Shown here: positions 1 through 64,000 of the stretch, piece after piece
How the letters are laid out: each line of letters starts with the position of its first letter
Numbering within the stretch: position 1 is the first letter of the stretch
Source of the DNA: Burkholderiales bacterium
Lineage (GTDB): Bacteria; Pseudomonadota; Gammaproteobacteria; Burkholderiales; Burkholderiaceae_C
Direction: 5' to 3'
Length of the DNA stretch: 64,000 bases
NCBI GenBank assembly: GCA_947464185.1
Contig: CANHVY010000022.1
Coordinates: 1-64,000 of the forward strand
Notes under the pieces: generated by a model
Seen by the model: only the letters and a program-made list of their open reading frames with translations
What the model was told of the DNA's origin: nothing
Databases searched by the model: none
Translations under genes and position numbers: made by a program

Positions 1-653
1 AAGTCGTTCTCGCGGATGGCCTGCAGCACGCGCCCGAAGGGCGAGTTCACGATGCGCAGCAGCACCAGGAACAGCACCCCCACCACCGCGAAGATCAGCC
101 AGTAGGTGAGTGTCTTGCCGTCGATCAGCAGGCCCAGCACCTCGGTCTCGAAGGGCTCGAAGGAAGGGCTCAGCCAGGCGGGGTTCTTGAAGTTCAGGCC
201 GTCCTCGCCCCCCGTGAACTCGCTGAGCTGCGAGGCCAGGGTCTGGAAGGCGGTGGCCACCGCCAGCGTGATCATGGCAAAGAAGATGGCCTTCACGCGC
301 AGGCTGAACAGGCCGATCACCAAGGCTAGGAGCAGCGAGACGGCCAACGCCACCGCCAAGCCCAGGCCCACCGCTGCCCAGCCGGGGCCCATGCGTTCGC
401 TGGCAATGGCCACGCCGTAGGCGCCGATGCCGAAGAACATGGTGTGGGCGAAGCTGACGATGCCGGTGTAGCCCAGCAGCAGGTCGTAACTGGCCACCAG
501 CAGCACGAAGACCAGGATCTTGGCGGCCACCGAGATGCCGCGCGCGCCCGGGAACAGGAAGGGCGCCAGCGCCAGCGTCACCAGGATCAGCAGCAGCGCC
601 GCGGCCAGCCAGCGGCTGCGCGGCAGATCGTGGGAGAGCAGGCGGTGGATCAT
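1..653 (-). CDS. livM: Branched-chain amino acid ABC transporter permease LivM (partial)
   Basis: Inner-membrane permease of a LIV/HAAT-type ABC importer. The C-terminus runs off the left edge, leaving 217 codons. The protein starts MIHRLLSHDL and is very hydrophobic, with several membrane segments. It carries the family signature around residues 60-85 (LLLGYTGIVSFAHTMFFGIGAYG), the region of LivM that contacts the ATPases. The ATG at 653 lies 16 bases after the livH stop, so it is co-transcribed as the last visible gene of a livK-G-F-H-M set. Substrate could be a branched-chain amino acid, another amide or an aromatic acid, because this transporter family is widely re-used in Burkholderiales. 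Confidence 0.9.
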   Translation of the reverse strand, partial: MIHRLLSHDLPRSRWLAAALLLILVTLALAPFLFPGARGISVAAKILVFVLLVASYDLLLGYTGIVSFAHTMFFGIGAYGVAIASERMGPGWAAVGLGLAVALAVSLLLALVIGLFSLRVKAIFFAMITLAVATAFQTLASQLSEFTGGEDGLNFKNPAWLSPSFEPFETEVLGLLIDGKTLTYWLIFAVVGVLFLVLLRIVNSPFGRVLQAIREND

Positions 654-669
654 GAAACGTGGCGAGGGG

Positions 670-1668
670 TCATGACTTCACCGGGTACAGGCCCTGCGGC
701 CGCCACAGCAGCACCGCCACCATCAGCGCGATGTTGGAGAACAGCGCCAGCTTGGGCGCGAGGTAGCCGGTGTAGTTGGCCATCAGCCCCACCAGCAGCG
801 CACCGACAAAGCAGCCGAAGGTGGAGCCCAGGCCGCCGATGATGATGACGATGAAGATCAGCACGTTGACCTGCGCGCCGATCTGCGGCGTGACGCTCTG
901 CTGGTACAGCCCCCACAGCACGCCGCCCAGGCCGGCCAGCGCCGAGCCGCCGACGAACACACCCACGAACAGGCGCTGGATGCGGTAACCGAGTGCCTCC
1001 ACCATCGAGCGATCCTGCACGCCGGCACGGATCAGCAGGCCGAGCTTGGTGCGGTTCAAGGTGAAGACCAAGGCCAGGAAAACCAGCAGCCCGATCACGC
1101 AGGCCAGCACGCGGTAGCGCTCGATGGCGGCTTCGCCCACGTACCAGGCGCCGCGCAGGGCCTGCGGCAGCGGCAGGGCAATCTGCAGCGGGCCCCAGAT
1201 CACCTTGATCAGTTCCTCGCCGACGATCATGCCGCCCATGGTGATGAGGATCTGCTTGAGGTGCAGGCCGTAGACAGGCCGCACGATCACGCGCTCGAAA
1301 GCCCAGCCGGCCGCACCGGCCACGGCCATGGCCACGAGCATGGCCAGGAACACACCGGCCACGGTCGGACCGTCGGCCGTGGCCGTCCAGCCCATCACGC
1401 TGGTGGCCATGAAGGCGCCGAGCGCAATGAACACGCCATGGCCGAAGTTCAGCACGTCCATCAGGCCGAACACCAGCGTGAGGCCCGAGGCGATGACGAA
1501 GATGATCAGGCCCATGGCCAGCCCGGCGAAGGTGAGCGTGATCCAGGTGCTGGTGTTGCCGAGCAGCGGCAGCGCCAGCAACGGCACGGCCAGCAGCAGT
1601 GCAGCCGGGCGCCAGTCGAAGGCCGCTTTCGGGATGGCCGCCGGTGCGGCCGTGGCGATGTCGCTCAT
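670..1668 (-). CDS. livH: Branched-chain amino acid ABC transporter permease LivH
   Basis: Second inner-membrane permease of the importer, 332 residues. A longer open frame extends upstream, but that part is an antisense-like shadow of livF. The real start is the ATG at 1668 (MSDIATAAPAA), which overlaps the livF stop by 4 bases and therefore implies translational coupling. Hydrophobic segments cover most of the protein. The stretch GLTLVFGLMDVLNFGHGVF around residues 58-76 is the LivH counterpart of the LivM loop. A short Ala/Pro-rich N-terminal extension precedes the first membrane segment. It should pair with LivM in the membrane and with LivG/LivF in the cytoplasm. Confidence 0.93.
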   Translation of the reverse strand: MSDIATAAPAAIPKAAFDWRPAALLLAVPLLALPLLGNTSTWITLTFAGLAMGLIIFVIASGLTLVFGLMDVLNFGHGVFIALGAFMATSVMGWTATADGPTVAGVFLAMLVAMAVAGAAGWAFERVIVRPVYGLHLKQILITMGGMIVGEELIKVIWGPLQIALPLPQALRGAWYVGEAAIERYRVLACVIGLLVFLALVFTLNRTKLGLLIRAGVQDRSMVEALGYRIQRLFVGVFVGGSALAGLGGVLWGLYQQSVTPQIGAQVNVLIFIVIIIGGLGSTFGCFVGALLVGLMANYTGYLAPKLALFSNIALMVAVLLWRPQGLYPVKS

Positions 1669-2399
1669 CCGTGATTCCCCAGGCTCAGGCCCAGCAGGCG
1701 GCGCTGCAGGCTCTCGTCTTCGGCCAGTTCGGCCATGGCTCCGCGGTGCACCACGCGCCCGTCGTCCATCACCGCCACCGTGTCGCCCAGCTCGCGCGCC
1801 ATCATGAAGTTCTGCTCCACCAGCAGGATGCTGGTGCGCTGGGCCTTGAGCTCGCGCAGGGCCGTGATCAGGTTGCGCACGATGGCGGGCGCCAGCCCCT
1901 TGCTGGGTTCGTCGATCAGGATCAGTTCGCGCGGCTCGACGATGGCACGCCCGACGGCCAGCATCTGCTTCTGCCCGCCGCTGAGCTTGCCCGCCGGGAA
2001 GAGCCAGAAGGTCTTGAGCGGGGGGAACAGGCCGAAGATCCAGGCCAGACGGTGGGCGTCCAGCTCGTCGGCATGGCGCGCGCTGCGCGCGGCCAGCAGC
2101 ATGTTCTCCTGCACCGTCAGGTCGGTGAAGATGCCCATGCTCTCGGGCACGTAGGCGATGCCCAGCTGTGCGATGTCGGGCGTGGCCTGGCCCCGCAGCG
2201 GCTGGCCGCGGAAGTGCAACTCGCCCTGGCTGGCGGGCCACAGGCCCATGATGGTGCGCAAGGTGGTGGTCTTGCCGGCGCCGTTGCGGCCCAGCAGCAT
2301 GGTCACCTGGCCTGCGGGCACCTCCAGGTCCACCCCGTGCAGGATGTGGTACGCCCCGATGTGCGTGTGCACGCCGCGCAGGGTCAGCAAAGCGCTCAC
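1665..2399 (-). CDS. livF: Branched-chain amino acid ABC transporter ATP-binding protein LivF
   Basis: One of two cytoplasmic ATPases that power the importer, 244 residues. Visible motifs in order are the Walker A GRNGAGKTT near residue 38, the ABC signature LSGGQKQML near 139, and Walker B LILIDEPSKG near 159, a form typical of LivF (DEPSKGLAP). The start is GTG at 2399, overlapping the livG stop as GTGA. The end overlaps the livH start by 4 bases. The tight overlaps on both sides place it firmly in the livKGFHM operon. Confidence 0.95.
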   Translation of the reverse strand: MSALLTLRGVHTHIGAYHILHGVDLEVPAGQVTMLLGRNGAGKTTTLRTIMGLWPASQGELHFRGQPLRGQATPDIAQLGIAYVPESMGIFTDLTVQENMLLAARSARHADELDAHRLAWIFGLFPPLKTFWLFPAGKLSGGQKQMLAVGRAIVEPRELILIDEPSKGLAPAIVRNLITALRELKAQRTSILLVEQNFMMARELGDTVAVMDDGRVVHRGAMAELAEDESLQRRLLGLSLGNHG

Positions 2400-3232
2400 C
2401 GCCCGGCTCCTTCGACCGCGGTCTCGGTCATCGCGCCGGCGCCGTCATGGTCTTCAGGCCCCAGGCCCAGATAGGCCTGCTGCACGATGGGCGAGGCCAT
2501 GACGGCCGCCGGTACCCCATCGGCCACCAGCCGGCCGTTGTGCAGCACCACGATGCGGTCCGACAGCTCGCGCACCACGTCCATCTTGTGCTCCACCAGT
2601 AGGATGGAGCGGTCGCGCCGGGTCTTCAACGCGCGGATCAGGTCCAGCACCACGGGCGCGTCGTCCACGCTCATGCCGGCCGTGGGTTCGTCGAAGAGGT
2701 AGACCTTGGGGTCCAGCGCCATCAGCAGCGCCACTTCCAGCTTGCGCTGGTCGCCGTGCGGCAGTGCGGCGGCGGGCTGATCGGCGCGCTCCGCCAGTTG
2801 CACCTGGCGCAGCAGCGCCTGCGCCTCGTCGATCCAGCTCTGGCGGTCCAGCCACACCTTGAACAGATCCAGCCCCCCTTGCCACGCCGCCCCGGTGCGC
2901 ATCTGCTGGCGCCCCTGCTCGCGGGCCTGCACCGCCAGACGCACGTTCTCCAGCACCGAGAGGTTGGGAAAAAGCTGCGTGAGCTGAAAGGCCCGCCCCA
3001 GCCCCTTGCGGGTGCGCAGCGGCGCGGGTAGCGCACTCAGGTCTTCACCGTCCAGCAGCACCTGCCCGGCGCTCGCCGGCAGCTGTCCGCTGATCAGGTT
3101 GAAGTAGGTGGTCTTGCCCGCCCCGTTGGGCCCGACGATGGCCGTGAGTGTGCCCGGCTCGAAGCGGCATGACACCGCGTCCACCGCCACGTGGCCGCCA
3201 AAGCGGATGGTCAGGTCCCGGGTTTCAAGCAT
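2396..3232 (-). CDS. livG: Branched-chain amino acid ABC transporter ATP-binding protein LivG
   Basis: Partner ATPase of LivF, 278 residues starting at ATG 3232. It has Walker A GPNGAGKTT near residue 34, the LivG-type Q-loop region with the string GRAFQLTQLFPNLSVLENV, and Walker B VYLFDEPTAGM. The signature region reads LPHGDQRKLEVALLMA instead of a standard LSGGQ. This HGDQR form is common in LivG-like proteins. The C-terminal tail of about 20 residues (GPEDHDGAGAMTETAVEGAGR region) extends past the usual end. The gene sits 33 bases after the binding-protein gene and overlaps livF by 4 bases. Confidence 0.94.
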   Translation of the reverse strand: MLETRDLTIRFGGHVAVDAVSCRFEPGTLTAIVGPNGAGKTTYFNLISGQLPASAGQVLLDGEDLSALPAPLRTRKGLGRAFQLTQLFPNLSVLENVRLAVQAREQGRQQMRTGAAWQGGLDLFKVWLDRQSWIDEAQALLRQVQLAERADQPAAALPHGDQRKLEVALLMALDPKVYLFDEPTAGMSVDDAPVVLDLIRALKTRRDRSILLVEHKMDVVRELSDRIVVLHNGRLVADGVPAAVMASPIVQQAYLGLGPEDHDGAGAMTETAVEGAGR

Positions 3233-3265
3233 CGGCTTCGGTGCGCGTTGATGCGCACAGCGCCC

Positions 3266-4498
3266 TCAACGCTTGTTGCGAATCGGGATGTTGAGCTCTT
3301 CCGCCTTGATCACCCGTACCAGCTCGGGCACGCCCCAGGGGAAGGCGGGGTCGTTCTTGATGCGGAAGTGGTACATGTCCTGCATGGCCTGGTGATCTTC
3401 CTTGCGGAAGGTCATCTTGCCCTTGGGGGTCTCGAAGCTCATGCCCTCCATCGTGGAAATGAGCTTGTTGGTGTTGGTGTCGCCGTTGGTCTTCTTCAGC
3501 GCCTCCACCACCGCAATGGCCGCACTCATGCCGCCGGCAGTGAAGAAGTCCGGTGGGCTCTTGAACTTGCTGTAGTGGTTGGCCACCAGCCACTCGTTCA
3601 CCGGGTTCTTGGGGATGCCGAAGTAGTAGTACAGCGCCCCTTCCATGCCGGGGAAGTTCTTGTAGGCCACCATGGCCGGCAGGATGTTGCCCCCCGTGGC
3701 CAGCTTGATGCCGTAGCGCTTCTCCAGCTCCAGGTCGGCGATCTTCGGGAAAGGCGTGGGGCTGCCGGCCCAGGCCACCGACAGGACCTTGTTACCCGAC
3801 TGGTCCTTGAGCTTGTCGATGATGCGTTGCAGGCCGGCGGTGAAGTCCGTGGTGCCCAGCGGCAGGTACTCCTCATGGACGATCCTGGCCCTCTTGGTGA
3901 ATTCCTTGGCGGCCTTCACACCATCACGGCCGAAGGCGTTGTCGTTGGCCAGGATGGCCACCACGTTGCCCGGCTGGTCCAGCGCGGCGGCATTGGCCGC
4001 GGCGTCCTGGCTGCTGTTGCGGCCGGTGCGGAAGATGTACTTGTTCCACTTGTCGCCGGTGATGGAGTCGGCCACGGCCGGCTCCACCAGCAGGATCTTC
4101 TTGTACTCCTCGGCCACTGGCAGCATGGCCAGCGCCACCGGGCTGGCGGTGGTGCCCACGGCGATGTCCACCTTGTCGTCGGCGTAGGCCTGTGCCAGCA
4201 CGGCCTTGCCCACATCGGGCTTGGTCTGGTCGTCCTTCTCGATGACCACCAGCTTGCGGCCGACCACGCTCATGGTGCCGCCGGTCGCGTACTCCAGGCC
4301 CATGTTGAAGCCCACGATGGTTTGCTTGGCATAGGCCTCCAGCGGGCCGGTCTTGCCCGCGATCAGCGCGATCTTGATGTCGGGCTTGCCTTGGGCCAGC
4401 AATGCTGACGGGGCGGCGGCCGCCAGGGCCGCCACGCCAAGGGCTGCGGCTCGACGGGACCAGGTGAAGGCGTGCAGTGCAACGGGCAGGGTGCGCAT
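3266..4498 (-). CDS. ABC transporter substrate-binding protein, LivK/HAAT family
   Basis: Periplasmic type I solute-binding protein of the adjacent Liv importer, 410 residues. The chosen ATG at 4498 is preceded by a good ribosome-binding site (AAGGAGAG, about 5 bases spacing). The N-terminus carries a basic, hydrophobic secretion signal ending near AAAPSALLAQGKPD. The mature part begins IKIALIAGKTGPLEAYAKQ, the usual Peripla_BP_6 entry strand. It heads the transporter operon and is divergent from the Bug-family operon, with 122 bases between the two starts. The ligand cannot be read from sequence. Substrate-binding proteins in this family bind leucine/isoleucine/valine, but also amides, urea or aromatic acids. 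Confidence 0.9.
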   Translation of the reverse strand: MRTLPVALHAFTWSRRAAALGVAALAAAAPSALLAQGKPDIKIALIAGKTGPLEAYAKQTIVGFNMGLEYATGGTMSVVGRKLVVIEKDDQTKPDVGKAVLAQAYADDKVDIAVGTTASPVALAMLPVAEEYKKILLVEPAVADSITGDKWNKYIFRTGRNSSQDAAANAAALDQPGNVVAILANDNAFGRDGVKAAKEFTKRARIVHEEYLPLGTTDFTAGLQRIIDKLKDQSGNKVLSVAWAGSPTPFPKIADLELEKRYGIKLATGGNILPAMVAYKNFPGMEGALYYYFGIPKNPVNEWLVANHYSKFKSPPDFFTAGGMSAAIAVVEALKKTNGDTNTNKLISTMEGMSFETPKGKMTFRKEDHQAMQDMYHFRIKNDPAFPWGVPELVRVIKAEELNIPIRNKR

Positions 4499-4620
4499 GG
4501 TGTCTCTCCTTGCTGAGAATCCGTTCCAGGTGAACGGCGACGGGACCCAGATTACCATCCGCGCCTTGCGCCAGGATGGCGCTTTCCGGCAGCCTCGCCA
4601 CCGCTTTGAAAGGATTTGTC

Positions 4621-5607
4621 ATGGCGCAAGCCTTGCTCCACCGCCGACACCTGTTGCTCGCTGGCAGTGCCGCCGCGTTGGGCCTGCCAAACGCACTGGC
4701 GCAGACCGCCTGGCCTGCCAAGCCGGTGAATATCGTGGTGCCTTTCCCTCCCGGTGGCGGCACTGATGCCTTTGCAAGACCGCTGTTCGCCTTGATGAGC
4801 AAGAACACAGGCAAGCAGTTCGTCATCGACAACAAGGGCGGTGCGGGGGGCACGCTGGGCGCGGGGGTGGCGGCACGGGCCGCGGCCGACGGGCACAACT
4901 TTTTCATGGGCGCTGTGCACCATGCCATCGCGCCGGCCATGTACCCCAAGCTCGACTACAACATCGAGAGCGACTTCATGCCAGTCGGCCTGGTGTCCAG
5001 CGTGCCGCAGGTCATCGTGGTGAACCCGCAGAAGGTGCAGGCCTCCACCCTGGCGCAGTTCCTTGAGTTCACGCGCAAGAACCCGGGCCGGCTGAACTAC
5101 GGTTCGGCCGGCAATGGCACCTCGCACCACCTGGCGGGTGAATTGTTCAAGCTGCAGACCAAGACATTCATCACCCACATCCCCTACAGCGGCGCCGGCC
5201 CGGCGCTGCGCGACCTGATTGCCGGGCAGGTGGACGTGATGTTTGACGGTCTGGGTTCTTCAGCCGCGCACATCAAGGGCGGCCGCATCCGCGCGCTGGC
5301 GGTGGCGGCAGACAAGCGCGCGCCGGGCTTTCCCGACGTGCCCACCGCCCCCGAGGCCGGCGCCGCCAACTACAAGGTGGCCACCTGGTATGGCATCTGG
5401 GCGCCAAAGAACACTCCGCGCGAGGCCATCTCTGCCATGCAGGCGGAGATGCGCAAGGCGCTGAACTCCGATGAGCTGAAGACCATGTGGACCGGCCTGG
5501 GCACCGAGACCCCCAACCTCTGGGGCGATGACTTCGGCCGCCACGTGTCCAGCGAGGTCAAGCGATGGGCTGAGGTGGTGAAGAACTCGGGCGCCAAGCT
5601 CGACTGA
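4621..5607 (+). CDS. Bug-family tripartite tricarboxylate receptor-type binding protein
   Basis: Periplasmic extracytoplasmic solute receptor of the Bug (TctC-like) family, 328 residues. The ATG at 4621 follows an AAAGGA site. The N-terminus has a twin-arginine-like or Sec signal ending at ALAQ. The mature region shows the family strings VVPFPPGGGTDAFAR and DNKGGAGGTLGA, and PYSGAGPALRDLIAGQVDVMFD further on. No TctA/TctB membrane genes are nearby, which is usual for the many orphan Bug genes of Burkholderiales. It is followed after 14 bases by an enoyl-CoA hydratase-like gene and a malonyl-CoA synthetase-like gene, which hints at a dicarboxylate or other carboxylic acid ligand (inference). 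Confidence 0.9.
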   Translation: MAQALLHRRHLLLAGSAAALGLPNALAQTAWPAKPVNIVVPFPPGGGTDAFARPLFALMSKNTGKQFVIDNKGGAGGTLGAGVAARAAADGHNFFMGAVHHAIAPAMYPKLDYNIESDFMPVGLVSSVPQVIVVNPQKVQASTLAQFLEFTRKNPGRLNYGSAGNGTSHHLAGELFKLQTKTFITHIPYSGAGPALRDLIAGQVDVMFDGLGSSAAHIKGGRIRALAVAADKRAPGFPDVPTAPEAGAANYKVATWYGIWAPKNTPREAISAMQAEMRKALNSDELKTMWTGLGTETPNLWGDDFGRHVSSEVKRWAEVVKNSGAKLD

Positions 5608-5621
5608 ATCTGCCATTCGAC

Positions 5622-6407
5622 ATGGCCGGTCGCATCGATGTCGTGCCTTGCGAGGCCGACGGCATCGTCCGGGTGACGATCAGCCACCCAGAAAAGCTCA
5701 ATGCCCTGAGCGTGGCCATGTGGCGCGAGCTGAGGCAGGCCTTCGACGCAGTGGCCAGCGCTAACGGGTCACGTGAGCGGGTGGTGATCGTATGCGGCTC
5801 GGGTGGAGCCTTCGCCGCCGGTGGCGACATCGAGGAGTTTCCGCAGTTCCGCTTCGATGAAGAGAGGCTGCGCCACTTTCACGAAGACGTGGTGGCGCCG
5901 GCCTTGCGGGCCCTGCTGGACTGCCCGCTGCCGGTGATCGCGCAGATCGAGGGCGCCTGCGTGGGCGGCGGGCTGGAGATCGCGGCCTGCTGCGACATCC
6001 GCATCGCGGGCGCCAGCAGCCGCTTCGGCATCCCCATCGCCAAGCTGGGTTTTCCCCTGGCGCCGCTGGAAGCGCAGGTGGTCAGCCGGGTGCTGCCGCT
6101 GCCGCTGCTGCGCGAGTTGCTGCTGGAAGCCCGCCTGATGGACGCTGCCGAAGCGCTGGCGCGCGGGGTGGTGAACCGCGTGGTGGCGGATGACCAGGTG
6201 GCGCACGAGGCCGCTCGCAGCGCGCAACGCATGGCGCAGCTCTCACCACAGGCCGCGCGCCTGAACAAGATCACCCTGCGACAACTAGCCGAAGGCGGAC
6301 CCACGCCCGCGCAACGCCTTGCGCATTACGCCTACGCCGACTCGGCCGAGCACCGCGAGGGCCTGGCCGCCTTTCTGGAAAAGCGCCCCGCACGCTTCGC
6401 GCCCTGA
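5622..6407 (+). CDS. Enoyl-CoA hydratase/isomerase family protein
   Basis: Crotonase-fold protein of 261 residues. It has the first oxyanion-hole region GSGGAFAAGGDIEEF around residue 64 and the second around GACVGGGLEIAACCDIRIA near residue 108. The position of the usual catalytic acids cannot be assigned with certainty, so hydratase, isomerase or decarboxylase activity all remain possible. It lies between a Bug receptor and an acyl-CoA ligase, with 14 and 39 base gaps, so the three genes probably form one transcript handling an imported acid after CoA activation. Methylmalonyl- or malonyl-CoA decarboxylase-type chemistry is one idea suggested by the neighbour, but it is not shown by the sequence. 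Confidence 0.82.
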   Translation: MAGRIDVVPCEADGIVRVTISHPEKLNALSVAMWRELRQAFDAVASANGSRERVVIVCGSGGAFAAGGDIEEFPQFRFDEERLRHFHEDVVAPALRALLDCPLPVIAQIEGACVGGGLEIAACCDIRIAGASSRFGIPIAKLGFPLAPLEAQVVSRVLPLPLLRELLLEARLMDAAEALARGVVNRVVADDQVAHEAARSAQRMAQLSPQAARLNKITLRQLAEGGPTPAQRLAHYAYADSAEHREGLAAFLEKRPARFAP

Positions 6408-6446
6408 GCCCTGATCTCACCGAACGACCCGTACCCTTCGCTCACC

Positions 6447-8027
6447 ATGACCGCCAAGACCGCCCAGGCCCCCGCCGCCAACGCCAACCTAAACGCCAAC
6501 CTGTTCGCCGCGCTGCGCGCCGCCTTCCCCGCGGACCTGGACGCCACGGCCATCGAGACGGCCGACGGCCCCGGCGCGCTGGCCTTCTACACCTGGCGCG
6601 ACCTGGACCGCGCCACCGCCCGCATCGCCAACCTGCTGGACAGCCTGGACCTGCCTTCCGGCAGCCGCGTGGCCGTGCAGACCGACAAGAGCGTCGAGGC
6701 GCTGATGCTGTACCTGGCCGTGCTGCGCGCCGGCTTCGTCTACCTGCCGCTGAACAACGCCTACCAGGCCAGCGAAATCGAGTACTTCGTGGGCAACGCC
6801 GAGCCCGCGGTGGTGGTGTGCACGCCGAAGAACTTCCCCTGGATCAGCAAGATCGCGTTCAAGGCCGGCACCCGCAACGTCTTCACCCTGGGCGACGACC
6901 GCAGCGGCAACCTGCTGGAGCGTGCCGCCCACCACCGCGACGAGCACACCGTGGCGGTGCGCGGGCGCGACGACCTGGCCGCCATCCTCTACACCAGCGG
7001 CACCACCGGGCGCAGCAAGGGCGCCATGCTCAGCCATGGCAACCTGTTGTCCAACGCCCGAACGCTCAAGGCCTACTGGGACTGGCAGCCCCGCGACGTG
7101 CTGCTGCACGCCCTGCCCATCTTCCACGTGCATGGCCTGTTCGTGGCCAGCCACGGGGCGCTGCTCAACGGCAGCAAGATGATCTGGTTCGGCAAGTTCG
7201 ACCCCAAGGCCACCATCGCCCGGCTGCGCGAGGCCACGGTCTTCATGGGCGTGCCCACCCTGTACGTGCGCATGCTGGCCGAGGCCACGCTGGACGCCGC
7301 CGCCTGCGCCCACCTGCGGCTGTTCATCAGCGGCTCGGCCCCGCTGCTGAAGGAGACCTTCGACGAGTGGACGCAGCGCACCGGCCACGTGATCCTGGAG
7401 CGCTACGGCATGAGCGAGACCGTGATGCTGACCTCCAACCCCTGCCGCGCGGCCGACGGCGCGCGCGTCGGCGGCACGGTGGGCTATGCCCTGCCCGACG
7501 TGGGCGTGCGCGTGCGCGACGACCAGGGTCGACCCGTGCCGGCGGGCGAGATCGGCGGCATCGAGGTGAGCGGGCCGAACGTCTTCCAGGGCTACTGGCG
7601 CATGCCGGAAAAGACGGCCGAGGAGTTCACCGCCGACGGCTGGTTCAAGACCGGCGACGTGGGACACATGCAGACCGACGGCCGCGTCACCATCGTCGGG
7701 CGCAGCAAGGACTTGATCATCAGCGGCGGCTACAACGTCTACCCGGCCGAGATCGAAGGCCTGATCAACGAGATGCCAGGCGTGGCCGAGAGCGCGGTGG
7801 TCGGCCTGCCGCACCCGGATTTCGGCGAAGGCGTGATCGCGGTGGTGGTGCCCAAGCCTGGCGCCACGCTGGACGGCGCGCAGATGGTGGCGGCGCTGAA
7901 AGCCCGCATCGCCAACTTCAAGGTGCCCAAGCAGGTGTTCGTTGTGGCGGATCTGCCGCGCAACGCCATGGGCAAGGTGCAGAAGAACCTGCTGCGCGAG
8001 CAGCACAAGGGCTTGTTCAGCGCCTGA
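6447..8027 (+). CDS. Malonyl-CoA synthetase-like AMP-dependent acyl-CoA ligase
   Basis: ANL-superfamily ligase of 526 residues that converts a carboxylic acid, ATP and CoA to acyl-CoA through an acyl-adenylate. Motifs seen include the P-loop YTSGTTGRSKGAM near residue 180, ERYGMSETVM near 315, GWFKTGDVG near 395, the hinge GRSKDLIISGGYNVYPAEIE, and the C-terminal lysine region NAMGKVQKN. Length and overall order match MatB-type malonyl-CoA synthetases better than long-chain ligases. The N-terminal leader has a short internal repeat (NANLNANLF). It is the last gene of the Bug-hydratase-ligase set. Substrate assignment as malonate or methylmalonate is by resemblance only. Confidence 0.82.
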   Translation: MTAKTAQAPAANANLNANLFAALRAAFPADLDATAIETADGPGALAFYTWRDLDRATARIANLLDSLDLPSGSRVAVQTDKSVEALMLYLAVLRAGFVYLPLNNAYQASEIEYFVGNAEPAVVVCTPKNFPWISKIAFKAGTRNVFTLGDDRSGNLLERAAHHRDEHTVAVRGRDDLAAILYTSGTTGRSKGAMLSHGNLLSNARTLKAYWDWQPRDVLLHALPIFHVHGLFVASHGALLNGSKMIWFGKFDPKATIARLREATVFMGVPTLYVRMLAEATLDAAACAHLRLFISGSAPLLKETFDEWTQRTGHVILERYGMSETVMLTSNPCRAADGARVGGTVGYALPDVGVRVRDDQGRPVPAGEIGGIEVSGPNVFQGYWRMPEKTAEEFTADGWFKTGDVGHMQTDGRVTIVGRSKDLIISGGYNVYPAEIEGLINEMPGVAESAVVGLPHPDFGEGVIAVVVPKPGATLDGAQMVAALKARIANFKVPKQVFVVADLPRNAMGKVQKNLLREQHKGLFSA

Positions 8028-8106
8028 ACTTGAGTTGAACTTCAGCTGAGCCTGAGTGGAGCGATCAGCGCCGCCGTGAAGCGCCCGTCCGGGTGCTGCA
8101 GCAACC

Positions 8107-8635
8107 TCAGGCCCGCAGGCCCAGCAAGTGCGCGGCGCAGCCCGCCAGCGTGCAGGCCAGCAACACCTTCGCGGTGCCCACCTTGAAGCGCATCAGCGCC
8201 AGGGCGCCGGCCGCGGCCAGGGCCAGGGCCCCCACCGCCAGCGGCCCGCCCAGCCCGGCGGACGCGGCGGCACCCCCCCGCCGTGCGGCGCGGGTGCCGG
8301 GGCCGGCTGCAACACCACCGCCGTCACCGCCGGCTTGAGCCCCCAGAACACCGCTGCCACCGGGCCGACCTGGCCGAAGCGCAGATAGACCCAGGACAAG
8401 GCCACGAGGATGAACAGAGACGGCAGCACGAACAAGACGCCAGCAGCGATGCCGCCCCAGGTGCGGTGCATCAGCCACCCCAGGGAGGTGGCGAGCTGTT
8501 GCGCCTCCGGCTCGGGCAGCAGCATGCAGTAGTTCAACGCATGCAGAAAGCGCTGTTCGCTGAACCAGCGCCGGCGCGTCACCAGCTCGTCATGCATCAG
8601 CGCGATCTCCCCGGCCAGACCACCGAAACTGATGA
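8107..8635 (-). pseudogene. Chromate transporter ChrA remnant
   Basis: Two pieces of a ChrA-type transporter in different frames. The upstream piece (about 8315-8635) reads [20 protein letters not shown], then [21 protein letters not shown], and goes on to [15 protein letters not shown] and [10 protein letters not shown], which is the typical N-terminal half. A TGA lies in frame just before this piece, so the start is lost. After VVLQ the frame continues into unrelated Pro/Arg-rich sequence. In another frame, about 8107-8250 encodes a C-terminal membrane segment ([22 protein letters not shown]). ChrA proteins are about 400 residues, and here under half remains. The intact motif GPEAQQ has become EPEAQQ. 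An internal deletion with frame change is the simplest explanation. Confidence 0.78.
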
Positions 8636-8783
8636 AACCCTGTCGTCACCAGAACGGCAGCGCCTGGGCGAGGCTGGGGGCGGGTGTCGGCTCAGGGATC
8701 AAGGTTCGCACGCAGGGCTCGACCGTCATGGACAGGGTGCGGCCCCGTAAAGGCATTCCGGACACTGCCCGGCACGGGGGCGC

Positions 8784-10436
8784 TCAATAAGACAGGTTTG
8801 CATACGCGCTCTGACGCGAGGCCGCGAGGGCCTGTCCAAGGGTGTGGATGCCGCGGTCGGCCAGCAGCGGCACCAGTTTTTGGAAGACTTCGGCCGTCAC
8901 CAGGGCGTCGCCCAGCGCCGTGTGCCGCCCGACCACGCGAACCCCGAGGCGCTCGGCGATGGCCTCCAGCCGGTGTGAATCCTGCTGCGGATGCAACACG
9001 GCCGACAGCAGCAAGGTGTCCAGCACCGGCTGATCGAAGCGCAGGCCCGTGGTGGATTCCTTGAGCTGCAGGAAGCGCATGTCGAACGCCGCGTTGTGCG
9101 CCACCAGCACGGTGTCGTGCGCATAGCGGTGGAACGCCGGCAGGACCTGCTCGATGGGGGGCTGGCCGCGCACCCTCTCCGGGGTGATGCCGTGGATGGG
9201 AATGGAGGCCGGCGGAATCGAACGTCGCGGATCGACCAACTGGTCGAAGCGCTCGCCCCACAGCAGCTTGCCGTTGACCATGCGAACGGCGCCGATCTGC
9301 AGGATCTCGTCGCCGCCGGCAGGGTCCAGGCCGGTGGTCTCGGTGTCGAAGATGGTGAAAGACAACTCGGCCAGGGGCCGGTCTTCCAGCGCCTGGCCGG
9401 TGTCACGGTGGGCGAAGAGGTCGAAGTCGTAGAACACCGGACGGCTGTCGGTGGGATCGATCACCTCCCCCGCGTGAGGCCCGTGGTCTTCCGGGGTGTC
9501 CTCGGCCTCCAGGGCCTGCGGGTCGGTGGCCGCCACGGGCTGGGTCTGCAGCATCAGCACAAAGCCCGTCAGGGACGGCGCGCCCGGGCCGGGCAGTCGG
9601 GTGCTGGGCGACACGTCAGCAGCTTCCTCCACGGCGCGCACCGGCGCCATCTGCACCCGCAGCAGGTGGCCGCCCGGCGCAGGGCTCACGAAGTCAGCCG
9701 TGGGATGCTCTGCCCCGCGCTGCAGACGAGCTTGCAGGCTCTGCAGCGCCTGGGTCACCCGCTCGCGGTCCAGCGTGGCGTAGATGGACCGGCCCAGGCC
9801 GATCAGATCGGTGCCGCCCAACGACAGTGCGGATGAAGGTGACGCCGCCTGCAACAGGCGGAATTGCAGGCGCGCCCGGTGGTTGTAGAGCAGGATACGG
9901 CCGTCGAGGTTGCAGACCACCACCGCCTGGGTCAGCTCGCTCATCAGGGCGGCCAGGCGGTTGCGCTCCTGCTCGATGGCGCGGCTGGCGCGGGCCACTT
10001 CCTGCGCCACATCGGCACGCAACTGCTCGCGCTGCGCCACCAGGTCATCCAGGCTCAGCGCCAGGGCGCGCAATTCGGTGGGCCAGGACGTGCCCGCCGC
10101 CGTGCGCCCCCCGGCGGTGGTCAACAACACACGGGCCTGTTCGGCCAGTTGGGCCGGTGCGGCCACCAGACGCCGGTGCAGCGTGGCGGCCACCGCCGCG
10201 GCAGCCCCCACCAGGGCCAGGCCCGGCAGCAGCAGCACCGGCCAGCGATCGGACGTCAGCGCACGCCAGGCGGCCTGTTCGTCCTCGGACAGCATGGACA
10301 TCAGCAGCGCCTGGCCCACGGCCACGAAAGCACCCAGTGCCAGCGCACAGAACAACGCGACCCCGCCCACGGCCCAGGCCAAGCGGGGGCCGCGCCGCTG
10401 GGCACTGGGGACAGGGGGGGTCTGGGTGCTCGTCAT
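8784..10436 (-). CDS. Membrane-anchored PAS / DEDDh 3'-5' exonuclease (DnaQ-like) protein
   Basis: 550-residue fusion protein. The N-terminus has two hydrophobic segments (about residues 19-45 and 66-87), then a helical linker rich in Arg/Glu that resembles a HAMP/coiled-coil region. A PAS-like sensor (about 160-300, with the string AVVVCNLDGRILLYN) follows, and then a DnaQ-family exonuclease from about 363. Exonuclease motifs are complete: FDTETTGL (Exo I), HNAAFDMRFL (Exo II) and HTALGDALVTAEVF (Exo III, DEDDh type). A proofreading subunit would be soluble and about 240 residues, so this is a different class. It would act at the inner membrane on nucleic acid in the cytoplasm. It sits downstream of a symporter gene, separated by a terminator and a gene remnant. 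Confidence 0.85.
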   Translation of the reverse strand: MTSTQTPPVPSAQRRGPRLAWAVGGVALFCALALGAFVAVGQALLMSMLSEDEQAAWRALTSDRWPVLLLPGLALVGAAAAVAATLHRRLVAAPAQLAEQARVLLTTAGGRTAAGTSWPTELRALALSLDDLVAQREQLRADVAQEVARASRAIEQERNRLAALMSELTQAVVVCNLDGRILLYNHRARLQFRLLQAASPSSALSLGGTDLIGLGRSIYATLDRERVTQALQSLQARLQRGAEHPTADFVSPAPGGHLLRVQMAPVRAVEEAADVSPSTRLPGPGAPSLTGFVLMLQTQPVAATDPQALEAEDTPEDHGPHAGEVIDPTDSRPVFYDFDLFAHRDTGQALEDRPLAELSFTIFDTETTGLDPAGGDEILQIGAVRMVNGKLLWGERFDQLVDPRRSIPPASIPIHGITPERVRGQPPIEQVLPAFHRYAHDTVLVAHNAAFDMRFLQLKESTTGLRFDQPVLDTLLLSAVLHPQQDSHRLEAIAERLGVRVVGRHTALGDALVTAEVFQKLVPLLADRGIHTLGQALAASRQSAYANLSY

Positions 10437-10479
10437 GGGGCGTAGGGTTCAAGGCGGGCACCCTGCAGCTTACGCCCGA

Positions 10480-10683
10480 TCACTCCCTGACCACGGTGAC
10501 CGTGCAGTCGGACTTGGCCACCCCCTCGGAACTCACGCTGCCCAGGCGGGACCGCAACGACACCCCCTTGATGCACTCCATCACGATGCAGGGTTGGCGA
10601 GTGAAGTCGCCCCGCGCATGGTCCAGCACCGCTTCGACCGCCTGGCGGTTGGCGTGCAGGTCGGTGATGAGGGCGATCTTCAT
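10480..10683 (-). pseudogene. Chimeric remnant: metallophosphoesterase N-terminus joined to universal stress protein C-terminus
   Basis: A 67-codon ORF starting at ATG 10683. The first 23 residues (MKIALITDLHANRQAVEAVL and on) match the opening strand and metal-binding DLHAN of calcineurin-like phosphoesterases. From about residue 32 the sequence instead resembles the end of a UspA protein (IVMECIKGVSLRSRLGSVSS, then DCTVTVVRE; the family usually reads VMGSHGR...LLGSVSS). Neither domain is complete: the catalytic part of the phosphoesterase and the N-terminal two thirds of Usp are absent. No clear ribosome-binding site precedes it. It is most simply a deletion scar joining two former neighbours. 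Expression as a small protein is possible but unlikely. Confidence 0.6.
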
Positions 10684-10685
10684 GG

Positions 10686-10726
10686 ATGGAAAGAAGAAAG
10701 GGGCCGGCTCTGCTGAGAGCGGCCCC
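10686..10726 (-). terminator. Rho-independent terminator
   Basis: On the minus strand a hairpin GGGGCCGCTC TCAGCA GAGCCGGCCCC (bases 10726 to 10700) is followed by the pyrimidine-rich run TTTCTTCTTTCC. The stem is nearly perfect. It lies 23 bases downstream of the stop of the small membrane protein gene at 10749, so it should end the symporter/small-protein transcript. Confidence 0.7.
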
Positions 10727-10748
10727 GGATCGCCGACGTCGGCTCAAA

Positions 10749-10949
10749 TCACTTCGATGCTGCCGGCGCAGGTGCTGCGGCGCTGGCCGCGTCAGGCGCC
10801 GGCGTCGCTGCGTGACCGGCACCTGAGGCGGCCGGCGGGTGGGCATCGATGCCGTGCTTCTCACCGCTCATGTCGATGTCACCCCCCTTGGAGAGGATGA
10901 ACAACGCGAGCGCAGCGAACACTGCGAATGCAACAAGCAGTTTCCACAT
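10749..10949 (-). CDS. Small single-pass membrane protein of unknown function
   Basis: 66-residue protein. One hydrophobic segment at the N-terminus (MWKLLVAFAVFAALALFIL, residues 1-19) is followed by a short charged stretch (KGGDIDMSGEKHGIDAH) and an Ala/Pro-rich tail. It begins 24 bases after the stop of the upstream symporter gene and is followed by a terminator, so it is probably the second gene of that transcript. It could be a small accessory subunit of the transporter, but no family was recognised. Confidence 0.6.
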   Translation of the reverse strand: MWKLLVAFAVFAALALFILSKGGDIDMSGEKHGIDAHPPAASGAGHAATPAPDAASAAAPAPAASK

Positions 10950-10973
10950 GATGGTCTCGTCCTTGTGCCGGGC

Positions 10974-12674
10974 TCAGTCGCCGGCAAAGATGTCGCGGTC
11001 CTTGGTCTCGCGCACGAAGATCATGCCGATGACGAAGGTGACCGCAGCGATGGTGATGGGATACCAAAGGCCGTGGTAGATGTTGCCGTTCTGCGCCACC
11101 ATCGCGAAGGCGATCGTGGGCATCAGGCCACCGAACCAGCCGTTGCCGATGTGGTACGGCAGGCTCATCGAGGTGTAGCGGATGCGCGTGGGGAACAGCT
11201 CCACCAGCATCGCCGCAATCGGGCCGTAGACCATGGTCACGTAGAGCACCAGGATCGACAGGATGGCCACCACCTTCCACCAGGCGGCTGAGCCGAAGGG
11301 GATCGGATCGGCCTTGGGCGGGTAACCGGCAGCCTTCATGGCCTCAGCCACGTCCTTCTTGAAGGCTGCGATGGCCTTGCCACTGGCGTCGTCGAACTTG
11401 TGACCACCGGCCGTCAGCACGCCCGTGGGTACGGTGATGGACTTGTCGCCAATCTGCACCACGGCCTGCTGGCCGGCCTTCTCCACGGTCTCGTAGCTGG
11501 CCGAAGCCTGCGCCAGGGAGCGCTTGGCGATGTCGCAGGAGCTGGTGAAGTCCACGTCACGCGCAATCGGGCTGCCCTGGAACGAGCACTGCGCCGGATC
11601 CACCGTCACGCTGATCTTGGCGCTTTTCTGGGCGGCGGCCAGCTTGGGGTTGGCGGCTTCCGTCAGTGCGCCGAACAGCGGGAAGTAGGTCACCACGGCC
11701 AGCGCCAGGCCCGCCATGATGATGGGCTTGCGGCCGATCTTGTCCGACAGCGTGCCGAACACGACGAAGAACGGCGTGCCGATGATCAGCGACACGGCCA
11801 CCAGGATGTTGGCCGTGGAGCCGTCAACCTTCAGCACGTTTTGCAGGAAGAACAGGGCGTAGAACTGGCCCGAATACCAGACCACGGCCTGACCGGCCAC
11901 CAGGCCCACCAGCGCCAGGATCACGATCTTCAGGTTCTTCCACTGGCCGAAGCTCTCGGACAGCGGCGCCTTGGAGGTCTTGCCCTCAGACTTCATCTTC
12001 TGGAACGCAGGAGACTCGCTCATCGACATCCGGATCCACACGCTGATGGCCAGCAGCAGGATGGAGACGAGGAACGGCACGCGCCAGCCCCAGTCGGCAA
12101 ACTCAGCCTCGCCGATCGCGGTGCGGGTGCCCAGGATGACCATCAGGCTCAGGAACAGGCCGAGCGTGGCGGTGGTCTGGATCCAGGAGGTGTAGGCGCC
12201 GCGGCGGCCCATCGGCGCGTGCTCGGCCACGTAGGTAGCGGCACCGCCGTACTCACCGCCCAGCGCCAAGCCCTGCAGCATGCGCAGCACGATCAGGATG
12301 ACCGGCGCGGCTACGCCGATGGCGGCGTAGGACGGCAGCAGGCCCACCACGAAGGTCGACACGCCCATGATCAGGATGGTGACCAGGAAGGTGTACTTGC
12401 GGCCGATCATGTCGCCCAGGCGGCCGAACACCAGAGCGCCGAAGGGGCGCACGATGAAGCCGGCCGCAAAGGCGAGCAGCGCGAAGATGAACGCGGCGGA
12501 AGGATCCAGCCCACTGAAGAACTGCTTGGCGATGATGGCCGCCAAGGAGCCGTAGAGGTAGAAGTCGTACCACTCGAACACGGTGCCGAGCGAAGAGGCG
12601 AAGATGACCTTCTTTTCCTCTTTCGTCATCGGCGCTGCGGCGGCTTGGCCGCCGGTGCCTGCGATGGATGCCAT
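10974..12674 (-). CDS. MFS metabolite:H+ symporter with large periplasmic/loop insert
   Basis: 566-residue transporter of the MHS (ProP/ShiA/KgtP-like) family. It begins with the family string GTVFEWYDFYLYGSLAA (residues 30-46), then RPFGALVFGRLGDMIGRK in loop 2-3 and LRMLQGLALGGEYGGAATY. A second half with LSDKIGRK follows. About 120 residues (340-462) are inserted before the last four membrane segments. This part is hydrophilic with a possible disulfide pair (Cys363 and Cys380), and families of this type normally have a loop of only a few residues there. The ATG at 12674 follows an AGGAGA site. The substrate is unknown; members carry shikimate, oxoglutarate, betaine and similar solutes. Confidence 0.87.
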   Translation of the reverse strand: MASIAGTGGQAAAAPMTKEEKKVIFASSLGTVFEWYDFYLYGSLAAIIAKQFFSGLDPSAAFIFALLAFAAGFIVRPFGALVFGRLGDMIGRKYTFLVTILIMGVSTFVVGLLPSYAAIGVAAPVILIVLRMLQGLALGGEYGGAATYVAEHAPMGRRGAYTSWIQTTATLGLFLSLMVILGTRTAIGEAEFADWGWRVPFLVSILLLAISVWIRMSMSESPAFQKMKSEGKTSKAPLSESFGQWKNLKIVILALVGLVAGQAVVWYSGQFYALFFLQNVLKVDGSTANILVAVSLIIGTPFFVVFGTLSDKIGRKPIIMAGLALAVVTYFPLFGALTEAANPKLAAAQKSAKISVTVDPAQCSFQGSPIARDVDFTSSCDIAKRSLAQASASYETVEKAGQQAVVQIGDKSITVPTGVLTAGGHKFDDASGKAIAAFKKDVAEAMKAAGYPPKADPIPFGSAAWWKVVAILSILVLYVTMVYGPIAAMLVELFPTRIRYTSMSLPYHIGNGWFGGLMPTIAFAMVAQNGNIYHGLWYPITIAAVTFVIGMIFVRETKDRDIFAGD

Positions 12675-12810
12675 GGGATGTCTCCTGTAAGGAACGGGTT
12701 GCGCAGCGGGTCGCCGCGCAATGACCTTACTTTCGATGAGGTCTCTGACCCCCCTCTGACGCTGAACTGATAGGGGGCTTGCAACCTAAGTGGTAACCCA
12801 CCCTTGACAT

Positions 12811-12823
12811 TTCATATTGTGAA
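12811..12823. promoter_or_regulatory. Candidate operator (short palindrome) upstream of the symporter gene
   Basis: TTCATATTGTGAA is an imperfect inverted repeat (TTCA...TGAA) in the only AT-rich patch of the 237-base gap between the symporter start (12674) and the isomerase gene end (12912). The shape and base content recall operators bound by IclR-type regulators, but no regulator gene is next to it. Nothing else identifiable was seen in this gap. Confidence 0.3.
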
Positions 12824-12911
12824 CTTTGAGGGTCTGCGAGGCGCAGACTTCACAGCGCCAGACCTGGAATTCACCGCCCGAGCGCTGCCCAGGCAGACAG
12901 CAGCTGTAAGT

Positions 12912-13553
12912 TCAGGCCCGGAAGACGCGTGGGCGCGTCTGGGCAGCCTGGTCCCAGGCGGGGCCGGCAAACCAGGCATCGCCCTGCAGGGCTGCCTTGA
13001 GCATGGGCAAAGCGTCGTCGCCCCAGAAGGCGCGCCCGTCGAGCACGACGGTAGGCACGCCGAACACGCCCTTCGCCAGGGCGGCGTCACCTGCGGCGCG
13101 CAGTTCGGCCTTCACCTCGGGGCCGTCGGGGTCGCGCTCAGGCGCCAGGGCGGCGCGCAAGACGGCCAGTCGCTCGGGGCAGGCGGCGTCCAGTCCGCCG
13201 CGCCACACATGGTGAAACAAGGCCTCCACCACCCGCCGGTTGGGCGTGCCGCCGGGGCCGGCGCAGGCCAGCGCCAGGCGCAGCAGGGGCAGCGGGTTGA
13301 AGGGATGGGCGGCCGGCAGGTCCAGCGGCGTGCCCTGGGCGTGCGCCCGCCAGGCCACGTCTCGGTAGGTCCAGGCGCGCTTGGGCTCGATCTCGGCAGG
13401 GCCCTTGTGCTCGTGCTGCTTGAGCAGGCCGGCGAACAGGACCGGCCGGTAGTCCACGCTGTAACTCAGCCCTTCCAGCACCTGCGGCAGGCGCTCGAAG
13501 GCCAGGTAGGCGTAAGGCGAAATGGGGTCGAACCAGAAGCACAGGTGCTTCAT
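12912..13553 (-). CDS. DsbA-fold 2-hydroxychromene-2-carboxylate isomerase family protein
   Basis: 213-residue protein of the glutathione S-transferase kappa/HCCA isomerase group. The N-terminus [20 protein letters not shown] has the thioredoxin-fold strand with FDPISPYAY, where Ser binds glutathione in this family. A cis-proline region [19 protein letters not shown] is near residue 170, typical of the family end. The start at ATG 13553 overlaps the DUF1289 gene by 4 bases, so the gene is the last member of the leucine-degradation operon. The exact substrate is unknown; glutathione-dependent isomerisation or thiol chemistry is likely. Confidence 0.85.
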
Positions 13554-13777
13554 GAGGCGGCTTTCGGAACGCCCATCAGCGGGTTGGGCCTGGGAGGGCC
13601 GATCAAGGCGCGAAGCGCCTTCTGCCGCTGCGGCAGCTCCTCCCAGACGCGCCGCCTGGCAGGCTCGTCCAGGGTGCCCCAGGTGGCGATCTCCTGGAGG
13701 GTGCGCGCGCAGCCCTCGCACCACCCCGTGCCGGCATGCATGCGGCAGATGTTGATGCAGGGGCTGGCCTGGGCCAT
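13550..13777 (-). CDS. DUF1289 domain-containing protein
   Basis: 75-residue cysteine-containing protein. It has the DUF1289 pattern: [10 protein letters not shown] followed by [17 protein letters not shown], so four cysteines (CxxxC and CxxC) suggest metal binding. A good site, GGAGAGG, precedes ATG 13777. The stop overlaps the isomerase start. DUF1289 genes often sit in catabolic operons, but their role is unknown. The C-terminal tail ([13 protein letters not shown]) is low in structure. Confidence 0.85.
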
Positions 13778-13854
13778 CAGACCTCTCCCCAGACACCGTC
13801 GGGCAGCGCCCGGCAGCAGCAGAGGTTGACGTTGCGCGGGGACGAAGGGGCCAT
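13777..13854 (-). CDS. Possible 25-residue small ORF
   Basis: An ATG at 13854, 14 bases after the HMG-CoA lyase stop, opens a 25-codon frame ([20 protein letters not shown] and five more residues). It ends in TGA overlapping the DUF1289 start codon (TGATG). The position between two operon genes and the stop/start overlap would allow translational coupling. Against it, no ribosome-binding site is visible and the frame may exist only because it contains the DUF1289 site. Function unknown; the triple cysteine is notable. Confidence 0.22.
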
Positions 13855-13868
13855 GGGCCTATTCTGGG

Positions 13869-14786
13869 TCAAACGGTGGCTTTCTTGGCCAGGAGCGCGC
13901 GGCCCACCCTGGAGACAGGCGGCCGGCCCAGTTCCGCCGAGATCCAGGCCCCCGCGCTGGCCAGGGCGTCCAGGTTGACGCCGGTCTGGATGCCCAGACC
14001 GTTGAGCAGGAAGACCACGTCCTCGGTGGCCACGTTACCCGTCGCGCCCTTGGCATAGGGGCAGCCGCCCAATCCGGCCACGCTGGCGTCGAAGACGTGC
14101 ACGCCCATCTCCAGGCAGGCGTAGATATTGGCCAAGGCTTGGCCGTAGGTATCGTGGAAGTGTCCACTCACCTCCTCGACAGGGAAGTGCTTCAGCGCGC
14201 GTTCCATGGCGGCCTGCACCTTGCGGGGCGTGCCCACGCCGATGGTGTCGGCAATGCCGCAGTGCTGCACGCCCAGCGCCTTCATGCCCACCACCACGCG
14301 CTCCACCTCGTCGGCACTGACCTCGCCCTGGTAGGGGCAGCCCACGGCACAGGAAACCGCCGCGCGCACCTTGATGCCCTGGGCCAGCGCCAGCTGCACT
14401 ACGGGGCGGAAGCGTTCGATGCTCTCCTCGATGCTGCAGTTGATGTTGCGGCGGCTGAAGGCCTCGCTGGCCGCGCCGAACACCACGATCTCGTCCGGCC
14501 GCCCGGCCAGCGCGGCTTCCAGGCCCTTGAGGTTGGGCGTCAGCACCGAGTAGCGCACGCCAGGGCGGCGGGCTATGCCGGCCATGACCTCGGCGGCATC
14601 GGCCATCTGCGGCACCCACTTGGGGCTGACGTAGCTGGTGACCTCGATCTCGTGCAGACCGGCATCCTGCAGCCGGCCTACCAGCTCGATCTTGGTGGCC
14701 GCCGGGATGGGCTGCGCCTCGTTCTGCAGGCCGTCGCGCGGGCCGACATCGACCAGGGTGACATGGGAAGGCAAGGATGAGCTCAT
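13869..14786 (-). CDS. mvaB: Hydroxymethylglutaryl-CoA lyase
   Basis: Cleaves HMG-CoA to acetoacetate and acetyl-CoA, the last step of leucine breakdown. The protein has 305 residues. It carries the HMGL-like TIM barrel with VDVGPRDGLQNE at the start (Arg-Asp pair of the active site), SCAVGCPYQGEV, the metal-binding HFHDTYGQALAN, and the C-terminal signature GLGGCPYAKGATGNVATED with the catalytic cysteine. The ATG at 14786 overlaps the stop of the carboxylase alpha-subunit gene. In other bacteria this gene is called liuE in the liu operon. The pathway context around it is complete, so the assignment is firm. Confidence 0.95.
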   Translation of the reverse strand: MSSSLPSHVTLVDVGPRDGLQNEAQPIPAATKIELVGRLQDAGLHEIEVTSYVSPKWVPQMADAAEVMAGIARRPGVRYSVLTPNLKGLEAALAGRPDEIVVFGAASEAFSRRNINCSIEESIERFRPVVQLALAQGIKVRAAVSCAVGCPYQGEVSADEVERVVVGMKALGVQHCGIADTIGVGTPRKVQAAMERALKHFPVEEVSGHFHDTYGQALANIYACLEMGVHVFDASVAGLGGCPYAKGATGNVATEDVVFLLNGLGIQTGVNLDALASAGAWISAELGRPPVSRVGRALLAKKATV

Positions 14787-16789
14787 GCCGCAGCCTCCAT
14801 CTTCAGCAGTTCGGCACCTTCGGCCACCTGGTCTCCGGCCGCATGCAGCCACTCGGCCACCACGCCGTCACGCGGCGCGCTGATGGTGTGCTCCATCTTC
14901 ATAGCCTCCATCACCGCCAGCGCCTGGCCCTGGCGCACGGCCTGACCCGGGCTCACCAGCAAGGACATCAGCTTGCCCGGCATGGGGGCCACCAGACCCC
15001 CGACGGCACCCGCGGCATCACCTGCACCCCGCGCGGGGTCCAGAAGCTCCAGCACCGCATGGCCCGCGGGGCCGAACACGCTGAAGCGCCCGCCCACTGC
15101 GTAGACGCTCAGGCTCTGACGGTGTCCGCCCATGCGGATGTCGTGCCGGCGCTCTCCTGCGGCGTCGGACTGCACCCGGGCTTGCAGCGCCAGACGCTCC
15201 CCCTGCAGTGTGAGGACCGAAAGGCCGTCGTGCGTGCGCTCCAGCAGCACCTCCTGGCGCTCGCCCGCCTGCTCAAAGCTCAGGCGCCGACGCGACAGGC
15301 CGTGGGCGCGCCAGCCGTCGGTGTGGCTCCAGGGGTCTGCCCCCTGCCCTTGCGCCTCCTGCGCCAGCAGGTGCGACACCACGCCCGCCACGGCCCAGGC
15401 CAGCGGCAGGCCCGGGGCGTTGAACAGCGCCTCGCGCTCACGCTCGATCAATGCGGTATCCAGATCGGCCTGGGCGAAGGCGCGGCTGCCCACCACGCGC
15501 CGCAGAAAGCCCACGTTGGTGTGCAGGCCCACCAGGTGCGTGTCGCGCAGCGCAGCGTCCAGCCGGGCCAGCGCCTGGGCGCGGTCTTCGCCCCAGACGA
15601 TGAGCTTGGCGATCATCGAGTCGTACCAGGGGCTGACCGCATCACCTTCGACAAAGCCGGTGTCCACCCGAAGCTGCTCGTCGTCAGCCTGGAAGGCCAC
15701 ATGCGCGGGCCAGCGCGCCACCTGCAGCGTGCCCGTGGCGGGCAGGAAGTTGGCGTCCGGGTTTTCGGCGCAGATGCGGGCCTCGATGGCGTGGCCGCGC
15801 ATGGCCAGCTGCTCCTGTCGCAGCGGCAGCGGCTGCCCGGCGGCCACGCGGAATTGCCACTCCACCAGGTCCTGCCCGGTGATGGCCTCGGTGACCGGAT
15901 GCTCCACCTGCAGCCGGGTGTTCATCTCCATGAAGTAGAAGCGGCCGTCCTGCTCAGCGATGAATTCCACCGTGCCGGCGCCCACGTAACCGACGGCCTG
16001 CGCCGCCGCTACCGCCGCCGCGCCCATCTCGGCGCGGCGCTCGGGCGTCATGCCCGGGGCGGGGGCTTCTTCCAGCACCTTCTGGTGGCGGCGCTGGACG
16101 GAGCAGTCGCGCTCGAAGAGGTAGACCGCACCGCCCAGGCTGTCGCAGAACACCTGGATCTCGATGTGGCGCGGGCGCGTGACGTAGCGCTCCACCAGCA
16201 CATGGTCATCACCAAAGCTGGCCTTGGCTTCGCGCTGGCAGCTGGCCAGCGCGGCGGCGAAGTCTTCCGTGCGCTCCACGCGCCGCATGCCCTTGCCACC
16301 ACCGCCGGCGCTGGCCTTGATGAGCACGGGGTAGCCGATGCGGTCGGCCTCGCGCTGCAGCAGCGCGGGGTCGTTGTCCTGCCCGTGGTAGCCGGGCACC
16401 AGCGGCACGCCGGCCTTCTCCATCAAAGACTTGGCCGCGGCCTTGCTGCCCATGTCGCGGATGGCCGAGGGCGGCGGGCCGATGAACAGCAAGCCAGCAT
16501 CGGCGCAGGCCTGGGCGAAGTCTTCGTTTTCCGACAGGAAACCGTAGCCCGGGTGCACCGCCTGCGCCCCGGTGGCCTTGGCGGCTTCCAGGATGCGCTC
16601 CCAGCGCAGGTAGCTGTCGCGCGGCGCGCTGGCACCGATGTGCACCGCTTCGTCGCAGGCGCGCACATGGCGCGCGTTGGCATCGGCCGCCGAATACACC
16701 GCCACCGTGCGGATGCCCAGGCGCCGCGCCGTGGCGGCCACGCGGCAGGCGATCTCGCCGCGGTTGGCAATCAATATCTTCTGGAACAT
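14783..16789 (-). CDS. liuD: Methylcrotonyl-CoA carboxylase, biotin-carrying alpha subunit
   Basis: Biotin carboxylase/biotin carrier subunit, 668 residues, that carboxylates its biotin and hands the carboxyl group to the beta subunit encoded at 19294. The N-terminus MFQKILIANRGEIACRV is the classic biotin carboxylase start. ATP-grasp motifs include KASAGGGGKGMR and ERDCSVQRRHQKVLEEAP. The MCC-type middle region follows, and the biotin attachment site VMEAMKMEH is about 35 residues from the end. The start is ATG 16789, with a near-copy of this start region duplicated upstream. The stop overlaps the HMG-CoA lyase start by 4 bases. The frame is open further upstream, but that part is low-complexity and repeat-derived. 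Confidence 0.95.
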   Translation of the reverse strand: MFQKILIANRGEIACRVAATARRLGIRTVAVYSAADANARHVRACDEAVHIGASAPRDSYLRWERILEAAKATGAQAVHPGYGFLSENEDFAQACADAGLLFIGPPPSAIRDMGSKAAAKSLMEKAGVPLVPGYHGQDNDPALLQREADRIGYPVLIKASAGGGGKGMRRVERTEDFAAALASCQREAKASFGDDHVLVERYVTRPRHIEIQVFCDSLGGAVYLFERDCSVQRRHQKVLEEAPAPGMTPERRAEMGAAAVAAAQAVGYVGAGTVEFIAEQDGRFYFMEMNTRLQVEHPVTEAITGQDLVEWQFRVAAGQPLPLRQEQLAMRGHAIEARICAENPDANFLPATGTLQVARWPAHVAFQADDEQLRVDTGFVEGDAVSPWYDSMIAKLIVWGEDRAQALARLDAALRDTHLVGLHTNVGFLRRVVGSRAFAQADLDTALIEREREALFNAPGLPLAWAVAGVVSHLLAQEAQGQGADPWSHTDGWRAHGLSRRRLSFEQAGERQEVLLERTHDGLSVLTLQGERLALQARVQSDAAGERRHDIRMGGHRQSLSVYAVGGRFSVFGPAGHAVLELLDPARGAGDAAGAVGGLVAPMPGKLMSLLVSPGQAVRQGQALAVMEAMKMEHTISAPRDGVVAEWLHAAGDQVAEGAELLKMEAAA

Positions 16790-16988
16790 AGGTTCTCCGC
16801 GGCTCGATCGCCGTTCGCTGCGCTCACCAGGCGGTTTGGCTCCGGCATCACGTCGGCTGCGCCGACATGAGCCTGCACCGCAGGTCTTGCCTTGCAAGAC
16901 CTGTCGCCGCGGTTGGCAATCAATATCTTCTGGAACATAGGGTCTCCGCGGCTCGATCGCCGTTCGCTGCGCTCACCAGGCGGTTTGG
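16755..16988. repeat. 85-bp direct repeat covering the liuD translation start, with a perfect hairpin between copies
   Basis: Bases 16755-16839 and 16904-16988 are identical except for one base. Each copy spans the first codons of the carboxylase alpha subunit (MFQKILIANRG on the minus strand), its ATG and about 50 bases of leader. The offset is 149 bases, so the upstream copy is out of frame with the gene and stops after about 57 codons. Between the copies lies a perfect 10-bp stem with a 3-base loop (16881-16903, CAGGTCTTGC/GCAAGACCTG) and a GTCGGC/GCCGAC hairpin (16852-16866). This fills the 207-base gap between liuD and liuC and leaves two possible ribosome landing sites. Confidence 0.9.
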
Positions 16989-16996
16989 TTGAGAGA

Positions 16997-17773
16997 TCAC
17001 CACCACGCTGGCTCGCGCTTGTTCAGGAAGGCCTGCACACCCTCCCGGCCTTCGTCGCTGGCGCGGATGTCGGCGATGCGACGCGCCGTCTCGGCGCGCA
17101 GGTCTTGGGTGATCTCACGGGCGGCGAAGTCCTGCACCAGGCGCTTGCAGGCCTTCACCGCCGCCGGGCCGTTGGCCACCAGCAGGGCCACGATCTCGTC
17201 GACCTTGGGGTCCAGCGCGTCGGGGGCCACCAGTTCATGGACGAAGCCCATGTCCCGTGCCTGCGCGGCGCTGAAGCGCTCGGCGGTGATGAAGTAGCGC
17301 CGCGCGGCCTGCTCGCCCATGGCGCGCATGACGTAGGGGCTGATGGTGGCCGGCAACAGGCCCAGCCGCGCTTCGCTCAGGCAGAAGTGCATGCCCTCGG
17401 CGGCCACCAGCACGTCACAGCACGCGGCCAGGCCCATGCCGCCGGCGTAGCAGTCGCCATGCAGCCGCCCCACCACCGGCAGCGGGCAGCTGTAGATGGC
17501 CCACAGCATCTCCGCCAGGCGGGTGGCATCGGCGCGGTTGTCCTCCCAGCCATAGCCGGCCATGGACTTCATCCAGTTCAAGTCCGCACCGGCGCAAAAG
17601 GCCTTGCCATGCCCGCCCAGCACGATGACCCTCACACCCGGGTCCTGCCCCAGGCGGGTGAAGGTCGCGGCCAGCTCAGTGATCACGCCGTCGTTGAAGG
17701 CATTACGGACCTCAGGCCGGTTGAGGAAGACCTTGGCGACACGGCCTTCGATGTGGATGTCCAGGGTGTTCAT
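16997..17773 (-). CDS. liuC: Methylglutaconyl-CoA hydratase-type enoyl-CoA hydratase
   Basis: Crotonase-fold enzyme of 258 residues, placed between the methylcrotonyl-CoA carboxylase genes, so hydration of 3-methylglutaconyl-CoA to HMG-CoA is the expected reaction. It has GGHGKAFCAGADLNWMKSM (oxyanion loop, residues 53-71) and GDCYAGGMGLAACCDVLVA near residue 106. The glutamate region FCLSEARLGLLPATISPYV holds a likely catalytic acid. The ATG at 17773 is chosen because the crotonase strand starts right after it. The codons just upstream are an 18-base tandem repeat. The preceding operon gene ends 375 bases upstream, an unusually long gap for an operon. Confidence 0.9.
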   Translation of the reverse strand: MNTLDIHIEGRVAKVFLNRPEVRNAFNDGVITELAATFTRLGQDPGVRVIVLGGHGKAFCAGADLNWMKSMAGYGWEDNRADATRLAEMLWAIYSCPLPVVGRLHGDCYAGGMGLAACCDVLVAAEGMHFCLSEARLGLLPATISPYVMRAMGEQAARRYFITAERFSAAQARDMGFVHELVAPDALDPKVDEIVALLVANGPAAVKACKRLVQDFAAREITQDLRAETARRIADIRASDEGREGVQAFLNKREPAWW

Positions 17774-17808
17774 GCTGATATGCCTGCGTTTGCTGATGTG
17801 CCTGCGTT
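17773..17808. repeat. Two tandem 18-bp units abutting the liuC start codon
   Basis: TGCTGATATGCCTGCGTT (17773-17790) is followed at once by TGCTGATGTGCCTGCGTT (17791-17808), differing in one base. On the coding strand the repeat occupies the place of the ribosome-binding site of liuC, and no standard Shine-Dalgarno is present there. Confidence 0.85.
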
Positions 17809-17830
17809 GCACGTGACGAGCGCGACATGC

Positions 17831-17900
17831 GGTCCCCTCCGCTCATGTCCTCCGGATCGGGCTTCGCCCGCTCCTCCCCCTTTACTTCGCTGCGGGGACC
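17831..17900 (-). repeat. Structured intergenic element, copy A
   Basis: 70-base element with outer arms GGTCCCC/GGGGACC, two conserved boxes and a small inner hairpin (CGGGC GAA GCCCG when read on the minus strand). The boxes read, on the minus strand, GCAGCGAAGTAAAGGGGGAG and CGGAGGACATGAGCGGAG. The same boxes recur in copy B at 17964-18069 on the other strand, but with different stems that also pair. It lies in the gap between two genes of the leucine operon. Confidence 0.8.
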
Positions 17901-17963
17901 ACCTGCCGCACTCGTCCTGCCAGCAGATCTCAGCGCCACCGTCCGGAAACCAGAGTGCTGGAA

Positions 17964-18069
17964 GGTCAGCGCGTGTTGGGGCTGTGCGCAGCGAAGTCAA
18001 GGGGGAGCCGGTTGCCAAAGGCGACCGGCGGAGGACATGAGCGGAGCACAGCCCCGACATGCGCTGACC
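17964..18069 (+). repeat. Structured intergenic element, copy B, with 24-bp arms
   Basis: Long stem-loop. The arms 17964-17987 and 18046-18069 pair over 24 positions with only two exceptions, both of which could be G-U pairs in RNA. Inside are the boxes GCAGCGAAGTCAAGGGGGAG and CGGAGGACATGAGCGGAG, shared with copy A, flanking a 9-bp inner hairpin (CCGGTTGCC AAA GGCGACCGG). The 330 bases between liuC and the acyl-CoA dehydrogenase gene contain these two elements and nothing else recognisable. Confidence 0.85.
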
Positions 18070-18148
18070 CCGCGAGGTCTCACCTGGCAAACAAACATCC
18101 AGCACAGACAGTCTCCCCGAAGCGTGAACCCGCGAGCAACCCCGCATC

Positions 18149-19282
18149 TCAATACCGCTTCGCCGCTTCATCCAGCATCACCTCAGTGGCCCCGCCGCCA
18201 ATGGCCAGAATGCGGGCGTCGCGCCAGAGGCGCTCGATGGCCATGCCGCGCATGTAGCCCATGCCGCCGTGCACCTGCTGGCAGCCCAGCGTCACCTCGT
18301 TGACCAACTCGCCCGTCAGCGCCTTCAACAGCGACACGTCCTGCACGATGTCGTGGCCCTGCGTCACACGCCAGGCGCAGTGGTAGAGGTAGGCGCGGGC
18401 CGCGCGGGTTTTGGCGTCCAGCATGGCCAGCTTCTGGCGCACCGCCTGCTTGTCCCACAACGTGCCGCCGAAGGCCTGGCGCGTGCGGGCGTGCTCAACC
18501 GCCAGCTTCAGCGCCTGCGTGCAGTGCCCCACGGCCATCGCGCCGAGGGCGATGCGCTCAGTCTGGAAGTTCTTCATCACCGCGTAGAACCCCTTGCCCT
18601 CCTCGCCCAGCAGGTGCGCCGCCGGTACACGGCAGTTGTCGAAGTGCAGCTCCGCCGTGTCGGAGCACAGCCAGCCGGTCTTCTCCAACTGCCGGCCCAC
18701 GGTGAAGCCGGGCGTGCCCTTCTCCACCGCGAAGATCGAGATCTCGTGCCGCGCCGTGCCGGTGCGCGCGGCGACGAAGTACAGGTCGGCGTGCACGCCG
18801 TTGGTGATGAAGAGCTTGCTGCCGTTGATCACCCACTCGTCACCATCGCGCCGCGCCGTGGCGCGCATGCCCGCCACGTCCGAGCCCGCGCCGGGCTCGG
18901 TGACGGCCACCGCGGTGATGGTGCGGCCGCTGGTGATGCCCGGCATCCAGCGCGCCTGCTGCGCCGGGTTGCCGGCATGGTGCAGGTGGGGGCTCGCCAT
19001 GTCGGTGTGCACCAGCACCGTGACGATGAAGCCGCCGAAGGTGCTCTGGCTCAGCGCCTCGGCAAACACCAGGTTGGTCATGGCGTCGGCGCCGCCGCCG
19101 CCAAGCTCGGGCGCGTACACCAGGCCCAGCAGGCCGGCGTCGCCCATCTTGCGCAGCACCTCGCGCGGCACCATGCCCAGGCGCTCCCAGGCCTCGGCGT
19201 GCGGCTCCACCTCGCGGGCCAGGAAGCGGGCGATCTGCTCGCGCAGGAGTTCGTGTTCGGGGGTGTCAAAGATCTGCTGCAT
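18149..19282 (-). CDS. Acyl-CoA dehydrogenase (leucine/isoprenoid-type operon member)
   Basis: FAD-dependent acyl-CoA dehydrogenase, 377 residues, starting at ATG 19282 (MQQIFDTPEHELLREQIARF). Typical blocks are [16 protein letters not shown] (middle domain, flavin binding), GSKLFITNGVHADLYFVAA, and the C-terminal QVHGGMGYMRGMAIERLWRDA. It starts 11 bases after the carboxylase beta-subunit stop. Because isovaleryl-CoA dehydrogenase is encoded separately at 40100, this enzyme probably acts on a related branched acyl-CoA, for example one of the acyclic isoprenoid or citronellyl-CoA type, but substrate choice is not visible. The end of the gene is followed by the structured elements. Confidence 0.88.
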   Translation of the reverse strand: MQQIFDTPEHELLREQIARFLAREVEPHAEAWERLGMVPREVLRKMGDAGLLGLVYAPELGGGGADAMTNLVFAEALSQSTFGGFIVTVLVHTDMASPHLHHAGNPAQQARWMPGITSGRTITAVAVTEPGAGSDVAGMRATARRDGDEWVINGSKLFITNGVHADLYFVAARTGTARHEISIFAVEKGTPGFTVGRQLEKTGWLCSDTAELHFDNCRVPAAHLLGEEGKGFYAVMKNFQTERIALGAMAVGHCTQALKLAVEHARTRQAFGGTLWDKQAVRQKLAMLDAKTRAARAYLYHCAWRVTQGHDIVQDVSLLKALTGELVNEVTLGCQQVHGGMGYMRGMAIERLWRDARILAIGGGATEVMLDEAAKRY

Positions 19283-19293
19283 GGCTTGGCTCC

Positions 19294-20904
19294 TCACATG
19301 CGGAAAACGCCGAACTTCGGGCTCTCGGGAATGGGCGCGTTCAGGCTGGCGCTGAGGGCCAGGGCCAGCACACGGCGCGTGTCGGCCGGGTCGATCACGC
19401 CGTCGTCCCACAAGCGGGCGCTGGAAAAGTAGGGGTGGGCCTGGTGGGCAAACTGGTCCAGGATGGGCTGCTTGAAGGCGGCTTCCTGCTCGGGCGTCCA
19501 CTGCCCGCCCTTGGCCTCGATGCCGTCGCGCTTGACGGTGGCCAGCACGCTGGCGGCCTGCTCGCCGCCCATCACCGAGATGCGTGCGTTGGGCCACATC
19601 CACAGGAAGCGCGGCGAGTAGGCACGGCCGCACATGCCGTAGTTGCCCGCGCCGAAGCTGCCGCCAATGATGACGGTGAACTTGGGCACCGTGGCCGTGG
19701 CCACCGCCGTGACCATCTTGGCGCCGTGCTTGGCAATGCCCTCGGCCTCGTACTTGCGCCCGACCATGAAGCCGGTGATGTTCTGCAGAAAGATCAGCGG
19801 CACGCGGCGCTGGCAGCACAGCTCGATGAAGTGCGCACCCTTCATGGCCGACTCGCTGAACAGCACGCCGTTGTTGGCCACGATGCCCACCGGCTGCCCT
19901 TCGATGTGCGCAAAGCCGGTGATCAGCGTGGCGCCGTAGCGCGCCTTGAACTCGTCGAACTCGCTGCCGTCGACGAGGCGCGCGATGACCTCGCGCACGT
20001 CATAGGGCTTGCGCGCATCCGTGGGCACGATGCCATGCAGTTCCTTCGCGTCGAACAGCGGCGCACGCGGCGCGGCCAGGCGCACCTGCTCTGGCTTGCG
20101 CCAGTTGAGGTTGGCGACGATGGAGCGTGCGATGGCCAGGGCGTGGGTGTCGTTGTCGGCCAGGTGGTCGGCCACGCCCGACAGCCGGGTGTGCACATCA
20201 CCACCGCCCAGGTCTTCGGCGCTCACCACCTCGCCGATGGCGGCTTTCACCAGCGGCGGCCCGCCCAGGAAGATGGTGCCCTGGTTACGCACGATGATGG
20301 TCTCGTCGCTCATGGCCGGCACATAGGCGCCGCCCGCCGTGCACGAGCCCATCACCACCGCGATCTGCGGGATGCCCTGCGCGCTCATGTTGGCCTGGTT
20401 GTAGAAGATGCGGCCGAAATGCTCGCGGTCGGGGAAAACGTCGTCCTGATTGGGCAGGTTGGCGCCGCCAGAGTCCACCAGATAGATGCAGGGCAGCCGG
20501 TTCTGCAGCGCGATCTCCTGCATGCGCAGGTGCTTCTTGACCGTGACGGGATAGTAGGTGCCGCCCTTGACCGTGGCATCGTTGCACACGATGGCGCACT
20601 CCACCCCGCTGACGCGGCCGATGCCGGCGATCATGCCGCCGCCCGGGGCGGCGTTGTCGTACATGTCCAGGCCGGCCATCGCGCCCACTTCCAGGAAGGG
20701 CGTGCCGGGATCCAGCAGTCCCTCCACCCGGTCGCGCGGCAGTAGCTTGCCGCGCGCGGTGTGCTTGGCGCGCGCCGCCTCTCCGCCACCGAGTGCTGAG
20801 CGGTCGAGTTGCGTGTGCAGGTCGTCCACCATGGCGCGCATGGCCTGGCTGCTGGCCTTGAAGTCGTCACCACGGGGGTTGATCTTGGAACTCAGTACCG
20901 GCAT
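19294..20904 (-). CDS. liuB: Methylcrotonyl-CoA carboxylase beta subunit (carboxyltransferase)
   Basis: 536-residue carboxyltransferase. It accepts the carboxyl group from biotin of the alpha subunit and forms 3-methylglutaconyl-CoA. It shows the crotonase-like N and C domains, with [21 protein letters not shown], a long [20 protein letters not shown] segment typical of MCC beta rather than propionyl-CoA carboxylase, [17 protein letters not shown], and [19 protein letters not shown]. The start at ATG 20904 is chosen over the longer frame because [15 protein letters not shown] is the conserved family start. It is the first gene of the operon, 80 bases downstream of the LiuR-type palindrome. 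Confidence 0.95.
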
Positions 20905-20984
20905 GCGCGCATCTCCTGTTCCGGCCACTGGGGCTGACGCCCCTGCGGACGGGCCGACTTTCGGCCATGGACTCTTGACTTTCA

Positions 20985-21002
20985 ATTGACGTTAACGTCA
21001 AT
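20985..21002. promoter_or_regulatory. LiuR-type operator upstream of liuB
   Basis: Perfect 18-base palindrome ATTGACGTTAACGTCAAT. The 16-base core differs by one central base from the palindrome at 41810-41825, in front of the MerR-family gene in this window. It lies 81 bases upstream of the liuB ATG and overlaps TTGACA/TTGACG -35-like hexamers on the minus strand. MerR-family activators bind such sites between -35 and -10. Confidence 0.75.
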
Positions 21003-21063
21003 GTCAATCGCGATTCTAGAGACGCCGCCTTCAGCACCCCTCAACGAAAGCTCAGAGCCGCCG

Positions 21064-22518
21064 TCAGCGCCTCCAGAACGAGGGTGTCAGCAGCACCAGC
21101 ACCGACAGCAGTTCCAGGCGGCCCAGCAGCATGGCCACGGAGCACACCCATGTCTGGAAGTCGCTCAGGCTGGCGAAGTTGGCAGCAGGGCCCACCTCCC
21201 CCAGGCCTGGGCCGATGTTGTTGACGCAGGCCACCACCGCCGTGAAGGCGGTCACCGGGTCCAGGCCGCTGAACAGCAGCACCATGGTCAAGCCGACGAT
21301 GGTGACGCCGTAGACCATCATGAAGGCCATCACGCCCTGGACGGTGGCGTCGCTGACCGTTCGCCCGCCGATCACCACCGGGTTGACCGCCCGGGGGTGC
21401 ACGATGCGCACCATCTCCCGGCGCGCCTGGGCCAGCAGGATCAGCAGACGGATCATCTTGATGCCGCCGCCCGTGGAGCCGGCGCAGGTGGCCAGGCAAC
21501 CCAGCAGGATGATCAGCATCGGCGCAAACAGGGGCCACTGCGCGTAATCCTGCGAGGCATAGCCCGTGGTGGTGGCGATCGAGACCACGTGGAACGCCGT
21601 GTGTCGCAGGGCCTCCAGCGGATCGGGGTAGGTGCCGCTGATCACCAGGTAGGCCACGATCAAAGCGATGCTGCCCAGCAGCATGAGGTAGAAGGCCCGC
21701 GCCTCCACACTGCGCCACAGGGGGGCCAGAGAACGGGCCCGCCAGGCCACGAAGTACAGCGTCAGGCTCACCCCCGACAGCAGCATGAAGACGATGGCCA
21801 CGGCCTCGATGAGAGGGGAGTTCCAGTGGCCAAAGCTCGCGTCGTAGGACGAAAATCCGCCCAGGCTGACGGTGCTGCACATGTGCAGGAAGGCATCGAC
21901 CCAGCTCATGCCCGCCCAGCGGTAGGCCAAGGTGCAGGCCACAGCCAGCAGCGCATAGGCCACCCAGATCGCCCGCGCGGTGTCGGCAATGCGCGGCGTG
22001 AGCTTCTGGTCTTTCATGGGCCCGGCCGTCTCGGCCCGGAACAACTGGCTGCCACCCACTCCCAGCAAGGGCAGGATGGCGACCGCCAACACGATGATGC
22101 CCAGCCCCCCCACCAGCATCATGAAACAGCGCCATACGTTCACCGACAAAGGCATGGTGTCCAGCCCGGTGAAGACCGTGGCCCCCGTAGCCGTGAAGGC
22201 TGACATGGCCTCGAAGTAGGCGTCGGTGACGCTGAGATCAGGCAAGGCCAGCAGCAGCGGCAGTGCCCCAAAGGCCGGCAGCACCAGCCAGGTCAGCCCC
22301 ACCAGCAGAAAGCCGTCCCGCGGCTGAAGCTCCCGGCGGAAGCGTCGCGTGGCCAGGCTCATCACGACACCCAGCACAAAGGTCACGCCCATCGCCGTGG
22401 CAAATGCCCCCTCCGCGGGATCGCTTTCCGTCAGGGCGAAAGCCAGCGGCACCGCCATGAGCAGCGAGAAGATCAGCACCATGCGCCCGACCAGCGCAAC
22501 GACGGCAAGCGCACCCAT
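21064..22518 (-). CDS. trkH: Potassium uptake protein TrkH
   Basis: K+-translocating membrane subunit of the Trk system, 484 residues with about ten to twelve hydrophobic segments. Four pore-loop selectivity regions can be seen, including TATGATVFTGLD, CSTVSLGGFSSYD, ATTTGYASQDYAQW and VNNIGPGLGEVGP. The pattern is the SKT/Trk four-repeat design. The CAGSTGGGIKMIR element before the third pore-helix pair is also characteristic. It follows trkA by 23 bases on the same strand, as expected for an operon in which TrkA gates TrkH. Confidence 0.94.
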   Translation of the reverse strand: MGALAVVALVGRMVLIFSLLMAVPLAFALTESDPAEGAFATAMGVTFVLGVVMSLATRRFRRELQPRDGFLLVGLTWLVLPAFGALPLLLALPDLSVTDAYFEAMSAFTATGATVFTGLDTMPLSVNVWRCFMMLVGGLGIIVLAVAILPLLGVGGSQLFRAETAGPMKDQKLTPRIADTARAIWVAYALLAVACTLAYRWAGMSWVDAFLHMCSTVSLGGFSSYDASFGHWNSPLIEAVAIVFMLLSGVSLTLYFVAWRARSLAPLWRSVEARAFYLMLLGSIALIVAYLVISGTYPDPLEALRHTAFHVVSIATTTGYASQDYAQWPLFAPMLIILLGCLATCAGSTGGGIKMIRLLILLAQARREMVRIVHPRAVNPVVIGGRTVSDATVQGVMAFMMVYGVTIVGLTMVLLFSGLDPVTAFTAVVACVNNIGPGLGEVGPAANFASLSDFQTWVCSVAMLLGRLELLSVLVLLTPSFWRR

Positions 22519-22541
22519 GTGAATTCGCTGCTGCAGGCGCC

Positions 22542-23966
22542 TCAGAAGAAAGTCGCCGACACCTGGAACAGCTTCTCGACCTGCCGCACCATGCGCTTGT
22601 TCGGCACGAAGACGATCACGTGGTCGTTGGGCTCGATCACGGTGTCGTGGTGGGCCATCAGCACCTGAGGCTGGGCGTCTTCGCCTGCCTCGGAGCCGTC
22701 GGGCCGGTGCAGGCCGCGCACGATGGCGCCCACCTGCGCACCGGGTGGCAGGCCGATCTCCTCCACGCGCCGGCCGGCCATGCGGCAGGTCTTGCGGTCA
22801 CCGCGCACGATGCCTTCCAGCGCCTCGGCCGCACCCCGGCGCAGCGAGTGCACGGCCTCGACGTCGCCGCGGCGCACGTAGGCCAGCAGCTCGCCGATCA
22901 CCGTCTGGCTGGGCGAGATGGCGATGTCGATCTGCGTGCCCTGCACCAGCTCGGCGTAGGCCTTGCGGTTGATGAGCGCGAGCACGCGGCGCGCGCCCAT
23001 CTTCTTGGCCAGCAGGCAGGCCAGGATGTTGTCCTCGTCGTCGCTGGTGAGCGCCACGAACAGGTCCATGTCCTGCACGTTCTCCTCGCCCATCAGTTCC
23101 TCGTCGGTGGAGTCGCCGTGCAGCACCAGCACGTCCGAGGGCAGCTGGGACGCCAGGTAATCGCAGCGCGGGCGGTGGGCCTCGATGATCTTGACCTCCA
23201 GCTCGTCCTTGACCTGGCGCGCCAGGCGCAGGCCCACCTTGCCGCCGCCAGCGATCATCAGGCGCTTGACCGGTCGATCGCGCTCGCGCAAGGCCCCCAG
23301 CACGGTGCCGATGTGCTGTTTGGCCGCGAGGACGAAGACCTCATCGCCAGGCTCGATGCGGGTGCGCCCATCCAGGTCGGTCAGCGCCTGGTCCTGACGG
23401 TAGATGGCCACGATGCGCATCTCGGCGGTCGGTACCAGGGCCGGAATCTCCGCCAGGCTGTGGCGCACCAGCGGGCCGCCCGCCACGGCCCGCACCGCGA
23501 TCAGGCTGACCAGCCCCTGGGCAAACTCCAGCACCTGCAGCGCCTCGGGGTGCTGCACCAGTTGGCCGATGTAGCGCGTGACGCTCTCCTCGGGGCAGAT
23601 CACCCGGTCCACGGCAAAGCCGGTGGCCTTGTCCATCAGGGGCGAGCCGTCCTCGAACTCCGGCGAGCGCAAGCGGGCGATGGTGGTGGGCACGTTGAAG
23701 CGGTCGTGCGCCACCTTGCAGGCCACCAGGTTGGTCTCGTCCATGGGTGCACAGGCAATGAACAGGTCTGCATCTGCGATGCCGGCCTCCTCCAGCACCG
23801 AGGGCTGGATGCCGTTGCCTGGCACGCCGCGCAGGTCCAGCCGGTCCTGCAGCGCGCGCAAGCGCTGCGGGTCGGTGTCGATGACGGTGATGTCGTTGCG
23901 CTCCGAGGCCAGGCTCTCGGCCACGCTCTCACCCACCCGACCGGCGCCGAGGATGACGATGTTCAC
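22542..23966 (-). CDS. trkA: Trk system potassium transport regulator TrkA
   Basis: 474-residue cytoplasmic NAD(H)/ATP-binding regulator of TrkH with two RCK halves. The first Rossmann motif, [19 protein letters not shown], is at the N-terminus, and the second, [17 protein letters not shown], is near residue 233. Each is followed by a TrkA-C domain. The start is GTG at 23966, since no ATG fits the conserved NIVILGAG start. It overlaps the upstream VOC gene stop by 4 bases. It precedes trkH, giving a trkA-trkH order. Confidence 0.94.
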
Positions 23967-24400
23967 TGCTTGGCGAAGAGCTGGCCGAGGTCGGCAAAGG
24001 CCTTGAACTCCAAGGCGTTGCCTGAAGGATCCAGGAAGAAGAACGTGGCCTGCTCGCCGGCCTGACCCTTGAAGCGCACATGGGGCTCGATGATGAACTT
24101 CGTGCCCACGGCCGTGAGCTTGTCCGCCAGCGCCTGCCACTCGGCCATGGGCAGCACCACGCCGAAGTGACGCACCGGCACGGCGTCGCCATCCACGGCG
24201 CTGGTGGCCGCCAGGCGGCATTCCTGCGGCGCCAGGTGCGCCACCACCTGGTGGCCGAAGAGATCGAAGTCGATCCACTCGGGCGAACTGCGCCCCTCAG
24301 GACAGCCCAGCAGATCGCCATAGAAGCCGCGCGCGACCTCCAGGTCATGCACGGGGAAGGCCAGGTGAAACGGGCGGGGGGTGGCGGCGACAGTGTTCAA
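23963..24400 (-). CDS. VOC (glyoxalase/dioxygenase superfamily) protein
   Basis: 145-residue protein with one vicinal-oxygen-chelate domain: [19 protein letters not shown] at the start, [11 protein letters not shown] in the middle and [12 protein letters not shown] at the end, the last two being usual metal-ligand positions (His and Glu). The start is taken as TTG 24400, because GGAGAA lies 5 bases before it and the fold begins a few residues later; the open frame extends upstream to 24520 with low-complexity sequence. The stop overlaps trkA. The reaction is unknown. Pairing with trkA looks like gene packing, not a known functional link. Confidence 0.82.
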
Positions 24401-24618
24401 GGGGGTTCTCCAGTCAAGGCCGGGCGCTGAGGGCCCGCGCGTGGCGCAGGGATGGGTTGGCGGTGCGGTGTTTGAAGCTGCGGGCTTGGGATCTGGACCC
24501 GTGACGGGCAAGCCCGGCAACAGGACAGGATTCTGCGCTCACTGCCGATGGTTGGCGCGACAACCCTGGTCAGACGATGCCCTGCCAGACCCTGCTGACA
24601 GAATCCACGGCAGTGCCC

Positions 24619-26607
24619 ATGAACTTCACCAACCCGCCCCGCGTGCTGTCGCTCATCCCGCCGATGACGCAACTGAACACGCCCTACCCTTCCACGGCCT
24701 ACCTCACGGGGTTTCTGCGCTCGCGTGGGGTGCAGGCCACCCAGGCCGACCTGGCGCTGGGTCTGGTGCTGGAGCTGCTGAGCGCCCGAGGCCTGCAGGA
24801 GATCCACGCCGTGGTGCAGTCGCTGCCCGATGCGCAGCGCAGCGCGCAGGTGCAGGCCTTCGACGCGCAGTTCGAGCGCTACGCGGCCACCATCACCCCC
24901 ACCATCGCCTTCCTGCAAGGGCGCGATGCCACGCTGGCGCACCGCATCGCCGGGCGGCAGTTCCTGCCCGAAGGAGAGCGCTTCGCCTCGCTGGACGCCT
25001 ACGTCGTCCCGGATGACCCCGAAGGCGAGCACGGTGGCGACCCGCTGGCCTGGGCTTTCGGCGCATTGGGCCAGCAAGACCGCGCCCGGCATCTGGCCAC
25101 GCTCTACCTCAACGACCTGGCCGACGTGGTGCGCGACGCCGTGGACCCGCGCTTCGAGTTCGTGCGCTACGCCGAAAGCCTGGCCATGAGCCAGCCCAGC
25201 TTCGACCCGCTGGCCCAGGCCCTGGCCGCCCCCCTGAACCTGGTGGACCGCACGCTGGAACGCCTGACGCGCGAAGCCCTGGCACAGCACCAGCCCACGG
25301 TGGTGCTGCTGTCGGTGCCCTTCCCTGGCGCCGTGTACGGGGCGCTGCGCATCGCGCAGGCCGTCAAGGCCCTCGATGCCGACCACCCGGATGTCCGCAT
25401 CGCCCTGGGCGGCGGCTACGTCAACACCGAGCTGCGCGAGCTGGCCGAGCCGCGCCTGTTCGACTTCGTCGATGCCGTGACGCTGGACGCGGGCGAGCGC
25501 CCGCTGCTTGCGCTGCTGGAACACTGGCATGGCACGCGTTCACGCAGCCGGCTGGTGCGCACCTTCGTGCGCGACGAAGCGCACGACGGCGCGAACGACG
25601 ACACATGCGACACAGCGGACACGGTCCGCTACCTGAACTTCGCCGAGGCCGACATCCCCTTCGAGGCCGTGGGCACCCCCACCTGGGACGGCCTGCCGCT
25701 GCAGCACTACCTGTCATTGCTGGACATGCTCAACCCGATGCACCGGTTGTGGTCCGACGGGCGCTGGAACAAGCTCACCGTGGCCCACGGCTGCTACTGG
25801 AAGAAGTGCAGCTTCTGCGACGTGAGCCTGGACTACATCTCGCGCTTTGATGCCGCGACCGCTGAAACCCTGGCCGACCGCATCGAGGCCATCGTGGCCG
25901 AGACCGGGCAGACGGGCTTTCACTTCGTGGACGAGGCCGCGCCGCCCAAGTCGCTCAAGGCCTTGGCGGCGGAGCTCCAGCGCCGGCAACTGTCCATCAG
26001 CTGGTGGGGCAACGTACGCTTCGAGAAGACCTTCACGCCCGAGCTGTGCCTGGAACTGGCCGACAGCGGATGCATCGCCATCTCCGGCGGGCTGGAGGTG
26101 GCCTCGGACCGACTGCTGAAGCTGATGAAGAAGGGCGTGTCCGTTGAGCAGGTGGCGCGCGTGACCAAGGCCTTCTCGGATGCCGGCATCCTGGTGCACG
26201 CCTACCTGATGTACGGCTTTCCCACCCAGACCGTGCAGGACACGGTGGACGCCCTGGAGTACGTGCGCCAGCTCTTCGTCAACGGCTGCATCCAGTCGGG
26301 CTTCTTCCACCGCTTTGCCTGCACCGTGCACTCCCCCGTGGGCCAGCGCCCGCAGGACTACGGCATCACCCTCCTGCCCTTGCCGCCAGGCCGGTTTGCG
26401 AAGAACGACATCGGCTTTGTCGACCCCACCGGCACCGACCATGACACGCTGGGCGCGGCGCTGAAGAAGGCCCTGTACAACTACATGCACGGCATCGGCC
26501 TGGAAGAGGATGTGCGCAACTGGTTTGCAGGCCGGGTGCCGCGCACCACGGTCAACCGGCACCGCATCGCCCGGGCGCTGGACGCCCCGCCCCAGCGCGC
26601 CGGCTGA
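24619..26607 (+). CDS. B12-binding-type radical SAM protein of unknown function
   Basis: 662-residue protein starting at ATG 24619 (MNFTNPPRVLSLIPPMTQLN). An N-terminal region of about 250 residues resembles the Rossmann-like cobalamin-binding half of such enzymes (TVVLLSVPFPGAVYGALRIA, IALGGGYVNTELREL). The radical SAM core begins near residue 395 with AHGCYWKKCSFCDVSLDYI: the cluster cysteines are spaced CX4CX2C instead of the usual CX3CX2C, a form seen in some members. Later strings are ISWWGNVRFEKTF, GLEVASDRLLKLMKKGV and YLMYGFPTQTVQDT. It stands alone, divergent from the VOC/trk operon. No modified substrate or peptide gene is visible nearby. Confidence 0.83.
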   Translation: MNFTNPPRVLSLIPPMTQLNTPYPSTAYLTGFLRSRGVQATQADLALGLVLELLSARGLQEIHAVVQSLPDAQRSAQVQAFDAQFERYAATITPTIAFLQGRDATLAHRIAGRQFLPEGERFASLDAYVVPDDPEGEHGGDPLAWAFGALGQQDRARHLATLYLNDLADVVRDAVDPRFEFVRYAESLAMSQPSFDPLAQALAAPLNLVDRTLERLTREALAQHQPTVVLLSVPFPGAVYGALRIAQAVKALDADHPDVRIALGGGYVNTELRELAEPRLFDFVDAVTLDAGERPLLALLEHWHGTRSRSRLVRTFVRDEAHDGANDDTCDTADTVRYLNFAEADIPFEAVGTPTWDGLPLQHYLSLLDMLNPMHRLWSDGRWNKLTVAHGCYWKKCSFCDVSLDYISRFDAATAETLADRIEAIVAETGQTGFHFVDEAAPPKSLKALAAELQRRQLSISWWGNVRFEKTFTPELCLELADSGCIAISGGLEVASDRLLKLMKKGVSVEQVARVTKAFSDAGILVHAYLMYGFPTQTVQDTVDALEYVRQLFVNGCIQSGFFHRFACTVHSPVGQRPQDYGITLLPLPPGRFAKNDIGFVDPTGTDHDTLGAALKKALYNYMHGIGLEEDVRNWFAGRVPRTTVNRHRIARALDAPPQRAG

Positions 26608-26784
26608 GCCCGCGCTCGGCGCTGGCCCGGGCCGCCAAAGACCCCACGCCCGGGATTGCCCGGGGGTCAAGCCCGCGGCGGCTTGGTCATACTGAGGGCC
26701 GACACGACACCGTGTCATCACCCTGCCTCGGCAAACGCTACTGTCGTCTGCACGGGCACATGAGCATCACGGAGACAACTGACC

Positions 26785-27618
26785 ATGAAGCAACATCGCA
26801 TCACCACCAGCGACGGCGTGGGTCTGAACGTGCTGGAGGCCGGCAGCGGCCGCCCCCTCGTCCTGATTCCCGGCTGGTCCCAGGCAGCCGAGCAGTTCAA
26901 GTTCCAGATCGAAGGACTGGCTGACCGCTACCGCGTCATCGCCATCGACATGCGCGGCCACGGCGACGCCGACAAGCCGGCCCACGGCTACCGCATCCAG
27001 CGTCTGGCCAAGGACGTGTGGGATGCGCTGCGCGCCCTGGACCTGCAGGACGTCACCATCCTGGGCCACAGCATGGGCTGCTCGGTGCTGTGGTGCTACT
27101 TCGACCTCTTCGGCGCCGAGCGCATCGGCAGGTTCATCTTCTGTGACGAGCCGCCCTTCCTCACCAGCAACCCGGCCTGGAGCGAGGCAGAGCTCGCCAA
27201 CGCCGGCGCCATCTTCAGCCCCGAGGCCGTGACCGGCACCGCCAACGCCCTGGCTGGCCCGGACGGCGTGGCTACCTCCCAGGGCTTTGTCGGTGGCATG
27301 GTCACCTCAGCCATGCCCAAGGAGCAGTTGCAGTGGATGATCGACTGCAACCTGAAGTTCCCGCGCGACAAGGCAGCCGCCCTGATCTACAACCACTGCC
27401 ACCAGGACTGGCGTGACGTGATGCCGCGCATCAACGTGCCCACGCTCTACATCGGCGGCCGCGTCAGCCTGGTGCCCTGGAAGAGCGTGGCCTGGGCGGC
27501 CTCTCAGACCCAGGGGGCGCAACTGGAAATCTTCGAGGAGGCCGAGGGCGGCCAGCATTTCATGTTCGTGGAGAACCCCGCCAGGTTCAACCGCATCCTG
27601 GCGGATTTCATGGGCTGA
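26785..27618 (+). CDS. Alpha/beta hydrolase
   Basis: 277-residue alpha/beta-hydrolase fold enzyme. It has the oxyanion region VLIPGWSQAAEQF near residue 29, the strand VIAIDMRGHGDADKP, the nucleophile elbow LGHSMGCSV with Ser near 95, and a terminal histidine in GGQHFMFVEN near 257. Such proteins include haloperoxidase-like, esterase and C-C hydrolase types, so the substrate is unknown. A GGAGA site precedes ATG 26785. The gene is 48 bases from a cupin gene on the same strand, with which it is probably co-transcribed. Confidence 0.88.
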   Translation: MKQHRITTSDGVGLNVLEAGSGRPLVLIPGWSQAAEQFKFQIEGLADRYRVIAIDMRGHGDADKPAHGYRIQRLAKDVWDALRALDLQDVTILGHSMGCSVLWCYFDLFGAERIGRFIFCDEPPFLTSNPAWSEAELANAGAIFSPEAVTGTANALAGPDGVATSQGFVGGMVTSAMPKEQLQWMIDCNLKFPRDKAAALIYNHCHQDWRDVMPRINVPTLYIGGRVSLVPWKSVAWAASQTQGAQLEIFEEAEGGQHFMFVENPARFNRILADFMG

Positions 27619-27666
27619 GCAGCCCGCGGCGAAGGTCCGTATCATCGATGCGAACCAGGAGATGCC

Positions 27667-27945
27667 ATGACCGCCCAGACCTTCGCCGACTTTGAGACCC
27701 ATGCCCGTGCACAGGGCTTTGACGTGGTGCTGGTGCGCGAGTGGGCGCCCGGGCAGGTGGCGGGCACCCACTCCCACCCGTTTGATGTCAGCGCCCTGGT
27801 GGTCCGGGGTGAGTTCGTGCTGACCTGCAACGGGCAGGAGAAGACCGTGTCCGCAGGCCAGCCCTTCGAGCTGCCCCGTGGCACCCCCCATTCAGAGCAC
27901 TACGGCCCCGAAGGCGCCACGTTCTGGGTGGCGCGCAAGAACTGA
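27667..27945 (+). CDS. Small cupin-domain protein
   Basis: 92-residue single cupin barrel. Motif 1 can be read as GTHSHPFDVSALVVRGEF (two His and a possible acidic ligand) and motif 2 as AGQPFELPRGTPHSEHYG. The pattern of histidines suggests metal binding. An AGGAGA site lies just before ATG 27667. It follows the hydrolase gene closely and is the last gene before a decayed 1.1-kb stretch. Function is not known. Confidence 0.87.
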   Translation: MTAQTFADFETHARAQGFDVVLVREWAPGQVAGTHSHPFDVSALVVRGEFVLTCNGQEKTVSAGQPFELPRGTPHSEHYGPEGATFWVARKN

Positions 27946-28123
27946 GGTTCAGCGCCCGTTCGACAGCCGGCGACCGGACCCTGCGGCGGCGCACACCGTT
28001 GCACCGAGCGCCGTTAGTGAACTGACGATTCGCGTCTTCAAGGCACTCACAGGCCCAGCCATGGTGCAGGGCTGCGCGAGGGACACCCAGGGAATGTGCA
28101 CTGCCTGATCTCGGGCGCACAGG

Positions 28124-28480
28124 TCATGGTTCGCCCTGCCCATCCTGGCCAAGGACATTTGCCGCAGCCCGGCGTGCATACGCTGCCTTGGTGTCGAAGG
28201 CAGCGGCAAGCACGGCAGCCAGCTCCGAATGACCCAGAACGCCCTGCAAGGGCGTGCGGATCTCGTGACTGATGTTTGCCAGGAATTCGCTCTCGGCCCG
28301 GTTGGCCAACGCCGCCGAACGGTACGCTTTCGCCTGCACGCTCATCATGATCGAGGCGTCCAGGAGCCGGTCCAGCTCCGCGCGGACGCGCGCGAGCCCG
28401 CACCCCTGACGCCCAAAATCGTCCCGCAGCTTGGCCAGCGCCTGCTCAGGCCCCAGGCCCCAGGCCATCAGTCGCCAACG
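28124..28480 (-). pseudogene. Histidine kinase fragment (dimerisation/phosphoacceptor region)
   Basis: The minus-strand frame contains RAESEFLANISHEIRTPLQG, the H-box with the phosphoacceptor His of HisKA domains, preceded by a helical stretch (ELDRLLDASIMMSVQAKAYR) like the end of a hybrid-kinase sensor part. After the H-box only some 12 residues fit the family; then unrelated sequence leads to a stop at 28124. No start codon with a ribosome-binding site and no kinase ATPase domain belong to it. On the opposite strand the ATPase part of a kinase begins where this fragment begins. Bases 27946-28123 hold nothing recognisable. Confidence 0.65.
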
Positions 28481-28888
28481 GTGCGAGATGTGCTCGATCA
28501 CCTGTCCTTCAAGGCACACCGTTCCGACATCAACCTGCACCTTCGAGAGGCCGCCGGCGAGGTGCAGATCGAAGCGGACAGCGGCGCATGGTTCGTGCTG
28601 TTGAAGAACTTGGTCGAGAACACCATCGACTTCTCGCCACCAGGCTCAGATGTCATCGTTCGGCTCGAAGACCGAGGTCTGAGCGTGGACGACCAGGGAC
28701 CGGGGGAGCCTGCCGAACACCGTACACAGGTGTTCGAACGATTCTGGAGCGCTCCAGGGCAGGCGCGCCCGGGCTCAGGCTTGGGCCTGGCCCTGGTGCA
28801 CGAGATCGCGGTCGCCCATGGCTGGGCGGCAAGCTGCCGCGAGGCCCTTGCTGGCGGGGCCTCTTTCAGCATGCGCTGGTGTCTTTGA
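28481..28888 (+). pseudogene. Histidine kinase fragment (HATPase domain), start missing
   Basis: The plus-strand frame ending at TGA 28888 encodes the last part of a sensor kinase: the N-box NLVENTIDFSPPGSDV, the G1-like VDDQGPGEP, an F-box-like VFERFW and the G2 box GSGLGLALVHEIAVAHG. The phosphoacceptor helix, sensor and start are absent. Its left boundary meets an oppositely oriented kinase fragment, so the two cannot be one gene without an inversion. Bases 28889-29007 show no gene. Confidence 0.65.
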
Positions 28889-29007
28889 ACAACCCATCAA
28901 ACCCCAATGGACTTCTTCATGGCTGACACGACACGACCCACGGGCGCCGCAATCGCCTCCAGCCGCTCCAGACAAGCCCTGAGTCTCCCCTTGCAAGCCC
29001 CTGCGCC

Positions 29008-29154
29008 ATGAGCCCCGACACCCTGTTCCAAGTCGCCAATCCGCTGGCCCTCGTGGGTTGGCTGGCGCAGGACTTCAGCCCCTGGCACGCGGGATCGCCT
29101 GGTGGGTCGCCGGTCTCTTCGTGCCGCTCTTGCTCACGGGTTGCCCGACTGTGA
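29008..29154 (+). pseudogene. Truncated ABA4-like (DUF4281) gene start
   Basis: ATG 29008 opens a 48-codon frame whose first 21 residues (MSPDTLFQVANPLALVGWLA) look like the start of DUF4281/ABA4-like membrane proteins. After that the frame loses hydrophobicity and becomes Ser/Arg-rich until a stop at 29154. The matching part ends where the frame of the downstream lipoprotein gene begins, which suggests a deletion junction near 29060-29070. Confidence 0.45.
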
Positions 29155-30173
29155 ACCCCTACTACGATCCAAGCCGCCCTCATCACCGCCCGGACGGGTT
29201 CAACAACCTGCACGTCGACAACTGGCGCGCCGATGCGCCGAGCTTCTGGCGCTGGGTGCGGGAGTGGCGTCTTGCCGACCTGCCCGCCGATGAGCCACAG
29301 CGCATCGAGCGGACGGCCACCGATGCGGCGCTGCTGAAAGCCAACCGTCACGACGTGTCGGTCACGTGGATGGGCCAGTCAACGGTGCTCTGGCAGGTCA
29401 ACGGACTGAACATCCTTACCGATCCGCACTTCGGTCCTCGCGCGTCGCCGCTGGCCTTCACGGGGCCGCGGCGCCTGGTGCCCTTGCTGGTGACGTTGGA
29501 CAGCCTGCCTCGAATCGATGTGGTGCTGATCAGCCATAACCACCACGACCACCTGGACCGGGGCACCGTGCAGGCACTGAACAGGCAGCCCGGTGGGCCG
29601 CCGCTGTTTCTCGTTCCGCTGGGCGTGGACCTGTGGATGCGCGGCGAAGGCATTCGCAACGTTCAGCGCATGGACTGGTGGGACCGGCACCCCGTGCCCA
29701 CGCCAGGCAGCGACTTGCTGGTGCATCTGGTGCCGGTGCAGCACTGGTCCAGGCGCTCGGTCTGGGACCGCAATGCCACCCTCTGGGGCGGCTTCGTTGT
29801 GGAAGCAACGGTGGACGGCCAGGCCTTCCGCCTGCTGTTCGCCGGCGATACCGGCTACTCCCCCGACTTCAAGATCCTGGGCAACAGGTTCACCGCCTTC
29901 GACTTCGCCGCCATACCGGTGGGCTGCTACCAGCCCCGCTGGTTCATGAGCGACCAGAACGTCAACGAGGACGAGGCGGTGCGTATCCACCTCGAGGTCA
30001 ACAGCCGCCGGTCCATGGGCATCCATTGGGGTACGTTCCGCCTGTGCGACGACCCGAGCCAGGCGCCCCTGGACGGCCTGCCTCGGGCCCGGGCGCACCA
30101 TGGTGTGCCCGCTGAAGACTTCGTGCTGTTCCGGTTGGGCGAGACGCGCGTCCTGAAGAAAGTGCGCCCGTGA
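29058..30173 (+). CDS. MBL-fold metallo-hydrolase, probable lipoprotein (NAPE-PLD/UlaG-like)
   Basis: Metallo-beta-lactamase-fold protein of up to 371 residues. After a short hydrophobic signal (IAWWVAGLFVPLLLTGC) a lipobox LTGC predicts lipid attachment and a periplasmic location. The metal site HNHHDHLD is near residue 157, followed by VPVQHWSRR, FAGDTGYSPDF and MGIHWGTF, the pattern of NAPE-PLD-like hydrolases. The only usable start in frame is TTG 29058. It overlaps the truncated ABA4-like fragment, so the original N-terminus may have been replaced. The stop overlaps a GTG (30170) that probably began the patatin gene. Confidence 0.83.
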   Translation: MAGAGLQPLARGIAWWVAGLFVPLLLTGCPTVNPYYDPSRPHHRPDGFNNLHVDNWRADAPSFWRWVREWRLADLPADEPQRIERTATDAALLKANRHDVSVTWMGQSTVLWQVNGLNILTDPHFGPRASPLAFTGPRRLVPLLVTLDSLPRIDVVLISHNHHDHLDRGTVQALNRQPGGPPLFLVPLGVDLWMRGEGIRNVQRMDWWDRHPVPTPGSDLLVHLVPVQHWSRRSVWDRNATLWGGFVVEATVDGQAFRLLFAGDTGYSPDFKILGNRFTAFDFAAIPVGCYQPRWFMSDQNVNEDEAVRIHLEVNSRRSMGIHWGTFRLCDDPSQAPLDGLPRARAHHGVPAEDFVLFRLGETRVLKKVRP

Positions 30174-30285
30174 ATGCCGGACCGAAGCAGAGGACAACCG
30201 CGGGCCCGAGGGCCCGGCGGCGCCGGTTGCTCGTTGGGGGGGCGCCGCTGCCGGTACGCTTGCTCTAGGCAGTTGCGTCGCCCAA

Positions 30286-31134
30286 GTGGAAGGCGGCGCC
30301 GCCCCTCCTGGCCCACCCGAGGCCGCACCCCTCACGCTGCCCCCAGCAGGCGGGGACGCCGTGCGAACGGCCTGGGTCTTCAGCTCGGGCGGGCCGCGCG
30401 GGTTCGTTCACATCGGCGTGATCAAGGGGCTGGCCGCGCTCGGGCTTCAGCCCGATCTGGTGGTGGGCGGCTCAGTGGGGGCCCTGGCCGGCACGCTATG
30501 CGCCGCGGGCCTGGACGCGGGCCGGATCGAGGAACTGGCCCTGTCCGTCCAGCCCTGGGACCTGCTGCGCCTGAACCTGCGCGGGCCCGAGTGGCTAAGC
30601 GGCGCAGGCATGGCGGAGTTGGTGCGCGAGGCGCTCGGTGGCAGAGGCCTGCAGGACCTGCCCGTGCCGATGGCCTGCGTGGCCGTGCGGCTCGACGACC
30701 GCGAGGTGGTCGCCTTCACGCGCGGGGATGCCGGCCTGGCGGTGCAAGCCTCCACCGCCATCGTCGGGGGCCTGGCCCCGGTGCCGATCCGCGGCGCCCG
30801 GTATGCCGACCCCGACCTGCACCTGCCCTTGCCGGTGCGTCTGGCCCGCCGGCTGGGCGCCACGCGCATCCTGGCGGTGGACGCCGCGGCGCATGAGGAC
30901 CGCGCGCCACCCGAGGCTGCCGACTATCGCGAGGCCGATCTGCGCAAGCGCGAGCTCACGCTGCCCGATGCACGGCTGGCCGATGTGCTGCTGCATCCGG
31001 ACACCGGCTACTGGGCCGGCTGGACGAGCGCCTACCGCGTCCGTCTGATCGCCGCGGGCGAAGCCGCCGTGCATGCACAGGCCAACGCCCTGCGGCAGTC
31101 GCACGCGGGCCCGCGTCGCATGGCCAGCCGCTGA
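30286..31134 (+). CDS. Patatin-like phospholipase, frameshifted at its lipoprotein signal
   Basis: Patatin-family serine lipase domain. It shows the oxyanion loop SSGGPRGFVHIG, the nucleophile GGSVGALAG (GxSxG), and a later Asp in RYADPDLHLP where most relatives have DGG. The uninterrupted frame has its first start at GTG 30286. Just upstream in the same frame is a lipobox (GTLALGSC at about 30253-30276) and, in another frame, a GTG at 30170 with a basic stretch RRRRLLVGG. Adding one G to the seven-G run at 30236-30242 would join them into one normal lipoprotein starting at 30170. As it stands, the secreted form is broken or phase-off. Either a real frameshift or a base-calling error is possible. 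Confidence 0.75.
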   Translation: MEGGAAPPGPPEAAPLTLPPAGGDAVRTAWVFSSGGPRGFVHIGVIKGLAALGLQPDLVVGGSVGALAGTLCAAGLDAGRIEELALSVQPWDLLRLNLRGPEWLSGAGMAELVREALGGRGLQDLPVPMACVAVRLDDREVVAFTRGDAGLAVQASTAIVGGLAPVPIRGARYADPDLHLPLPVRLARRLGATRILAVDAAAHEDRAPPEAADYREADLRKRELTLPDARLADVLLHPDTGYWAGWTSAYRVRLIAAGEAAVHAQANALRQSHAGPRRMASR

Positions 31135-31234
31135 GCGACAGACCACGGCCCTGGCACAGCGCTGAGGCAGATCAAGCCTGCGCGCACCCGCGTCGCGGAC
31201 GATCGTCGGGGTTTACTCCACGACTGGAAGCTTC

Positions 31235-31780
31235 ATGACCTGCGCCCCAACTGTCGCCACTTGCCCCAGCCGCGCAAGTACCCGCTCTGCCCTGATGGTT
31301 CTGGCCTTGGGCCTCGGGTTCTTGGCGCCATCGGCATTGGCCCAGCAAACAACCACCCATGCCGTGAGGCTGCTCACCCCGGACACGGCGCTGAAAGCCG
31401 CGCAGGCGGCCCTGGCCCATTGCCGGCAGGCCGGGCATCAGGTGGCGGTGGCCGTGGTGGACCGCGCTGGCGTGCTCCAGGTGCTGGTACGAGATCGCTT
31501 CGCCGGAGCGCACACCGTGGAGGTGGCCACCCGCAAGGCCTGGACGGCCGCGAGTTTCAGGATCCCGACCGCTCAACTGGCTACGGAATCCCGGACGGGC
31601 CAGCCGATGAGCGGCATCCGTGCGGCGTCGCAAGTGATGGCCATTGGTGGTGGTCTGCCCATTGAAGGCGCGGGCAGCACCTACGGCGGCATTGGGGTGT
31701 CAGGCGCGCCCGGGGGCGATGCGGACGACGCCTGCGCCACTGCCGGGCTCAAGGCCATCGCTGAGGCGATCGAGTTCTGA
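31235..31780 (+). CDS. GlcG/HbpS-family (DUF336) protein with signal peptide
   Basis: 181-residue secreted protein. A signal peptide (residues about 18-37, ALMVLALGLGFLAPSALAQ) precedes a HbpS/GlcG domain. The domain has AGHQVAVAVVDRAGVLQVLV, the family block RKAWTAASFRIPTAQL, and a Gly-rich end GGGLPIEGAGSTYGGIGVSGAPGGDADDAC. HbpS-like proteins bind haem or act with oxidoreductases, but a ligand cannot be inferred here. Start ATG 31235. It stands alone, with 100 bases before it and 139 bases after it, neither holding anything recognisable. Confidence 0.87.
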   Translation: MTCAPTVATCPSRASTRSALMVLALGLGFLAPSALAQQTTTHAVRLLTPDTALKAAQAALAHCRQAGHQVAVAVVDRAGVLQVLVRDRFAGAHTVEVATRKAWTAASFRIPTAQLATESRTGQPMSGIRAASQVMAIGGGLPIEGAGSTYGGIGVSGAPGGDADDACATAGLKAIAEAIEF

Positions 31781-31919
31781 GCGCCTGTGATCAGCAGGTG
31801 ACAGGCCCACCGCGAAACGGAGCGGGGGCTTATGGGATTCGTCAGTGGGAGAGGTACCGCCGAACCCAGACAGCCACGCATCACGCTGAAGCCCGCTCAG
31901 GGCTGCCAGCGGCCGCCGC

Positions 31920-32903
31920 TCAGGAATCGGCCTTGAAGTTCAGGGCAGTCACCAGGCGCTTGGCCAGTTCCGAATCCACGCCCATGCGCCGCACATGCTC
32001 GGCGGTGGTGCTGGCCTCGATGTAGCCACCGATCGGCCCGACGAAGTCGCGCACATCCTGCTGGGCCATGGCATTGCGCAAGGCAGTGTTCAGCGCCTCC
32101 TTGACCGCGTCAGGTGTGGCGGCAGGGGCGAAGAAGCCGAACCATTCACGAACCATCAGCTCGCCGAAACCCTGCTCCCGGTAGGTGGCCACGTCCGGGG
32201 TGTAGGGAGAGCGCTCCGGCCCCGAGGTGGCCAGAATGCGGATGCGGCCGGACTTGTGGTGCTGCACCCAGTCGCCCAGCGGCGACGACATGCCGGCAAT
32301 CTGACCACCCATGACCTGCGGAATGGCCGGACCCGAGCCCGGGAAGGGCACGTTGGTGATCTGCACGCCGGCCAGCATCGCCAGGCGGCCGGCCAGCAGG
32401 TGCGGCATGGAGCCCGCCCCCGGGTTGCCCAGGCTGGCCTTGTCCGGGTTGGCCTTGGCCCAGTCGAGGAAGGCACGGACCGTCCTCACGGATTCAGGCA
32501 CCGCCGGCCCCACCACCAGGGCATGGTCGGTGGAGTGCCCCATGCCGATGGGCGCCACATCGGCCGGCGAGTAGCTCAGGCGCGAGTACGAATGCGGATA
32601 GATCGTCAGCATCGACGCTGGCGAGTACAGGATGTGCGCGCCGTCGGCCGCGGCACTCTTCAGGGTCATGACGCCCAGCTGCCCACCCGCTCCGGCCTTG
32701 TTGTCGACGATAACGTTGTTGGCGTAGGTGCCACGCAGCCTCTCACTGACTCGACGCGCAAAAGCGTCCGTGGTACCCCCTGGAGGGAAGCCCACGATGA
32801 CGCGCAGGTTTTCAACCCGCGTCTGCGCCCTGGCAGCCCAGGGGCTCAACCCCAACAGGCCGGAAGCGGCGGCACCCTGCAGAACTTGACGGCGGTTTTT
32901 CAC
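31920..32903 (-). CDS. Bug-family tripartite tricarboxylate receptor-type binding protein
   Basis: Periplasmic solute receptor, 327 residues with the chosen start. GTG at 32903 is favoured over the TTG at 32930 because the secretion signal (KNRRQVLQGAAASGLLGLSP) then begins directly with the twin-arginine-like RRQVLQ. The mature part has VIVGFPPGGTTDAFAR, DNKAGAGGQLGV and NVPFPGSGPAIPQVMGGQIAG, all Bug-family strings. It is a single gene with no linked permeases. The ligand is unknown. Confidence 0.87.
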   Translation of the reverse strand: MKNRRQVLQGAAASGLLGLSPWAARAQTRVENLRVIVGFPPGGTTDAFARRVSERLRGTYANNVIVDNKAGAGGQLGVMTLKSAAADGAHILYSPASMLTIYPHSYSRLSYSPADVAPIGMGHSTDHALVVGPAVPESVRTVRAFLDWAKANPDKASLGNPGAGSMPHLLAGRLAMLAGVQITNVPFPGSGPAIPQVMGGQIAGMSSPLGDWVQHHKSGRIRILATSGPERSPYTPDVATYREQGFGELMVREWFGFFAPAATPDAVKEALNTALRNAMAQQDVRDFVGPIGGYIEASTTAEHVRRMGVDSELAKRLVTALNFKADS

Positions 32904-33126
32904 GGCAGCGGACTTCTCGAACAGTAACAAGAGCGGATCGTGCGCATCCTAGAGACTCTGACCTGCCCACCGCGGAAACAGGGATACGGGACTTTCCCTT
33001 GTTGCGTTCGGGCAGCGAGGCACGGAGCAGATCCGCTTACGCCAGCGCCCGCCCGATCAAGATCTTCTGCACCTCCAAAGTGCTGGCACCGCAGTTGACT
33101 TTTGCACATCGGCGTCCGGGGTCAAT

Positions 33127-33146
33127 TGGTGGCAATTTTGATACCA
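33127..33146. promoter_or_regulatory. Candidate toxin-antitoxin operator
   Basis: TGGTGGCA-ATTT-TGATACCA is an imperfect inverted repeat (6 of 8 positions pair) ending 7 bases before the toxin ATG. The position and the palindromic shape fit autoregulation by a ribbon-helix-helix antitoxin, but there is no direct proof. Confidence 0.4.
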
Positions 33147-33153
33147 TCCAGCG

Positions 33154-33576
33154 ATGCGGGTGGTGGTGGATACCAACGTCTTCGTCAGCGCGTGCCTGGG
33201 TGAAGGCGCGCCGGCGCAGGTCGTCCGTCATTGCATCGAAGGCCTGGCGAGTCCAGTCATGGGGGCTGCGCTGTATGCGGAGTACGAAGACGTTCTGAGC
33301 CGACAGGCCTTGTTCGGACGCAGCCGTCTCGACGCAGATGAGCGGCAGGAATTGCTGGACATCTTCCTGGCCCGGTGCAGTTGGATCAGGGTCTATTTCG
33401 GCTGGCGCCCCAATCTGGCTGACGAGGCGGACAACCATCTGGTCGAACTGGCCGTCGCGGCGCAGGCGAGCCATATCGTCACCGGTAACGCCCGACACCT
33501 GAAAGCCGGTGAGCTGCAGTTCCCATCCATCCGCATCCTGGACCCCGCAACATTCCTCTCGGAGTGGAAACTATGA
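33154..33576 (+). CDS. PIN-domain toxin of a type II toxin-antitoxin pair
   Basis: 140-residue PIN-fold ribonuclease-type protein of the putative toxin COG1569 group. The catalytic acids can be seen as VVDTNVFVSACL (Asp6), EYEDVLSR (Glu near 47), DEADNHLVELA (Asp near 91 and 94) and the NARHL region near 111. Such toxins cleave RNA until bound by their antitoxin. The stop overlaps the next start as ATGA, so the toxin comes first and the antitoxin second, a less common order. The cassette is bracketed by the 39-bp repeat. Confidence 0.87.
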   Translation: MRVVVDTNVFVSACLGEGAPAQVVRHCIEGLASPVMGAALYAEYEDVLSRQALFGRSRLDADERQELLDIFLARCSWIRVYFGWRPNLADEADNHLVELAVAAQASHIVTGNARHLKAGELQFPSIRILDPATFLSEWKL

Positions 33577-33797
33577 GTGCACTCACCCTTCGACTGCCCG
33601 ACGACAAGCACGCCCGGCTCCGCGCCTTGGCCAAGAGCCGGGGAACCACCGTGAACCGCCTGCTGGACGAGGCGGCCACCCTGTTGATCAGCGAGTTCGA
33701 CGCGGAAACCCGCTTTCGCCTGCGCGCGGCGCGCGGAGCCGGTCAGACCGAACGCGGGCTGGCCTTGCTGGACAAGGCGCAGGGCCATATCGGGTGA
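33573..33797 (+). CDS. Ribbon-helix-helix-type antitoxin
   Basis: 74-residue protein starting at ATG 33573. The first half (LTLRLPDDKHARLRALAKSR) is a ribbon-helix-helix strand and helix, followed by GTTVNRLLDEAATLLI for the second helix. The C-terminal part (AETRFRLRAARGAGQTERGL) would be the toxin-binding tail. It overlaps the toxin stop by 4 bases, so it is translationally coupled. It probably binds the PIN protein and the upstream inverted repeat. Confidence 0.83.
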   Translation: MSALTLRLPDDKHARLRALAKSRGTTVNRLLDEAATLLISEFDAETRFRLRAARGAGQTERGLALLDKAQGHIG

Positions 33798-33806
33798 GGT
33801 TCAGGC

Positions 33807-34937
33807 CTACGCCAACGCCCGCCCGATCAAGATCTTCTGCACCTCCGACGTCCCCTCGTAGATCTGGCACACCCGCACGTCGCGGTAGATGCGCTCCACG
33901 GGGAAGTCGCTCACGTAGCCATAGCCGCCGTGCACCTGGATGGCGTCGGAACAGACGCGCTCGGCCATCTCGCTGGCGAGCAGCTTGGCCATGGCGGCTT
34001 CCTTCAGGCAGGGTCGGCCGGCGTCCTTCAGCGCCGCGGCATGCCAGATCATCTGCCGCGCGGCCTCGATCTGCGTGGCCATGTCGGCCAGCTTGAACTG
34101 CACCGCCTGGTGCTGGAAGATGGGCTGCCCGAAGCTGGTGCGTTCCTTGGCATAGGCCAGGGCCGCGTCGAACGCGGCGCGGGCCATGCCCACGGCCTGG
34201 CTGGCAATGCCGATGCGCCCGCCCTCCAGGCCTGACAGTGCGATCTTCAGACCCATCCCCTCATCGCCCAGCAGGTTCTCCGCCGGCACGCGGCAGTTCT
34301 CGAACAGGATCTGTGCCGTGTCGCTGGCGTGCTGGCCCATCTTGTCCTCCAGCCGCGCCACGGTGTAGCCCGGCGTGGCCGTGGGCACGAGGAAGGCGCT
34401 GATGCCCTTCTTGCCCGCGGCCTTGTCGGTGACGGCCATGACGATGGCCACGTCGCCGTTGCGGCCGCTGGTGATGAACTGCTTGACGCCGTTGAGCACG
34501 TAGGCGTCACCATCGCACACGGCGGCGGTGCGCAGGCCGCCAGCCTCGGAGCCCACATGCGGCTCGGTCAGGCAGAAGGCGCCCAGCATGTCGCCGCGCG
34601 CAAGGGGCTTGAGGAAGCGTGCCTTCTGGTCTTGGGTGCCGAAGGCCATGAGGATGGAGCACACGGGGCAGTTATTGACGCTGACCACGGTGCTGGTGGC
34701 GCCGTCACCTGCGGCGATCTCTTCCAGGATGACGGACAGGGCCAGGTAGTCCAACCCGGCGCCATCCCACTCGGTGGGCACGGCCACACCGTAGCAGCCC
34801 AGGTCGGCCAGGCCGCGCAGGGCAGCTTTCGGAAACTGGTGGCTCTTGTCCCAGGCAGCAGCGTGGGGCGCCACTTCGGCCTGCACGAAGCTGCGCACGG
34901 CCTCCTGCACGGCCAGATGGTCTTCAGACAGCAGCAT
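33807..34937 (-). CDS. Acyl-CoA dehydrogenase
   Basis: FAD enzyme of 376 residues, short-chain/branched-chain group. It has CLTEPHVGSEAGGLRTAA (flavin-binding middle domain), GVKQFITSGRNGDVAIVMAV, QVHGGYGYVSDFPVERIYRDVRVCQIYEGTSEVQK near the end and ILIGRALA at the C-terminus. The glutamate in YEGTSEVQ is the usual catalytic base of the short-chain group. The last 39 bases are duplicated at 33038. It is followed upstream on the same strand by an SDR and a thiolase gene, so a beta-oxidation-like transcript is likely. Confidence 0.9.
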   Translation of the reverse strand: MLLSEDHLAVQEAVRSFVQAEVAPHAAAWDKSHQFPKAALRGLADLGCYGVAVPTEWDGAGLDYLALSVILEEIAAGDGATSTVVSVNNCPVCSILMAFGTQDQKARFLKPLARGDMLGAFCLTEPHVGSEAGGLRTAAVCDGDAYVLNGVKQFITSGRNGDVAIVMAVTDKAAGKKGISAFLVPTATPGYTVARLEDKMGQHASDTAQILFENCRVPAENLLGDEGMGLKIALSGLEGGRIGIASQAVGMARAAFDAALAYAKERTSFGQPIFQHQAVQFKLADMATQIEAARQMIWHAAALKDAGRPCLKEAAMAKLLASEMAERVCSDAIQVHGGYGYVSDFPVERIYRDVRVCQIYEGTSEVQKILIGRALA

Positions 34938-34980
34938 GGGGCGTCATCTCCTGCTCGTTTGCTTCAGCAAAGCTCATCGC

Positions 34981-35646
<666 letters not shown>

Positions 35647-35804
35647 GAGAAGCTCCCAAAGAGTTCAAGGGCGCGGAAGTGCGCAGGGACCGCACTGCGC
35701 AAGGCATGCCCGGCATTGTCGTGGCTCCACACCGTTCGTTCAGGCCTCGGTGGCCTTCGGTCCGCTCGAGGAGAGCGCTTCAACGCCCGCGTGACAATCT
35801 GCCA

Positions 35805-36983
35805 TCACACCATCTCCACCGCCAGCGCCGTGCCCTCGCCGCCACCGATGCACAGCGCCGCCATGCCGCGCTTCAGGCCCCGCTTGCGCAGGGCGCCCAG
35901 CAGCGTGACGACGATGCGCGCCCCGCTGGCGCCGATGGGATGGCCCAGCGCACAGGCACCCCCGTGCACGTTGACGATGTCGTGCGGCAGCTTGAACTCC
36001 GCCATCGCCGCCATGGTCACCGCAGCGAAGGCCTCGTTCACCTCCCACAGGTCCACCCCGTCCGCCTGCCAACCCGCCTGGGCCAGCGCCTTGGCAATGG
36101 CCCCCGCCGGCGCGGTGGAGAACCACTGCGGCTCCTGCGCATGCACGGCGTGGCTGACGATACGCGCCACGGGTTGCAGGCCCCACTGGCGCGCCGTGCT
36201 CTCGCGCACCAGCACCAGGGCGGCCGCGCCATCACTGATGCTGGAGGCGTTGGCCGCGGTGATGGTGCCGTCCTTCTTGAACGCAGGCTTGAGCGAGGGG
36301 ATCTTGTCGAGCTTGGCCTTGAAGGGTTGTTCATCGCGCGCAACGACGACATCCCCCGCCTTCCCGGGCAACGTCACGGGCGCGATCTCCCAGTCGAAGC
36401 TCCCGTCCTCGTTCGCCGCCTTGGCGCGGGTGGTCGAGGCGATGGCAAAGGCGTCCTGCGCCTCGCGCGTGAAGGCGTACTTCGCCACGCACTGCTCGGC
36501 AAAGGCGCCCATCGCCTTGCCACGCTCGTAGGCATCCTCCAGGCCGTCCATGGCCATGTGGTCGAACATCGTGGTCGCGCCGTAGCGCACGCCCTTGCGC
36601 GCAAACACCAAGTGCGGGGCGTTGGTCATGCTCTCCATGCCACCGGCCACCACGGCCTCTACGCTGCCGGCGGCCAGCATGTCGTGGCCGAACATCATGG
36701 CGCGCATGCCCGAGCCGCACATCTTGGACAGCGTGACCGCGCCCACCGAGTCCGGCAGGCCGGCGCGGCGCATCGCCTGGCGCGCCGGGGCCTGGCCCTG
36801 CCCGGCCATCAGGCAGTTGCCCATCAGCACCTCGCCGATGCGCTCGGCCGGCACGCCCGAGCGCTCCACCGCGGCGCGAATGGCCACGCCGCCCAGTTCC
36901 CAGGCGGCCAGGTGGGCGAAGTCGCCCAGCAAGCCGCCAATGGGCGTGCGGGCGGCCGAGACGATGACGATGGGGTCGGACAT
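35805..36983 (-). CDS. Acetyl-CoA C-acyltransferase (thiolase)
   Basis: 392-residue thiolase that cleaves 3-ketoacyl-CoA or condenses acetyl-CoA units. The active-site Cys is in LSKMCGSGMRAMMFG near residue 90. The His is in NVHGGACALGHPIGASGARI near residue 348, and the second Cys is in ALCIGGGEGTALAVE close to the end. A GGAG site precedes ATG 36983. It is the first gene of the three-gene set thiolase, SDR, acyl-CoA dehydrogenase. Acetoacetyl-CoA from leucine breakdown is a likely substrate, by context only. Confidence 0.93.
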   Translation of the reverse strand: MSDPIVIVSAARTPIGGLLGDFAHLAAWELGGVAIRAAVERSGVPAERIGEVLMGNCLMAGQGQAPARQAMRRAGLPDSVGAVTLSKMCGSGMRAMMFGHDMLAAGSVEAVVAGGMESMTNAPHLVFARKGVRYGATTMFDHMAMDGLEDAYERGKAMGAFAEQCVAKYAFTREAQDAFAIASTTRAKAANEDGSFDWEIAPVTLPGKAGDVVVARDEQPFKAKLDKIPSLKPAFKKDGTITAANASSISDGAAALVLVRESTARQWGLQPVARIVSHAVHAQEPQWFSTAPAGAIAKALAQAGWQADGVDLWEVNEAFAAVTMAAMAEFKLPHDIVNVHGGACALGHPIGASGARIVVTLLGALRKRGLKRGMAALCIGGGEGTALAVEMV

Positions 36984-37043
36984 GTGGGGGGGCTCCTTTT
37001 CAGCAAGCGGGAAGGGTGAGGGTCAGCAAGCGCGGTGAGTTGC

Positions 37044-37553
37044 TCAGCGGGACAGCGACAGGCCCGGCGCCTGGCGTTCCTCGTCGGCGATGCGCCGGAT
37101 GTAGGCCTGGAACGCCGGGTCCTCGCCGCGCAGCAGCAGCGGCAGGGCATTCTGGAAATCCTCGCGCCGGCACCACTCGCGCATGTAGTCGTCCCAGGAG
37201 TTCCAGCGCCGCTGCTCCGTGGGGTTCATGTCGTCCTTGTAGGCCACCAGAAAGGCCCGCTCGAAGAGCGCGATCAACATGTCGAAGATGACCAGCATGC
37301 GCTCGTTCTGCTCCGGCGTGGGGCTCGGCAGTGCCGAGGAGGTGCGCAACTGCAGGTCCGCGTTGTTCAGCACCACCTGGAGGAAGGCGCTGTAGGCGTC
37401 TGACAGATGCTGGAACCCCTCTTCCTCCTCGTTCTCGCGCTCCTTGCGCTGCTCGGTCACGAACACCCACACCGCAAAAGGCAGGGCCACCACGGTGACC
37501 GCGTAGCTTCCAAGCTCCAGGATGTCGCGCAAGGTCTGCAAGACTGCCGCCAC
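37044..37553 (-). CDS. Single-pass membrane protein of unknown function downstream of aceK
   Basis: 169-residue protein. Start chosen at GTG 37553, ten bases after the aceK stop; the longer open frame upstream is the antisense shadow of aceK. One membrane segment (YAVTVVALPFAVWVFVTEQ) is followed by an acidic patch (KERENEEEEGFQHL) and a soluble helical C-terminal part with many Trp/Arg (RRWNSWDDYMREWCRR). No family was recognised, though the design resembles small membrane-tethered regulators. The gap to the thiolase gene is 60 bases. Confidence 0.65.
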   Translation of the reverse strand: MAAVLQTLRDILELGSYAVTVVALPFAVWVFVTEQRKERENEEEEGFQHLSDAYSAFLQVVLNNADLQLRTSSALPSPTPEQNERMLVIFDMLIALFERAFLVAYKDDMNPTEQRRWNSWDDYMREWCRREDFQNALPLLLRGEDPAFQAYIRRIADEERQAPGLSLSR

Positions 37554-37563
37554 CAGTCGCTGC

Positions 37564-39372
37564 TCAGTCGGCGCCTGCCGCCTGCCGGGTCGGCGCCTCG
37601 GCGTGGTGGGCAAAGCGCTTGACCGGTTCATACGGGAACACGTCGTGCACGTGCCCTTGCAGGATGCGCTCCTTGTGGCCTTGCCAGAAGGCGGCGTCCA
37701 GCAGATCGCCATGGTGCTTCATGAAGACGTCGCGAACTGCGGCGTTGCCCAGCAGGAAGGGGCCGAAGGTCTCGGGAAACACGTCCTTGGGGCCCACGGC
37801 GTACCAGATCTCGCCCGACATCTCGTCCTCTTCGTTGCGCGCGGCGGGCACGCGGCGGAAGTTGCAGTCGGTGATGTACTCGATCTCGTCGTAGTCGTAG
37901 AACACCACCTTGCCGTGACGCGTGACGCCGAAGTTCTTCCACAGCATGTCGCCCGGGAAGATGTTGGCGGCCACCAGGTCCTTGATGGCGTTGCCGTATT
38001 CCACCACCGCGCGTCCGATCTGCTCTTGATCGCCCGCCTGGGAGGCATCCTGCAGATAGATGTTCAGCGGGATCATCCGGCGCTCGATGTAGAGGTGGCG
38101 GATGATGAGCATCTCGCCATCCTCCTCGATCAGGCTCGGGCAGAAGTGGCGCAACTCAGCGACGAGTTCCTCCTCAAAGCGCGCGCGCGGAAAGGCCACG
38201 TTGCTGTACTCCAGCGTGTCGGCCATGCGGCCCACGCGGTCGTGCTGCTTGACCAGCAGGTACTTGCCCTTGATCTGCTCGCGCGTGGTGTCCTTCTGTG
38301 GCGGATAGAAGTCCTTGATCACCTTGAACACATACGGGAACGAAGGCAGGTCGAACACCAGCATCACCATGCCCTTGATGCCCGGGGCGATGCGGAAGCG
38401 GTCGCTGGAGTGGCGCTGGTGGGCCATGAAGTCCCGGTAGAACAGGTTCTTGCCGTGCTTTTGCAGGCCCAGCGCGTTGTAAAGCTCGGCGCGCGGCTTG
38501 CGCGGCATCAAGGCGCGCAGGAACTGCACATAGGCGCTGGGCACCTCCATGTCCACCATGAAATAGGCGCGCGCAAAGCTGAAGACGATGAGCAGCTCGT
38601 CCTCGCGAAACAGCGCGGTGTCGATGACGAGCTGACCGGCCTCGTTGTGCAGGATGGGCAGGCACATCGGCAACTCGTTGAAGCCGTTGATGATCTTGGC
38701 CACCAGGTAGGCGCCCTTGTTGCGGAAGAACAGCGAACTCAGCACCTGGATCTGGAAATTGGCCCGCAAGCGCCACTCGGCCAGCGGGAGCTTCAGCTCC
38801 GACTGCATGGAGACCAGCACGGCGTCGATGTCGCGTGGCAGGTCCAGGAAGGGGCACTGCAATTGGAAGTTGTCGACGACGCGGATCAGCGTCTCGCGCA
38901 GGTTCTCGCGCGTGGGGTAGTAGGCCCGGTAGGTGGGCTTGGATGCGGGTTCGTCGTTCTCGATGTACTCGGTGCTGACGGCCGGCCGCACGAACAGGAA
39001 CTCGTTACGGAAATAGCTGCGGTGCAGCAACTTGGAAGTCACCGAGTTGAAGAAGGTTTCGGCCAGTTCGGGCTGGTGGTGGTCGGTCAACAGCCCGATG
39101 TAGTGCAGCTTGGCCTGCTGCCAGGTGTCCTGCGACAGTGCGTCGGCATTGAACTCGGCGCGCAGCCGCGCCACCGCCTCATTGACCCGCAGATCGTAGA
39201 ACTCGATGCGCTCGCGCTGCGCGCGTTGCTGGCCATGCCAGTCGGCCTGCTCGAAACGCTTCTGAGCCTGCGCGCTGGCCTGCCGGAACAGCCGGTAATG
39301 CCGGTCGAAGCCCTCCAGCATGACGCGGGCAATGTCGAAGGCGCTGCGGTCGGTGAGTTCGTAGGGAAACAT
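37564..39372 (-). CDS. aceK: Isocitrate dehydrogenase kinase/phosphatase AceK
   Basis: Bifunctional enzyme of 602 residues that phosphorylates and dephosphorylates isocitrate dehydrogenase, steering carbon to the glyoxylate shunt during growth on acetyl-CoA-yielding substrates. Diagnostic blocks are [20 protein letters not shown] with [13 protein letters not shown] (nucleotide-binding loop near residue 316-340), and [20 protein letters not shown] with [10 protein letters not shown] (catalytic Asp region near 455-480). Length matches the family. The link with leucine and acyl-CoA degradation genes around it, all of which make acetyl-CoA, is logical. Confidence 0.96.
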
Positions 39373-39393
39373 GAGGGTCGGCAGCGCAAGCGC

Positions 39394-40086
39394 TCAATAC
39401 AGGCTTTCGTCGTGGGCTTCATCGGCCGCAGGGGCTGTGGGCCCTCCCTGGCGCGGGTAGCGCTTGATGGCATCCGAGAACACTTGCACCACCATGTCTG
39501 GACGGTCCATCGTCACCTGCAGGTCCTTGAGAAGTCCGTCGCGCAGGCCATACACCCAACCATGGACGGACAGCGTCTGTCCGCGTGCCCAGGCGTCCTG
39601 CACCACGGTGGACAGGGCCACATTGCCCACCTGCTCGATGACATTCATTTCGCAAAGGATGTCTTCCTGCTCCTGCGGCTGCAGATGATCCAAGCGCTTG
39701 CGGTGGCGCAAACGCACATCGTGCACGTGACGCAGCCAATTGTCGGCCAGGCCCACGCGGATGCCCCGCATGGCCGCGCGTACCCCCGCGCAGCCGTAGT
39801 GGCCCACGACGAAGATGTGTTCCACCTTCAGGTGCTCCACCGCGAACTGGATGGTCGACAGCGCGTTCAGGTCCGAATGCACCACCACGTTGGCCACGTT
39901 GCGGTGCACGAACACCTCGCCCGGGTCCAGCCCCGTGATCTCGTTGGCCGGCACGCGACTGTCGGCACAGCCGATCCACATGTAGCGCGGGTTCTGCTGC
40001 TGGGCCAGCCGGGTGAAGAAGCCAGGGTCGCGCGCGTGGGTGGCGGCCGCCCAGGCACGGTTGTTGGTCAGCAGACGGTGAGGCAT
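39394..40086 (-). CDS. can: Beta-class carbonic anhydrase
   Basis: Zinc enzyme of 230 residues that interconverts CO2 and bicarbonate, supplying HCO3- for biotin carboxylases. Zinc ligands and catalytic dyad are visible: WIGCADSRVPA (Cys, Asp, Arg) near residue 38, and VVGHYGCAGV (His, Cys) near residue 95. The start is ATG 40086 (MPHRLLTNN), because the frame upstream is the shadow of the next gene. It lies between isovaleryl-CoA dehydrogenase and aceK on the same strand with short gaps of 13 and 21 bases. It could feed methylcrotonyl-CoA carboxylase. Confidence 0.94.
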   Translation of the reverse strand: MPHRLLTNNRAWAAATHARDPGFFTRLAQQQNPRYMWIGCADSRVPANEITGLDPGEVFVHRNVANVVVHSDLNALSTIQFAVEHLKVEHIFVVGHYGCAGVRAAMRGIRVGLADNWLRHVHDVRLRHRKRLDHLQPQEQEDILCEMNVIEQVGNVALSTVVQDAWARGQTLSVHGWVYGLRDGLLKDLQVTMDRPDMVVQVFSDAIKRYPRQGGPTAPAADEAHDESLY

Positions 40087-40099
40087 GGGGCTTGCGCTT

Positions 40100-41278
40100 T
40101 CACAGCGTCTCTGCGAACAGCTCCCGACCAATCAGCATGCGCCGGATCTCGGACGTGCCGGCGCCGATCTCGTAGAGCTTTGCATCGCGCCACAGGCGGC
40201 CGAGAGGGTACTCGTTGATGTAGCCATTGCCGCCGAAGATCTGGATGCCCTCACCGGCCATCCAGGTGGCCTTTTCGGCACACCACAGGATGACGCTGGC
40301 GCAGTCCTTGCGCACCTGGCGCACGTGCTCGGCGCCCAAGGCGTCGAGGTTCTTGCCCACCGTGTAGCAAAAGGCGCGCGCGGCCTGCAGCACGGTGTAC
40401 ATGTCGGCCACCTTGCCCTGGATGAGCTGGAACTCGCCGATGCTCTGGCCGAACTGCTTGCGGTCGTGGATGTAGGGCACCACGTTGTCCATCACCGCCT
40501 GCATGATGCCGATGGGCCCGGCGGCCAGCACGGCGCGCTCGTAGTCCAGCCCGCTCATCAGGACCTTGGCGCCGCCGTTGACTGCGCCCAGCACGTTCTC
40601 GGCCGGCACCTCCACGTCCTTGAACACCAGCTCGCCCGTGTGCGAGCCGCGCATGCCCAGCTTGTCGAGCTTCTGCGCGATGGAAAAGCCCTTCATGCCC
40701 TTCTCGATCAGAAAGGCCGTCACACCCCGGGCTCCGAGCTCGGGTTCGGTCTTGGCATAGACCACCAGCGTGTGGGCGTCCGGTCCGTTGGTGATCCACA
40801 TCTTGTTGCCGTTGAGGACGTAGAAACCGCCTTTGTCCTGCGCACGCAGCTTCATGCTGATGACGTCCGAGCCGGCACCGGGCTCGCTCATGGCCAGCGC
40901 CCCCACGTGCTCACCCGAGATGAGCTTGGGCAGGTACCGGGCACGCTGCGCCTCGGTGCCGTTGCGCTTGATCTGGTTCACGCACAGGTTGCTGTGGGCG
41001 CCATAGCTCAAGCCCACACTGGCGCTCGCCCGGCTGATCTCTTCCATCGCGATCATGTGGGCCAGGTAGCCCATGTTCGCGCCGCCGTAGGCTTCGGACA
41101 CGGTGATGCCCAACACCCCCAGCTCACCCATCTTGCGCCACAGGTCCATGGGGAACTGGTCGCTGCGGTCGATGTCGGCCGCGCGCGGCGCGATCTCGGC
41201 CTGGGCAAAGTCGCGCACCGCGTCGCGCAGCGCGTCGATGTCCTCACCGAGCTGGAAGTCGAGGCCGGGCAGGTTCAT
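40100..41278 (-). CDS. liuA: Isovaleryl-CoA dehydrogenase
   Basis: FAD enzyme of 392 residues that oxidises isovaleryl-CoA to 3-methylcrotonyl-CoA, the substrate of the carboxylase encoded at 14783 and 19294. Strings typical of this group include [58 protein letters not shown] and [20 protein letters not shown]. The glutamate in [12 protein letters not shown] near residue 253 lies where the unusual IVD catalytic base sits. It starts 29 bases after the MerR-family gene and is probably co-transcribed with it. Confidence 0.93.
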
Positions 41279-41307
41279 GGAAGGAGCTCCTCAAGGTTCG
41301 ATCGAAT

Positions 41308-41742
41308 TCAGGATGCTGCACGCGCTGGCTTGCGCCGGGCTGGCGCGGCCAGCAGTTGTCGGCAGCGTGCCTCGTGCTGGGCGATTTCCGCCAGGGTGAC
41401 CTCGATGTCTTCGCGCTGCTGCTCCAGCAGGGTTCGGTGGGCCGACAACACCCGCAGGAAGGCCTGCAACTGGGGCACGGTGTCCGACGGGCTGTCGTAC
41501 ATGTCCACCAATTGCTTGATCTCCAGCAGGCTCAGGCCCAGGCGCTTGCCACGCAAGGTCAGCTTCAAGCGGGTGCGGTCACGCTGGGCATAGACGCGGT
41601 TGCGGCCGGCGCGCTGGGGGGTCAGCAGCCCCTTGTCCTCGTAGAAGCGGATCGCGCGCGGGGTGATGTCGAACTCCTGCGCCAGCTCAGTGATGGTCAG
41701 CATGGCCGAAGGGCCCACACCTGGGATCTTGGCTTCATTCAT
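41308..41742 (-). CDS. liuR: MerR-family regulator, LiuR type
   Basis: About 144 residues. N-terminal winged-helix domain with LTITELAQEFDITPRAIRFYEDKGLLTPQR (residues 14-43), then a coiled-coil dimerisation helix (LLEQQREDIEVTLAEIAQHE). No cysteine metal site is seen. Three starts are possible: 41796, 41742 and 41703. ATG 41742 is chosen because the palindrome at 41810-41825 should sit between -35 and -10, which puts the transcript start near or after 41796 and rules that codon out. In other proteobacteria LiuR controls branched-chain amino acid degradation, which fits the neighbours. Confidence 0.87.
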   Translation of the reverse strand: MNEAKIPGVGPSAMLTITELAQEFDITPRAIRFYEDKGLLTPQRAGRNRVYAQRDRTRLKLTLRGKRLGLSLLEIKQLVDMYDSPSDTVPQLQAFLRVLSAHRTLLEQQREDIEVTLAEIAQHEARCRQLLAAPARRKPARAAS

Positions 41743-41809
41743 CTCGCCCGCGAGCGGGCGGACTTCAGGGGACGCAGTGCGGCGGGCAGCGGCCATCGTT
41801 AGACTGACG

Positions 41810-41825
41810 TTGACGTAAACGTCAA
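41810..41825. promoter_or_regulatory. LiuR-type operator in front of liuR
   Basis: TTGACGTAAACGTCAA has two 7-base arms (TTGACGT/ACGTCAA) around AA, and differs from the liuB-site core by one base. On the minus strand TTGACG can serve as -35, with AACGAT 19 bases later as -10. A 19-base spacer is the hallmark of MerR-type promoters. It also lies between liuR and a divergent metallo-hydrolase gene, so it may control both. Confidence 0.75.
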
Positions 41826-41847
41826 TCAATGTAACCCGAAGCCGTTC

Positions 41848-43002
41848 ATGCCCCCATCTCCCGACACCGCACCCACCCTTCGGCCGGATCCGCCGCCGCA
41901 GCCCACGGGCGAAGCCGCTCTGCACTTCCCCTTGGGTGAGGCCTTGCCGCAGACCGGCCACACGCTGGAAGTGGCACCCGGCCTGCACTGGGTGCGCATG
42001 GCCCTGCCCTTTGCGCTGGACCACATCAACCTGTGGCTCCTGCGTGACCGGCTCGACGGGCGAGAGGGCTGGAGCATCGTCGACTGCGGGATCGACAACG
42101 CGGCCACCCGCGCAGCCTGGGAACAAGTCTTTGAGCAGGCACTGCAAGGTCTGCCGGTGCTGCGCGTGCTGGTCACCCACATGCACCCGGATCACCTGGG
42201 GCTGGCGCACTGGATCACCGAGCGATGGAGCACACCGGACCACGCCTGCCGGCTGTGGATCAGCAGCACGGACTGGCATGCGGCGCAAGTTGCCGTGCGC
42301 GGATCGGGAGGAGCGGGCGGGGACATGGCGGCCGACTTCTTCCGCCTGCACGGCCTCACAGACGCAGGTGTGCTCGAGGGGGTGCGCGAACGCCGCGGTC
42401 ACTACGCCAGCCTCGTGCCCCGGGTACCGGAGCGCTACCGGCGCTTGATGGATGGGCAGGAGGTGGTCATCCAGGGCCAGACTTGGAGGTGCCTGGCCAG
42501 TCACGGCCACGCGCCGGAGCACATCAGCCTTCACGGCCCCCTGCAGAACGTGCTGATTTCGGGCGACATGGTGCTGCCACGCATCTCCACCAACGTGAGC
42601 GTCTACCCCATGGAGCCGGAAGCCGGGGCCCTGACCCTGTTTCTGGACTCGCTGGACCGCCTGCGCACACTGCCCAGCGGCACACTGGTGCTGCCGAGTC
42701 ACGGAAGGCCCTTCACCGGACTGCACACCCGCATCGACCAGTTGCAGGCGCATCACGAAGCCCGCCTGGCCGACGCCTGGGCCGTCTGCGCGGCCACCCC
42801 CTGCTCAGCCGCAGAGTTGCTGCCGGTACTGTTCAAGCGGAAACTGGACTTGCACCAGACCACCTTTGCCATGGGGGAGGCCGTGGCCCATGCGCATGCC
42901 CTGTGGAGCCGCGGCCAGGTGACCCCAGTGGATGGCAGCGATGGCATCAGACGCTGGCAGGCCGTGCCACCCCGCACGGGTAACGGATCGCGCGGGGCTT
43001 GA
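41848..43002 (+). CDS. MBL-fold metallo-hydrolase
   Basis: 384-residue metallo-beta-lactamase-fold enzyme. Metal-ligand motifs in order: VLVTHMHPDHLGLAHW near residue 108 (HxHxDH), HGHAPEHISLHGP near 220, a later Asp in LISGDMVLPR and a final His in LPSHGRPF. The HAPEHISLH pattern and the C-terminal helical domain resemble the group of LACTB2-like or glyoxalase II-like hydrolases. It is divergent from liuR and shares the promoter region with the operator, so hydrolysis of an acyl-CoA or acyl-thioester in leucine catabolism is an idea that fits but is not shown. Confidence 0.86.
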   Translation: MPPSPDTAPTLRPDPPPQPTGEAALHFPLGEALPQTGHTLEVAPGLHWVRMALPFALDHINLWLLRDRLDGREGWSIVDCGIDNAATRAAWEQVFEQALQGLPVLRVLVTHMHPDHLGLAHWITERWSTPDHACRLWISSTDWHAAQVAVRGSGGAGGDMAADFFRLHGLTDAGVLEGVRERRGHYASLVPRVPERYRRLMDGQEVVIQGQTWRCLASHGHAPEHISLHGPLQNVLISGDMVLPRISTNVSVYPMEPEAGALTLFLDSLDRLRTLPSGTLVLPSHGRPFTGLHTRIDQLQAHHEARLADAWAVCAATPCSAAELLPVLFKRKLDLHQTTFAMGEAVAHAHALWSRGQVTPVDGSDGIRRWQAVPPRTGNGSRGA

Positions 43003-43274
43003 AGCGCCTGGGCTCGACCCCGCGAAGGAGCGGCCTCCGATCACGGAGACCGCCCATCCTCGATCCACAACGTGGGGCGTCAAAGCGCCCTCTCCCTGAT
43101 GGCCCTGAACCGCGGTGCCCGCCCAACAGCAGCAGCACCGAAAGCCCTGACAGCTGCAGCTGAGTGTGCCGAACAGCTCGGCCCGCGTCACTCCCCCAAA
43201 AGTTACAAGTCTTCGAAAATCTCGGGCAGGCAACCGCCACGTTGAATCCTGTCCGGCCCCGGTGGCCGGGCGTC
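43003..43274. other. Intergenic gap between converging genes
   Basis: 272 bases between the ends of the MBL hydrolase and the YgjP peptidase genes. A GGCC-rich hairpin (CGGCC/GGCCG, about 43253-43268) lies close to the peptidase stop but has no T run. A slightly AT-richer stretch (about 43198-43222) has no recognisable promoter role. No small ORF or RNA could be supported. Confidence 0.5.
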
Positions 43275-44246
43275 TCAATCGAGCACCGGCAGCACCTCGG
43301 TCTTCAGCACCCCGCGGGCGTTTTCAAAGTCCGGCATGACAGAGCGCACCACCTCCCAGAAGGCGCCAGAGTGGTTCATCTCGCGCAGATGCGCCAATTC
43401 ATGCGCCACCACGTAATCGATCACCGGGACGGCAAAGTGCACAAGCCGCCAGTTCAGGCGGATGGAGCCGTCCGCGCGCGCACTGCCCCAGCGGGTGGAG
43501 GCCGAACTGAGTGACAGCCGCCGCACCTGCACGCCCAGGCGCTGCGCAAACTCGGCACAGCGCTCTTCAAAAACCCGCCGCGCCTGGCGCTGCAGCCAGC
43601 TCTGCACAGCGTCACGCAACTGGGCGGGAGCCACGGTTTGCGGCAGGCCCACGTGCAGGGTCAGTCGCGGGACACCGGGCAGTGCGGCCGCATCACTGTG
43701 CAGAACGGCACCTGTCACCCGTGGGTCCACGATCACGATGACGGTCTCGCCCAGGAAGGGAATGGTGGTGCCGTCCCTCCAGTCCACGCGGGCCTGGGCC
43801 ACCCGGCGGGCGCGCTCCTGCTGCTCCTGCAGCTTGCGCAGGATCCAGCGTGACTTCTCCCGCAGAGCCGCCTCCACCTCGCCCACGCCCACCCAGCGCG
43901 GCGCACTGACCGTCAGCCCCTCGGGCCCGATGACGAAACCGATGCTGCGCCGCCGCGCGCGCCGGAACTCGAACGCGACGCGGTGCCCCTCCAGCAGCAT
44001 CTCGCGATCCGCCCGCGGGTGGGCGAAGGAGGCAGGTGTGAGGCGCTCCGGGGCCACGGCATGGGAGAGTGGCTGCGCAGGGCGCTCAAGGCCAGCCAGG
44101 CCCGCTGGGGCCTTGGCCGGTTCGGCCGTTCGGGGTGCGCCTGCGTCCTCAGGCTCACCAAACAGCGACAACTGTCGCGCTGGCTCTGGTGCTTGACGGT
44201 TCGGCACTTCGTCAGCCTCGATCGGGTCAGGACCGGGGTGTCCCAT
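43275..44246 (-). CDS. YgjP/WLM-type M48-like metallopeptidase
   Basis: 323-residue predicted zinc peptidase of the YgjP (DUF45, SprT-like) family. The domain runs from about residue 90 to the end. Family blocks include FRRARRRSIGFVIGPEGLTVSAP, RWGSARADGSIRLNW, and the zinc site DYVVAHELAHLREMNHSGAFW (HExxH plus a third His). The N-terminal 80 residues (Ala/Pro/Glu-rich) look disordered and vary in such proteins. The start at ATG 44246 overlaps the plsC end by 20 bases, so it is in the glyQ-glyS-gmhB-plsC transcript. Cytoplasmic; role unknown. Confidence 0.88.
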   Translation of the reverse strand: MGHPGPDPIEADEVPNRQAPEPARQLSLFGEPEDAGAPRTAEPAKAPAGLAGLERPAQPLSHAVAPERLTPASFAHPRADREMLLEGHRVAFEFRRARRRSIGFVIGPEGLTVSAPRWVGVGEVEAALREKSRWILRKLQEQQERARRVAQARVDWRDGTTIPFLGETVIVIVDPRVTGAVLHSDAAALPGVPRLTLHVGLPQTVAPAQLRDAVQSWLQRQARRVFEERCAEFAQRLGVQVRRLSLSSASTRWGSARADGSIRLNWRLVHFAVPVIDYVVAHELAHLREMNHSGAFWEVVRSVMPDFENARGVLKTEVLPVLD

Positions 44247-45006
44247 GCCCTTGGGCTGGCGCGTAGGCCTCGGGGTCCAGGCGGCGCATCTCGGCCTCGA
44301 TCCAGGCCTCCACCTGCGCCATCAGTTCATCGGGCTGGCGCCCCACGCTCGAAATGGGCTCACCGATCGAGACAGGCACCACGCCAGGCCGCAACAGGAA
44401 ACTCTTGCGCGGCCAGCACCGTGCCGAGGCCACGGCGATGGGCACGATGGGCACGCCCGCCGCAATGGCCAGGCGTGAGGCGCCTGACTTGTAGTTCTCC
44501 TGGCTCCCCCGCGCAGCGCGCGTCCCCTCCGGGAACATGATCACCCAGGTGCCTTCAGAGAAGAGCCTGCGGCCCTGCTCGGCCACCTTGTTCCAGGCCT
44601 CAGTGCGCCGGCTGCGGTCAATGTGCACCATGTCCAGCCGCCCCATGGCCCAACCGAAGAACGGCACCTGCAGCAGTTCCTTCTTGAACACGTAGGCCAA
44701 CGGGTGCGGCATCAGCGTGGGGAAGAAGAAGGTCTCCCAGGTGGACTGGTGCTTTGGGGCCAGCAGCACGGCCGAAGTGGCTTGCGCGGCCGTGGGCACA
44801 TGTTCCAGACCCGTCACCTGGGCCCGCACGCCGCAGATGACCCGCGCGCCCCAGATGGCCAAACGCAGCCAACCCACGGCCACCCAGTACAGGCGCGGGC
44901 CACGCCAGATGATCGACAACAGCAGGACCACCACGGCCCAAGGCATGACCGTGACCGCCATGAACAGCACAAAGAGGGTCGACCGAATCGCCCATACCGT
45001 GCGCAT
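44227..45006 (-). CDS. plsC: 1-acyl-sn-glycerol-3-phosphate acyltransferase PlsC
   Basis: Lysophosphatidate acyltransferase of phospholipid synthesis, 259 residues, with one or two N-terminal membrane segments (ALFVLFMA... region from residue 8). The acceptor motif reads KHQSTWETFFF near residue 85, i.e. HX4E instead of the standard HX4D. The glycerophosphate-binding motif FPEGTRAARG is near residue 162. ATG 45006 overlaps the gmhB stop (TGATG). A longer open frame upstream is a gmhB shadow. Position after gmhB is a usual arrangement in Burkholderiales. Confidence 0.93.
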   Translation of the reverse strand: MRTVWAIRSTLFVLFMAVTVMPWAVVVLLLSIIWRGPRLYWVAVGWLRLAIWGARVICGVRAQVTGLEHVPTAAQATSAVLLAPKHQSTWETFFFPTLMPHPLAYVFKKELLQVPFFGWAMGRLDMVHIDRSRRTEAWNKVAEQGRRLFSEGTWVIMFPEGTRAARGSQENYKSGASRLAIAAGVPIVPIAVASARCWPRKSFLLRPGVVPVSIGEPISSVGRQPDELMAQVEAWIEAEMRRLDPEAYAPAQGHGTPRS

Positions 45007-45596
45007 CAGTGGACACCCTCCGCCAGCGAGGGCGCCTGGCGCTGCGACCGCGCGATCAGGTGCCCGGCCAGGGCCGCCAGGTCTGCATGGACGCGCATGC
45101 CGGGTACCTGCTGCCGCCACTGCTCGATCTGTGATTCGTCCAGCGCGGCCGCCCGCCCGGTGCGCACCAGGTGCGGCTCGCACCCGGCAGCTTGGGCCGC
45201 CTGCAGGTCCCGCAAAGTATCGGCCGCGACCGGCACCTGGTGCAGGTCGATGCCGTAGCGCCGCCCGATCTCCAGCATCATGCCGGGCAACGGCTTGCGG
45301 CATTCGCAACGATCCTCGGGCGTGTGGGGGCAGAAGAACACGGCATCCAGCCGGGCGCCTTGCGCCTGCATGAGCTTGTTCATGTGGGCGTGGATCAGGT
45401 TGACCGAGGCCATGTCGATCATGCCGCGCCCGATGCCCGCCTGGTTGGTGGCCACTACGGCGTGCCAGCCCGCATGGTTCAGACGCGACACCGCCTCCAG
45501 AGCCCCGGGGATGGGCACCCACTCTGCTGCAGCCTTGACGTGGTCGTCCCGGTACTCGTTGAGGATGCCGTCGCGGCCGAGGATGATCAGCTTCAC
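45006..45596 (-). CDS. gmhB: D-glycero-beta-D-manno-heptose-1,7-bisphosphate 7-phosphatase-like protein GmhB
   Basis: 196-residue HAD-family protein. In E. coli GmhB the enzyme removes the 7-phosphate in LPS heptose synthesis. The start is GTG 45596. The zinc loop CPHTPEDRCECRKPLPGM is conserved near residues 89-106, and VVATNQAGIGRG is typical. But the first motif reads LIILGRDGILNEY: where the family has DRDG, with the first Asp as phosphate-accepting nucleophile, this protein has Gly7. The last motif is VAADTLRDL in place of VGD. It may be inactive or altered, or another protein may do the job. Confidence 0.87.
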   Translation of the reverse strand: MKLIILGRDGILNEYRDDHVKAAAEWVPIPGALEAVSRLNHAGWHAVVATNQAGIGRGMIDMASVNLIHAHMNKLMQAQGARLDAVFFCPHTPEDRCECRKPLPGMMLEIGRRYGIDLHQVPVAADTLRDLQAAQAAGCEPHLVRTGRAAALDESQIEQWRQQVPGMRVHADLAALAGHLIARSQRQAPSLAEGVH

Positions 45597-45662
45597 AGAG
45601 TGATTATCACGGCCGCCGCGGGCCCGCGCCGGCCCCGGCCAAGCGCTGCAGACAGGCCGGGG

Positions 45663-47816
45663 TCAGGCCGCCAGGCGCGACAGGTCGGCCACCTGGTTCA
45701 TGGCGGCATGCAAGGCGCGCAGCAAGGACAGGCGGTTGGCGCGCAGCGCGGGGTCCTCGGCATTGACCATCACGGCGTCGAAGAAGGCGTCCACGGGGTC
45801 CTTCAGTGCGGCCAGCGCTTGCAGCGACGCCGTCAGGTCGCCCGCAGCCAAAGCCGCCTGTGCCTTCGGGCCCACCTGCTCCAGCGCGGCCCACAGCGCA
45901 GCTTCAGCAGGCTCGACGAGCAGGCGCGTCTGCACCTCCACCAGCGGTGCATCATCCGACTTCTTCAGGATGTTGCCCACGCGCTTGTTGGCCGCCGCCA
46001 GCGCCGGCGCCTCGGGCAGGCTGGCAAAAGCGCGCACGGCAGCCAGGCGCTGCGGCAGGCCGGCCCACTGCGCCGGCTTCAAGGCCAGCACAGCGTCCAC
46101 TTCGTGCGCGCTGCTGCCCTGCTCGCGCAGCCAGCCAGCAAGGCGCTCATCCAGGAAGCGCAAGACCTCAGCCTGCGCGGCACCATGGCCGGCCGGGAAG
46201 GCACGGAACGCCGCCTCCACCAACTGCGGCACGGACAAGGGCAGCGCGCGCTCCACCAGCATGCGCACCACGCCCAGCGCGTGACGCCGCAGGGCGAAGG
46301 GGTCCTTGTCGCCGGTGGGCAGCTGGCCGATGCCGAACAGGCCGGCCAGCGTCTCCAGCTTGTCCGCCAGCGCGACGCACAAGCCCACATCGCCCCGGGG
46401 CAGCACATCGCCGGCGAAGCGGGGCTTGTAGTGGTCTTCGATGGCGTCGGCCACCGCCTCGCGCAGGCCATCGTGGCGCGCGTAGTACGCGCCCATGATG
46501 CCCTGCAGCTCGGGGAACTCGCCCACCATGTCGGTCAGCAGGTCGGCCTTGGCCAGCGTGGCGGCCTCGTCGGCCAGATCGGCCAAACTCAAGCCTCCCA
46601 GCTGCTCACCAATGCCGCGGGCGATGTTTCGCACCCGCTCCACGCGCTCACCCTGCGTACCCAGCTTGCCGTGATACACCACCTTGGCCAGGCCCGGCAC
46701 GCGCGAGGCCAGGGTGCGCTTGCGGTCCTGGTCGAAAAAGAACTTGGCGTCCGCCAGACGCGGACGCACCACACGCTCGTTGCCGCCGATGACGCGCGAC
46801 GGGTCGGCCGGGCGGATGTTGCTGACGATGAGGAAGCGGTGGGTCAGGCGGCCGGCGGCATCCACCAGCGGGAAATACTTCTGGTTCGCCTTCATCGTCA
46901 GGATGAGGCACTCCTGCGGCACCGCGAGGAACTCCGGCTCGAAGCTGCACAGCAGCACGTTCGGGCGCTCCACCAGCGCCGTCACTTCATCCAGCAAGGC
47001 CTCGTCCTCGATGGGCTGCAGGCCCTCGCGCGCGGCGGACTCGGCCAGTTGGCGAACGATCTCGGCGCGCCGGGCGGCAAAAGAGGGGATCACCGCTCCT
47101 TGTTCCTGCAGCGTCTGCTCATAGGCATCGGCATGTGCAATCTCGAGGGTCTCGGCGGCCGCCTCGAAGCGATGGCCGCGGGTGGAGCGATCAGACTGCA
47201 GGCCCAAGGTGGCCAAGGGCACCACTTCGGCCCCGTGCAAAGCCACCAAGCCATGCGCCGGACGCACAAAGTGCACGCTGGACCAGCCGTCAGCGAGCTG
47301 GTACTGCATCACCTTCGGGATCGGCAGGCGGGCCAGCGCCTCGTCCAGCGCTTTCTGCAGGCCGGCAGCCAGGGTCACACCCGGCTGCACGGCATCCAGG
47401 AACAAGGCCTCGGCCTTGCCATCGGGCGCGCGGCGCAGGGTGGGCACCACCGAGGGCTCGGCGCCCAGGGCAGCCAGCTTCTTCACCAAGGCGGGCGTGG
47501 GCGCGCCGCTGGCGTCCAGGGCCACCGCCACCGGCATGAGCTTCTGCGACACGGGCTTGTCTGGCGCTACCGCGCTCACGGCGCTCAAATGCGCGGCCAG
47601 CCGCCGGGGCGAGGCAAATGGTGTGAGCACCGCATCAGCGCCGGCCAGGCCCTGGGCCTTGAGACTCTCAGCCAGGGCCTGCGCAAAAGCCTCGCCAAGC
47701 TTCTTCAGGGCCTTGGGCGGCAGTTCTTCGACGAAGAGTTCGACCAGCAGGCTGCGGGTGGCGGCTGAAACAGCCTGGGCAGCCGGGCTATTCAGTAAAG
47801 AGGACGTCGCGCTCAT
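45663..47816 (-). CDS. glyS: Glycine--tRNA ligase beta subunit
   Basis: 717-residue beta subunit of the bacterial alpha2beta2 glycyl-tRNA synthetase. Typical beginning LLVELFVEELPPKALKKLGE near residue 24, then FASPRRLAAHL, VLFVRPAHGLVALHG-like blocks and KYFPLVDAAGRL. The C-terminal anticodon-binding part has DKLETLAGLFGIGQLPTGDKDPFALRR. The start at ATG 47816 is two bases after the glyQ stop. It carries a short N-terminal Ser/Ala-rich leader of about 20 residues. It acts with GlyQ in the cytoplasm and should be essential. Confidence 0.96.
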   Translation of the reverse strand: MSATSSLLNSPAAQAVSAATRSLLVELFVEELPPKALKKLGEAFAQALAESLKAQGLAGADAVLTPFASPRRLAAHLSAVSAVAPDKPVSQKLMPVAVALDASGAPTPALVKKLAALGAEPSVVPTLRRAPDGKAEALFLDAVQPGVTLAAGLQKALDEALARLPIPKVMQYQLADGWSSVHFVRPAHGLVALHGAEVVPLATLGLQSDRSTRGHRFEAAAETLEIAHADAYEQTLQEQGAVIPSFAARRAEIVRQLAESAAREGLQPIEDEALLDEVTALVERPNVLLCSFEPEFLAVPQECLILTMKANQKYFPLVDAAGRLTHRFLIVSNIRPADPSRVIGGNERVVRPRLADAKFFFDQDRKRTLASRVPGLAKVVYHGKLGTQGERVERVRNIARGIGEQLGGLSLADLADEAATLAKADLLTDMVGEFPELQGIMGAYYARHDGLREAVADAIEDHYKPRFAGDVLPRGDVGLCVALADKLETLAGLFGIGQLPTGDKDPFALRRHALGVVRMLVERALPLSVPQLVEAAFRAFPAGHGAAQAEVLRFLDERLAGWLREQGSSAHEVDAVLALKPAQWAGLPQRLAAVRAFASLPEAPALAAANKRVGNILKKSDDAPLVEVQTRLLVEPAEAALWAALEQVGPKAQAALAAGDLTASLQALAALKDPVDAFFDAVMVNAEDPALRANRLSLLRALHAAMNQVADLSRLAA

Positions 47817-47818
47817 GC

Positions 47819-48826
47819 TCAGGCCGCCTTCTTGTCTTGGGCTGCGAGTTGCGCCAGCACTTCATCAGCCCAGGCGCGCGGCGCCATGGGGAAGCCCAGG
47901 CGGGCGCGGCTGTCCAGGTAGCTCTGGGCCACGCCGCGGGCCAGGTTGCGGATGCGTCCGATGTAGGCCGCGCGCTCGGTCACGCTGATGGCGCCGCGAG
48001 CGTCCAGCAGGTTGAAGGAGTGGGCGGACTTCAGCACCTGCTCATAAGCCGGCAGGGCCAGTTGCTGCTCCATCAGGTGGCGGGCCATCTTCTCGTGGGC
48101 GCCAAAGGCCTGCAGCAGGAACTCCACGTCGCTGTGCTCGAAGTTGTAGGTGCTCTGCTCGACCTCGTTCTGGTGGTAGACGTCTCTGTACATCAATCGA
48201 CCCCCAGGCTCACCGCTGCGCGGCTCGCCGCCCCCCGAGGGGGCTGCGCCGGCTTGGGAGCGGCCCTGCGCCGGCGCGCCATCCGTCCACACCAGGTCGT
48301 AGACGTTGTCCACCCCCTGCAGGTACATGGCCAGGCGCTCGAGGCCGTAGGTGATCTCGCCCGTGATGGGCTTGCAGTCGATGCCGCCCACCTGCTGGAA
48401 GTAGGTGAACTGCGTGACCTCCATGCCGTTGAGCCAGACCTCCCAGCCCAGACCCCAGGCGCCGAGCGTCGGGTTCTCCCAGTCGTCCTCGACGAAGCGG
48501 ATGTCGTTGCTCTTGAGGTCGAAACCGAGCGCCTCCAGCGAGCCCAGGTACAGCTCCAGGATGTTGGCCGGGGCCGGCTTGAGCACCACCTGGTACTGGT
48601 AGTAGTGCTGCAGGCGGTTGGGGTTGTCGCCATAGCGCCCGTCCTTGGGGCGGCGGCTGGGCTGCACGTAGGCCGCCTTCCAGGGCTCCGGGCCCAGCGC
48701 ACGCAGGAACGTGGCGGTGTGGCTGGTGCCGGCGCCGACTTCCATGTCGTAAGGCTGCAGCAATGCGCAGCCCTGCGCGTCCCAGTAGGACTGCAATTTC
48801 AGGATGATTTGCTGGAAGGTCAGCAT
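47819..48826 (-). CDS. glyQ: Glycine--tRNA ligase alpha subunit, with in-frame insert
   Basis: Catalytic alpha subunit, 335 residues (relatives are about 300-310). Family strings: [20 protein letters not shown] at the start, [63 protein letters not shown] and [20 protein letters not shown]. Between VYDLVWTDG and YRDVYHQNE a block of about 29 residues, rich in Gly/Ala/Pro/Arg, replaces what is normally some 5 to 8 residues; the DNA is palindromic. The gene must work since it is the only glyQ visible, so the insert is presumably tolerated as a surface loop. ATG 48826. Confidence 0.95.
48191..48277. repeat. Palindromic insert inside glyQ
   Basis: 87 bases, a whole number of codons, coding for residues 184-212 of GlyQ. 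It contains an 8-bp stem GCGCCGGC/GCCGGCGC (48246-48253 and 48270-48277), a second stem GCCCCC/GGGGGC around CGA (about 48230-48244), and CCGC/GCGG. No similar protein segment is expected in other GlyQ proteins. The base make-up is much richer in G+C hairpins than the surrounding gene. Confidence 0.75.
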
Positions 48827-48968
48827 GGCAGAAGCCGGTGGCAGGCGCTTGAGGGGCCTGGAGGTTGGCGAAAACCCTCAATTTTAGGGGGTCACCCCAG
48901 GCCCCTGGCCGGGGTAGTCTTGAGGGATCTGCCACGACAGCGGGCTCAGACGGGCCCAAAGCACTTCC

Positions 48969-49844
48969 ATGAGCACCCAGCAGCTCGTTCTCAGCCTCGT
49001 ACTGGCCACGATGGTCTTCTCCGTGGCCCTGGAGCTGAAGGTGGACGACTTCCGCCGCGTGGCCCAGGCCCCTCGCGCGGTGCTGTGCGGGCTGGTACCG
49101 CAATTCCTGCTGCTGCCAGGCGCCACCTGGCTGGCCACACTGGTGCTGGACCTGCCACCCAGCACCGAGGCGGCCATGATCCTGGTGGCGGCCTGCCCGG
49201 GCGGCTCGCTGTCCAACGTGGTCACGCACTTTGGGCGCGGCAACACGGCGCTGTCGGTCAGCATCTCGGCGGTGGCCAGCCTGTTGGCCTTGTTCCTCAC
49301 TCCCTTGAACTTCACCTGGATGGTCTCCACCAACCCGGCCACCGCCGACTGGCTGCGAGAACTCTCCATCGACCCCTCGGGCATCTGGTGGAGTCTGCTG
49401 GCGCTGCTGGCCGTGCCCATGACGCTGGGCCTGACCTTGGGTCACCGGAGCCCGGCGCTGGCGGCAAAGCTGCGCAAGCCGCTGGGCACCTTCAGCCTGC
49501 TGGCGCTGCTGGCCTTCATCGTGGCCGGCCTCGTGCGCGAGCGCCACCTGCTGAACGCGCAGATCCTGCCCACCTTCGGCCTCGTGGTGCTGCACAACGC
49601 CGCTGGCCTGCTGCTGGGCTGGCTCAGCGCGCGGGCCTTCCGGGTGAGCACGCGCGACGGACGCGCCGTGATGATCGAGGGCGGCATGCAGAACTCGGGC
49701 CTGGCCCTGGGCATCATCGCCGTGCAGTTCAACGCCGACCTGGGGATGGTGATCGTGGCCAGCCTGTGGGGCATCTGGCACATCGTCTCGGGCATGACAC
49801 TGGCCCTGATCTGGAGAACTCGCGATGCACGATCTGGTCATTGA
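48969..49844 (+). CDS. Bile acid:sodium symporter family (BASS) transporter
   Basis: 291-residue membrane protein with about nine or ten hydrophobic segments. Family marks include the N-terminal helix LVLSLVLATMVFSVALELK, the crossover motif VAACPGGSLSNVVTHFGRGNTALSVSIS near residue 76 (the Na+ site region), and the later EGGMQNSGLALGIIAVQF block. BASS members carry bile acids, pyruvate, pantoate or other organic acids with Na+, so the substrate is open. It overlaps the start of the downstream amidohydrolase by 20 bases, which suggests transport of the compound that the next enzyme hydrolyses. Confidence 0.88.
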   Translation: MSTQQLVLSLVLATMVFSVALELKVDDFRRVAQAPRAVLCGLVPQFLLLPGATWLATLVLDLPPSTEAAMILVAACPGGSLSNVVTHFGRGNTALSVSISAVASLLALFLTPLNFTWMVSTNPATADWLRELSIDPSGIWWSLLALLAVPMTLGLTLGHRSPALAAKLRKPLGTFSLLALLAFIVAGLVRERHLLNAQILPTFGLVVLHNAAGLLLGWLSARAFRVSTRDGRAVMIEGGMQNSGLALGIIAVQFNADLGMVIVASLWGIWHIVSGMTLALIWRTRDARSGH

Positions 49845-51606
49845 GGGTGCCACCGTTGTGGACGGCACGGGCGCACCCGCCCGCGCTGCCGACGTGGCCG
49901 TGCGCGACGGCCTCATCGTGGAGGTGGGACGCATCACCGCGCAGGCGCGCGAGCGCATCAGCGCGCCAGGTGCCTGGCTCACGCCGGGCTTCGTCGACCT
50001 GCACACCCACTACGACGGCCAAGCCACCTGGGACGAGACCTTCAGCCCCAGCATCCACCACGGCGTGACCACCTTGGTGATGGGCAATTGCGGCGTGGGC
50101 TTTGCCCCCTTGAAGCCCGGCCCCAAGGCCGCGGCGGTGGCCGACCTGATCGCCCTGATGGAGGGGGTGGAAGACATTCCCGGCGTGGCTCTGGCCGAAG
50201 GCGTGCGCTTCGACTGGCAGAGCTTCCCGCAGTACATGGACGCGCTGGAGCGCATGCCGCACAGCCTGGATTTCCTGGTGCAGGTGCCGCACGACCCGGT
50301 GCGCATGGCGGTGATGGGTGAGCGGGCGCTGGCGCAGCAGGCCGCCACCGACGAGGACATCCGCGCCATGCGCGCCGTGGTGCGCGAGGCGCTGCAGGCC
50401 GGCGCCGTGGGCTTTTCCACCGGCCGCACCGACAACCACCGTACCGCGCGCGGCCAGGAAACACCGGCCTCGGAAGCCTCGATGGACGAACTGACCGGCA
50501 TCGCGCGCGCCTTCGAGGGCCTGGGCCACGGGGTGCTGCAGGTGGTCAGCGACTTTGACCTGATGCGCGGACCGCAGCGTTTCGAGGCGGAGTTCGATCT
50601 GGTGGAGGCCATGGCGCGGGCCAGCGGGCGGCCCCTGTCCATGACATGGCTGCAGCGCGACCCGGGCGGAGATCAATGGAAGGCCATCCGCCACCGTGTG
50701 GACCGCGCAGCGGCCCAGGGTCTGGCGCTGGGCCTGCAGACCGCCGTGCGCGCCATAGGCGTCCTCATCGGCCTGGACGCGAGCTTTCACCCCTTCATGG
50801 GCTTTCCCGGCTACAAGGAGGTGGGCCATCTGCCCCTGGCCGAACGGGCGGCAGCGCTGCGCGAGCCGGCACTCAAGGCGCGCATCCTGGCTGAGAAAAG
50901 CGAGCGCCTGTCGGGTGACGGCACGCCCATCCCGCCCTTGGTGGACCTGCTGCTCGCGCGCATCGAGTTGATTGCGGGGCGTATGTTCCCGCTGGCCGAT
51001 CCGCCGGCCTACGAACAGCCCGTGACCACCAGTTTCGCGGCCCGGGCACGGATGCGCGGGGCCACGGCGCTCGAAGCGCTTTACGACCACTTTTCTCAGG
51101 GCGACGGTTCGCAGCTCGTCTATTTTCCGCTCTTCAACTACAACGAGGGTTCCCTGGACACGGTGCGCGAGATGCTGGACCACCCGCAAGCGCTGGTGGG
51201 CCTGGGCGATGCCGGTGCGCACGTGGGCACCGTGTGCGATGCCAGCGCCACCACCTTCTTGCTCACGCACTGGGTGCGCGACCGACCCCAAGGCCGCCTA
51301 CCGCTGGAACGCGCCATCCATCTGCTCACCGCACGCAATGCCCGGCACCTGGGCCTGACAGACCGCGGCACCATTACACCGGGCCTGCGCGCGGACCTGA
51401 ACCTGATCGACCCGGCGAGGCTGTCGGTGGGTACACCGCACATCGTGCGCGATCTGCCGGCCGGTGGCCGCCGCTTCCTGCAGAAGGCCGAGGGCTACCT
51501 GGGCACCTGGGTGGGCGGCGCGTGTGTGCAGCGCGCGGGCGCCGTCACGTCAGCGCGCCCAGGGCGGCTCGTCAGGGCAGGTCAGGCCGCAAAGTCGGCG
51601 GTCTGA
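49825..51606 (+). CDS. N-acyl-D-amino-acid deacylase/amidohydrolase family protein
   Basis: 593-residue amidohydrolase-superfamily enzyme. Metal-binding HTHYDGQATWDE follows a PGFVDLH strand near residue 55; other blocks are TTLVMGNCGVGFAPLKPG (with a Cys typical of D-aminoacylases), GAVGFSTGRTDNH, and LGDAGAHVGTVCDASATTFLL near the end. The C-terminus has GLRADLNLIDP as in many urease-like enzymes. It overlaps the upstream BASS transporter gene and its end overlaps the convergent lnt gene by 35 bases. Real substrates of this family vary (N-acyl-D-amino acids, dihydropyrimidine-like amides). Confidence 0.87.
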   Translation: MHDLVIEGATVVDGTGAPARAADVAVRDGLIVEVGRITAQARERISAPGAWLTPGFVDLHTHYDGQATWDETFSPSIHHGVTTLVMGNCGVGFAPLKPGPKAAAVADLIALMEGVEDIPGVALAEGVRFDWQSFPQYMDALERMPHSLDFLVQVPHDPVRMAVMGERALAQQAATDEDIRAMRAVVREALQAGAVGFSTGRTDNHRTARGQETPASEASMDELTGIARAFEGLGHGVLQVVSDFDLMRGPQRFEAEFDLVEAMARASGRPLSMTWLQRDPGGDQWKAIRHRVDRAAAQGLALGLQTAVRAIGVLIGLDASFHPFMGFPGYKEVGHLPLAERAAALREPALKARILAEKSERLSGDGTPIPPLVDLLLARIELIAGRMFPLADPPAYEQPVTTSFAARARMRGATALEALYDHFSQGDGSQLVYFPLFNYNEGSLDTVREMLDHPQALVGLGDAGAHVGTVCDASATTFLLTHWVRDRPQGRLPLERAIHLLTARNARHLGLTDRGTITPGLRADLNLIDPARLSVGTPHIVRDLPAGGRRFLQKAEGYLGTWVGGACVQRAGAVTSARPGRLVRAGQAAKSAV

Positions 51607-53167
51607 GCCAGCGCCTGGCCGCGGCCGCCAGCGCCAGCACCACCAGTGCCAGCCCGAACAAAGGCCACAAGCCCCAGCGGCCGGCCCACCAGGCAAACGG
51701 TGTGGTGCCGATTCGCCCCTCGTAGGCGCCTTCCAGCGCGCCGCGCACAAAGGGCTCGAGACGGTGCGTGACCCGGCCCTGGTGGTCGATGATGGCTGTC
51801 ACGCCGGTGTTGGTGGCGCGCAGCATCGGCCGCTGCAACTCGAGCGAGCGCATGCGCGAGATGTTCAGGTGTTGCGGCAGGGCGATGGTGTCACCAAACC
51901 AGCCGATGTTGCTGAGGTTGACCAGCACTGTGGGCGCGCGGGCCGGGTCGCGGAAGCGCACCGCCAGTTCCTCACCGAACAGGTCTTCATAGCAGATGTT
52001 GGGGGCCACACGCTGACTGCCGGCCACAAGCGATCGCGCGTCCAAGGGCCCGCGCGAGAAGTCACCCAACGGGATGTTCATCAGGTTGGTGAACCAGCGA
52101 AACCCGGTGGGAATGAACTCGCCAAAGGGCACCAGGTGCACCTTGTCGTAGCGGTAGTGCCCGGCGGTACCCGGGTTGACCTGAGGCGTCCCGGCAGCGA
52201 CCCCTGACGCCACCCCGTACAAGCCCACGGCAGAGTTGGTGTAGCCGTCCTCGAAACTGCCCAGCGGCATGCCCAGGAGCCCCACCTGGGAAGAACTGGT
52301 GAACCGTTCCACCACCCGAGGCCACCACCCGGGCGCCAGCTCGGCCAGCTGGAAGGGCAGCAAAGGAATGGCCGTCTCGGGCGCCACGATCAGCTGACCC
52401 CGGGCCTGCGCCAGCGCCTCGGCCAGCCAGGCCAGGTTCTGGGGCAGACGGTCGCCTGAGAACTTTTCATCCTGCGGCACCGAGGTCTGCAGCAAGGTCA
52501 CCGTCTGCGCACCCGCGGCCCGGGTGAACTCGGGCGCGCCCGTCAGACCGGGCACGACAAACACGCCCACGGCGGCGGCCACCAGAGCCGCGCTGCGGCC
52601 CACTCGCCGCCGCACGGACGGCCACGCCAGGCCCAACCAGGCACCTGCCAAGGCCACCAGGGCGCCCATGCCGTACACCCCCACCCAGGGCGCGAGCGCA
52701 GCCAGGGGCCCGTCAATCTGTGTGTAGCCGCTGGCCGCCCAGGGAAAGCCCGTGAAGATCACGGCACGAGCCCACTCGGCCAGCAGCCAGCAGGCGGCAA
52801 AGCTGACCGCGTCCAGGCCCGCGAAGCCCGTGCGCAAGCGCGCCCATACGGCGCAGGCCAAAGCCAGGTAGAGCGACAGCGACAGCGCCAGCAGCACCAC
52901 GGCGGCGGCGGCAAGGCCTGCAGGCAGCCCGCCGTAGCGATGCATGCTGATGAACAGCCACCAGACAGCAGCCAGCAACCAGGCCGTGCCGAAGACCAGC
53001 CCCGACACCGCAGCGCTGCGGGGCGAGGCCTCGCGCAGCCGGATCACCAGCCCGGCCACGGCCAGGGGCGTCACCCACCAAAGTCCGGTGTGCACGCACG
53101 CCAGGGTCTGCCCCGCGCCCAGGGCGGCCAAGGCCACCAGGCCGCCCAAGCGGCGCATGAGCAACAT
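51572..53167 (-). CDS. lnt: Apolipoprotein N-acyltransferase Lnt
   Basis: 531-residue inner-membrane enzyme that adds the third acyl chain to lipoproteins. About eight hydrophobic segments occupy the N-terminal half. The nitrilase-like periplasmic domain follows, with the catalytic triad visible: LIVAPETAIPLLPF (Glu), YRYDKVHLVPFGEFIP (Lys) and APNICYEDLFGEELAV (Cys). A C-terminal membrane segment (LFGLALVVLALAAAARR) closes the protein. ATG 53167 overlaps the corC stop (TGATG), the usual corC-lnt arrangement. Confidence 0.95.
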   Translation of the reverse strand: MLLMRRLGGLVALAALGAGQTLACVHTGLWWVTPLAVAGLVIRLREASPRSAAVSGLVFGTAWLLAAVWWLFISMHRYGGLPAGLAAAAVVLLALSLSLYLALACAVWARLRTGFAGLDAVSFAACWLLAEWARAVIFTGFPWAASGYTQIDGPLAALAPWVGVYGMGALVALAGAWLGLAWPSVRRRVGRSAALVAAAVGVFVVPGLTGAPEFTRAAGAQTVTLLQTSVPQDEKFSGDRLPQNLAWLAEALAQARGQLIVAPETAIPLLPFQLAELAPGWWPRVVERFTSSSQVGLLGMPLGSFEDGYTNSAVGLYGVASGVAAGTPQVNPGTAGHYRYDKVHLVPFGEFIPTGFRWFTNLMNIPLGDFSRGPLDARSLVAGSQRVAPNICYEDLFGEELAVRFRDPARAPTVLVNLSNIGWFGDTIALPQHLNISRMRSLELQRPMLRATNTGVTAIIDHQGRVTHRLEPFVRGALEGAYEGRIGTTPFAWWAGRWGLWPLFGLALVVLALAAAARRWLRPPTLRPDLP

Positions 53168-54099
53168 CAGGCCGGCGGTGCAGCAGGCGGGCCGGACGAT
53201 TCGACGGCGCCCGATCTCTCGGCAGAAACGACTGCACGAGACACCCTGAACCAGCGCACGGCCCCACCGCGGGTCAACATGACCGAGAAGCTCAGGCCCT
53301 GCACCTGCACGGCCTCGCCTCGTCGCGGTACGCGGCCCAGTTGGTCGGCCACCAGTCCGCCGATGGTGTCGAACTCTTCCTCGGGAAGATGCACGCCGAA
53401 GGCCTCGTTGACAGCCGACACATCGGCATCGCCGGCCACACGATGCGTACCGTCTGCCAGGGTCACGATCCCGCTGTGTGCATCCTGCTCGTCGAACTCG
53501 TCCTCGATCTCGCCGACGATTTCCTCCAGCACGTCCTCGATCGTGATCAACCCGGCGGTGGTGCCGAACTCATCGATCACGATGGCCAGGTGGTTGCGGT
53601 TGGAACGGAAGTCACGCAGCAACTCGTTCAGACCCTTGCTCTCGGGCACGAACACCGCCGGGCGCAGCAGGGTGCGCAGGCTGAGTTCGGGCGCCCGCTG
53701 AACCTTCAGCAGGTCCTTGGCCAACAAGATACCGATGATGTTGTCGCGCTCACCTTCATGCACCGGGAAGCGCGAGTGCCCCGTCTCGATCACCAGGCCG
53801 AGCAACTCGTCATAGGGCGCATTGATGTCCAGCAGGTCCATCCGGGGCGCGGCCACCATCACGTCTCCGGCGGTCATGTCCGCCATGCGAATCACGCCTT
53901 CCAGCATGGCGCGGGACTCCGGGCCAATCAGTTCGCGCTCCTCGGCGTCGGCCAGCGACTCGATCAACTCGTCCCGGGAATCCGGGCCCGGAGAGATGAA
54001 ATCCACGAGGCGGTCGAGGAGGCCGCGCTTGTCTGGGGTTTTGTCCGCCGGGCGCGGGTGAGACGCGCGGGCGGACCGTCCGGAATGGGGTTCTGACAC
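53167..54099 (-). CDS. corC: CorC/HlyC-family CBS-domain transporter-associated protein
   Basis: 310-residue soluble protein with two CBS domains (DMTAGDVMVAAPRMDLLDIN; GHSRFPVHEGERDNIIGILLAKD; IDEFGTTAGLITIEDVLEEIVGEIEDE) and a C-terminal CorC_HlyC domain (HRVAGDADVSAVNEAFGVHLP, DTIGGLVADQLGRVP). It lacks the membrane domain of larger family members. CorC is linked to Mg2+/Co2+ efflux in enterobacteria, and in LPS-containing bacteria it usually precedes lnt. Start taken at GTG 54099 (SEPHSGRSARASH), because upstream sequence is the shadow of the divergent gene; no strong ribosome-binding site is seen. Confidence 0.9.
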   Translation of the reverse strand: MSEPHSGRSARASHPRPADKTPDKRGLLDRLVDFISPGPDSRDELIESLADAEERELIGPESRAMLEGVIRMADMTAGDVMVAAPRMDLLDINAPYDELLGLVIETGHSRFPVHEGERDNIIGILLAKDLLKVQRAPELSLRTLLRPAVFVPESKGLNELLRDFRSNRNHLAIVIDEFGTTAGLITIEDVLEEIVGEIEDEFDEQDAHSGIVTLADGTHRVAGDADVSAVNEAFGVHLPEEEFDTIGGLVADQLGRVPRRGEAVQVQGLSFSVMLTRGGAVRWFRVSRAVVSAERSGAVESSGPPAAPPA

Positions 54100-54165
54100 G
54101 ACGGTGCCGGAAGTGACAACAGGCAGGAGAATACCGTACCGCAATCCTTGACTGCAGACAACGCC

Positions 54166-55224
54166 ATGTCCCTGATTCCCGCCACCATCCTCACCGGCTT
54201 TCTGGGTGCCGGCAAGACCACGCTGCTCAAGCGCGTGTTGACCGAAGCCCACGGGCAGAAGATCGCCGTGATCGAAAACGAGTTCGGCGAGGAGAACATC
54301 GACAACGACATCCTGTCGGTCAATACCGAGGAGCAGATCATCCAGATGAGCAACGGCTGCGTGTGCTGCACCATCCGGGAAGACCTGCGCAGCACCTTGG
54401 CCGACCTGGCCGAAAAGCGCCGCAAGGGCGAGCTGAGCTTTGACCGCGTGGTCATCGAAACCACCGGCCTGGCCGACCCCGGGCCTGTGGCGCAGACCTT
54501 CTTCATGGACGACGAAGTGGCCGGCAGCTACCTGTTGGACTCCATCCTCACCCTGGTGGATGCCAAGCACGCCGACACCCAGCTCGACACGCGCCAGGAA
54601 GCGCGGCGTCAAGTGGGCTTCGCCGACCAGATCTTCATCAGCAAGACCGACCTCGTGGCCAAGGAGGCGGTGGACGCGCTGATCCACCGCCTGAAGCACA
54701 TGAACCCGCGTGCCCCGCAGAAGGCGGTTCACTTTGGTGAAGTCTCGATTGCCGAGGTCTTCGACCTGAAGGGCTTCAACCTCAATGCCAAGCTCGACAT
54801 CGACCCGGACTTCCTCAAGGCAGACGACGGTCATGACCCCCATCATGGCCATGACCACGCGCACCAACACGACCACGACCATGAGCACAGCGAACATTGC
54901 GACCACCCGCACCACCATGCGCATGACGACGACGTCAAGTCCTTCGTGTTCCGCAGCGACCGCGCCTTCAATCCGGCCAAGCTGGAAGACTTCATGGGCG
55001 CCATCGTCCAGGTGTACGGCCCCAAGATGCTGCGTTACAAGGGCGTGCTTTACATGAAGGGCAGCGACCGCAAGGTGGTGTTCCAGGGCGTGCACCAGTT
55101 GATGGGCAGCGACCTGGGCCCCAAGTGGATGCCAGGCGAAAAGAAACAGAGCAAGATGGTCTTCATCGGCATCGACCTGCCCCGAGACGTGCTGCTGCAA
55201 GGGCTGGAGCAGTGCCTGGGCTGA
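54166..55224 (+). CDS. COG0523 (CobW/P47K) GTPase metallochaperone
   Basis: 352-residue G3E-family GTPase. Walker A TGFLGAGKTTLLKRV is near residue 9, the metal site GCVCCTIREDL (CxCC) near 64, a Walker B-like VVIETTGLADP near 100, and SKTDLV for base recognition. Residues about 221-258 form a linker with 16 histidines and many Asp, a typical metal-storage segment. The CobW C-terminal domain follows. The downstream neighbour is dksA, whose product lacks most zinc-finger cysteines. The pairing suggests roles in zinc or cobalt supply. No Zur-type operator could be seen upstream. Confidence 0.92.
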   Translation: MSLIPATILTGFLGAGKTTLLKRVLTEAHGQKIAVIENEFGEENIDNDILSVNTEEQIIQMSNGCVCCTIREDLRSTLADLAEKRRKGELSFDRVVIETTGLADPGPVAQTFFMDDEVAGSYLLDSILTLVDAKHADTQLDTRQEARRQVGFADQIFISKTDLVAKEAVDALIHRLKHMNPRAPQKAVHFGEVSIAEVFDLKGFNLNAKLDIDPDFLKADDGHDPHHGHDHAHQHDHDHEHSEHCDHPHHHAHDDDVKSFVFRSDRAFNPAKLEDFMGAIVQVYGPKMLRYKGVLYMKGSDRKVVFQGVHQLMGSDLGPKWMPGEKKQSKMVFIGIDLPRDVLLQGLEQCLG

Positions 55225-55416
55225 AGGAAAAAGCACGGTCTCGCAGGCCGTCTGGGGGGCTGACTCGCTGCACGCCGGGTGGTGGCACAATCCGCGCGCC
55301 CGAAAACCCGAGCAACTGGCCCGGCTATCCGCTCCCCGGGCACGTGATGCAAAGCCCGTGTCGGGCTGCAGCGCACTCAGAGCGGCGGATGCGAGCACCA
55401 AGGTCAGGAGAGACCC

Positions 55417-56175
55417 GTGAGCAAGACTCCCGTCAAGACCGCCGGCAAAGCCGCCAGCACCCCAGCGCCTGCTGCCGCCGCGAAGGTGTCGGCCACTGCG
55501 GGAGCCAAGCCGCAAGCCCGCACCCCCGCGCCCCAACCCGCTCCCAAGTTGGCCACAGCAACAGGCGCTGCTTCCAAGAGCAGCGCCAAAAAGACATCGA
55601 TACCACCCACGCCGGCCGCCGCACCAGCGCCCACCCATACCTTTGCTGACCGATTCGGGCCGGCGCGAGCAGCGGCCCGAACACTTCCTGAACCCATGAA
55701 CATCGTGAAACCTGCCGTCAAGGCAGATCCCAAGCTCGCCAATGCCTGGAAGACCAAGTCCGGTCGGGACCTCACCGAGGCCGAACTCCTGGCCATGCCT
55801 GAAGCCGAATACATGAACGAGCAGCAGATCGACTTCTTCCGCGTACGCCTGCAGGCGCAGAAGGACGACCTGCTGTCCAACGCCGGAGAAACCACCGAAC
55901 ACCTGCGTGAAGACACCACCATCGTGCCGGACCCGGCAGACCGCGCCACCATCGAGGAAGAGCACGCCCTGGAATTGCGCACGCGCGACCGCGAGCGCAA
56001 GCTGCTGAAGAAGATCAGCCAAGCCTTGAACCTGCTGGAGACGGGCGAGTACGGCTTCTGCGACGAAACGGGCGAGCCTATCGGGCTGCCGCGCCTGCTG
56101 GCGCGGCCCACGGCCACGCTGTCGCTGGAGGCCCAGCAGCGGCGCGAGTTGAAACAGAAGATGTTCGGCGACTGA
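55417..56175 (+). CDS. dksA: RNA polymerase-binding transcription factor DksA (long N-terminal tail, degenerate zinc finger)
   Basis: 252-residue protein, GTG start at 55417 with a clear AGGAGAG site. Residues 1-93 are an Ala/Pro/Lys/Thr-rich tail not present in E. coli DksA. The coiled coil (MNEQQIDFFRVRLQAQKDDLL near residue 128, and on through PDPADRATIEEEHALELRTRDRERK) has the tip acidic residues expected to reach the polymerase secondary channel. The zinc-finger part reads CDETGEPIGLPRLLARPTAT and LSLEAQQ: only Cys215 of the usual four cysteines remains. It should act with ppGpp on transcription initiation. The 192 bases before it hold its promoter. Confidence 0.93.
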   Translation: MSKTPVKTAGKAASTPAPAAAAKVSATAGAKPQARTPAPQPAPKLATATGAASKSSAKKTSIPPTPAAAPAPTHTFADRFGPARAAARTLPEPMNIVKPAVKADPKLANAWKTKSGRDLTEAELLAMPEAEYMNEQQIDFFRVRLQAQKDDLLSNAGETTEHLREDTTIVPDPADRATIEEEHALELRTRDRERKLLKKISQALNLLETGEYGFCDETGEPIGLPRLLARPTATLSLEAQQRRELKQKMFGD

Positions 56176-56261
56176 GGCGTGGCGCTGTTCCCAGGGCTCG
56201 GAGTGCAGACGCTGACGCCCCACAAAACGCCGCACTGGACTTTTGAGCGGTTGACCATCCC

Positions 56262-57917
56262 ATGTCGAGCACGCCAGCCAGCAATCCCGACCTCGTGAAG
56301 GAGGTGCTGGAATTCCTGTCGAACCCCAGCACGGACTGGGCCGACCCGAACGACGCGCTCCGCTCGGTGCCGCCAGGCGGCACCGAGCGGAGCGAACTCC
56401 AGGCCATGATCGCGCGCAAGCGGCATAACGATGCCGTGCGCCTGGCCGAACTCAATCTTTTGCGCCGGATCCGGCAGGAGGGCCTGACGGGCGACCAGAT
56501 CCGCGACATGGAGCGGACGCAGGGGTTCGTCGCCTCCAGCCTGGGGGCGGACCTCAAGGATGGGTCGGCCCCGCCGGGATCGAACGCTGACGCACCCGGG
56601 GCGATGCGTCGTTCGAAAGTGCACGGCGACGATGCCATCACCCAGGTGTTGCCACCGCGGGACCAGGGGAGAGAAGGTGACACGGGCCCCGTTGGGCCGG
56701 TGACTGGGAAGGCGCAAAGCCGTGGCACGAGCGCGGTCCGTCAGATGGGCTCAGGCGCTTCCGCGCACGAGGATGACCATGCAAGGGCCAGGCCGCAAGG
56801 GCGCAAGCAGGATGGACAGGAAGAACAGAAAGAGGTCAACCACGACGCCGAACTGGACCAGGCCGCCATCGCTTTCGCCAACGCCGACTTCGGGGGCTGC
56901 GAGAGCACTTTGCGAGAACTGGTCGGCCCTGGCGGCATGCGCCAGCGTCACGTTCCGACCTGGAGAGCCCTGCTGGACCTGTACCGGGCCACTGGCCAGC
57001 AGTCGGACTTCGAGCGTCTGGCCGTCGCCTACACGCGCGACCTGGAGCAGGCGCCGCCGCAATGGGTGTCGATCCCCCGCCTGGCGATGAGCATCGCGCA
57101 GCGGCCTTCGCGGGCGAAAACTGCGCCGGGCGGCAAGTCTCAAGCGGGAGGCCTTGATGCGCCGAGCTGGCAATGTCCGACGCTGCTGAACGACACGGCC
57201 ATCAGTTCCATGCAGGCGTTCATCCAAAGTGAACAAGATGCGAAGGTCATCGACTGGACAACAGCCAAGGTCTTGACGCACGAAGGTGCGCAACGTCTGC
57301 TGGAGTGGCTGCAAGCCTGTGCCGACACTCCCCAACGTCTGGTCTGGAAGGGGACGACGTCGCTTCTGGAGCTGTTGCGAAACACGCCGCGGGCCGAAGG
57401 CCGACCGGAGGACGAGGTGCTCTGGCAGCTGCGCCTGGCCGTGGTTCGGCTGATGGGCGTGCAAGGGCCGTACGACCTGACGGCGCTGGACTTTGAGGCG
57501 GCCTACGGCAAGGCGGCCCCGGCGTGGTCCCCGGCGGCGGCCAAGATCGTCCCTGCAGAGCATTGGCAGCCGCCAGCCCTGGCCACTGGAGCGGACTCTT
57601 CAGTCTCCCCTTTGTACGACCGGCTGCGGGGCACCTCAGACATCACTGTGGAGCTGGTGGGGCAACTCACTGGGGACATCAACGACACCCTGGCCCGGAC
57701 GCTGACCGCCATTCAGGGGAGCAGGTCGGTGCAGGTTTCCTGCACCCGCCTGATTCGGGTAGACCTGATGGCTGCGGGCGAACTCTTGAACTGGGTGGGC
57801 GCACGCCGCGCGGAAGGGCGGATGGTGCGCTTCGTCGAGGTTCACCGCTTGCTGGCGCTGTTCTTCTGTGCCATGGGACTGGACGACCAGGCCACCATTG
57901 AATTGAGGCCCTTGTGA
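56262..57917 (+). CDS. STAS-domain protein of unknown function, upstream of hslV
   Basis: 551-residue protein. The last 90 residues form a STAS-like domain ([58 protein letters not shown]). The N-terminus ([22 protein letters not shown]) and a Lys/Arg-rich helix follow; residues about 90-190 are low-complexity. A middle domain with [22 protein letters not shown] looks like a TPR/FimV-type helical repeat. A perfect 39-base palindrome codes for residues 32-44. The last four bases overlap the hslV start (GTGA), so it is translationally coupled to the protease subunit. Confidence 0.8.
56356..56394. repeat. Perfect 39-base palindrome inside the STAS gene
   Basis: Two 19-base arms (CGCTCCGCTCGGTGCCGCC and its exact reverse complement) around a single A. 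It codes for [13 protein letters not shown] in frame. The arms are strongly GC-rich and form a hairpin too stable to be expected by chance in a coding region. Confidence 0.85.
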
Positions 57918-58453
57918 GCGAGCAATTTCACGGCACCACCATACTGAGCGTGCGGCGCGGCCGCAGCGTGGCCCTTGGGGGTGACGGTCAGGTCACGCTG
58001 GGCAACATCGTGGTCAAGTCCACGGCGCGCAAGGTGCGTCGCCTGCACCGGGATCAGGTGCTGGCGGGCTTCGCGGGCGCCACTGCTGACGCCTTCACCC
58101 TGTTCGAACGCTTCGAGGCAAAGCTGGAGAAGCACCAGGGCCACCTGATACGCGCTGCGGTGGAACTGACCAAGGACTGGCGCACCGACCGGGTGCTGCG
58201 CCGGCTGGAGGCGATGCTGGCCGTGGCTGATCGGGAAACTTCGCTGATCATCACCGGCAACGGGGACGTGCTGGAACCCGAGCGCGGCGTCGTGGCCATC
58301 GGTTCAGGAGGCGCCTACGCACAGGCCGCCGCACTGGCCCTGGTGGAGCACACGGCGCTGGAGCCAGCGGCTGTCGTGGCCAAGGCGCTCGGCATCGCGG
58401 GCGACCTGTGCATCTACACCAACCAGCAGCACACGATCGAGGTGCTGGAGTGA
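57914..58453 (+). CDS. hslV: ATP-dependent protease subunit HslV
   Basis: Threonine peptidase of the HslUV (ClpQY) protease, 179 residues. Start GTG 57914 overlaps the STAS gene stop. The N-terminal prosegment SEQFHG precedes Thr8-Thr9 ([20 protein letters not shown]); after removal Thr8 is the nucleophile. Other blocks: [24 protein letters not shown], and [26 protein letters not shown]. The gene is followed after 8 bases by hslU, as usual. Confidence 0.96.
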
Positions 58454-58461
58454 CCCATCCG

Positions 58462-59796
58462 ATGCCCACTACCGCCGCCATGACGCCCCGGGAGATCGTC
58501 TCCGAACTGGACCGCCACATCGTGGGACAGCACGCGGCCAAGCGTGCCGTGGCTATCGCCTTGCGTAACCGCTGGCGCCGCCAGCAAGTCGATGAGAAGC
58601 TGCGCAGCGAAATCACGCCCAAGAACATCCTCATGATCGGTCCCACGGGCGTGGGCAAGACCGAGATCGCCCGCCGCCTGGCCCGGCTGGCCGATGCTCC
58701 TTTCATCAAGGTGGAGGCCACGAAGTTCACGGAGGTCGGCTACGTCGGCAAGGACGTGGACACCATCGTGCGTGACCTGGTCGAGGTGGCCGTCAAGCAA
58801 GAGCGCGAGCGGCAGGTGCGCCTCAAGCGCAGCCAGGCCGAGGACGTTGCCGAAGACCGCGTGCTGGACGTGCTGGTGCCGCCGCCGCGGTCGGACCTGG
58901 GCAGCAGTGCACCTAAGGACAGCACGGCGCGTCAGATCATGCGAAAGCGCCTGAGAGAGGGCGCGTTGGACGACAAGGACATCGAGATCGAGGTAGCCGA
59001 AGCCAAGCCGGCCGTGGAGATCATGGGCCCGCAGGGCATGGAGGAGATGGCCGAGCAGCTCAAGGGCCTGTTCTCCCAACTCGGTCAAGGGCGCCGAAGC
59101 ACACGCACGCTGAAGGTGCGTGACGCCTTGAAGCTGCTGGTCGAGGAGGAAGCCGGCCGGCTCGTCAACGACGACGAGATCCGCGCCAGCGCACTGGCCC
59201 ACGCCGAAGCCAACGGCATTGTGTTCATCGATGAAATCGACAAGGTCGCCTCAAGAGCTGAACATAGCGGCGCAGACGTCAGCCGCCAAGGAGTTCAACG
59301 CGACCTGTTACCTCTGGTGGAAGGCACCTCGGTCAATACCAAGTACGGGATCGTCAAGACCGATCACATCCTCTTCATCGCTTCGGGCGCCTTCCATCTG
59401 GCCAAGCCCAGCGACCTGATTCCAGAGCTCCAGGGACGCTTCCCGATCCGCGTGGAGTTATCGCCTCTGGCGGTGGAAGACTTCGAGGCCATCCTCACCG
59501 CCACGCACGCCAACCTCATCCGCCAGTACCAGGCCTTGCTGGCCACGGAAGGGGTGACGCTGGACGTCACGCCCCAGGCGGTACGGCGCATTGCGCAGAT
59601 CGCTTTCGAAGTCAACGAACGCACCGAGAACATCGGGGCTCGGCGCCTGGCCACGGTGCTGGAGCACCTGCTGGACGAGATCAGTTTTGACGCGCCGCAA
59701 CGCCAGGGGCAGACCGTGTCCATCGATGAGGCGCAAGTCGAACAGCGCCTGGGGGCACTGGCGCGCAACGAGGACTTGTCACGCTTCGTGCTCTGA
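58462..59796 (+). CDS. hslU: ATP-dependent protease ATPase subunit HslU
   Basis: AAA+ unfoldase, 444 residues, which feeds substrates to HslV. Start at ATG 58462 ([20 protein letters not shown]); a GTG at 58450 in frame is the alternative. Walker [16 protein letters not shown] is near residue 55, the family string [19 protein letters not shown] follows, Walker B is [10 protein letters not shown] near 249, and the end is [23 protein letters not shown]. The intermediate domain contains [22 protein letters not shown]. It forms an operon with hslV and the STAS gene. Confidence 0.96.
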
Positions 59797-59836
59797 CGCC
59801 TTGCAGTAAAGGCGGCCAGCCGAGCAACGGCTCGCG

Positions 59837-60622
59837 CTACTGGGCAGATCTCGCCTCGGCGCCCTGCCGCTCGGCCTGAAGCACCAGCAAGCCATCGAAG
59901 ATCAGCGAGTCCAGCAACTCGTGCGGGGTGTCCAGGTGCGGTGAGACCTTCCAGCCTGCCCCGCCCGTCATCAAGATTCTGGGCGGAATGCCGCTGCGGT
60001 CTTTCAGGTGGCGCCACATGCGTTCGATGGTGCCGGTGATGGCGTAGGTGCCGCCACTGGTGAGGGCATCACTGGTGTTGGTGGGAAAGGGCACCACCTC
60101 GCCTGTGGGCACACGCAATCCGGCTGTGCCACCTTCCAGGGCCCGCAGCATGATGCCGTGGCCGGGCACGATGAGCCCACCCAGAAAGCGCCCGCGCTCG
60201 TCCAGAGCATCCACGGTGACCGCGGTACCGATCATCACCACCACCACCGGACGGGGGTCGGTTTCCAAGGTGGCACGGTGGCGGGCACCCACCTGCGCGA
60301 CGAAGCGGTCCGCCCCCAGGCGGCTGGGGTAGTCGTAGCCGTTGGTGACCCCGCCCCCCACCGCACCAGGCACCACCCAGCGAGGCGCCACATCCCAGAG
60401 TTCAAGCTGTTCCTCGACGCGGCGGCGCACGGCGTCACCCGCCACGTTGCAGCCCAGCATCACCGCCGGCGCTGCCAGGCGCGCCCACTCCCGCTCAGCC
60501 AACTGGTCGATGTGCTCCAGGAACACGGCCCCGTGGGTCAGCATGCGTGCGCCCGGAAGCGCTGTCTCGAACACCGCCCACTTCAGGCGGGTGTTGCCGA
60601 TGTCGATGGTCAAAAAAGTCAC
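59837..60622 (-). CDS. coaX: Type III pantothenate kinase CoaX
   Basis: 261-residue kinase for the first step of coenzyme A synthesis. The start GTG 60622 ([14 protein letters not shown]) is chosen because GGAG lies 7 bases before it and the conserved ASKHA phosphate-1 motif begins right there; the frame is open to GTG 60652. Motifs: [11 protein letters not shown] near residue 6, [15 protein letters not shown] (pantothenate region) near 100, [19 protein letters not shown] (phosphate-2/Asp) near 127, and [16 protein letters not shown]. Ends converge with hslU, 40 bases apart. It is divergent from icmF, with 217 bases between the starts. Confidence 0.93.
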
Positions 60623-60839
60623 GTCGCGGCTCCAACGGGAGGGCTCATTCACGGAAGGTGTCTCATCCTAGAGCAGGACGCCGGGCCTTGTAGCTGCGAA
60701 GCCCTTCGGATAACCATGCAGTTCCCTCCAGCGTCAGCGCGGACGCAGGCCCGCGGTGGCATGATTCACCAGGCTTTCACATGATGCTGCGGACACAGTG
60801 CTGTCCGAAGACTCCCCATTGCTTACGGCACCACGCACC

Positions 60840-63800
60840 ATGACCGACCTCTCTGCTGAATTCAAGGCCTTGGCCGAGTACCGCCCCACCCACAAGGTTC
60901 GCTTCGTCACCGCCGCCAGCTTGTTCGACGGTCACGATGCGGCCATCAACATCATGCGGCGCATCCTGCAAGGCATGGGGGCCGAAGTCATCCATCTGGG
61001 TCACAACCGCTCGGTGGATGAGGTGGTCACGGCAGCGCTGCAGGAAGATGTCCAGGGCATCGCCATCAGCAGCTACCAAGGCGGGCACGTCGAGTACTTC
61101 AAGTACATGGTCGACCTGCTGCGTCAACGTGGCGGCGAACACATCCAGGTGTTCGGCGGCGGCGGCGGCGTGATCGTGCCGGCTGAGATCCGGGAGCTGC
61201 AGGGCTATGGCGTCAGCCGTATCTACAGTCCTGAAGACGGTCAGCGCATGGGCCTGCAAGGCATGATCGGCGAAATGCTGATGCGCTGTGACGTGGATCT
61301 GACAGCCCATGCGCCGACAGACATCACGGCACTTCAAGGCCATACCGACGGCGCCTGGCGGGCCCTGGCCCAGACCATCACCGCGCTCGAAAACGGCGGG
61401 GCCTCCGACAGTTTGAAGACTCGGCTGGCCGCCGCCGCCGCCAGCACCCGCATTCCGGTGCTGGGCATCACCGGCACGGGAGGCGCTGGCAAATCCAGCC
61501 TGACGGACGAACTGATCCGCCGTCTGCGCCTGGACCAGCAGGACAGGCTTCGCATCGCCGTGATCTCCATCGACCCCTCGCGCCGGAAAAGCGGCGGAGC
61601 CCTGCTCGGCGATCGCATTCGCATGAATGCCATTGGCCCCTGGCAGGCAGGGCCGCGGGTGTTCATGCGCAGCCTGGCGACCAGGGATTTCGGCAGCGAG
61701 ATCAGCCAGGCCCTGCCCGACGTGATCGCGGCCTGCAAGGCCGCAGGCTTTGAGCTCATCATCGTCGAAACCTCCGGCATCGGGCAGGGCGATGCTGCCA
61801 TCGTGCCTCTGGTGGACGTGCCGATGTATGTCATGACGCCGGAGTTCGGTGCGGCCAGCCAGCTCGAGAAGATCGACATGCTGGATTTCGCTGCGTTCGT
61901 GGCCATCAACAAGTTCGACCGCAAGGGCTCGGCCGACGCACTGCGCGATGTGGCCAAGCAGGTCCAGCGCAACCGTGAGGCCTGGTCGGCACGCACGGAA
62001 GACATGCCGGTGTTCGGCACCATGGCCAGCCGATTCAACGATGACGGGGTGACGGCCTTGTACCAGGCCTTGCTGCCTCGCCTGGCTGAGCTGGGGCTGC
62101 AGGTGGCCGCGGGGCGTCTGCCGCAGGTGTCCACCCGTCACAGCACACATCAGACGCCCATTGTCCCGGGCGCGCGCATCCGCTACCTGGCCGATATCGC
62201 GGAGGTCGTGCGCGGGTACAAGCGCCGTGCGCTGGCGCAGTCGCAGTTGGCGCGCGAAGTGCAGCAACTCAAGGCCACGGCCACCATGCTTCAGGTCGAC
62301 AAGCCCGGGCGGCAGCGGGCCGTGGAAGCGGTGCTGGACCTGGCAAGTCAGCGCGAGGCGCAGCTGGAGCCCCAGGCGCGCAAGTTGCTGGCGCAGTGGC
62401 CTGACATGCAGAAGGCCTACGCTGGGGACGAGTACGTCGTCAAGATCCGGGACAAGGAGATCCGCACCGGCCTCACCCACATCACGCTGTCGGGCACCAA
62501 GATCCGCAAGGTCAGCCTGCCCAAGTACGGCTGCGACGGCGAAGTGCTGAAGTGGCTGATGCTGGAGAACGTGCCCGGGTCGTTCCCGTACACCGCAGGC
62601 ACCTTCGCCTTCAAGCGCGAGAACGAAGACCCCACCCGCATGTTCGCTGGTGAAGGCGATGCCTTCCGTACCAACCGCCGCTTCAAGCTGCTTTCCGAGG
62701 GCATGCCGGCCAAGCGCCTGTCCACCGCCTTCGACTCGGTCACCTTGTACGGCAGTGACCCGGACCCTCGGCCCGACATCTACGGGAAGGTGGGCAATTC
62801 GGGAGTGTCCATCGCCACGCTGGACGACATGAAAGTGCTGTACTCAGGGTTTGACCTCACCAACCCGAGCACCTCGGTGAGCATGACCATCAACGGACCG
62901 GCACCTGCCATCCTGGCCATGTTCATGAACACCGCCATCGACCAGAACCTCGACAAGTTCAGGCTCGACAACGGGCGAGACCCGACTGACGACGAGGCCG
63001 CCAAGATCCGCGCCTGGACGCTGGCCAACGTGCGCGGCACGGTACATGCGGACATCCTGAAGGAAGACCAGGGCCAGAACACTTGCATCTTCTCCACGGA
63101 GTTCAGCCTGAAGGTGATGGGCGATATTGCGGAGTGGTTCGTGCAACACGATGTCCGCAACTTCTACTCGGTGTCCATTTCGGGCTACCACATCGCCGAA
63201 GCCGGCGCCAACCCCATCAGCCAGTTGGCGTTCACCCTGTCCAACGGCTTCACGTTTGTGGAAGCCTACTTGGCGCGGGGCATGCACATCGACGATTTCG
63301 CCCCCAACCTGAGCTTCTTCTTCAGCAATGGCATGGATCCGGAGTACACCGTGCTGGGTCGGGTGGCGCGCCGCATCTGGGCCACAGCGATGCGCGACCG
63401 CTACGGTGCCAATGAACGGTCACAGAAGCTGAAGTACCACGTACAAACCAGTGGACGTAGCCTCCACGCCCAGGAAATCGCCTTTAACGACATCCGCACG
63501 ACGCTGCAAGCCTTGATCGCCATCTACGACAACTGCAACTCGCTGCACACCAACGCCTACGACGAAGCCATCACAACGCCCACCGAGGAAAGTGTGCGAC
63601 GCGCCATGGCCATTCAGCTCATCATCAACCGCGAGTGGGGTCTGGCGCGCAACGAGAACCCGAACCAGGGCGCCTTCATCATCGACGAGCTGACCGAACT
63701 GGTTGAAGAAGCCGTGTTGACGGAGTTCGAGCGCATTGCGGAGCGTGGCGGGGTGCTGGGCGCCATGGAAACCGGGTACCAGCGCGGAAAGATCCAAGAG

Positions 63801-64000
63801 GAGAGCATGCACTACGAGATGCTCAAGCACACGGGGGAATTGCCCATCATCGGCGTCAACACATTCCGCAACCCGCAGGGTGATGTTGGCCCGGAGAGCA
63901 TAGAACTGGCTCGTTCGACTGAGGATGAAAAACGCAGCCAGCTCAGCCGCTTGCAGGCATTCCATGAACGCCAAGCGGCGGCGTCAGCCGAGATGTTGCA
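60840..64000 (+). CDS. icmF: Fused isobutyryl-CoA mutase IcmF (partial)
   Basis: Adenosylcobalamin-dependent acyl-CoA mutase fused to its G-protein chaperone; 1053 codons are visible and the end lies beyond the right edge. Order: cobalamin-binding domain ([17 protein letters not shown] with the B12-ligating His, [28 protein letters not shown]), a MeaB-like GTPase domain ([17 protein letters not shown] near residue 220, [14 protein letters not shown]), then the TIM-barrel mutase ([56 protein letters not shown]). The fusion order matches IcmF, not methylmalonyl-CoA mutase. It moves a carbon skeleton between isobutyryl- and n-butyryl-CoA, in some organisms also isovaleryl- and pivalyl-CoA. ATG 60840. 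Confidence 0.95.

Follow-up and report, generated by a model that had tools for sequence, protein, structure and literature searches.

The question raised by this locus is whether a pair of hairpins between two genes on the same strand represents a structured RNA or a palindromic element that moves as DNA. The window, i.e., the whole stretch of 64,000 nucleotides analyzed here, covers positions 1 to 64,000 of contig CANHVY010000022.1 of a Burkholderiales bacterium (assembly GCA_947464185.1; hereafter G000). As originally predicted, the two elements lie on opposite strands, H1 at 17831-17900 (minus) and H2 at 17964-18069 (plus), within a 375-base gap (17774-18148, counted from ATG) between two same-strand genes, which encode a crotonase-family protein (hydratase) and an acyl-CoA dehydrogenase. 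In a scan of five neighboring genes, those for HMG-CoA lyase and the biotin carboxylase subunit passed the curated cut-off, and the leucine-degradation label for this operon is plausible. An 18-base direct repeat, TGCTGATRTGCCTGCGTT, is present in two copies at window positions 17773-17808, just before the hydratase gene. The parts of the two elements are listed in Table 1.

Table 1. Features of the inserted unit and its surroundings (window coordinates)
Feature	Position	Strand	Basis
Outer stem of H1, 3' arm (GGGGACC on the minus strand)	17831-17837	-	fold
Box B of H1, CGGAGGACATGAGCGGA	17838-17854	-	box match
Inner hairpin of H1	17855-17873	-	fold
Box A of H1, GCAGCGAAGTAAAGGGGGAG	17874-17893	-	box match
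Outer stem of H1, 5' arm (GGTCCCC on the minus strand)	17894-17900	-	fold
Spacer flanked by the 5' ends of H1 and H2; G000 and the orthologous G011 copy differ strongly here	17901-17963		
Outer stem of H2, 5' arm (24 bases)	17964-17987	+	fold
Box A of H2, GCAGCGAAGTCAAGGGGGAG	17988-18007	+	box match
Inner hairpin of H2	18008-18028	+	fold
Box B of H2, CGGAGGACATGAGCGGA	18029-18045	+	box match
Outer stem of H2, 3' arm	18046-18069	+	fold
Intergenic stretch with the inserted unit (unit ends approximate)	17774-18148		orthologous gap of 12-18 bases in G014, G008, and G009

Both elements contain exact copies of box A, GCAGCGAAGTNAAGGGGGAG, at 17874-17893 (-) and 17988-18007 (+), and of box B, GGAGGACATGAGCGGAG, at 17837-17853 (-) and 18030-18046 (+). 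Box A has two window matches at up to three mismatches, whereas shuffling predicts 0.02 and none of 100 shuffles had two; for box B, 0.35 window matches are expected, and 3 of 100 shuffles had at least two. The outer stems and inner hairpins differ between H1 and H2 with pairing kept, the outer stem being 7 bases long in H1 (GGTCCCC/GGGGACC) and a 24-base arm pair in H2. Both elements fold better than 200 of 200 dinucleotide shuffles, with z scores of -3.7 (H1) and -10.5 (H2) for RNA folding and -3.0 and -8.2, respectively, for DNA folding.

The window pair is not isolated in its genome. The box A core occurs in G000 at 13 exact places and at 2 others with two mismatches; only the exact matches were counted, because a reversed control of this core gives 10 matches at up to two mismatches. 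Box B was found at 13 places with at most two mismatches, one of which is degenerate, compared to 1 for its reversed control pattern. The arms of the 12 copies that were aligned also pair: 92% of the cells are paired, and 22 of the 25 stem pairs have changed on both sides. The covariation score of these copies is 0.769, compared to 0.214 in shuffles, none of 500 of which scored as high, and to a maximum of 0.145 in a control with slid partners, the only one of the controls to preserve relatedness, which the shuffles and permutations ignore. Thus, the stems vary freely while pairing is kept, as anticipated for selection on a folded single strand.

The identity of that strand follows from the nonstandard pairs. 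In 128 distinct hairpins from 120 named loci, picked solely by their box pattern, the outer stems contribute 14 positions each and 1,792 cells in total, of which 1,547 are Watson-Crick pairs, 174 are G·T, 10 are A·C, and 61 are other combinations; the outer stems of the model-aligned set include 278 G·T and 19 A·C. Selection on double-stranded DNA or on both strands would make G·T and A·C alike, so the strand that carries box A is the folded one. This excess fits RNA and single-stranded DNA alike.

The original prediction viewed the boxes as fixed and single stranded. They are instead themselves a covarying, partly noncanonical helix, as seen in alignment A3 (the best 150 of 169 model matches, located in 100 of 120 named loci; 148 distinct copies). 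In antiparallel orientation, the boxes can form, in the numbering of alignment A2, the appositions G25·A82, N26-N81, A27·G80, G28-C79, C29-G78, G30·A77, A31·G76, and A32-T75, followed by a bulged A74, the pairs G33-C73 and T34-A72, and a purine-rich part; how the G·A appositions are arranged is predicted from the order of the bases. Among the 148 copies of A3, C29-G78 is CG in 139 and TA in 9; A32-T75 is AT in 132, GC in 14, and CG and GG in one each; and G25·A82 is GA in 130, AC in 9, and other in 9. Box A opens with GNAG, the second base of which is variable and mostly paired with box B: at N26-N81, a standard pair is found in 108 copies and is missing from 40, with a permuted mean of 76 and 0 of 5,000 permutations as high. 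In a divergent subfamily of G012, AGCGAGGT occurs with GGACACGAGC, i.e., with G-C in place of A-T at A32-T75. The purines R40 and R69 are coupled: 144 of the 148 copies have AG or GA (AG in 124, GA in 20, AA in 4, and GG in none), with 110 expected by permutation and 0 of 5,000 permutations as high as 144. In an overlapping set of 180 cores, the count is 177 (AG in 148, GA in 29, and AA in 3). Both states occur within G000, and in H1 of the window locus R40/R69 is GA in G000 and AG in G011, so that both positions have been exchanged.

A covariance model built from the 12 copies of G000 (R1) yields 13 matches in that genome. The 13 exact box A cores form opposite-strand pairs, minus then plus, on contigs C22 (the window), C26, C41, and C53, and five of them are solitary. 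R1, for which no more than 70 candidates were scored in any one genome, was matched in 37 of 60 sampled genomes of the same genus, G000 included, and not in the other 23; eight of the 37 have 30 to 67 matches each. It was also matched in 12 of 300 genomes of the order, again including G000 (completeness of at least 90 and at most 14 candidates scored in each), with no match in the remaining 288, and in 4 of 369 genomes of the class (at most 11 candidates each), two of which, G371 and G631, belong to a taxonomic family outside the order. A pattern scan of named genomes recovered at least 120 stretches. The 80 matches listed come from genera of Burkholderiales, such as Hydrogenophaga, Rubrivivax, Rhodoferax, Aquabacterium, and Variovorax, and otherwise from metagenome-assembled genomes named Comamonadaceae, beta proteobacteria, or Pseudomonadota, one Sulfurisoma, and one “Candidatus Nitricoxidireducens.” Among plasmids, 14 records were matched, of which three from Variovorax look real and are unannotated at the matched places. 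A scan of phages gave seven weak matches, none of them convincing, and a scan of viral contigs matched one stretch. The search of this genome and its relatives thus uncovered many dispersed copies with no fixed neighbors.

De-duplication of 331 loci left 149 distinct sites with full flanks, 70 sites near locus ends being left out. Recognizable halves are present on both strands at 89 of the 149, in the order minus-plus at 87 and plus-minus at 2, and a single half is present at 60. The spacers between trimmed cores are 47 to 50 bases long in 47 of 77 cases (a count that was not de-duplicated). H1 and H2 together make up a single inserted, inverted unit as its two halves, and the family of such inverted doublets is real, strongly constrained, and insertable. 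The rare plus-minus arrangement is seen at L125:6327-6568, where the 3' ends face each other.

Outside the cores, the units vary. Copies in G026 share a common central hairpin, and many of them carry the same ∼20-base tail sequences on either side, which end near CGAACGNCCGCAAYGTGCCG; repetition extends over ∼330 to 340 bases in these units. Tails differ between subfamilies. In five aligned units of G018, one box hairpin is joined to a different long hairpin, and among the six sites common to G018 and G053 (four with both flanks matched and two with one), the number of box hairpins differs at three. The unit arms are exchangeable. A 447-bp sequence at L234 (G026 C124:5000-10500, positions 1594-2040) shares these tails and has a comparable central hairpin, yet boxes A and B are not recognizable in it, so the tails and center may travel with other arms. 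At one of the six sites shared by G018 and G053 (L365 versus L375), the unit is apparently reversed at the orthologous position of the two species; part of this unit is 94% identical, with flanks at 86 to 89%. A second small palindromic repeat, with the arms AACAGTCC and GGACTGTT, is nested within units at L024 (G000 C53), L313 (G011 C597), and L370 (G018 C23), in the first two between GGGGGA and CATGAGCG of box B and in L370 in the other arm. At L104:1050-1850, box A of one half is apparently split by an inverted-repeat element with CCCTAGATTCGGTAGTT-like ends.

At the two orthologous sites examined, the unit is present in some genomes and absent from others. In G000 and its relative G011 (98% protein identity), the unit lies between the dehydrogenase and hydratase genes, whereas the gap is only 12 to 18 bases (to an ATG) in G014, G008, and G009; the dehydrogenase gene of G004 is followed by other sequence. 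Similarly, a unit of G026 fills a 388- to 400-base gap at a site where G008, G014, and G009 have 9 to 14 bases between conserved flanks and where G054 and G038 have other sequence of ∼75 to 90 bases. Inspection by eye of the junctions at the latter site found no clear target-site duplication. At the window locus, the half in sense orientation has box B interrupted by an insert in G011. The antisense half, H2, differs between G000 and G011 at only 2 of 106 positions (box position N35 and one outer-stem base, opening a pair), unlike the strongly diverged spacer. That H2 is nearly unchanged beside such a spacer could speak for gene conversion or a use by the host instead of selfish movement.

These sites also bear on the notion that each half, once transcribed, is a structured RNA acting, for example, in 3'-UTR stability, processing, or regulation of a neighboring gene. 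The context was scored where both neighboring genes were called within 500 bases (108 of 149 sites), with calls from a simple codon-usage script in place of a standard gene finder. Units lie between tandem genes in 74 cases, convergent genes in 29, and divergent genes in 5, so that 103 of the 108 sites lie past the 3' end of one or more called genes, as a structured RNA might. In 636 gaps without a unit, the respective numbers are 460, 90, and 86, so that units avoid divergent gaps (5/108 versus 86/636; P = 0.007) and are enriched in convergent ones (29/108 versus 90/636; P = 0.002). The strand-specific wobble pairs fit RNA equally well, and the conservation of H2 agrees with such a function. 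However, of the 74 units between tandem genes, 30 have the better score in the sense half and 24 in the antisense half, with 20 ties (P = 0.50), and where only one half is recognized, it is the sense half in 16 and the antisense half in 11 (P = 0.44). The two are kept about equally between tandem genes, which disfavors a cis-acting RNA, as does the G011 copy, in which the sense half is split and the antisense one kept, the opposite of what a cis role predicts. Added to the patchy occupancy of sites and the lack of an Rfam match at the gathering score, this makes a structured RNA improbable, if still the strongest of the rivals. The proposed cis role in the operon therefore finds no support, given the short gap without the element in relatives and the even split of the halves, and the window unit most likely sits in this intergenic gap as a passenger.

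A slightly weaker candidate is a miniature inverted-repeat element (MITE) of a classical DDE transposon that recognizes double-stranded ends. The ∼20-base tails common to both ends of many G026 units are what such an element would carry, but the outer-stem excess of G·T over A·C (174 to 10) is not expected if a double strand is recognized, and the tails are not the same across subfamilies. A search of G026 with the tail pattern, the reversed control of which gives 31 matches at up to three mismatches, recognized no close pair of ends beyond the units and the box-less 447-bp relative, and no gene-bearing version that could be an autonomous copy. This origin is doubtful.

A mobile palindromic family, one of the two readings offered in the original prediction, is supported by the dispersed and patchy copies; the suggested tie to RAYTs is not supported by co-occurrence. 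Y1 transposase (RAYT) genes (PF01797, E value of ≤0.001) were detected in 17 of 37 carriers and 12 of 23 noncarriers, and reverse transcriptase genes (PF00078) in 17 of 37 and 8 of 23; neither is associated with the units. PF01797 is absent from G012, G018, G038, G042, G053, and G054 (27 to 67 unit matches; some assemblies are incomplete), and PF00078 is absent from G000, G009, G012, G018, G026, G042, and G053 (13 to 57 matches; several assemblies are incomplete). Both are missing from G012, G018, G042, and G053, with 27, 50, 55, and 30 unit matches, respectively, although incomplete assemblies weaken each single absence. With no association across the 60 same-genus genomes, both enzymes were rejected as partners. 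Genes located between two units at three loci, judged by eye from the translated open reading frames, are HipA-like, tautomerase-like, and large methylase-like. The absence of PF00078 from seven carriers and its lack of association also weigh, within the limits of these assemblies, against a SINE-like retroelement, whose RNA would be copied back by a reverse transcriptase and whose inverted doublet would ensure a sense half under any read-through; the conserved folded core, dispersed copies, and location downstream of genes fit this scheme, which is nonetheless unlikely. Least likely of all is a DNA site used and kept by the host (in the nucleoid, for gyrase, or as a terminator-like signal), which would suit the REP-like gene context and the conserved H2 but is at odds with the empty orthologous sites and with absence from 23 of 60 same-genus genomes and 288 of 300 genomes of the order (at most 14 candidates scored in each of the latter).

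The reading favored here, with a probability of about 0.55, is a nonautonomous mobile doublet that would be recognized as single-stranded DNA by a mobilizing enzyme. The observations on movement are of occupied versus empty orthologous sites, and no such enzyme turned up in the searches for PF01797, PF00078, and a gene-bearing copy. The unit is an inverted doublet of two opposite-strand hairpins with their 5' ends inward, usually ∼50 bases apart, so that each strand carries one hairpin in the recognizable sense. Each hairpin is an irregular helix, in which a variable outer stem and a variable inner hairpin enclose the conserved core of boxes A and B. The core has G·A and A·G appositions flanking Watson-Crick pairs, followed by the purine-rich part, in which one position in box A and one in box B have to be A/G or G/A. 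The fold is expected to form in single-stranded DNA, not in RNA, possibly during replication or excision, where an enzyme acting on single-stranded DNA might recognize the core and move the doublet, by analogy with the role proposed for TnpA-REP at REPs. In many hosts, the moving enzyme would not belong to the RAYT family. A more specific and tentative version treats the core as a previously undescribed motif, with covarying pairs between G·A appositions and a near-obligate A/G-G/A exchange in GGRGG/GGRGG, that may serve as the recognition body of a single-stranded mobile doublet whose moving enzyme is not a RAYT and not a reverse transcriptase.

Among bacterial doublets built in this way, REPINs, which are tied to RAYTs, are the best known. 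Like REPINs and BIMEs, the units described here are intergenic inverted doublets of hairpins with compensatory changes and mismatched stem positions. Two REP papers describe REPINs as inverted intergenic doublets of hairpins with compensatory changes, the doublet being the likely unit, and report that a bulge is required for recognition in E. coli and that the REP strand is acted on and its complement (iREP) is not (PMC3116915, PMC8266576). In the units here, the 174 G·T and 10 A·C mark the strand that is folded. In contrast, REPs are 20- to 50-nt palindromes after a conserved GTAG, whereas the halves here are ∼70 to 110 nt long (70 and 106 in the window), with GNAG and its variable base; here the inside is conserved and the stems are variable; and Y1 transposase genes (RAYT/TnpA-REP), to which REPINs are tied, show no association with these units.

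ERIC, Correia/NEMIS, and RUP are likewise small repeats with features of mobile elements. In those families, the terminal repeats are conserved, whereas here it is internal boxes between variable stems. The covariation resembles that of structured RNAs in Rfam, but no family could be assigned: the Rfam check, in line with the original failure to recognize the family, gave no hit at the gathering score in the window, and at an E value of ≤10 on 341 bases it returned only five matches (three microRNA families, sX5, and H19_2), all far below their gathering scores. A text search of the literature, covering few subscription journals, for the box sequences and the unit retrieved, among the papers listed and apart from the BRE repeat, nothing recognized as this family.

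An earlier sighting of the same core may be the Beta-proteobacterial repeat element, BRE (Hot et al. 2011), given a suggestive overlap of hosts and a comparison by description only. The section on BRE reports ∼90-bp, usually intergenic repeats of high G+C content and suspected mobility from Bordetella, Polaromonas, Delftia, Rhodoferax, Acidovorax, and Azoarcus, among others; clustered copies are tandem and form VNTRs, and that section does not describe an inverted doublet or fold (PMC3110155). Unlike those tandems, close unit neighbors are nearly always inverted among the matches listed, where same-strand neighbors are 195 bases (G631), 226 bases (G053 C21), and 504 bases (L104) apart. REP-like sequences of Bordetellae are also mentioned elsewhere (PMC3733652), and, according to a motif discovery study, Rhodoferax ferrireducens T118 has the most spaced motif pairs, 140 (PMC5217627), to which this family could contribute.

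A doublet family that has a much larger, structurally elaborate, strand-specific core and abounds in genomes lacking a recognized RAYT would suggest that small palindromes can also be moved by other means. The purine-coupled core provides a concrete motif to solve, and the covariance model, together with the empty orthologous sites, makes the question of movement testable.
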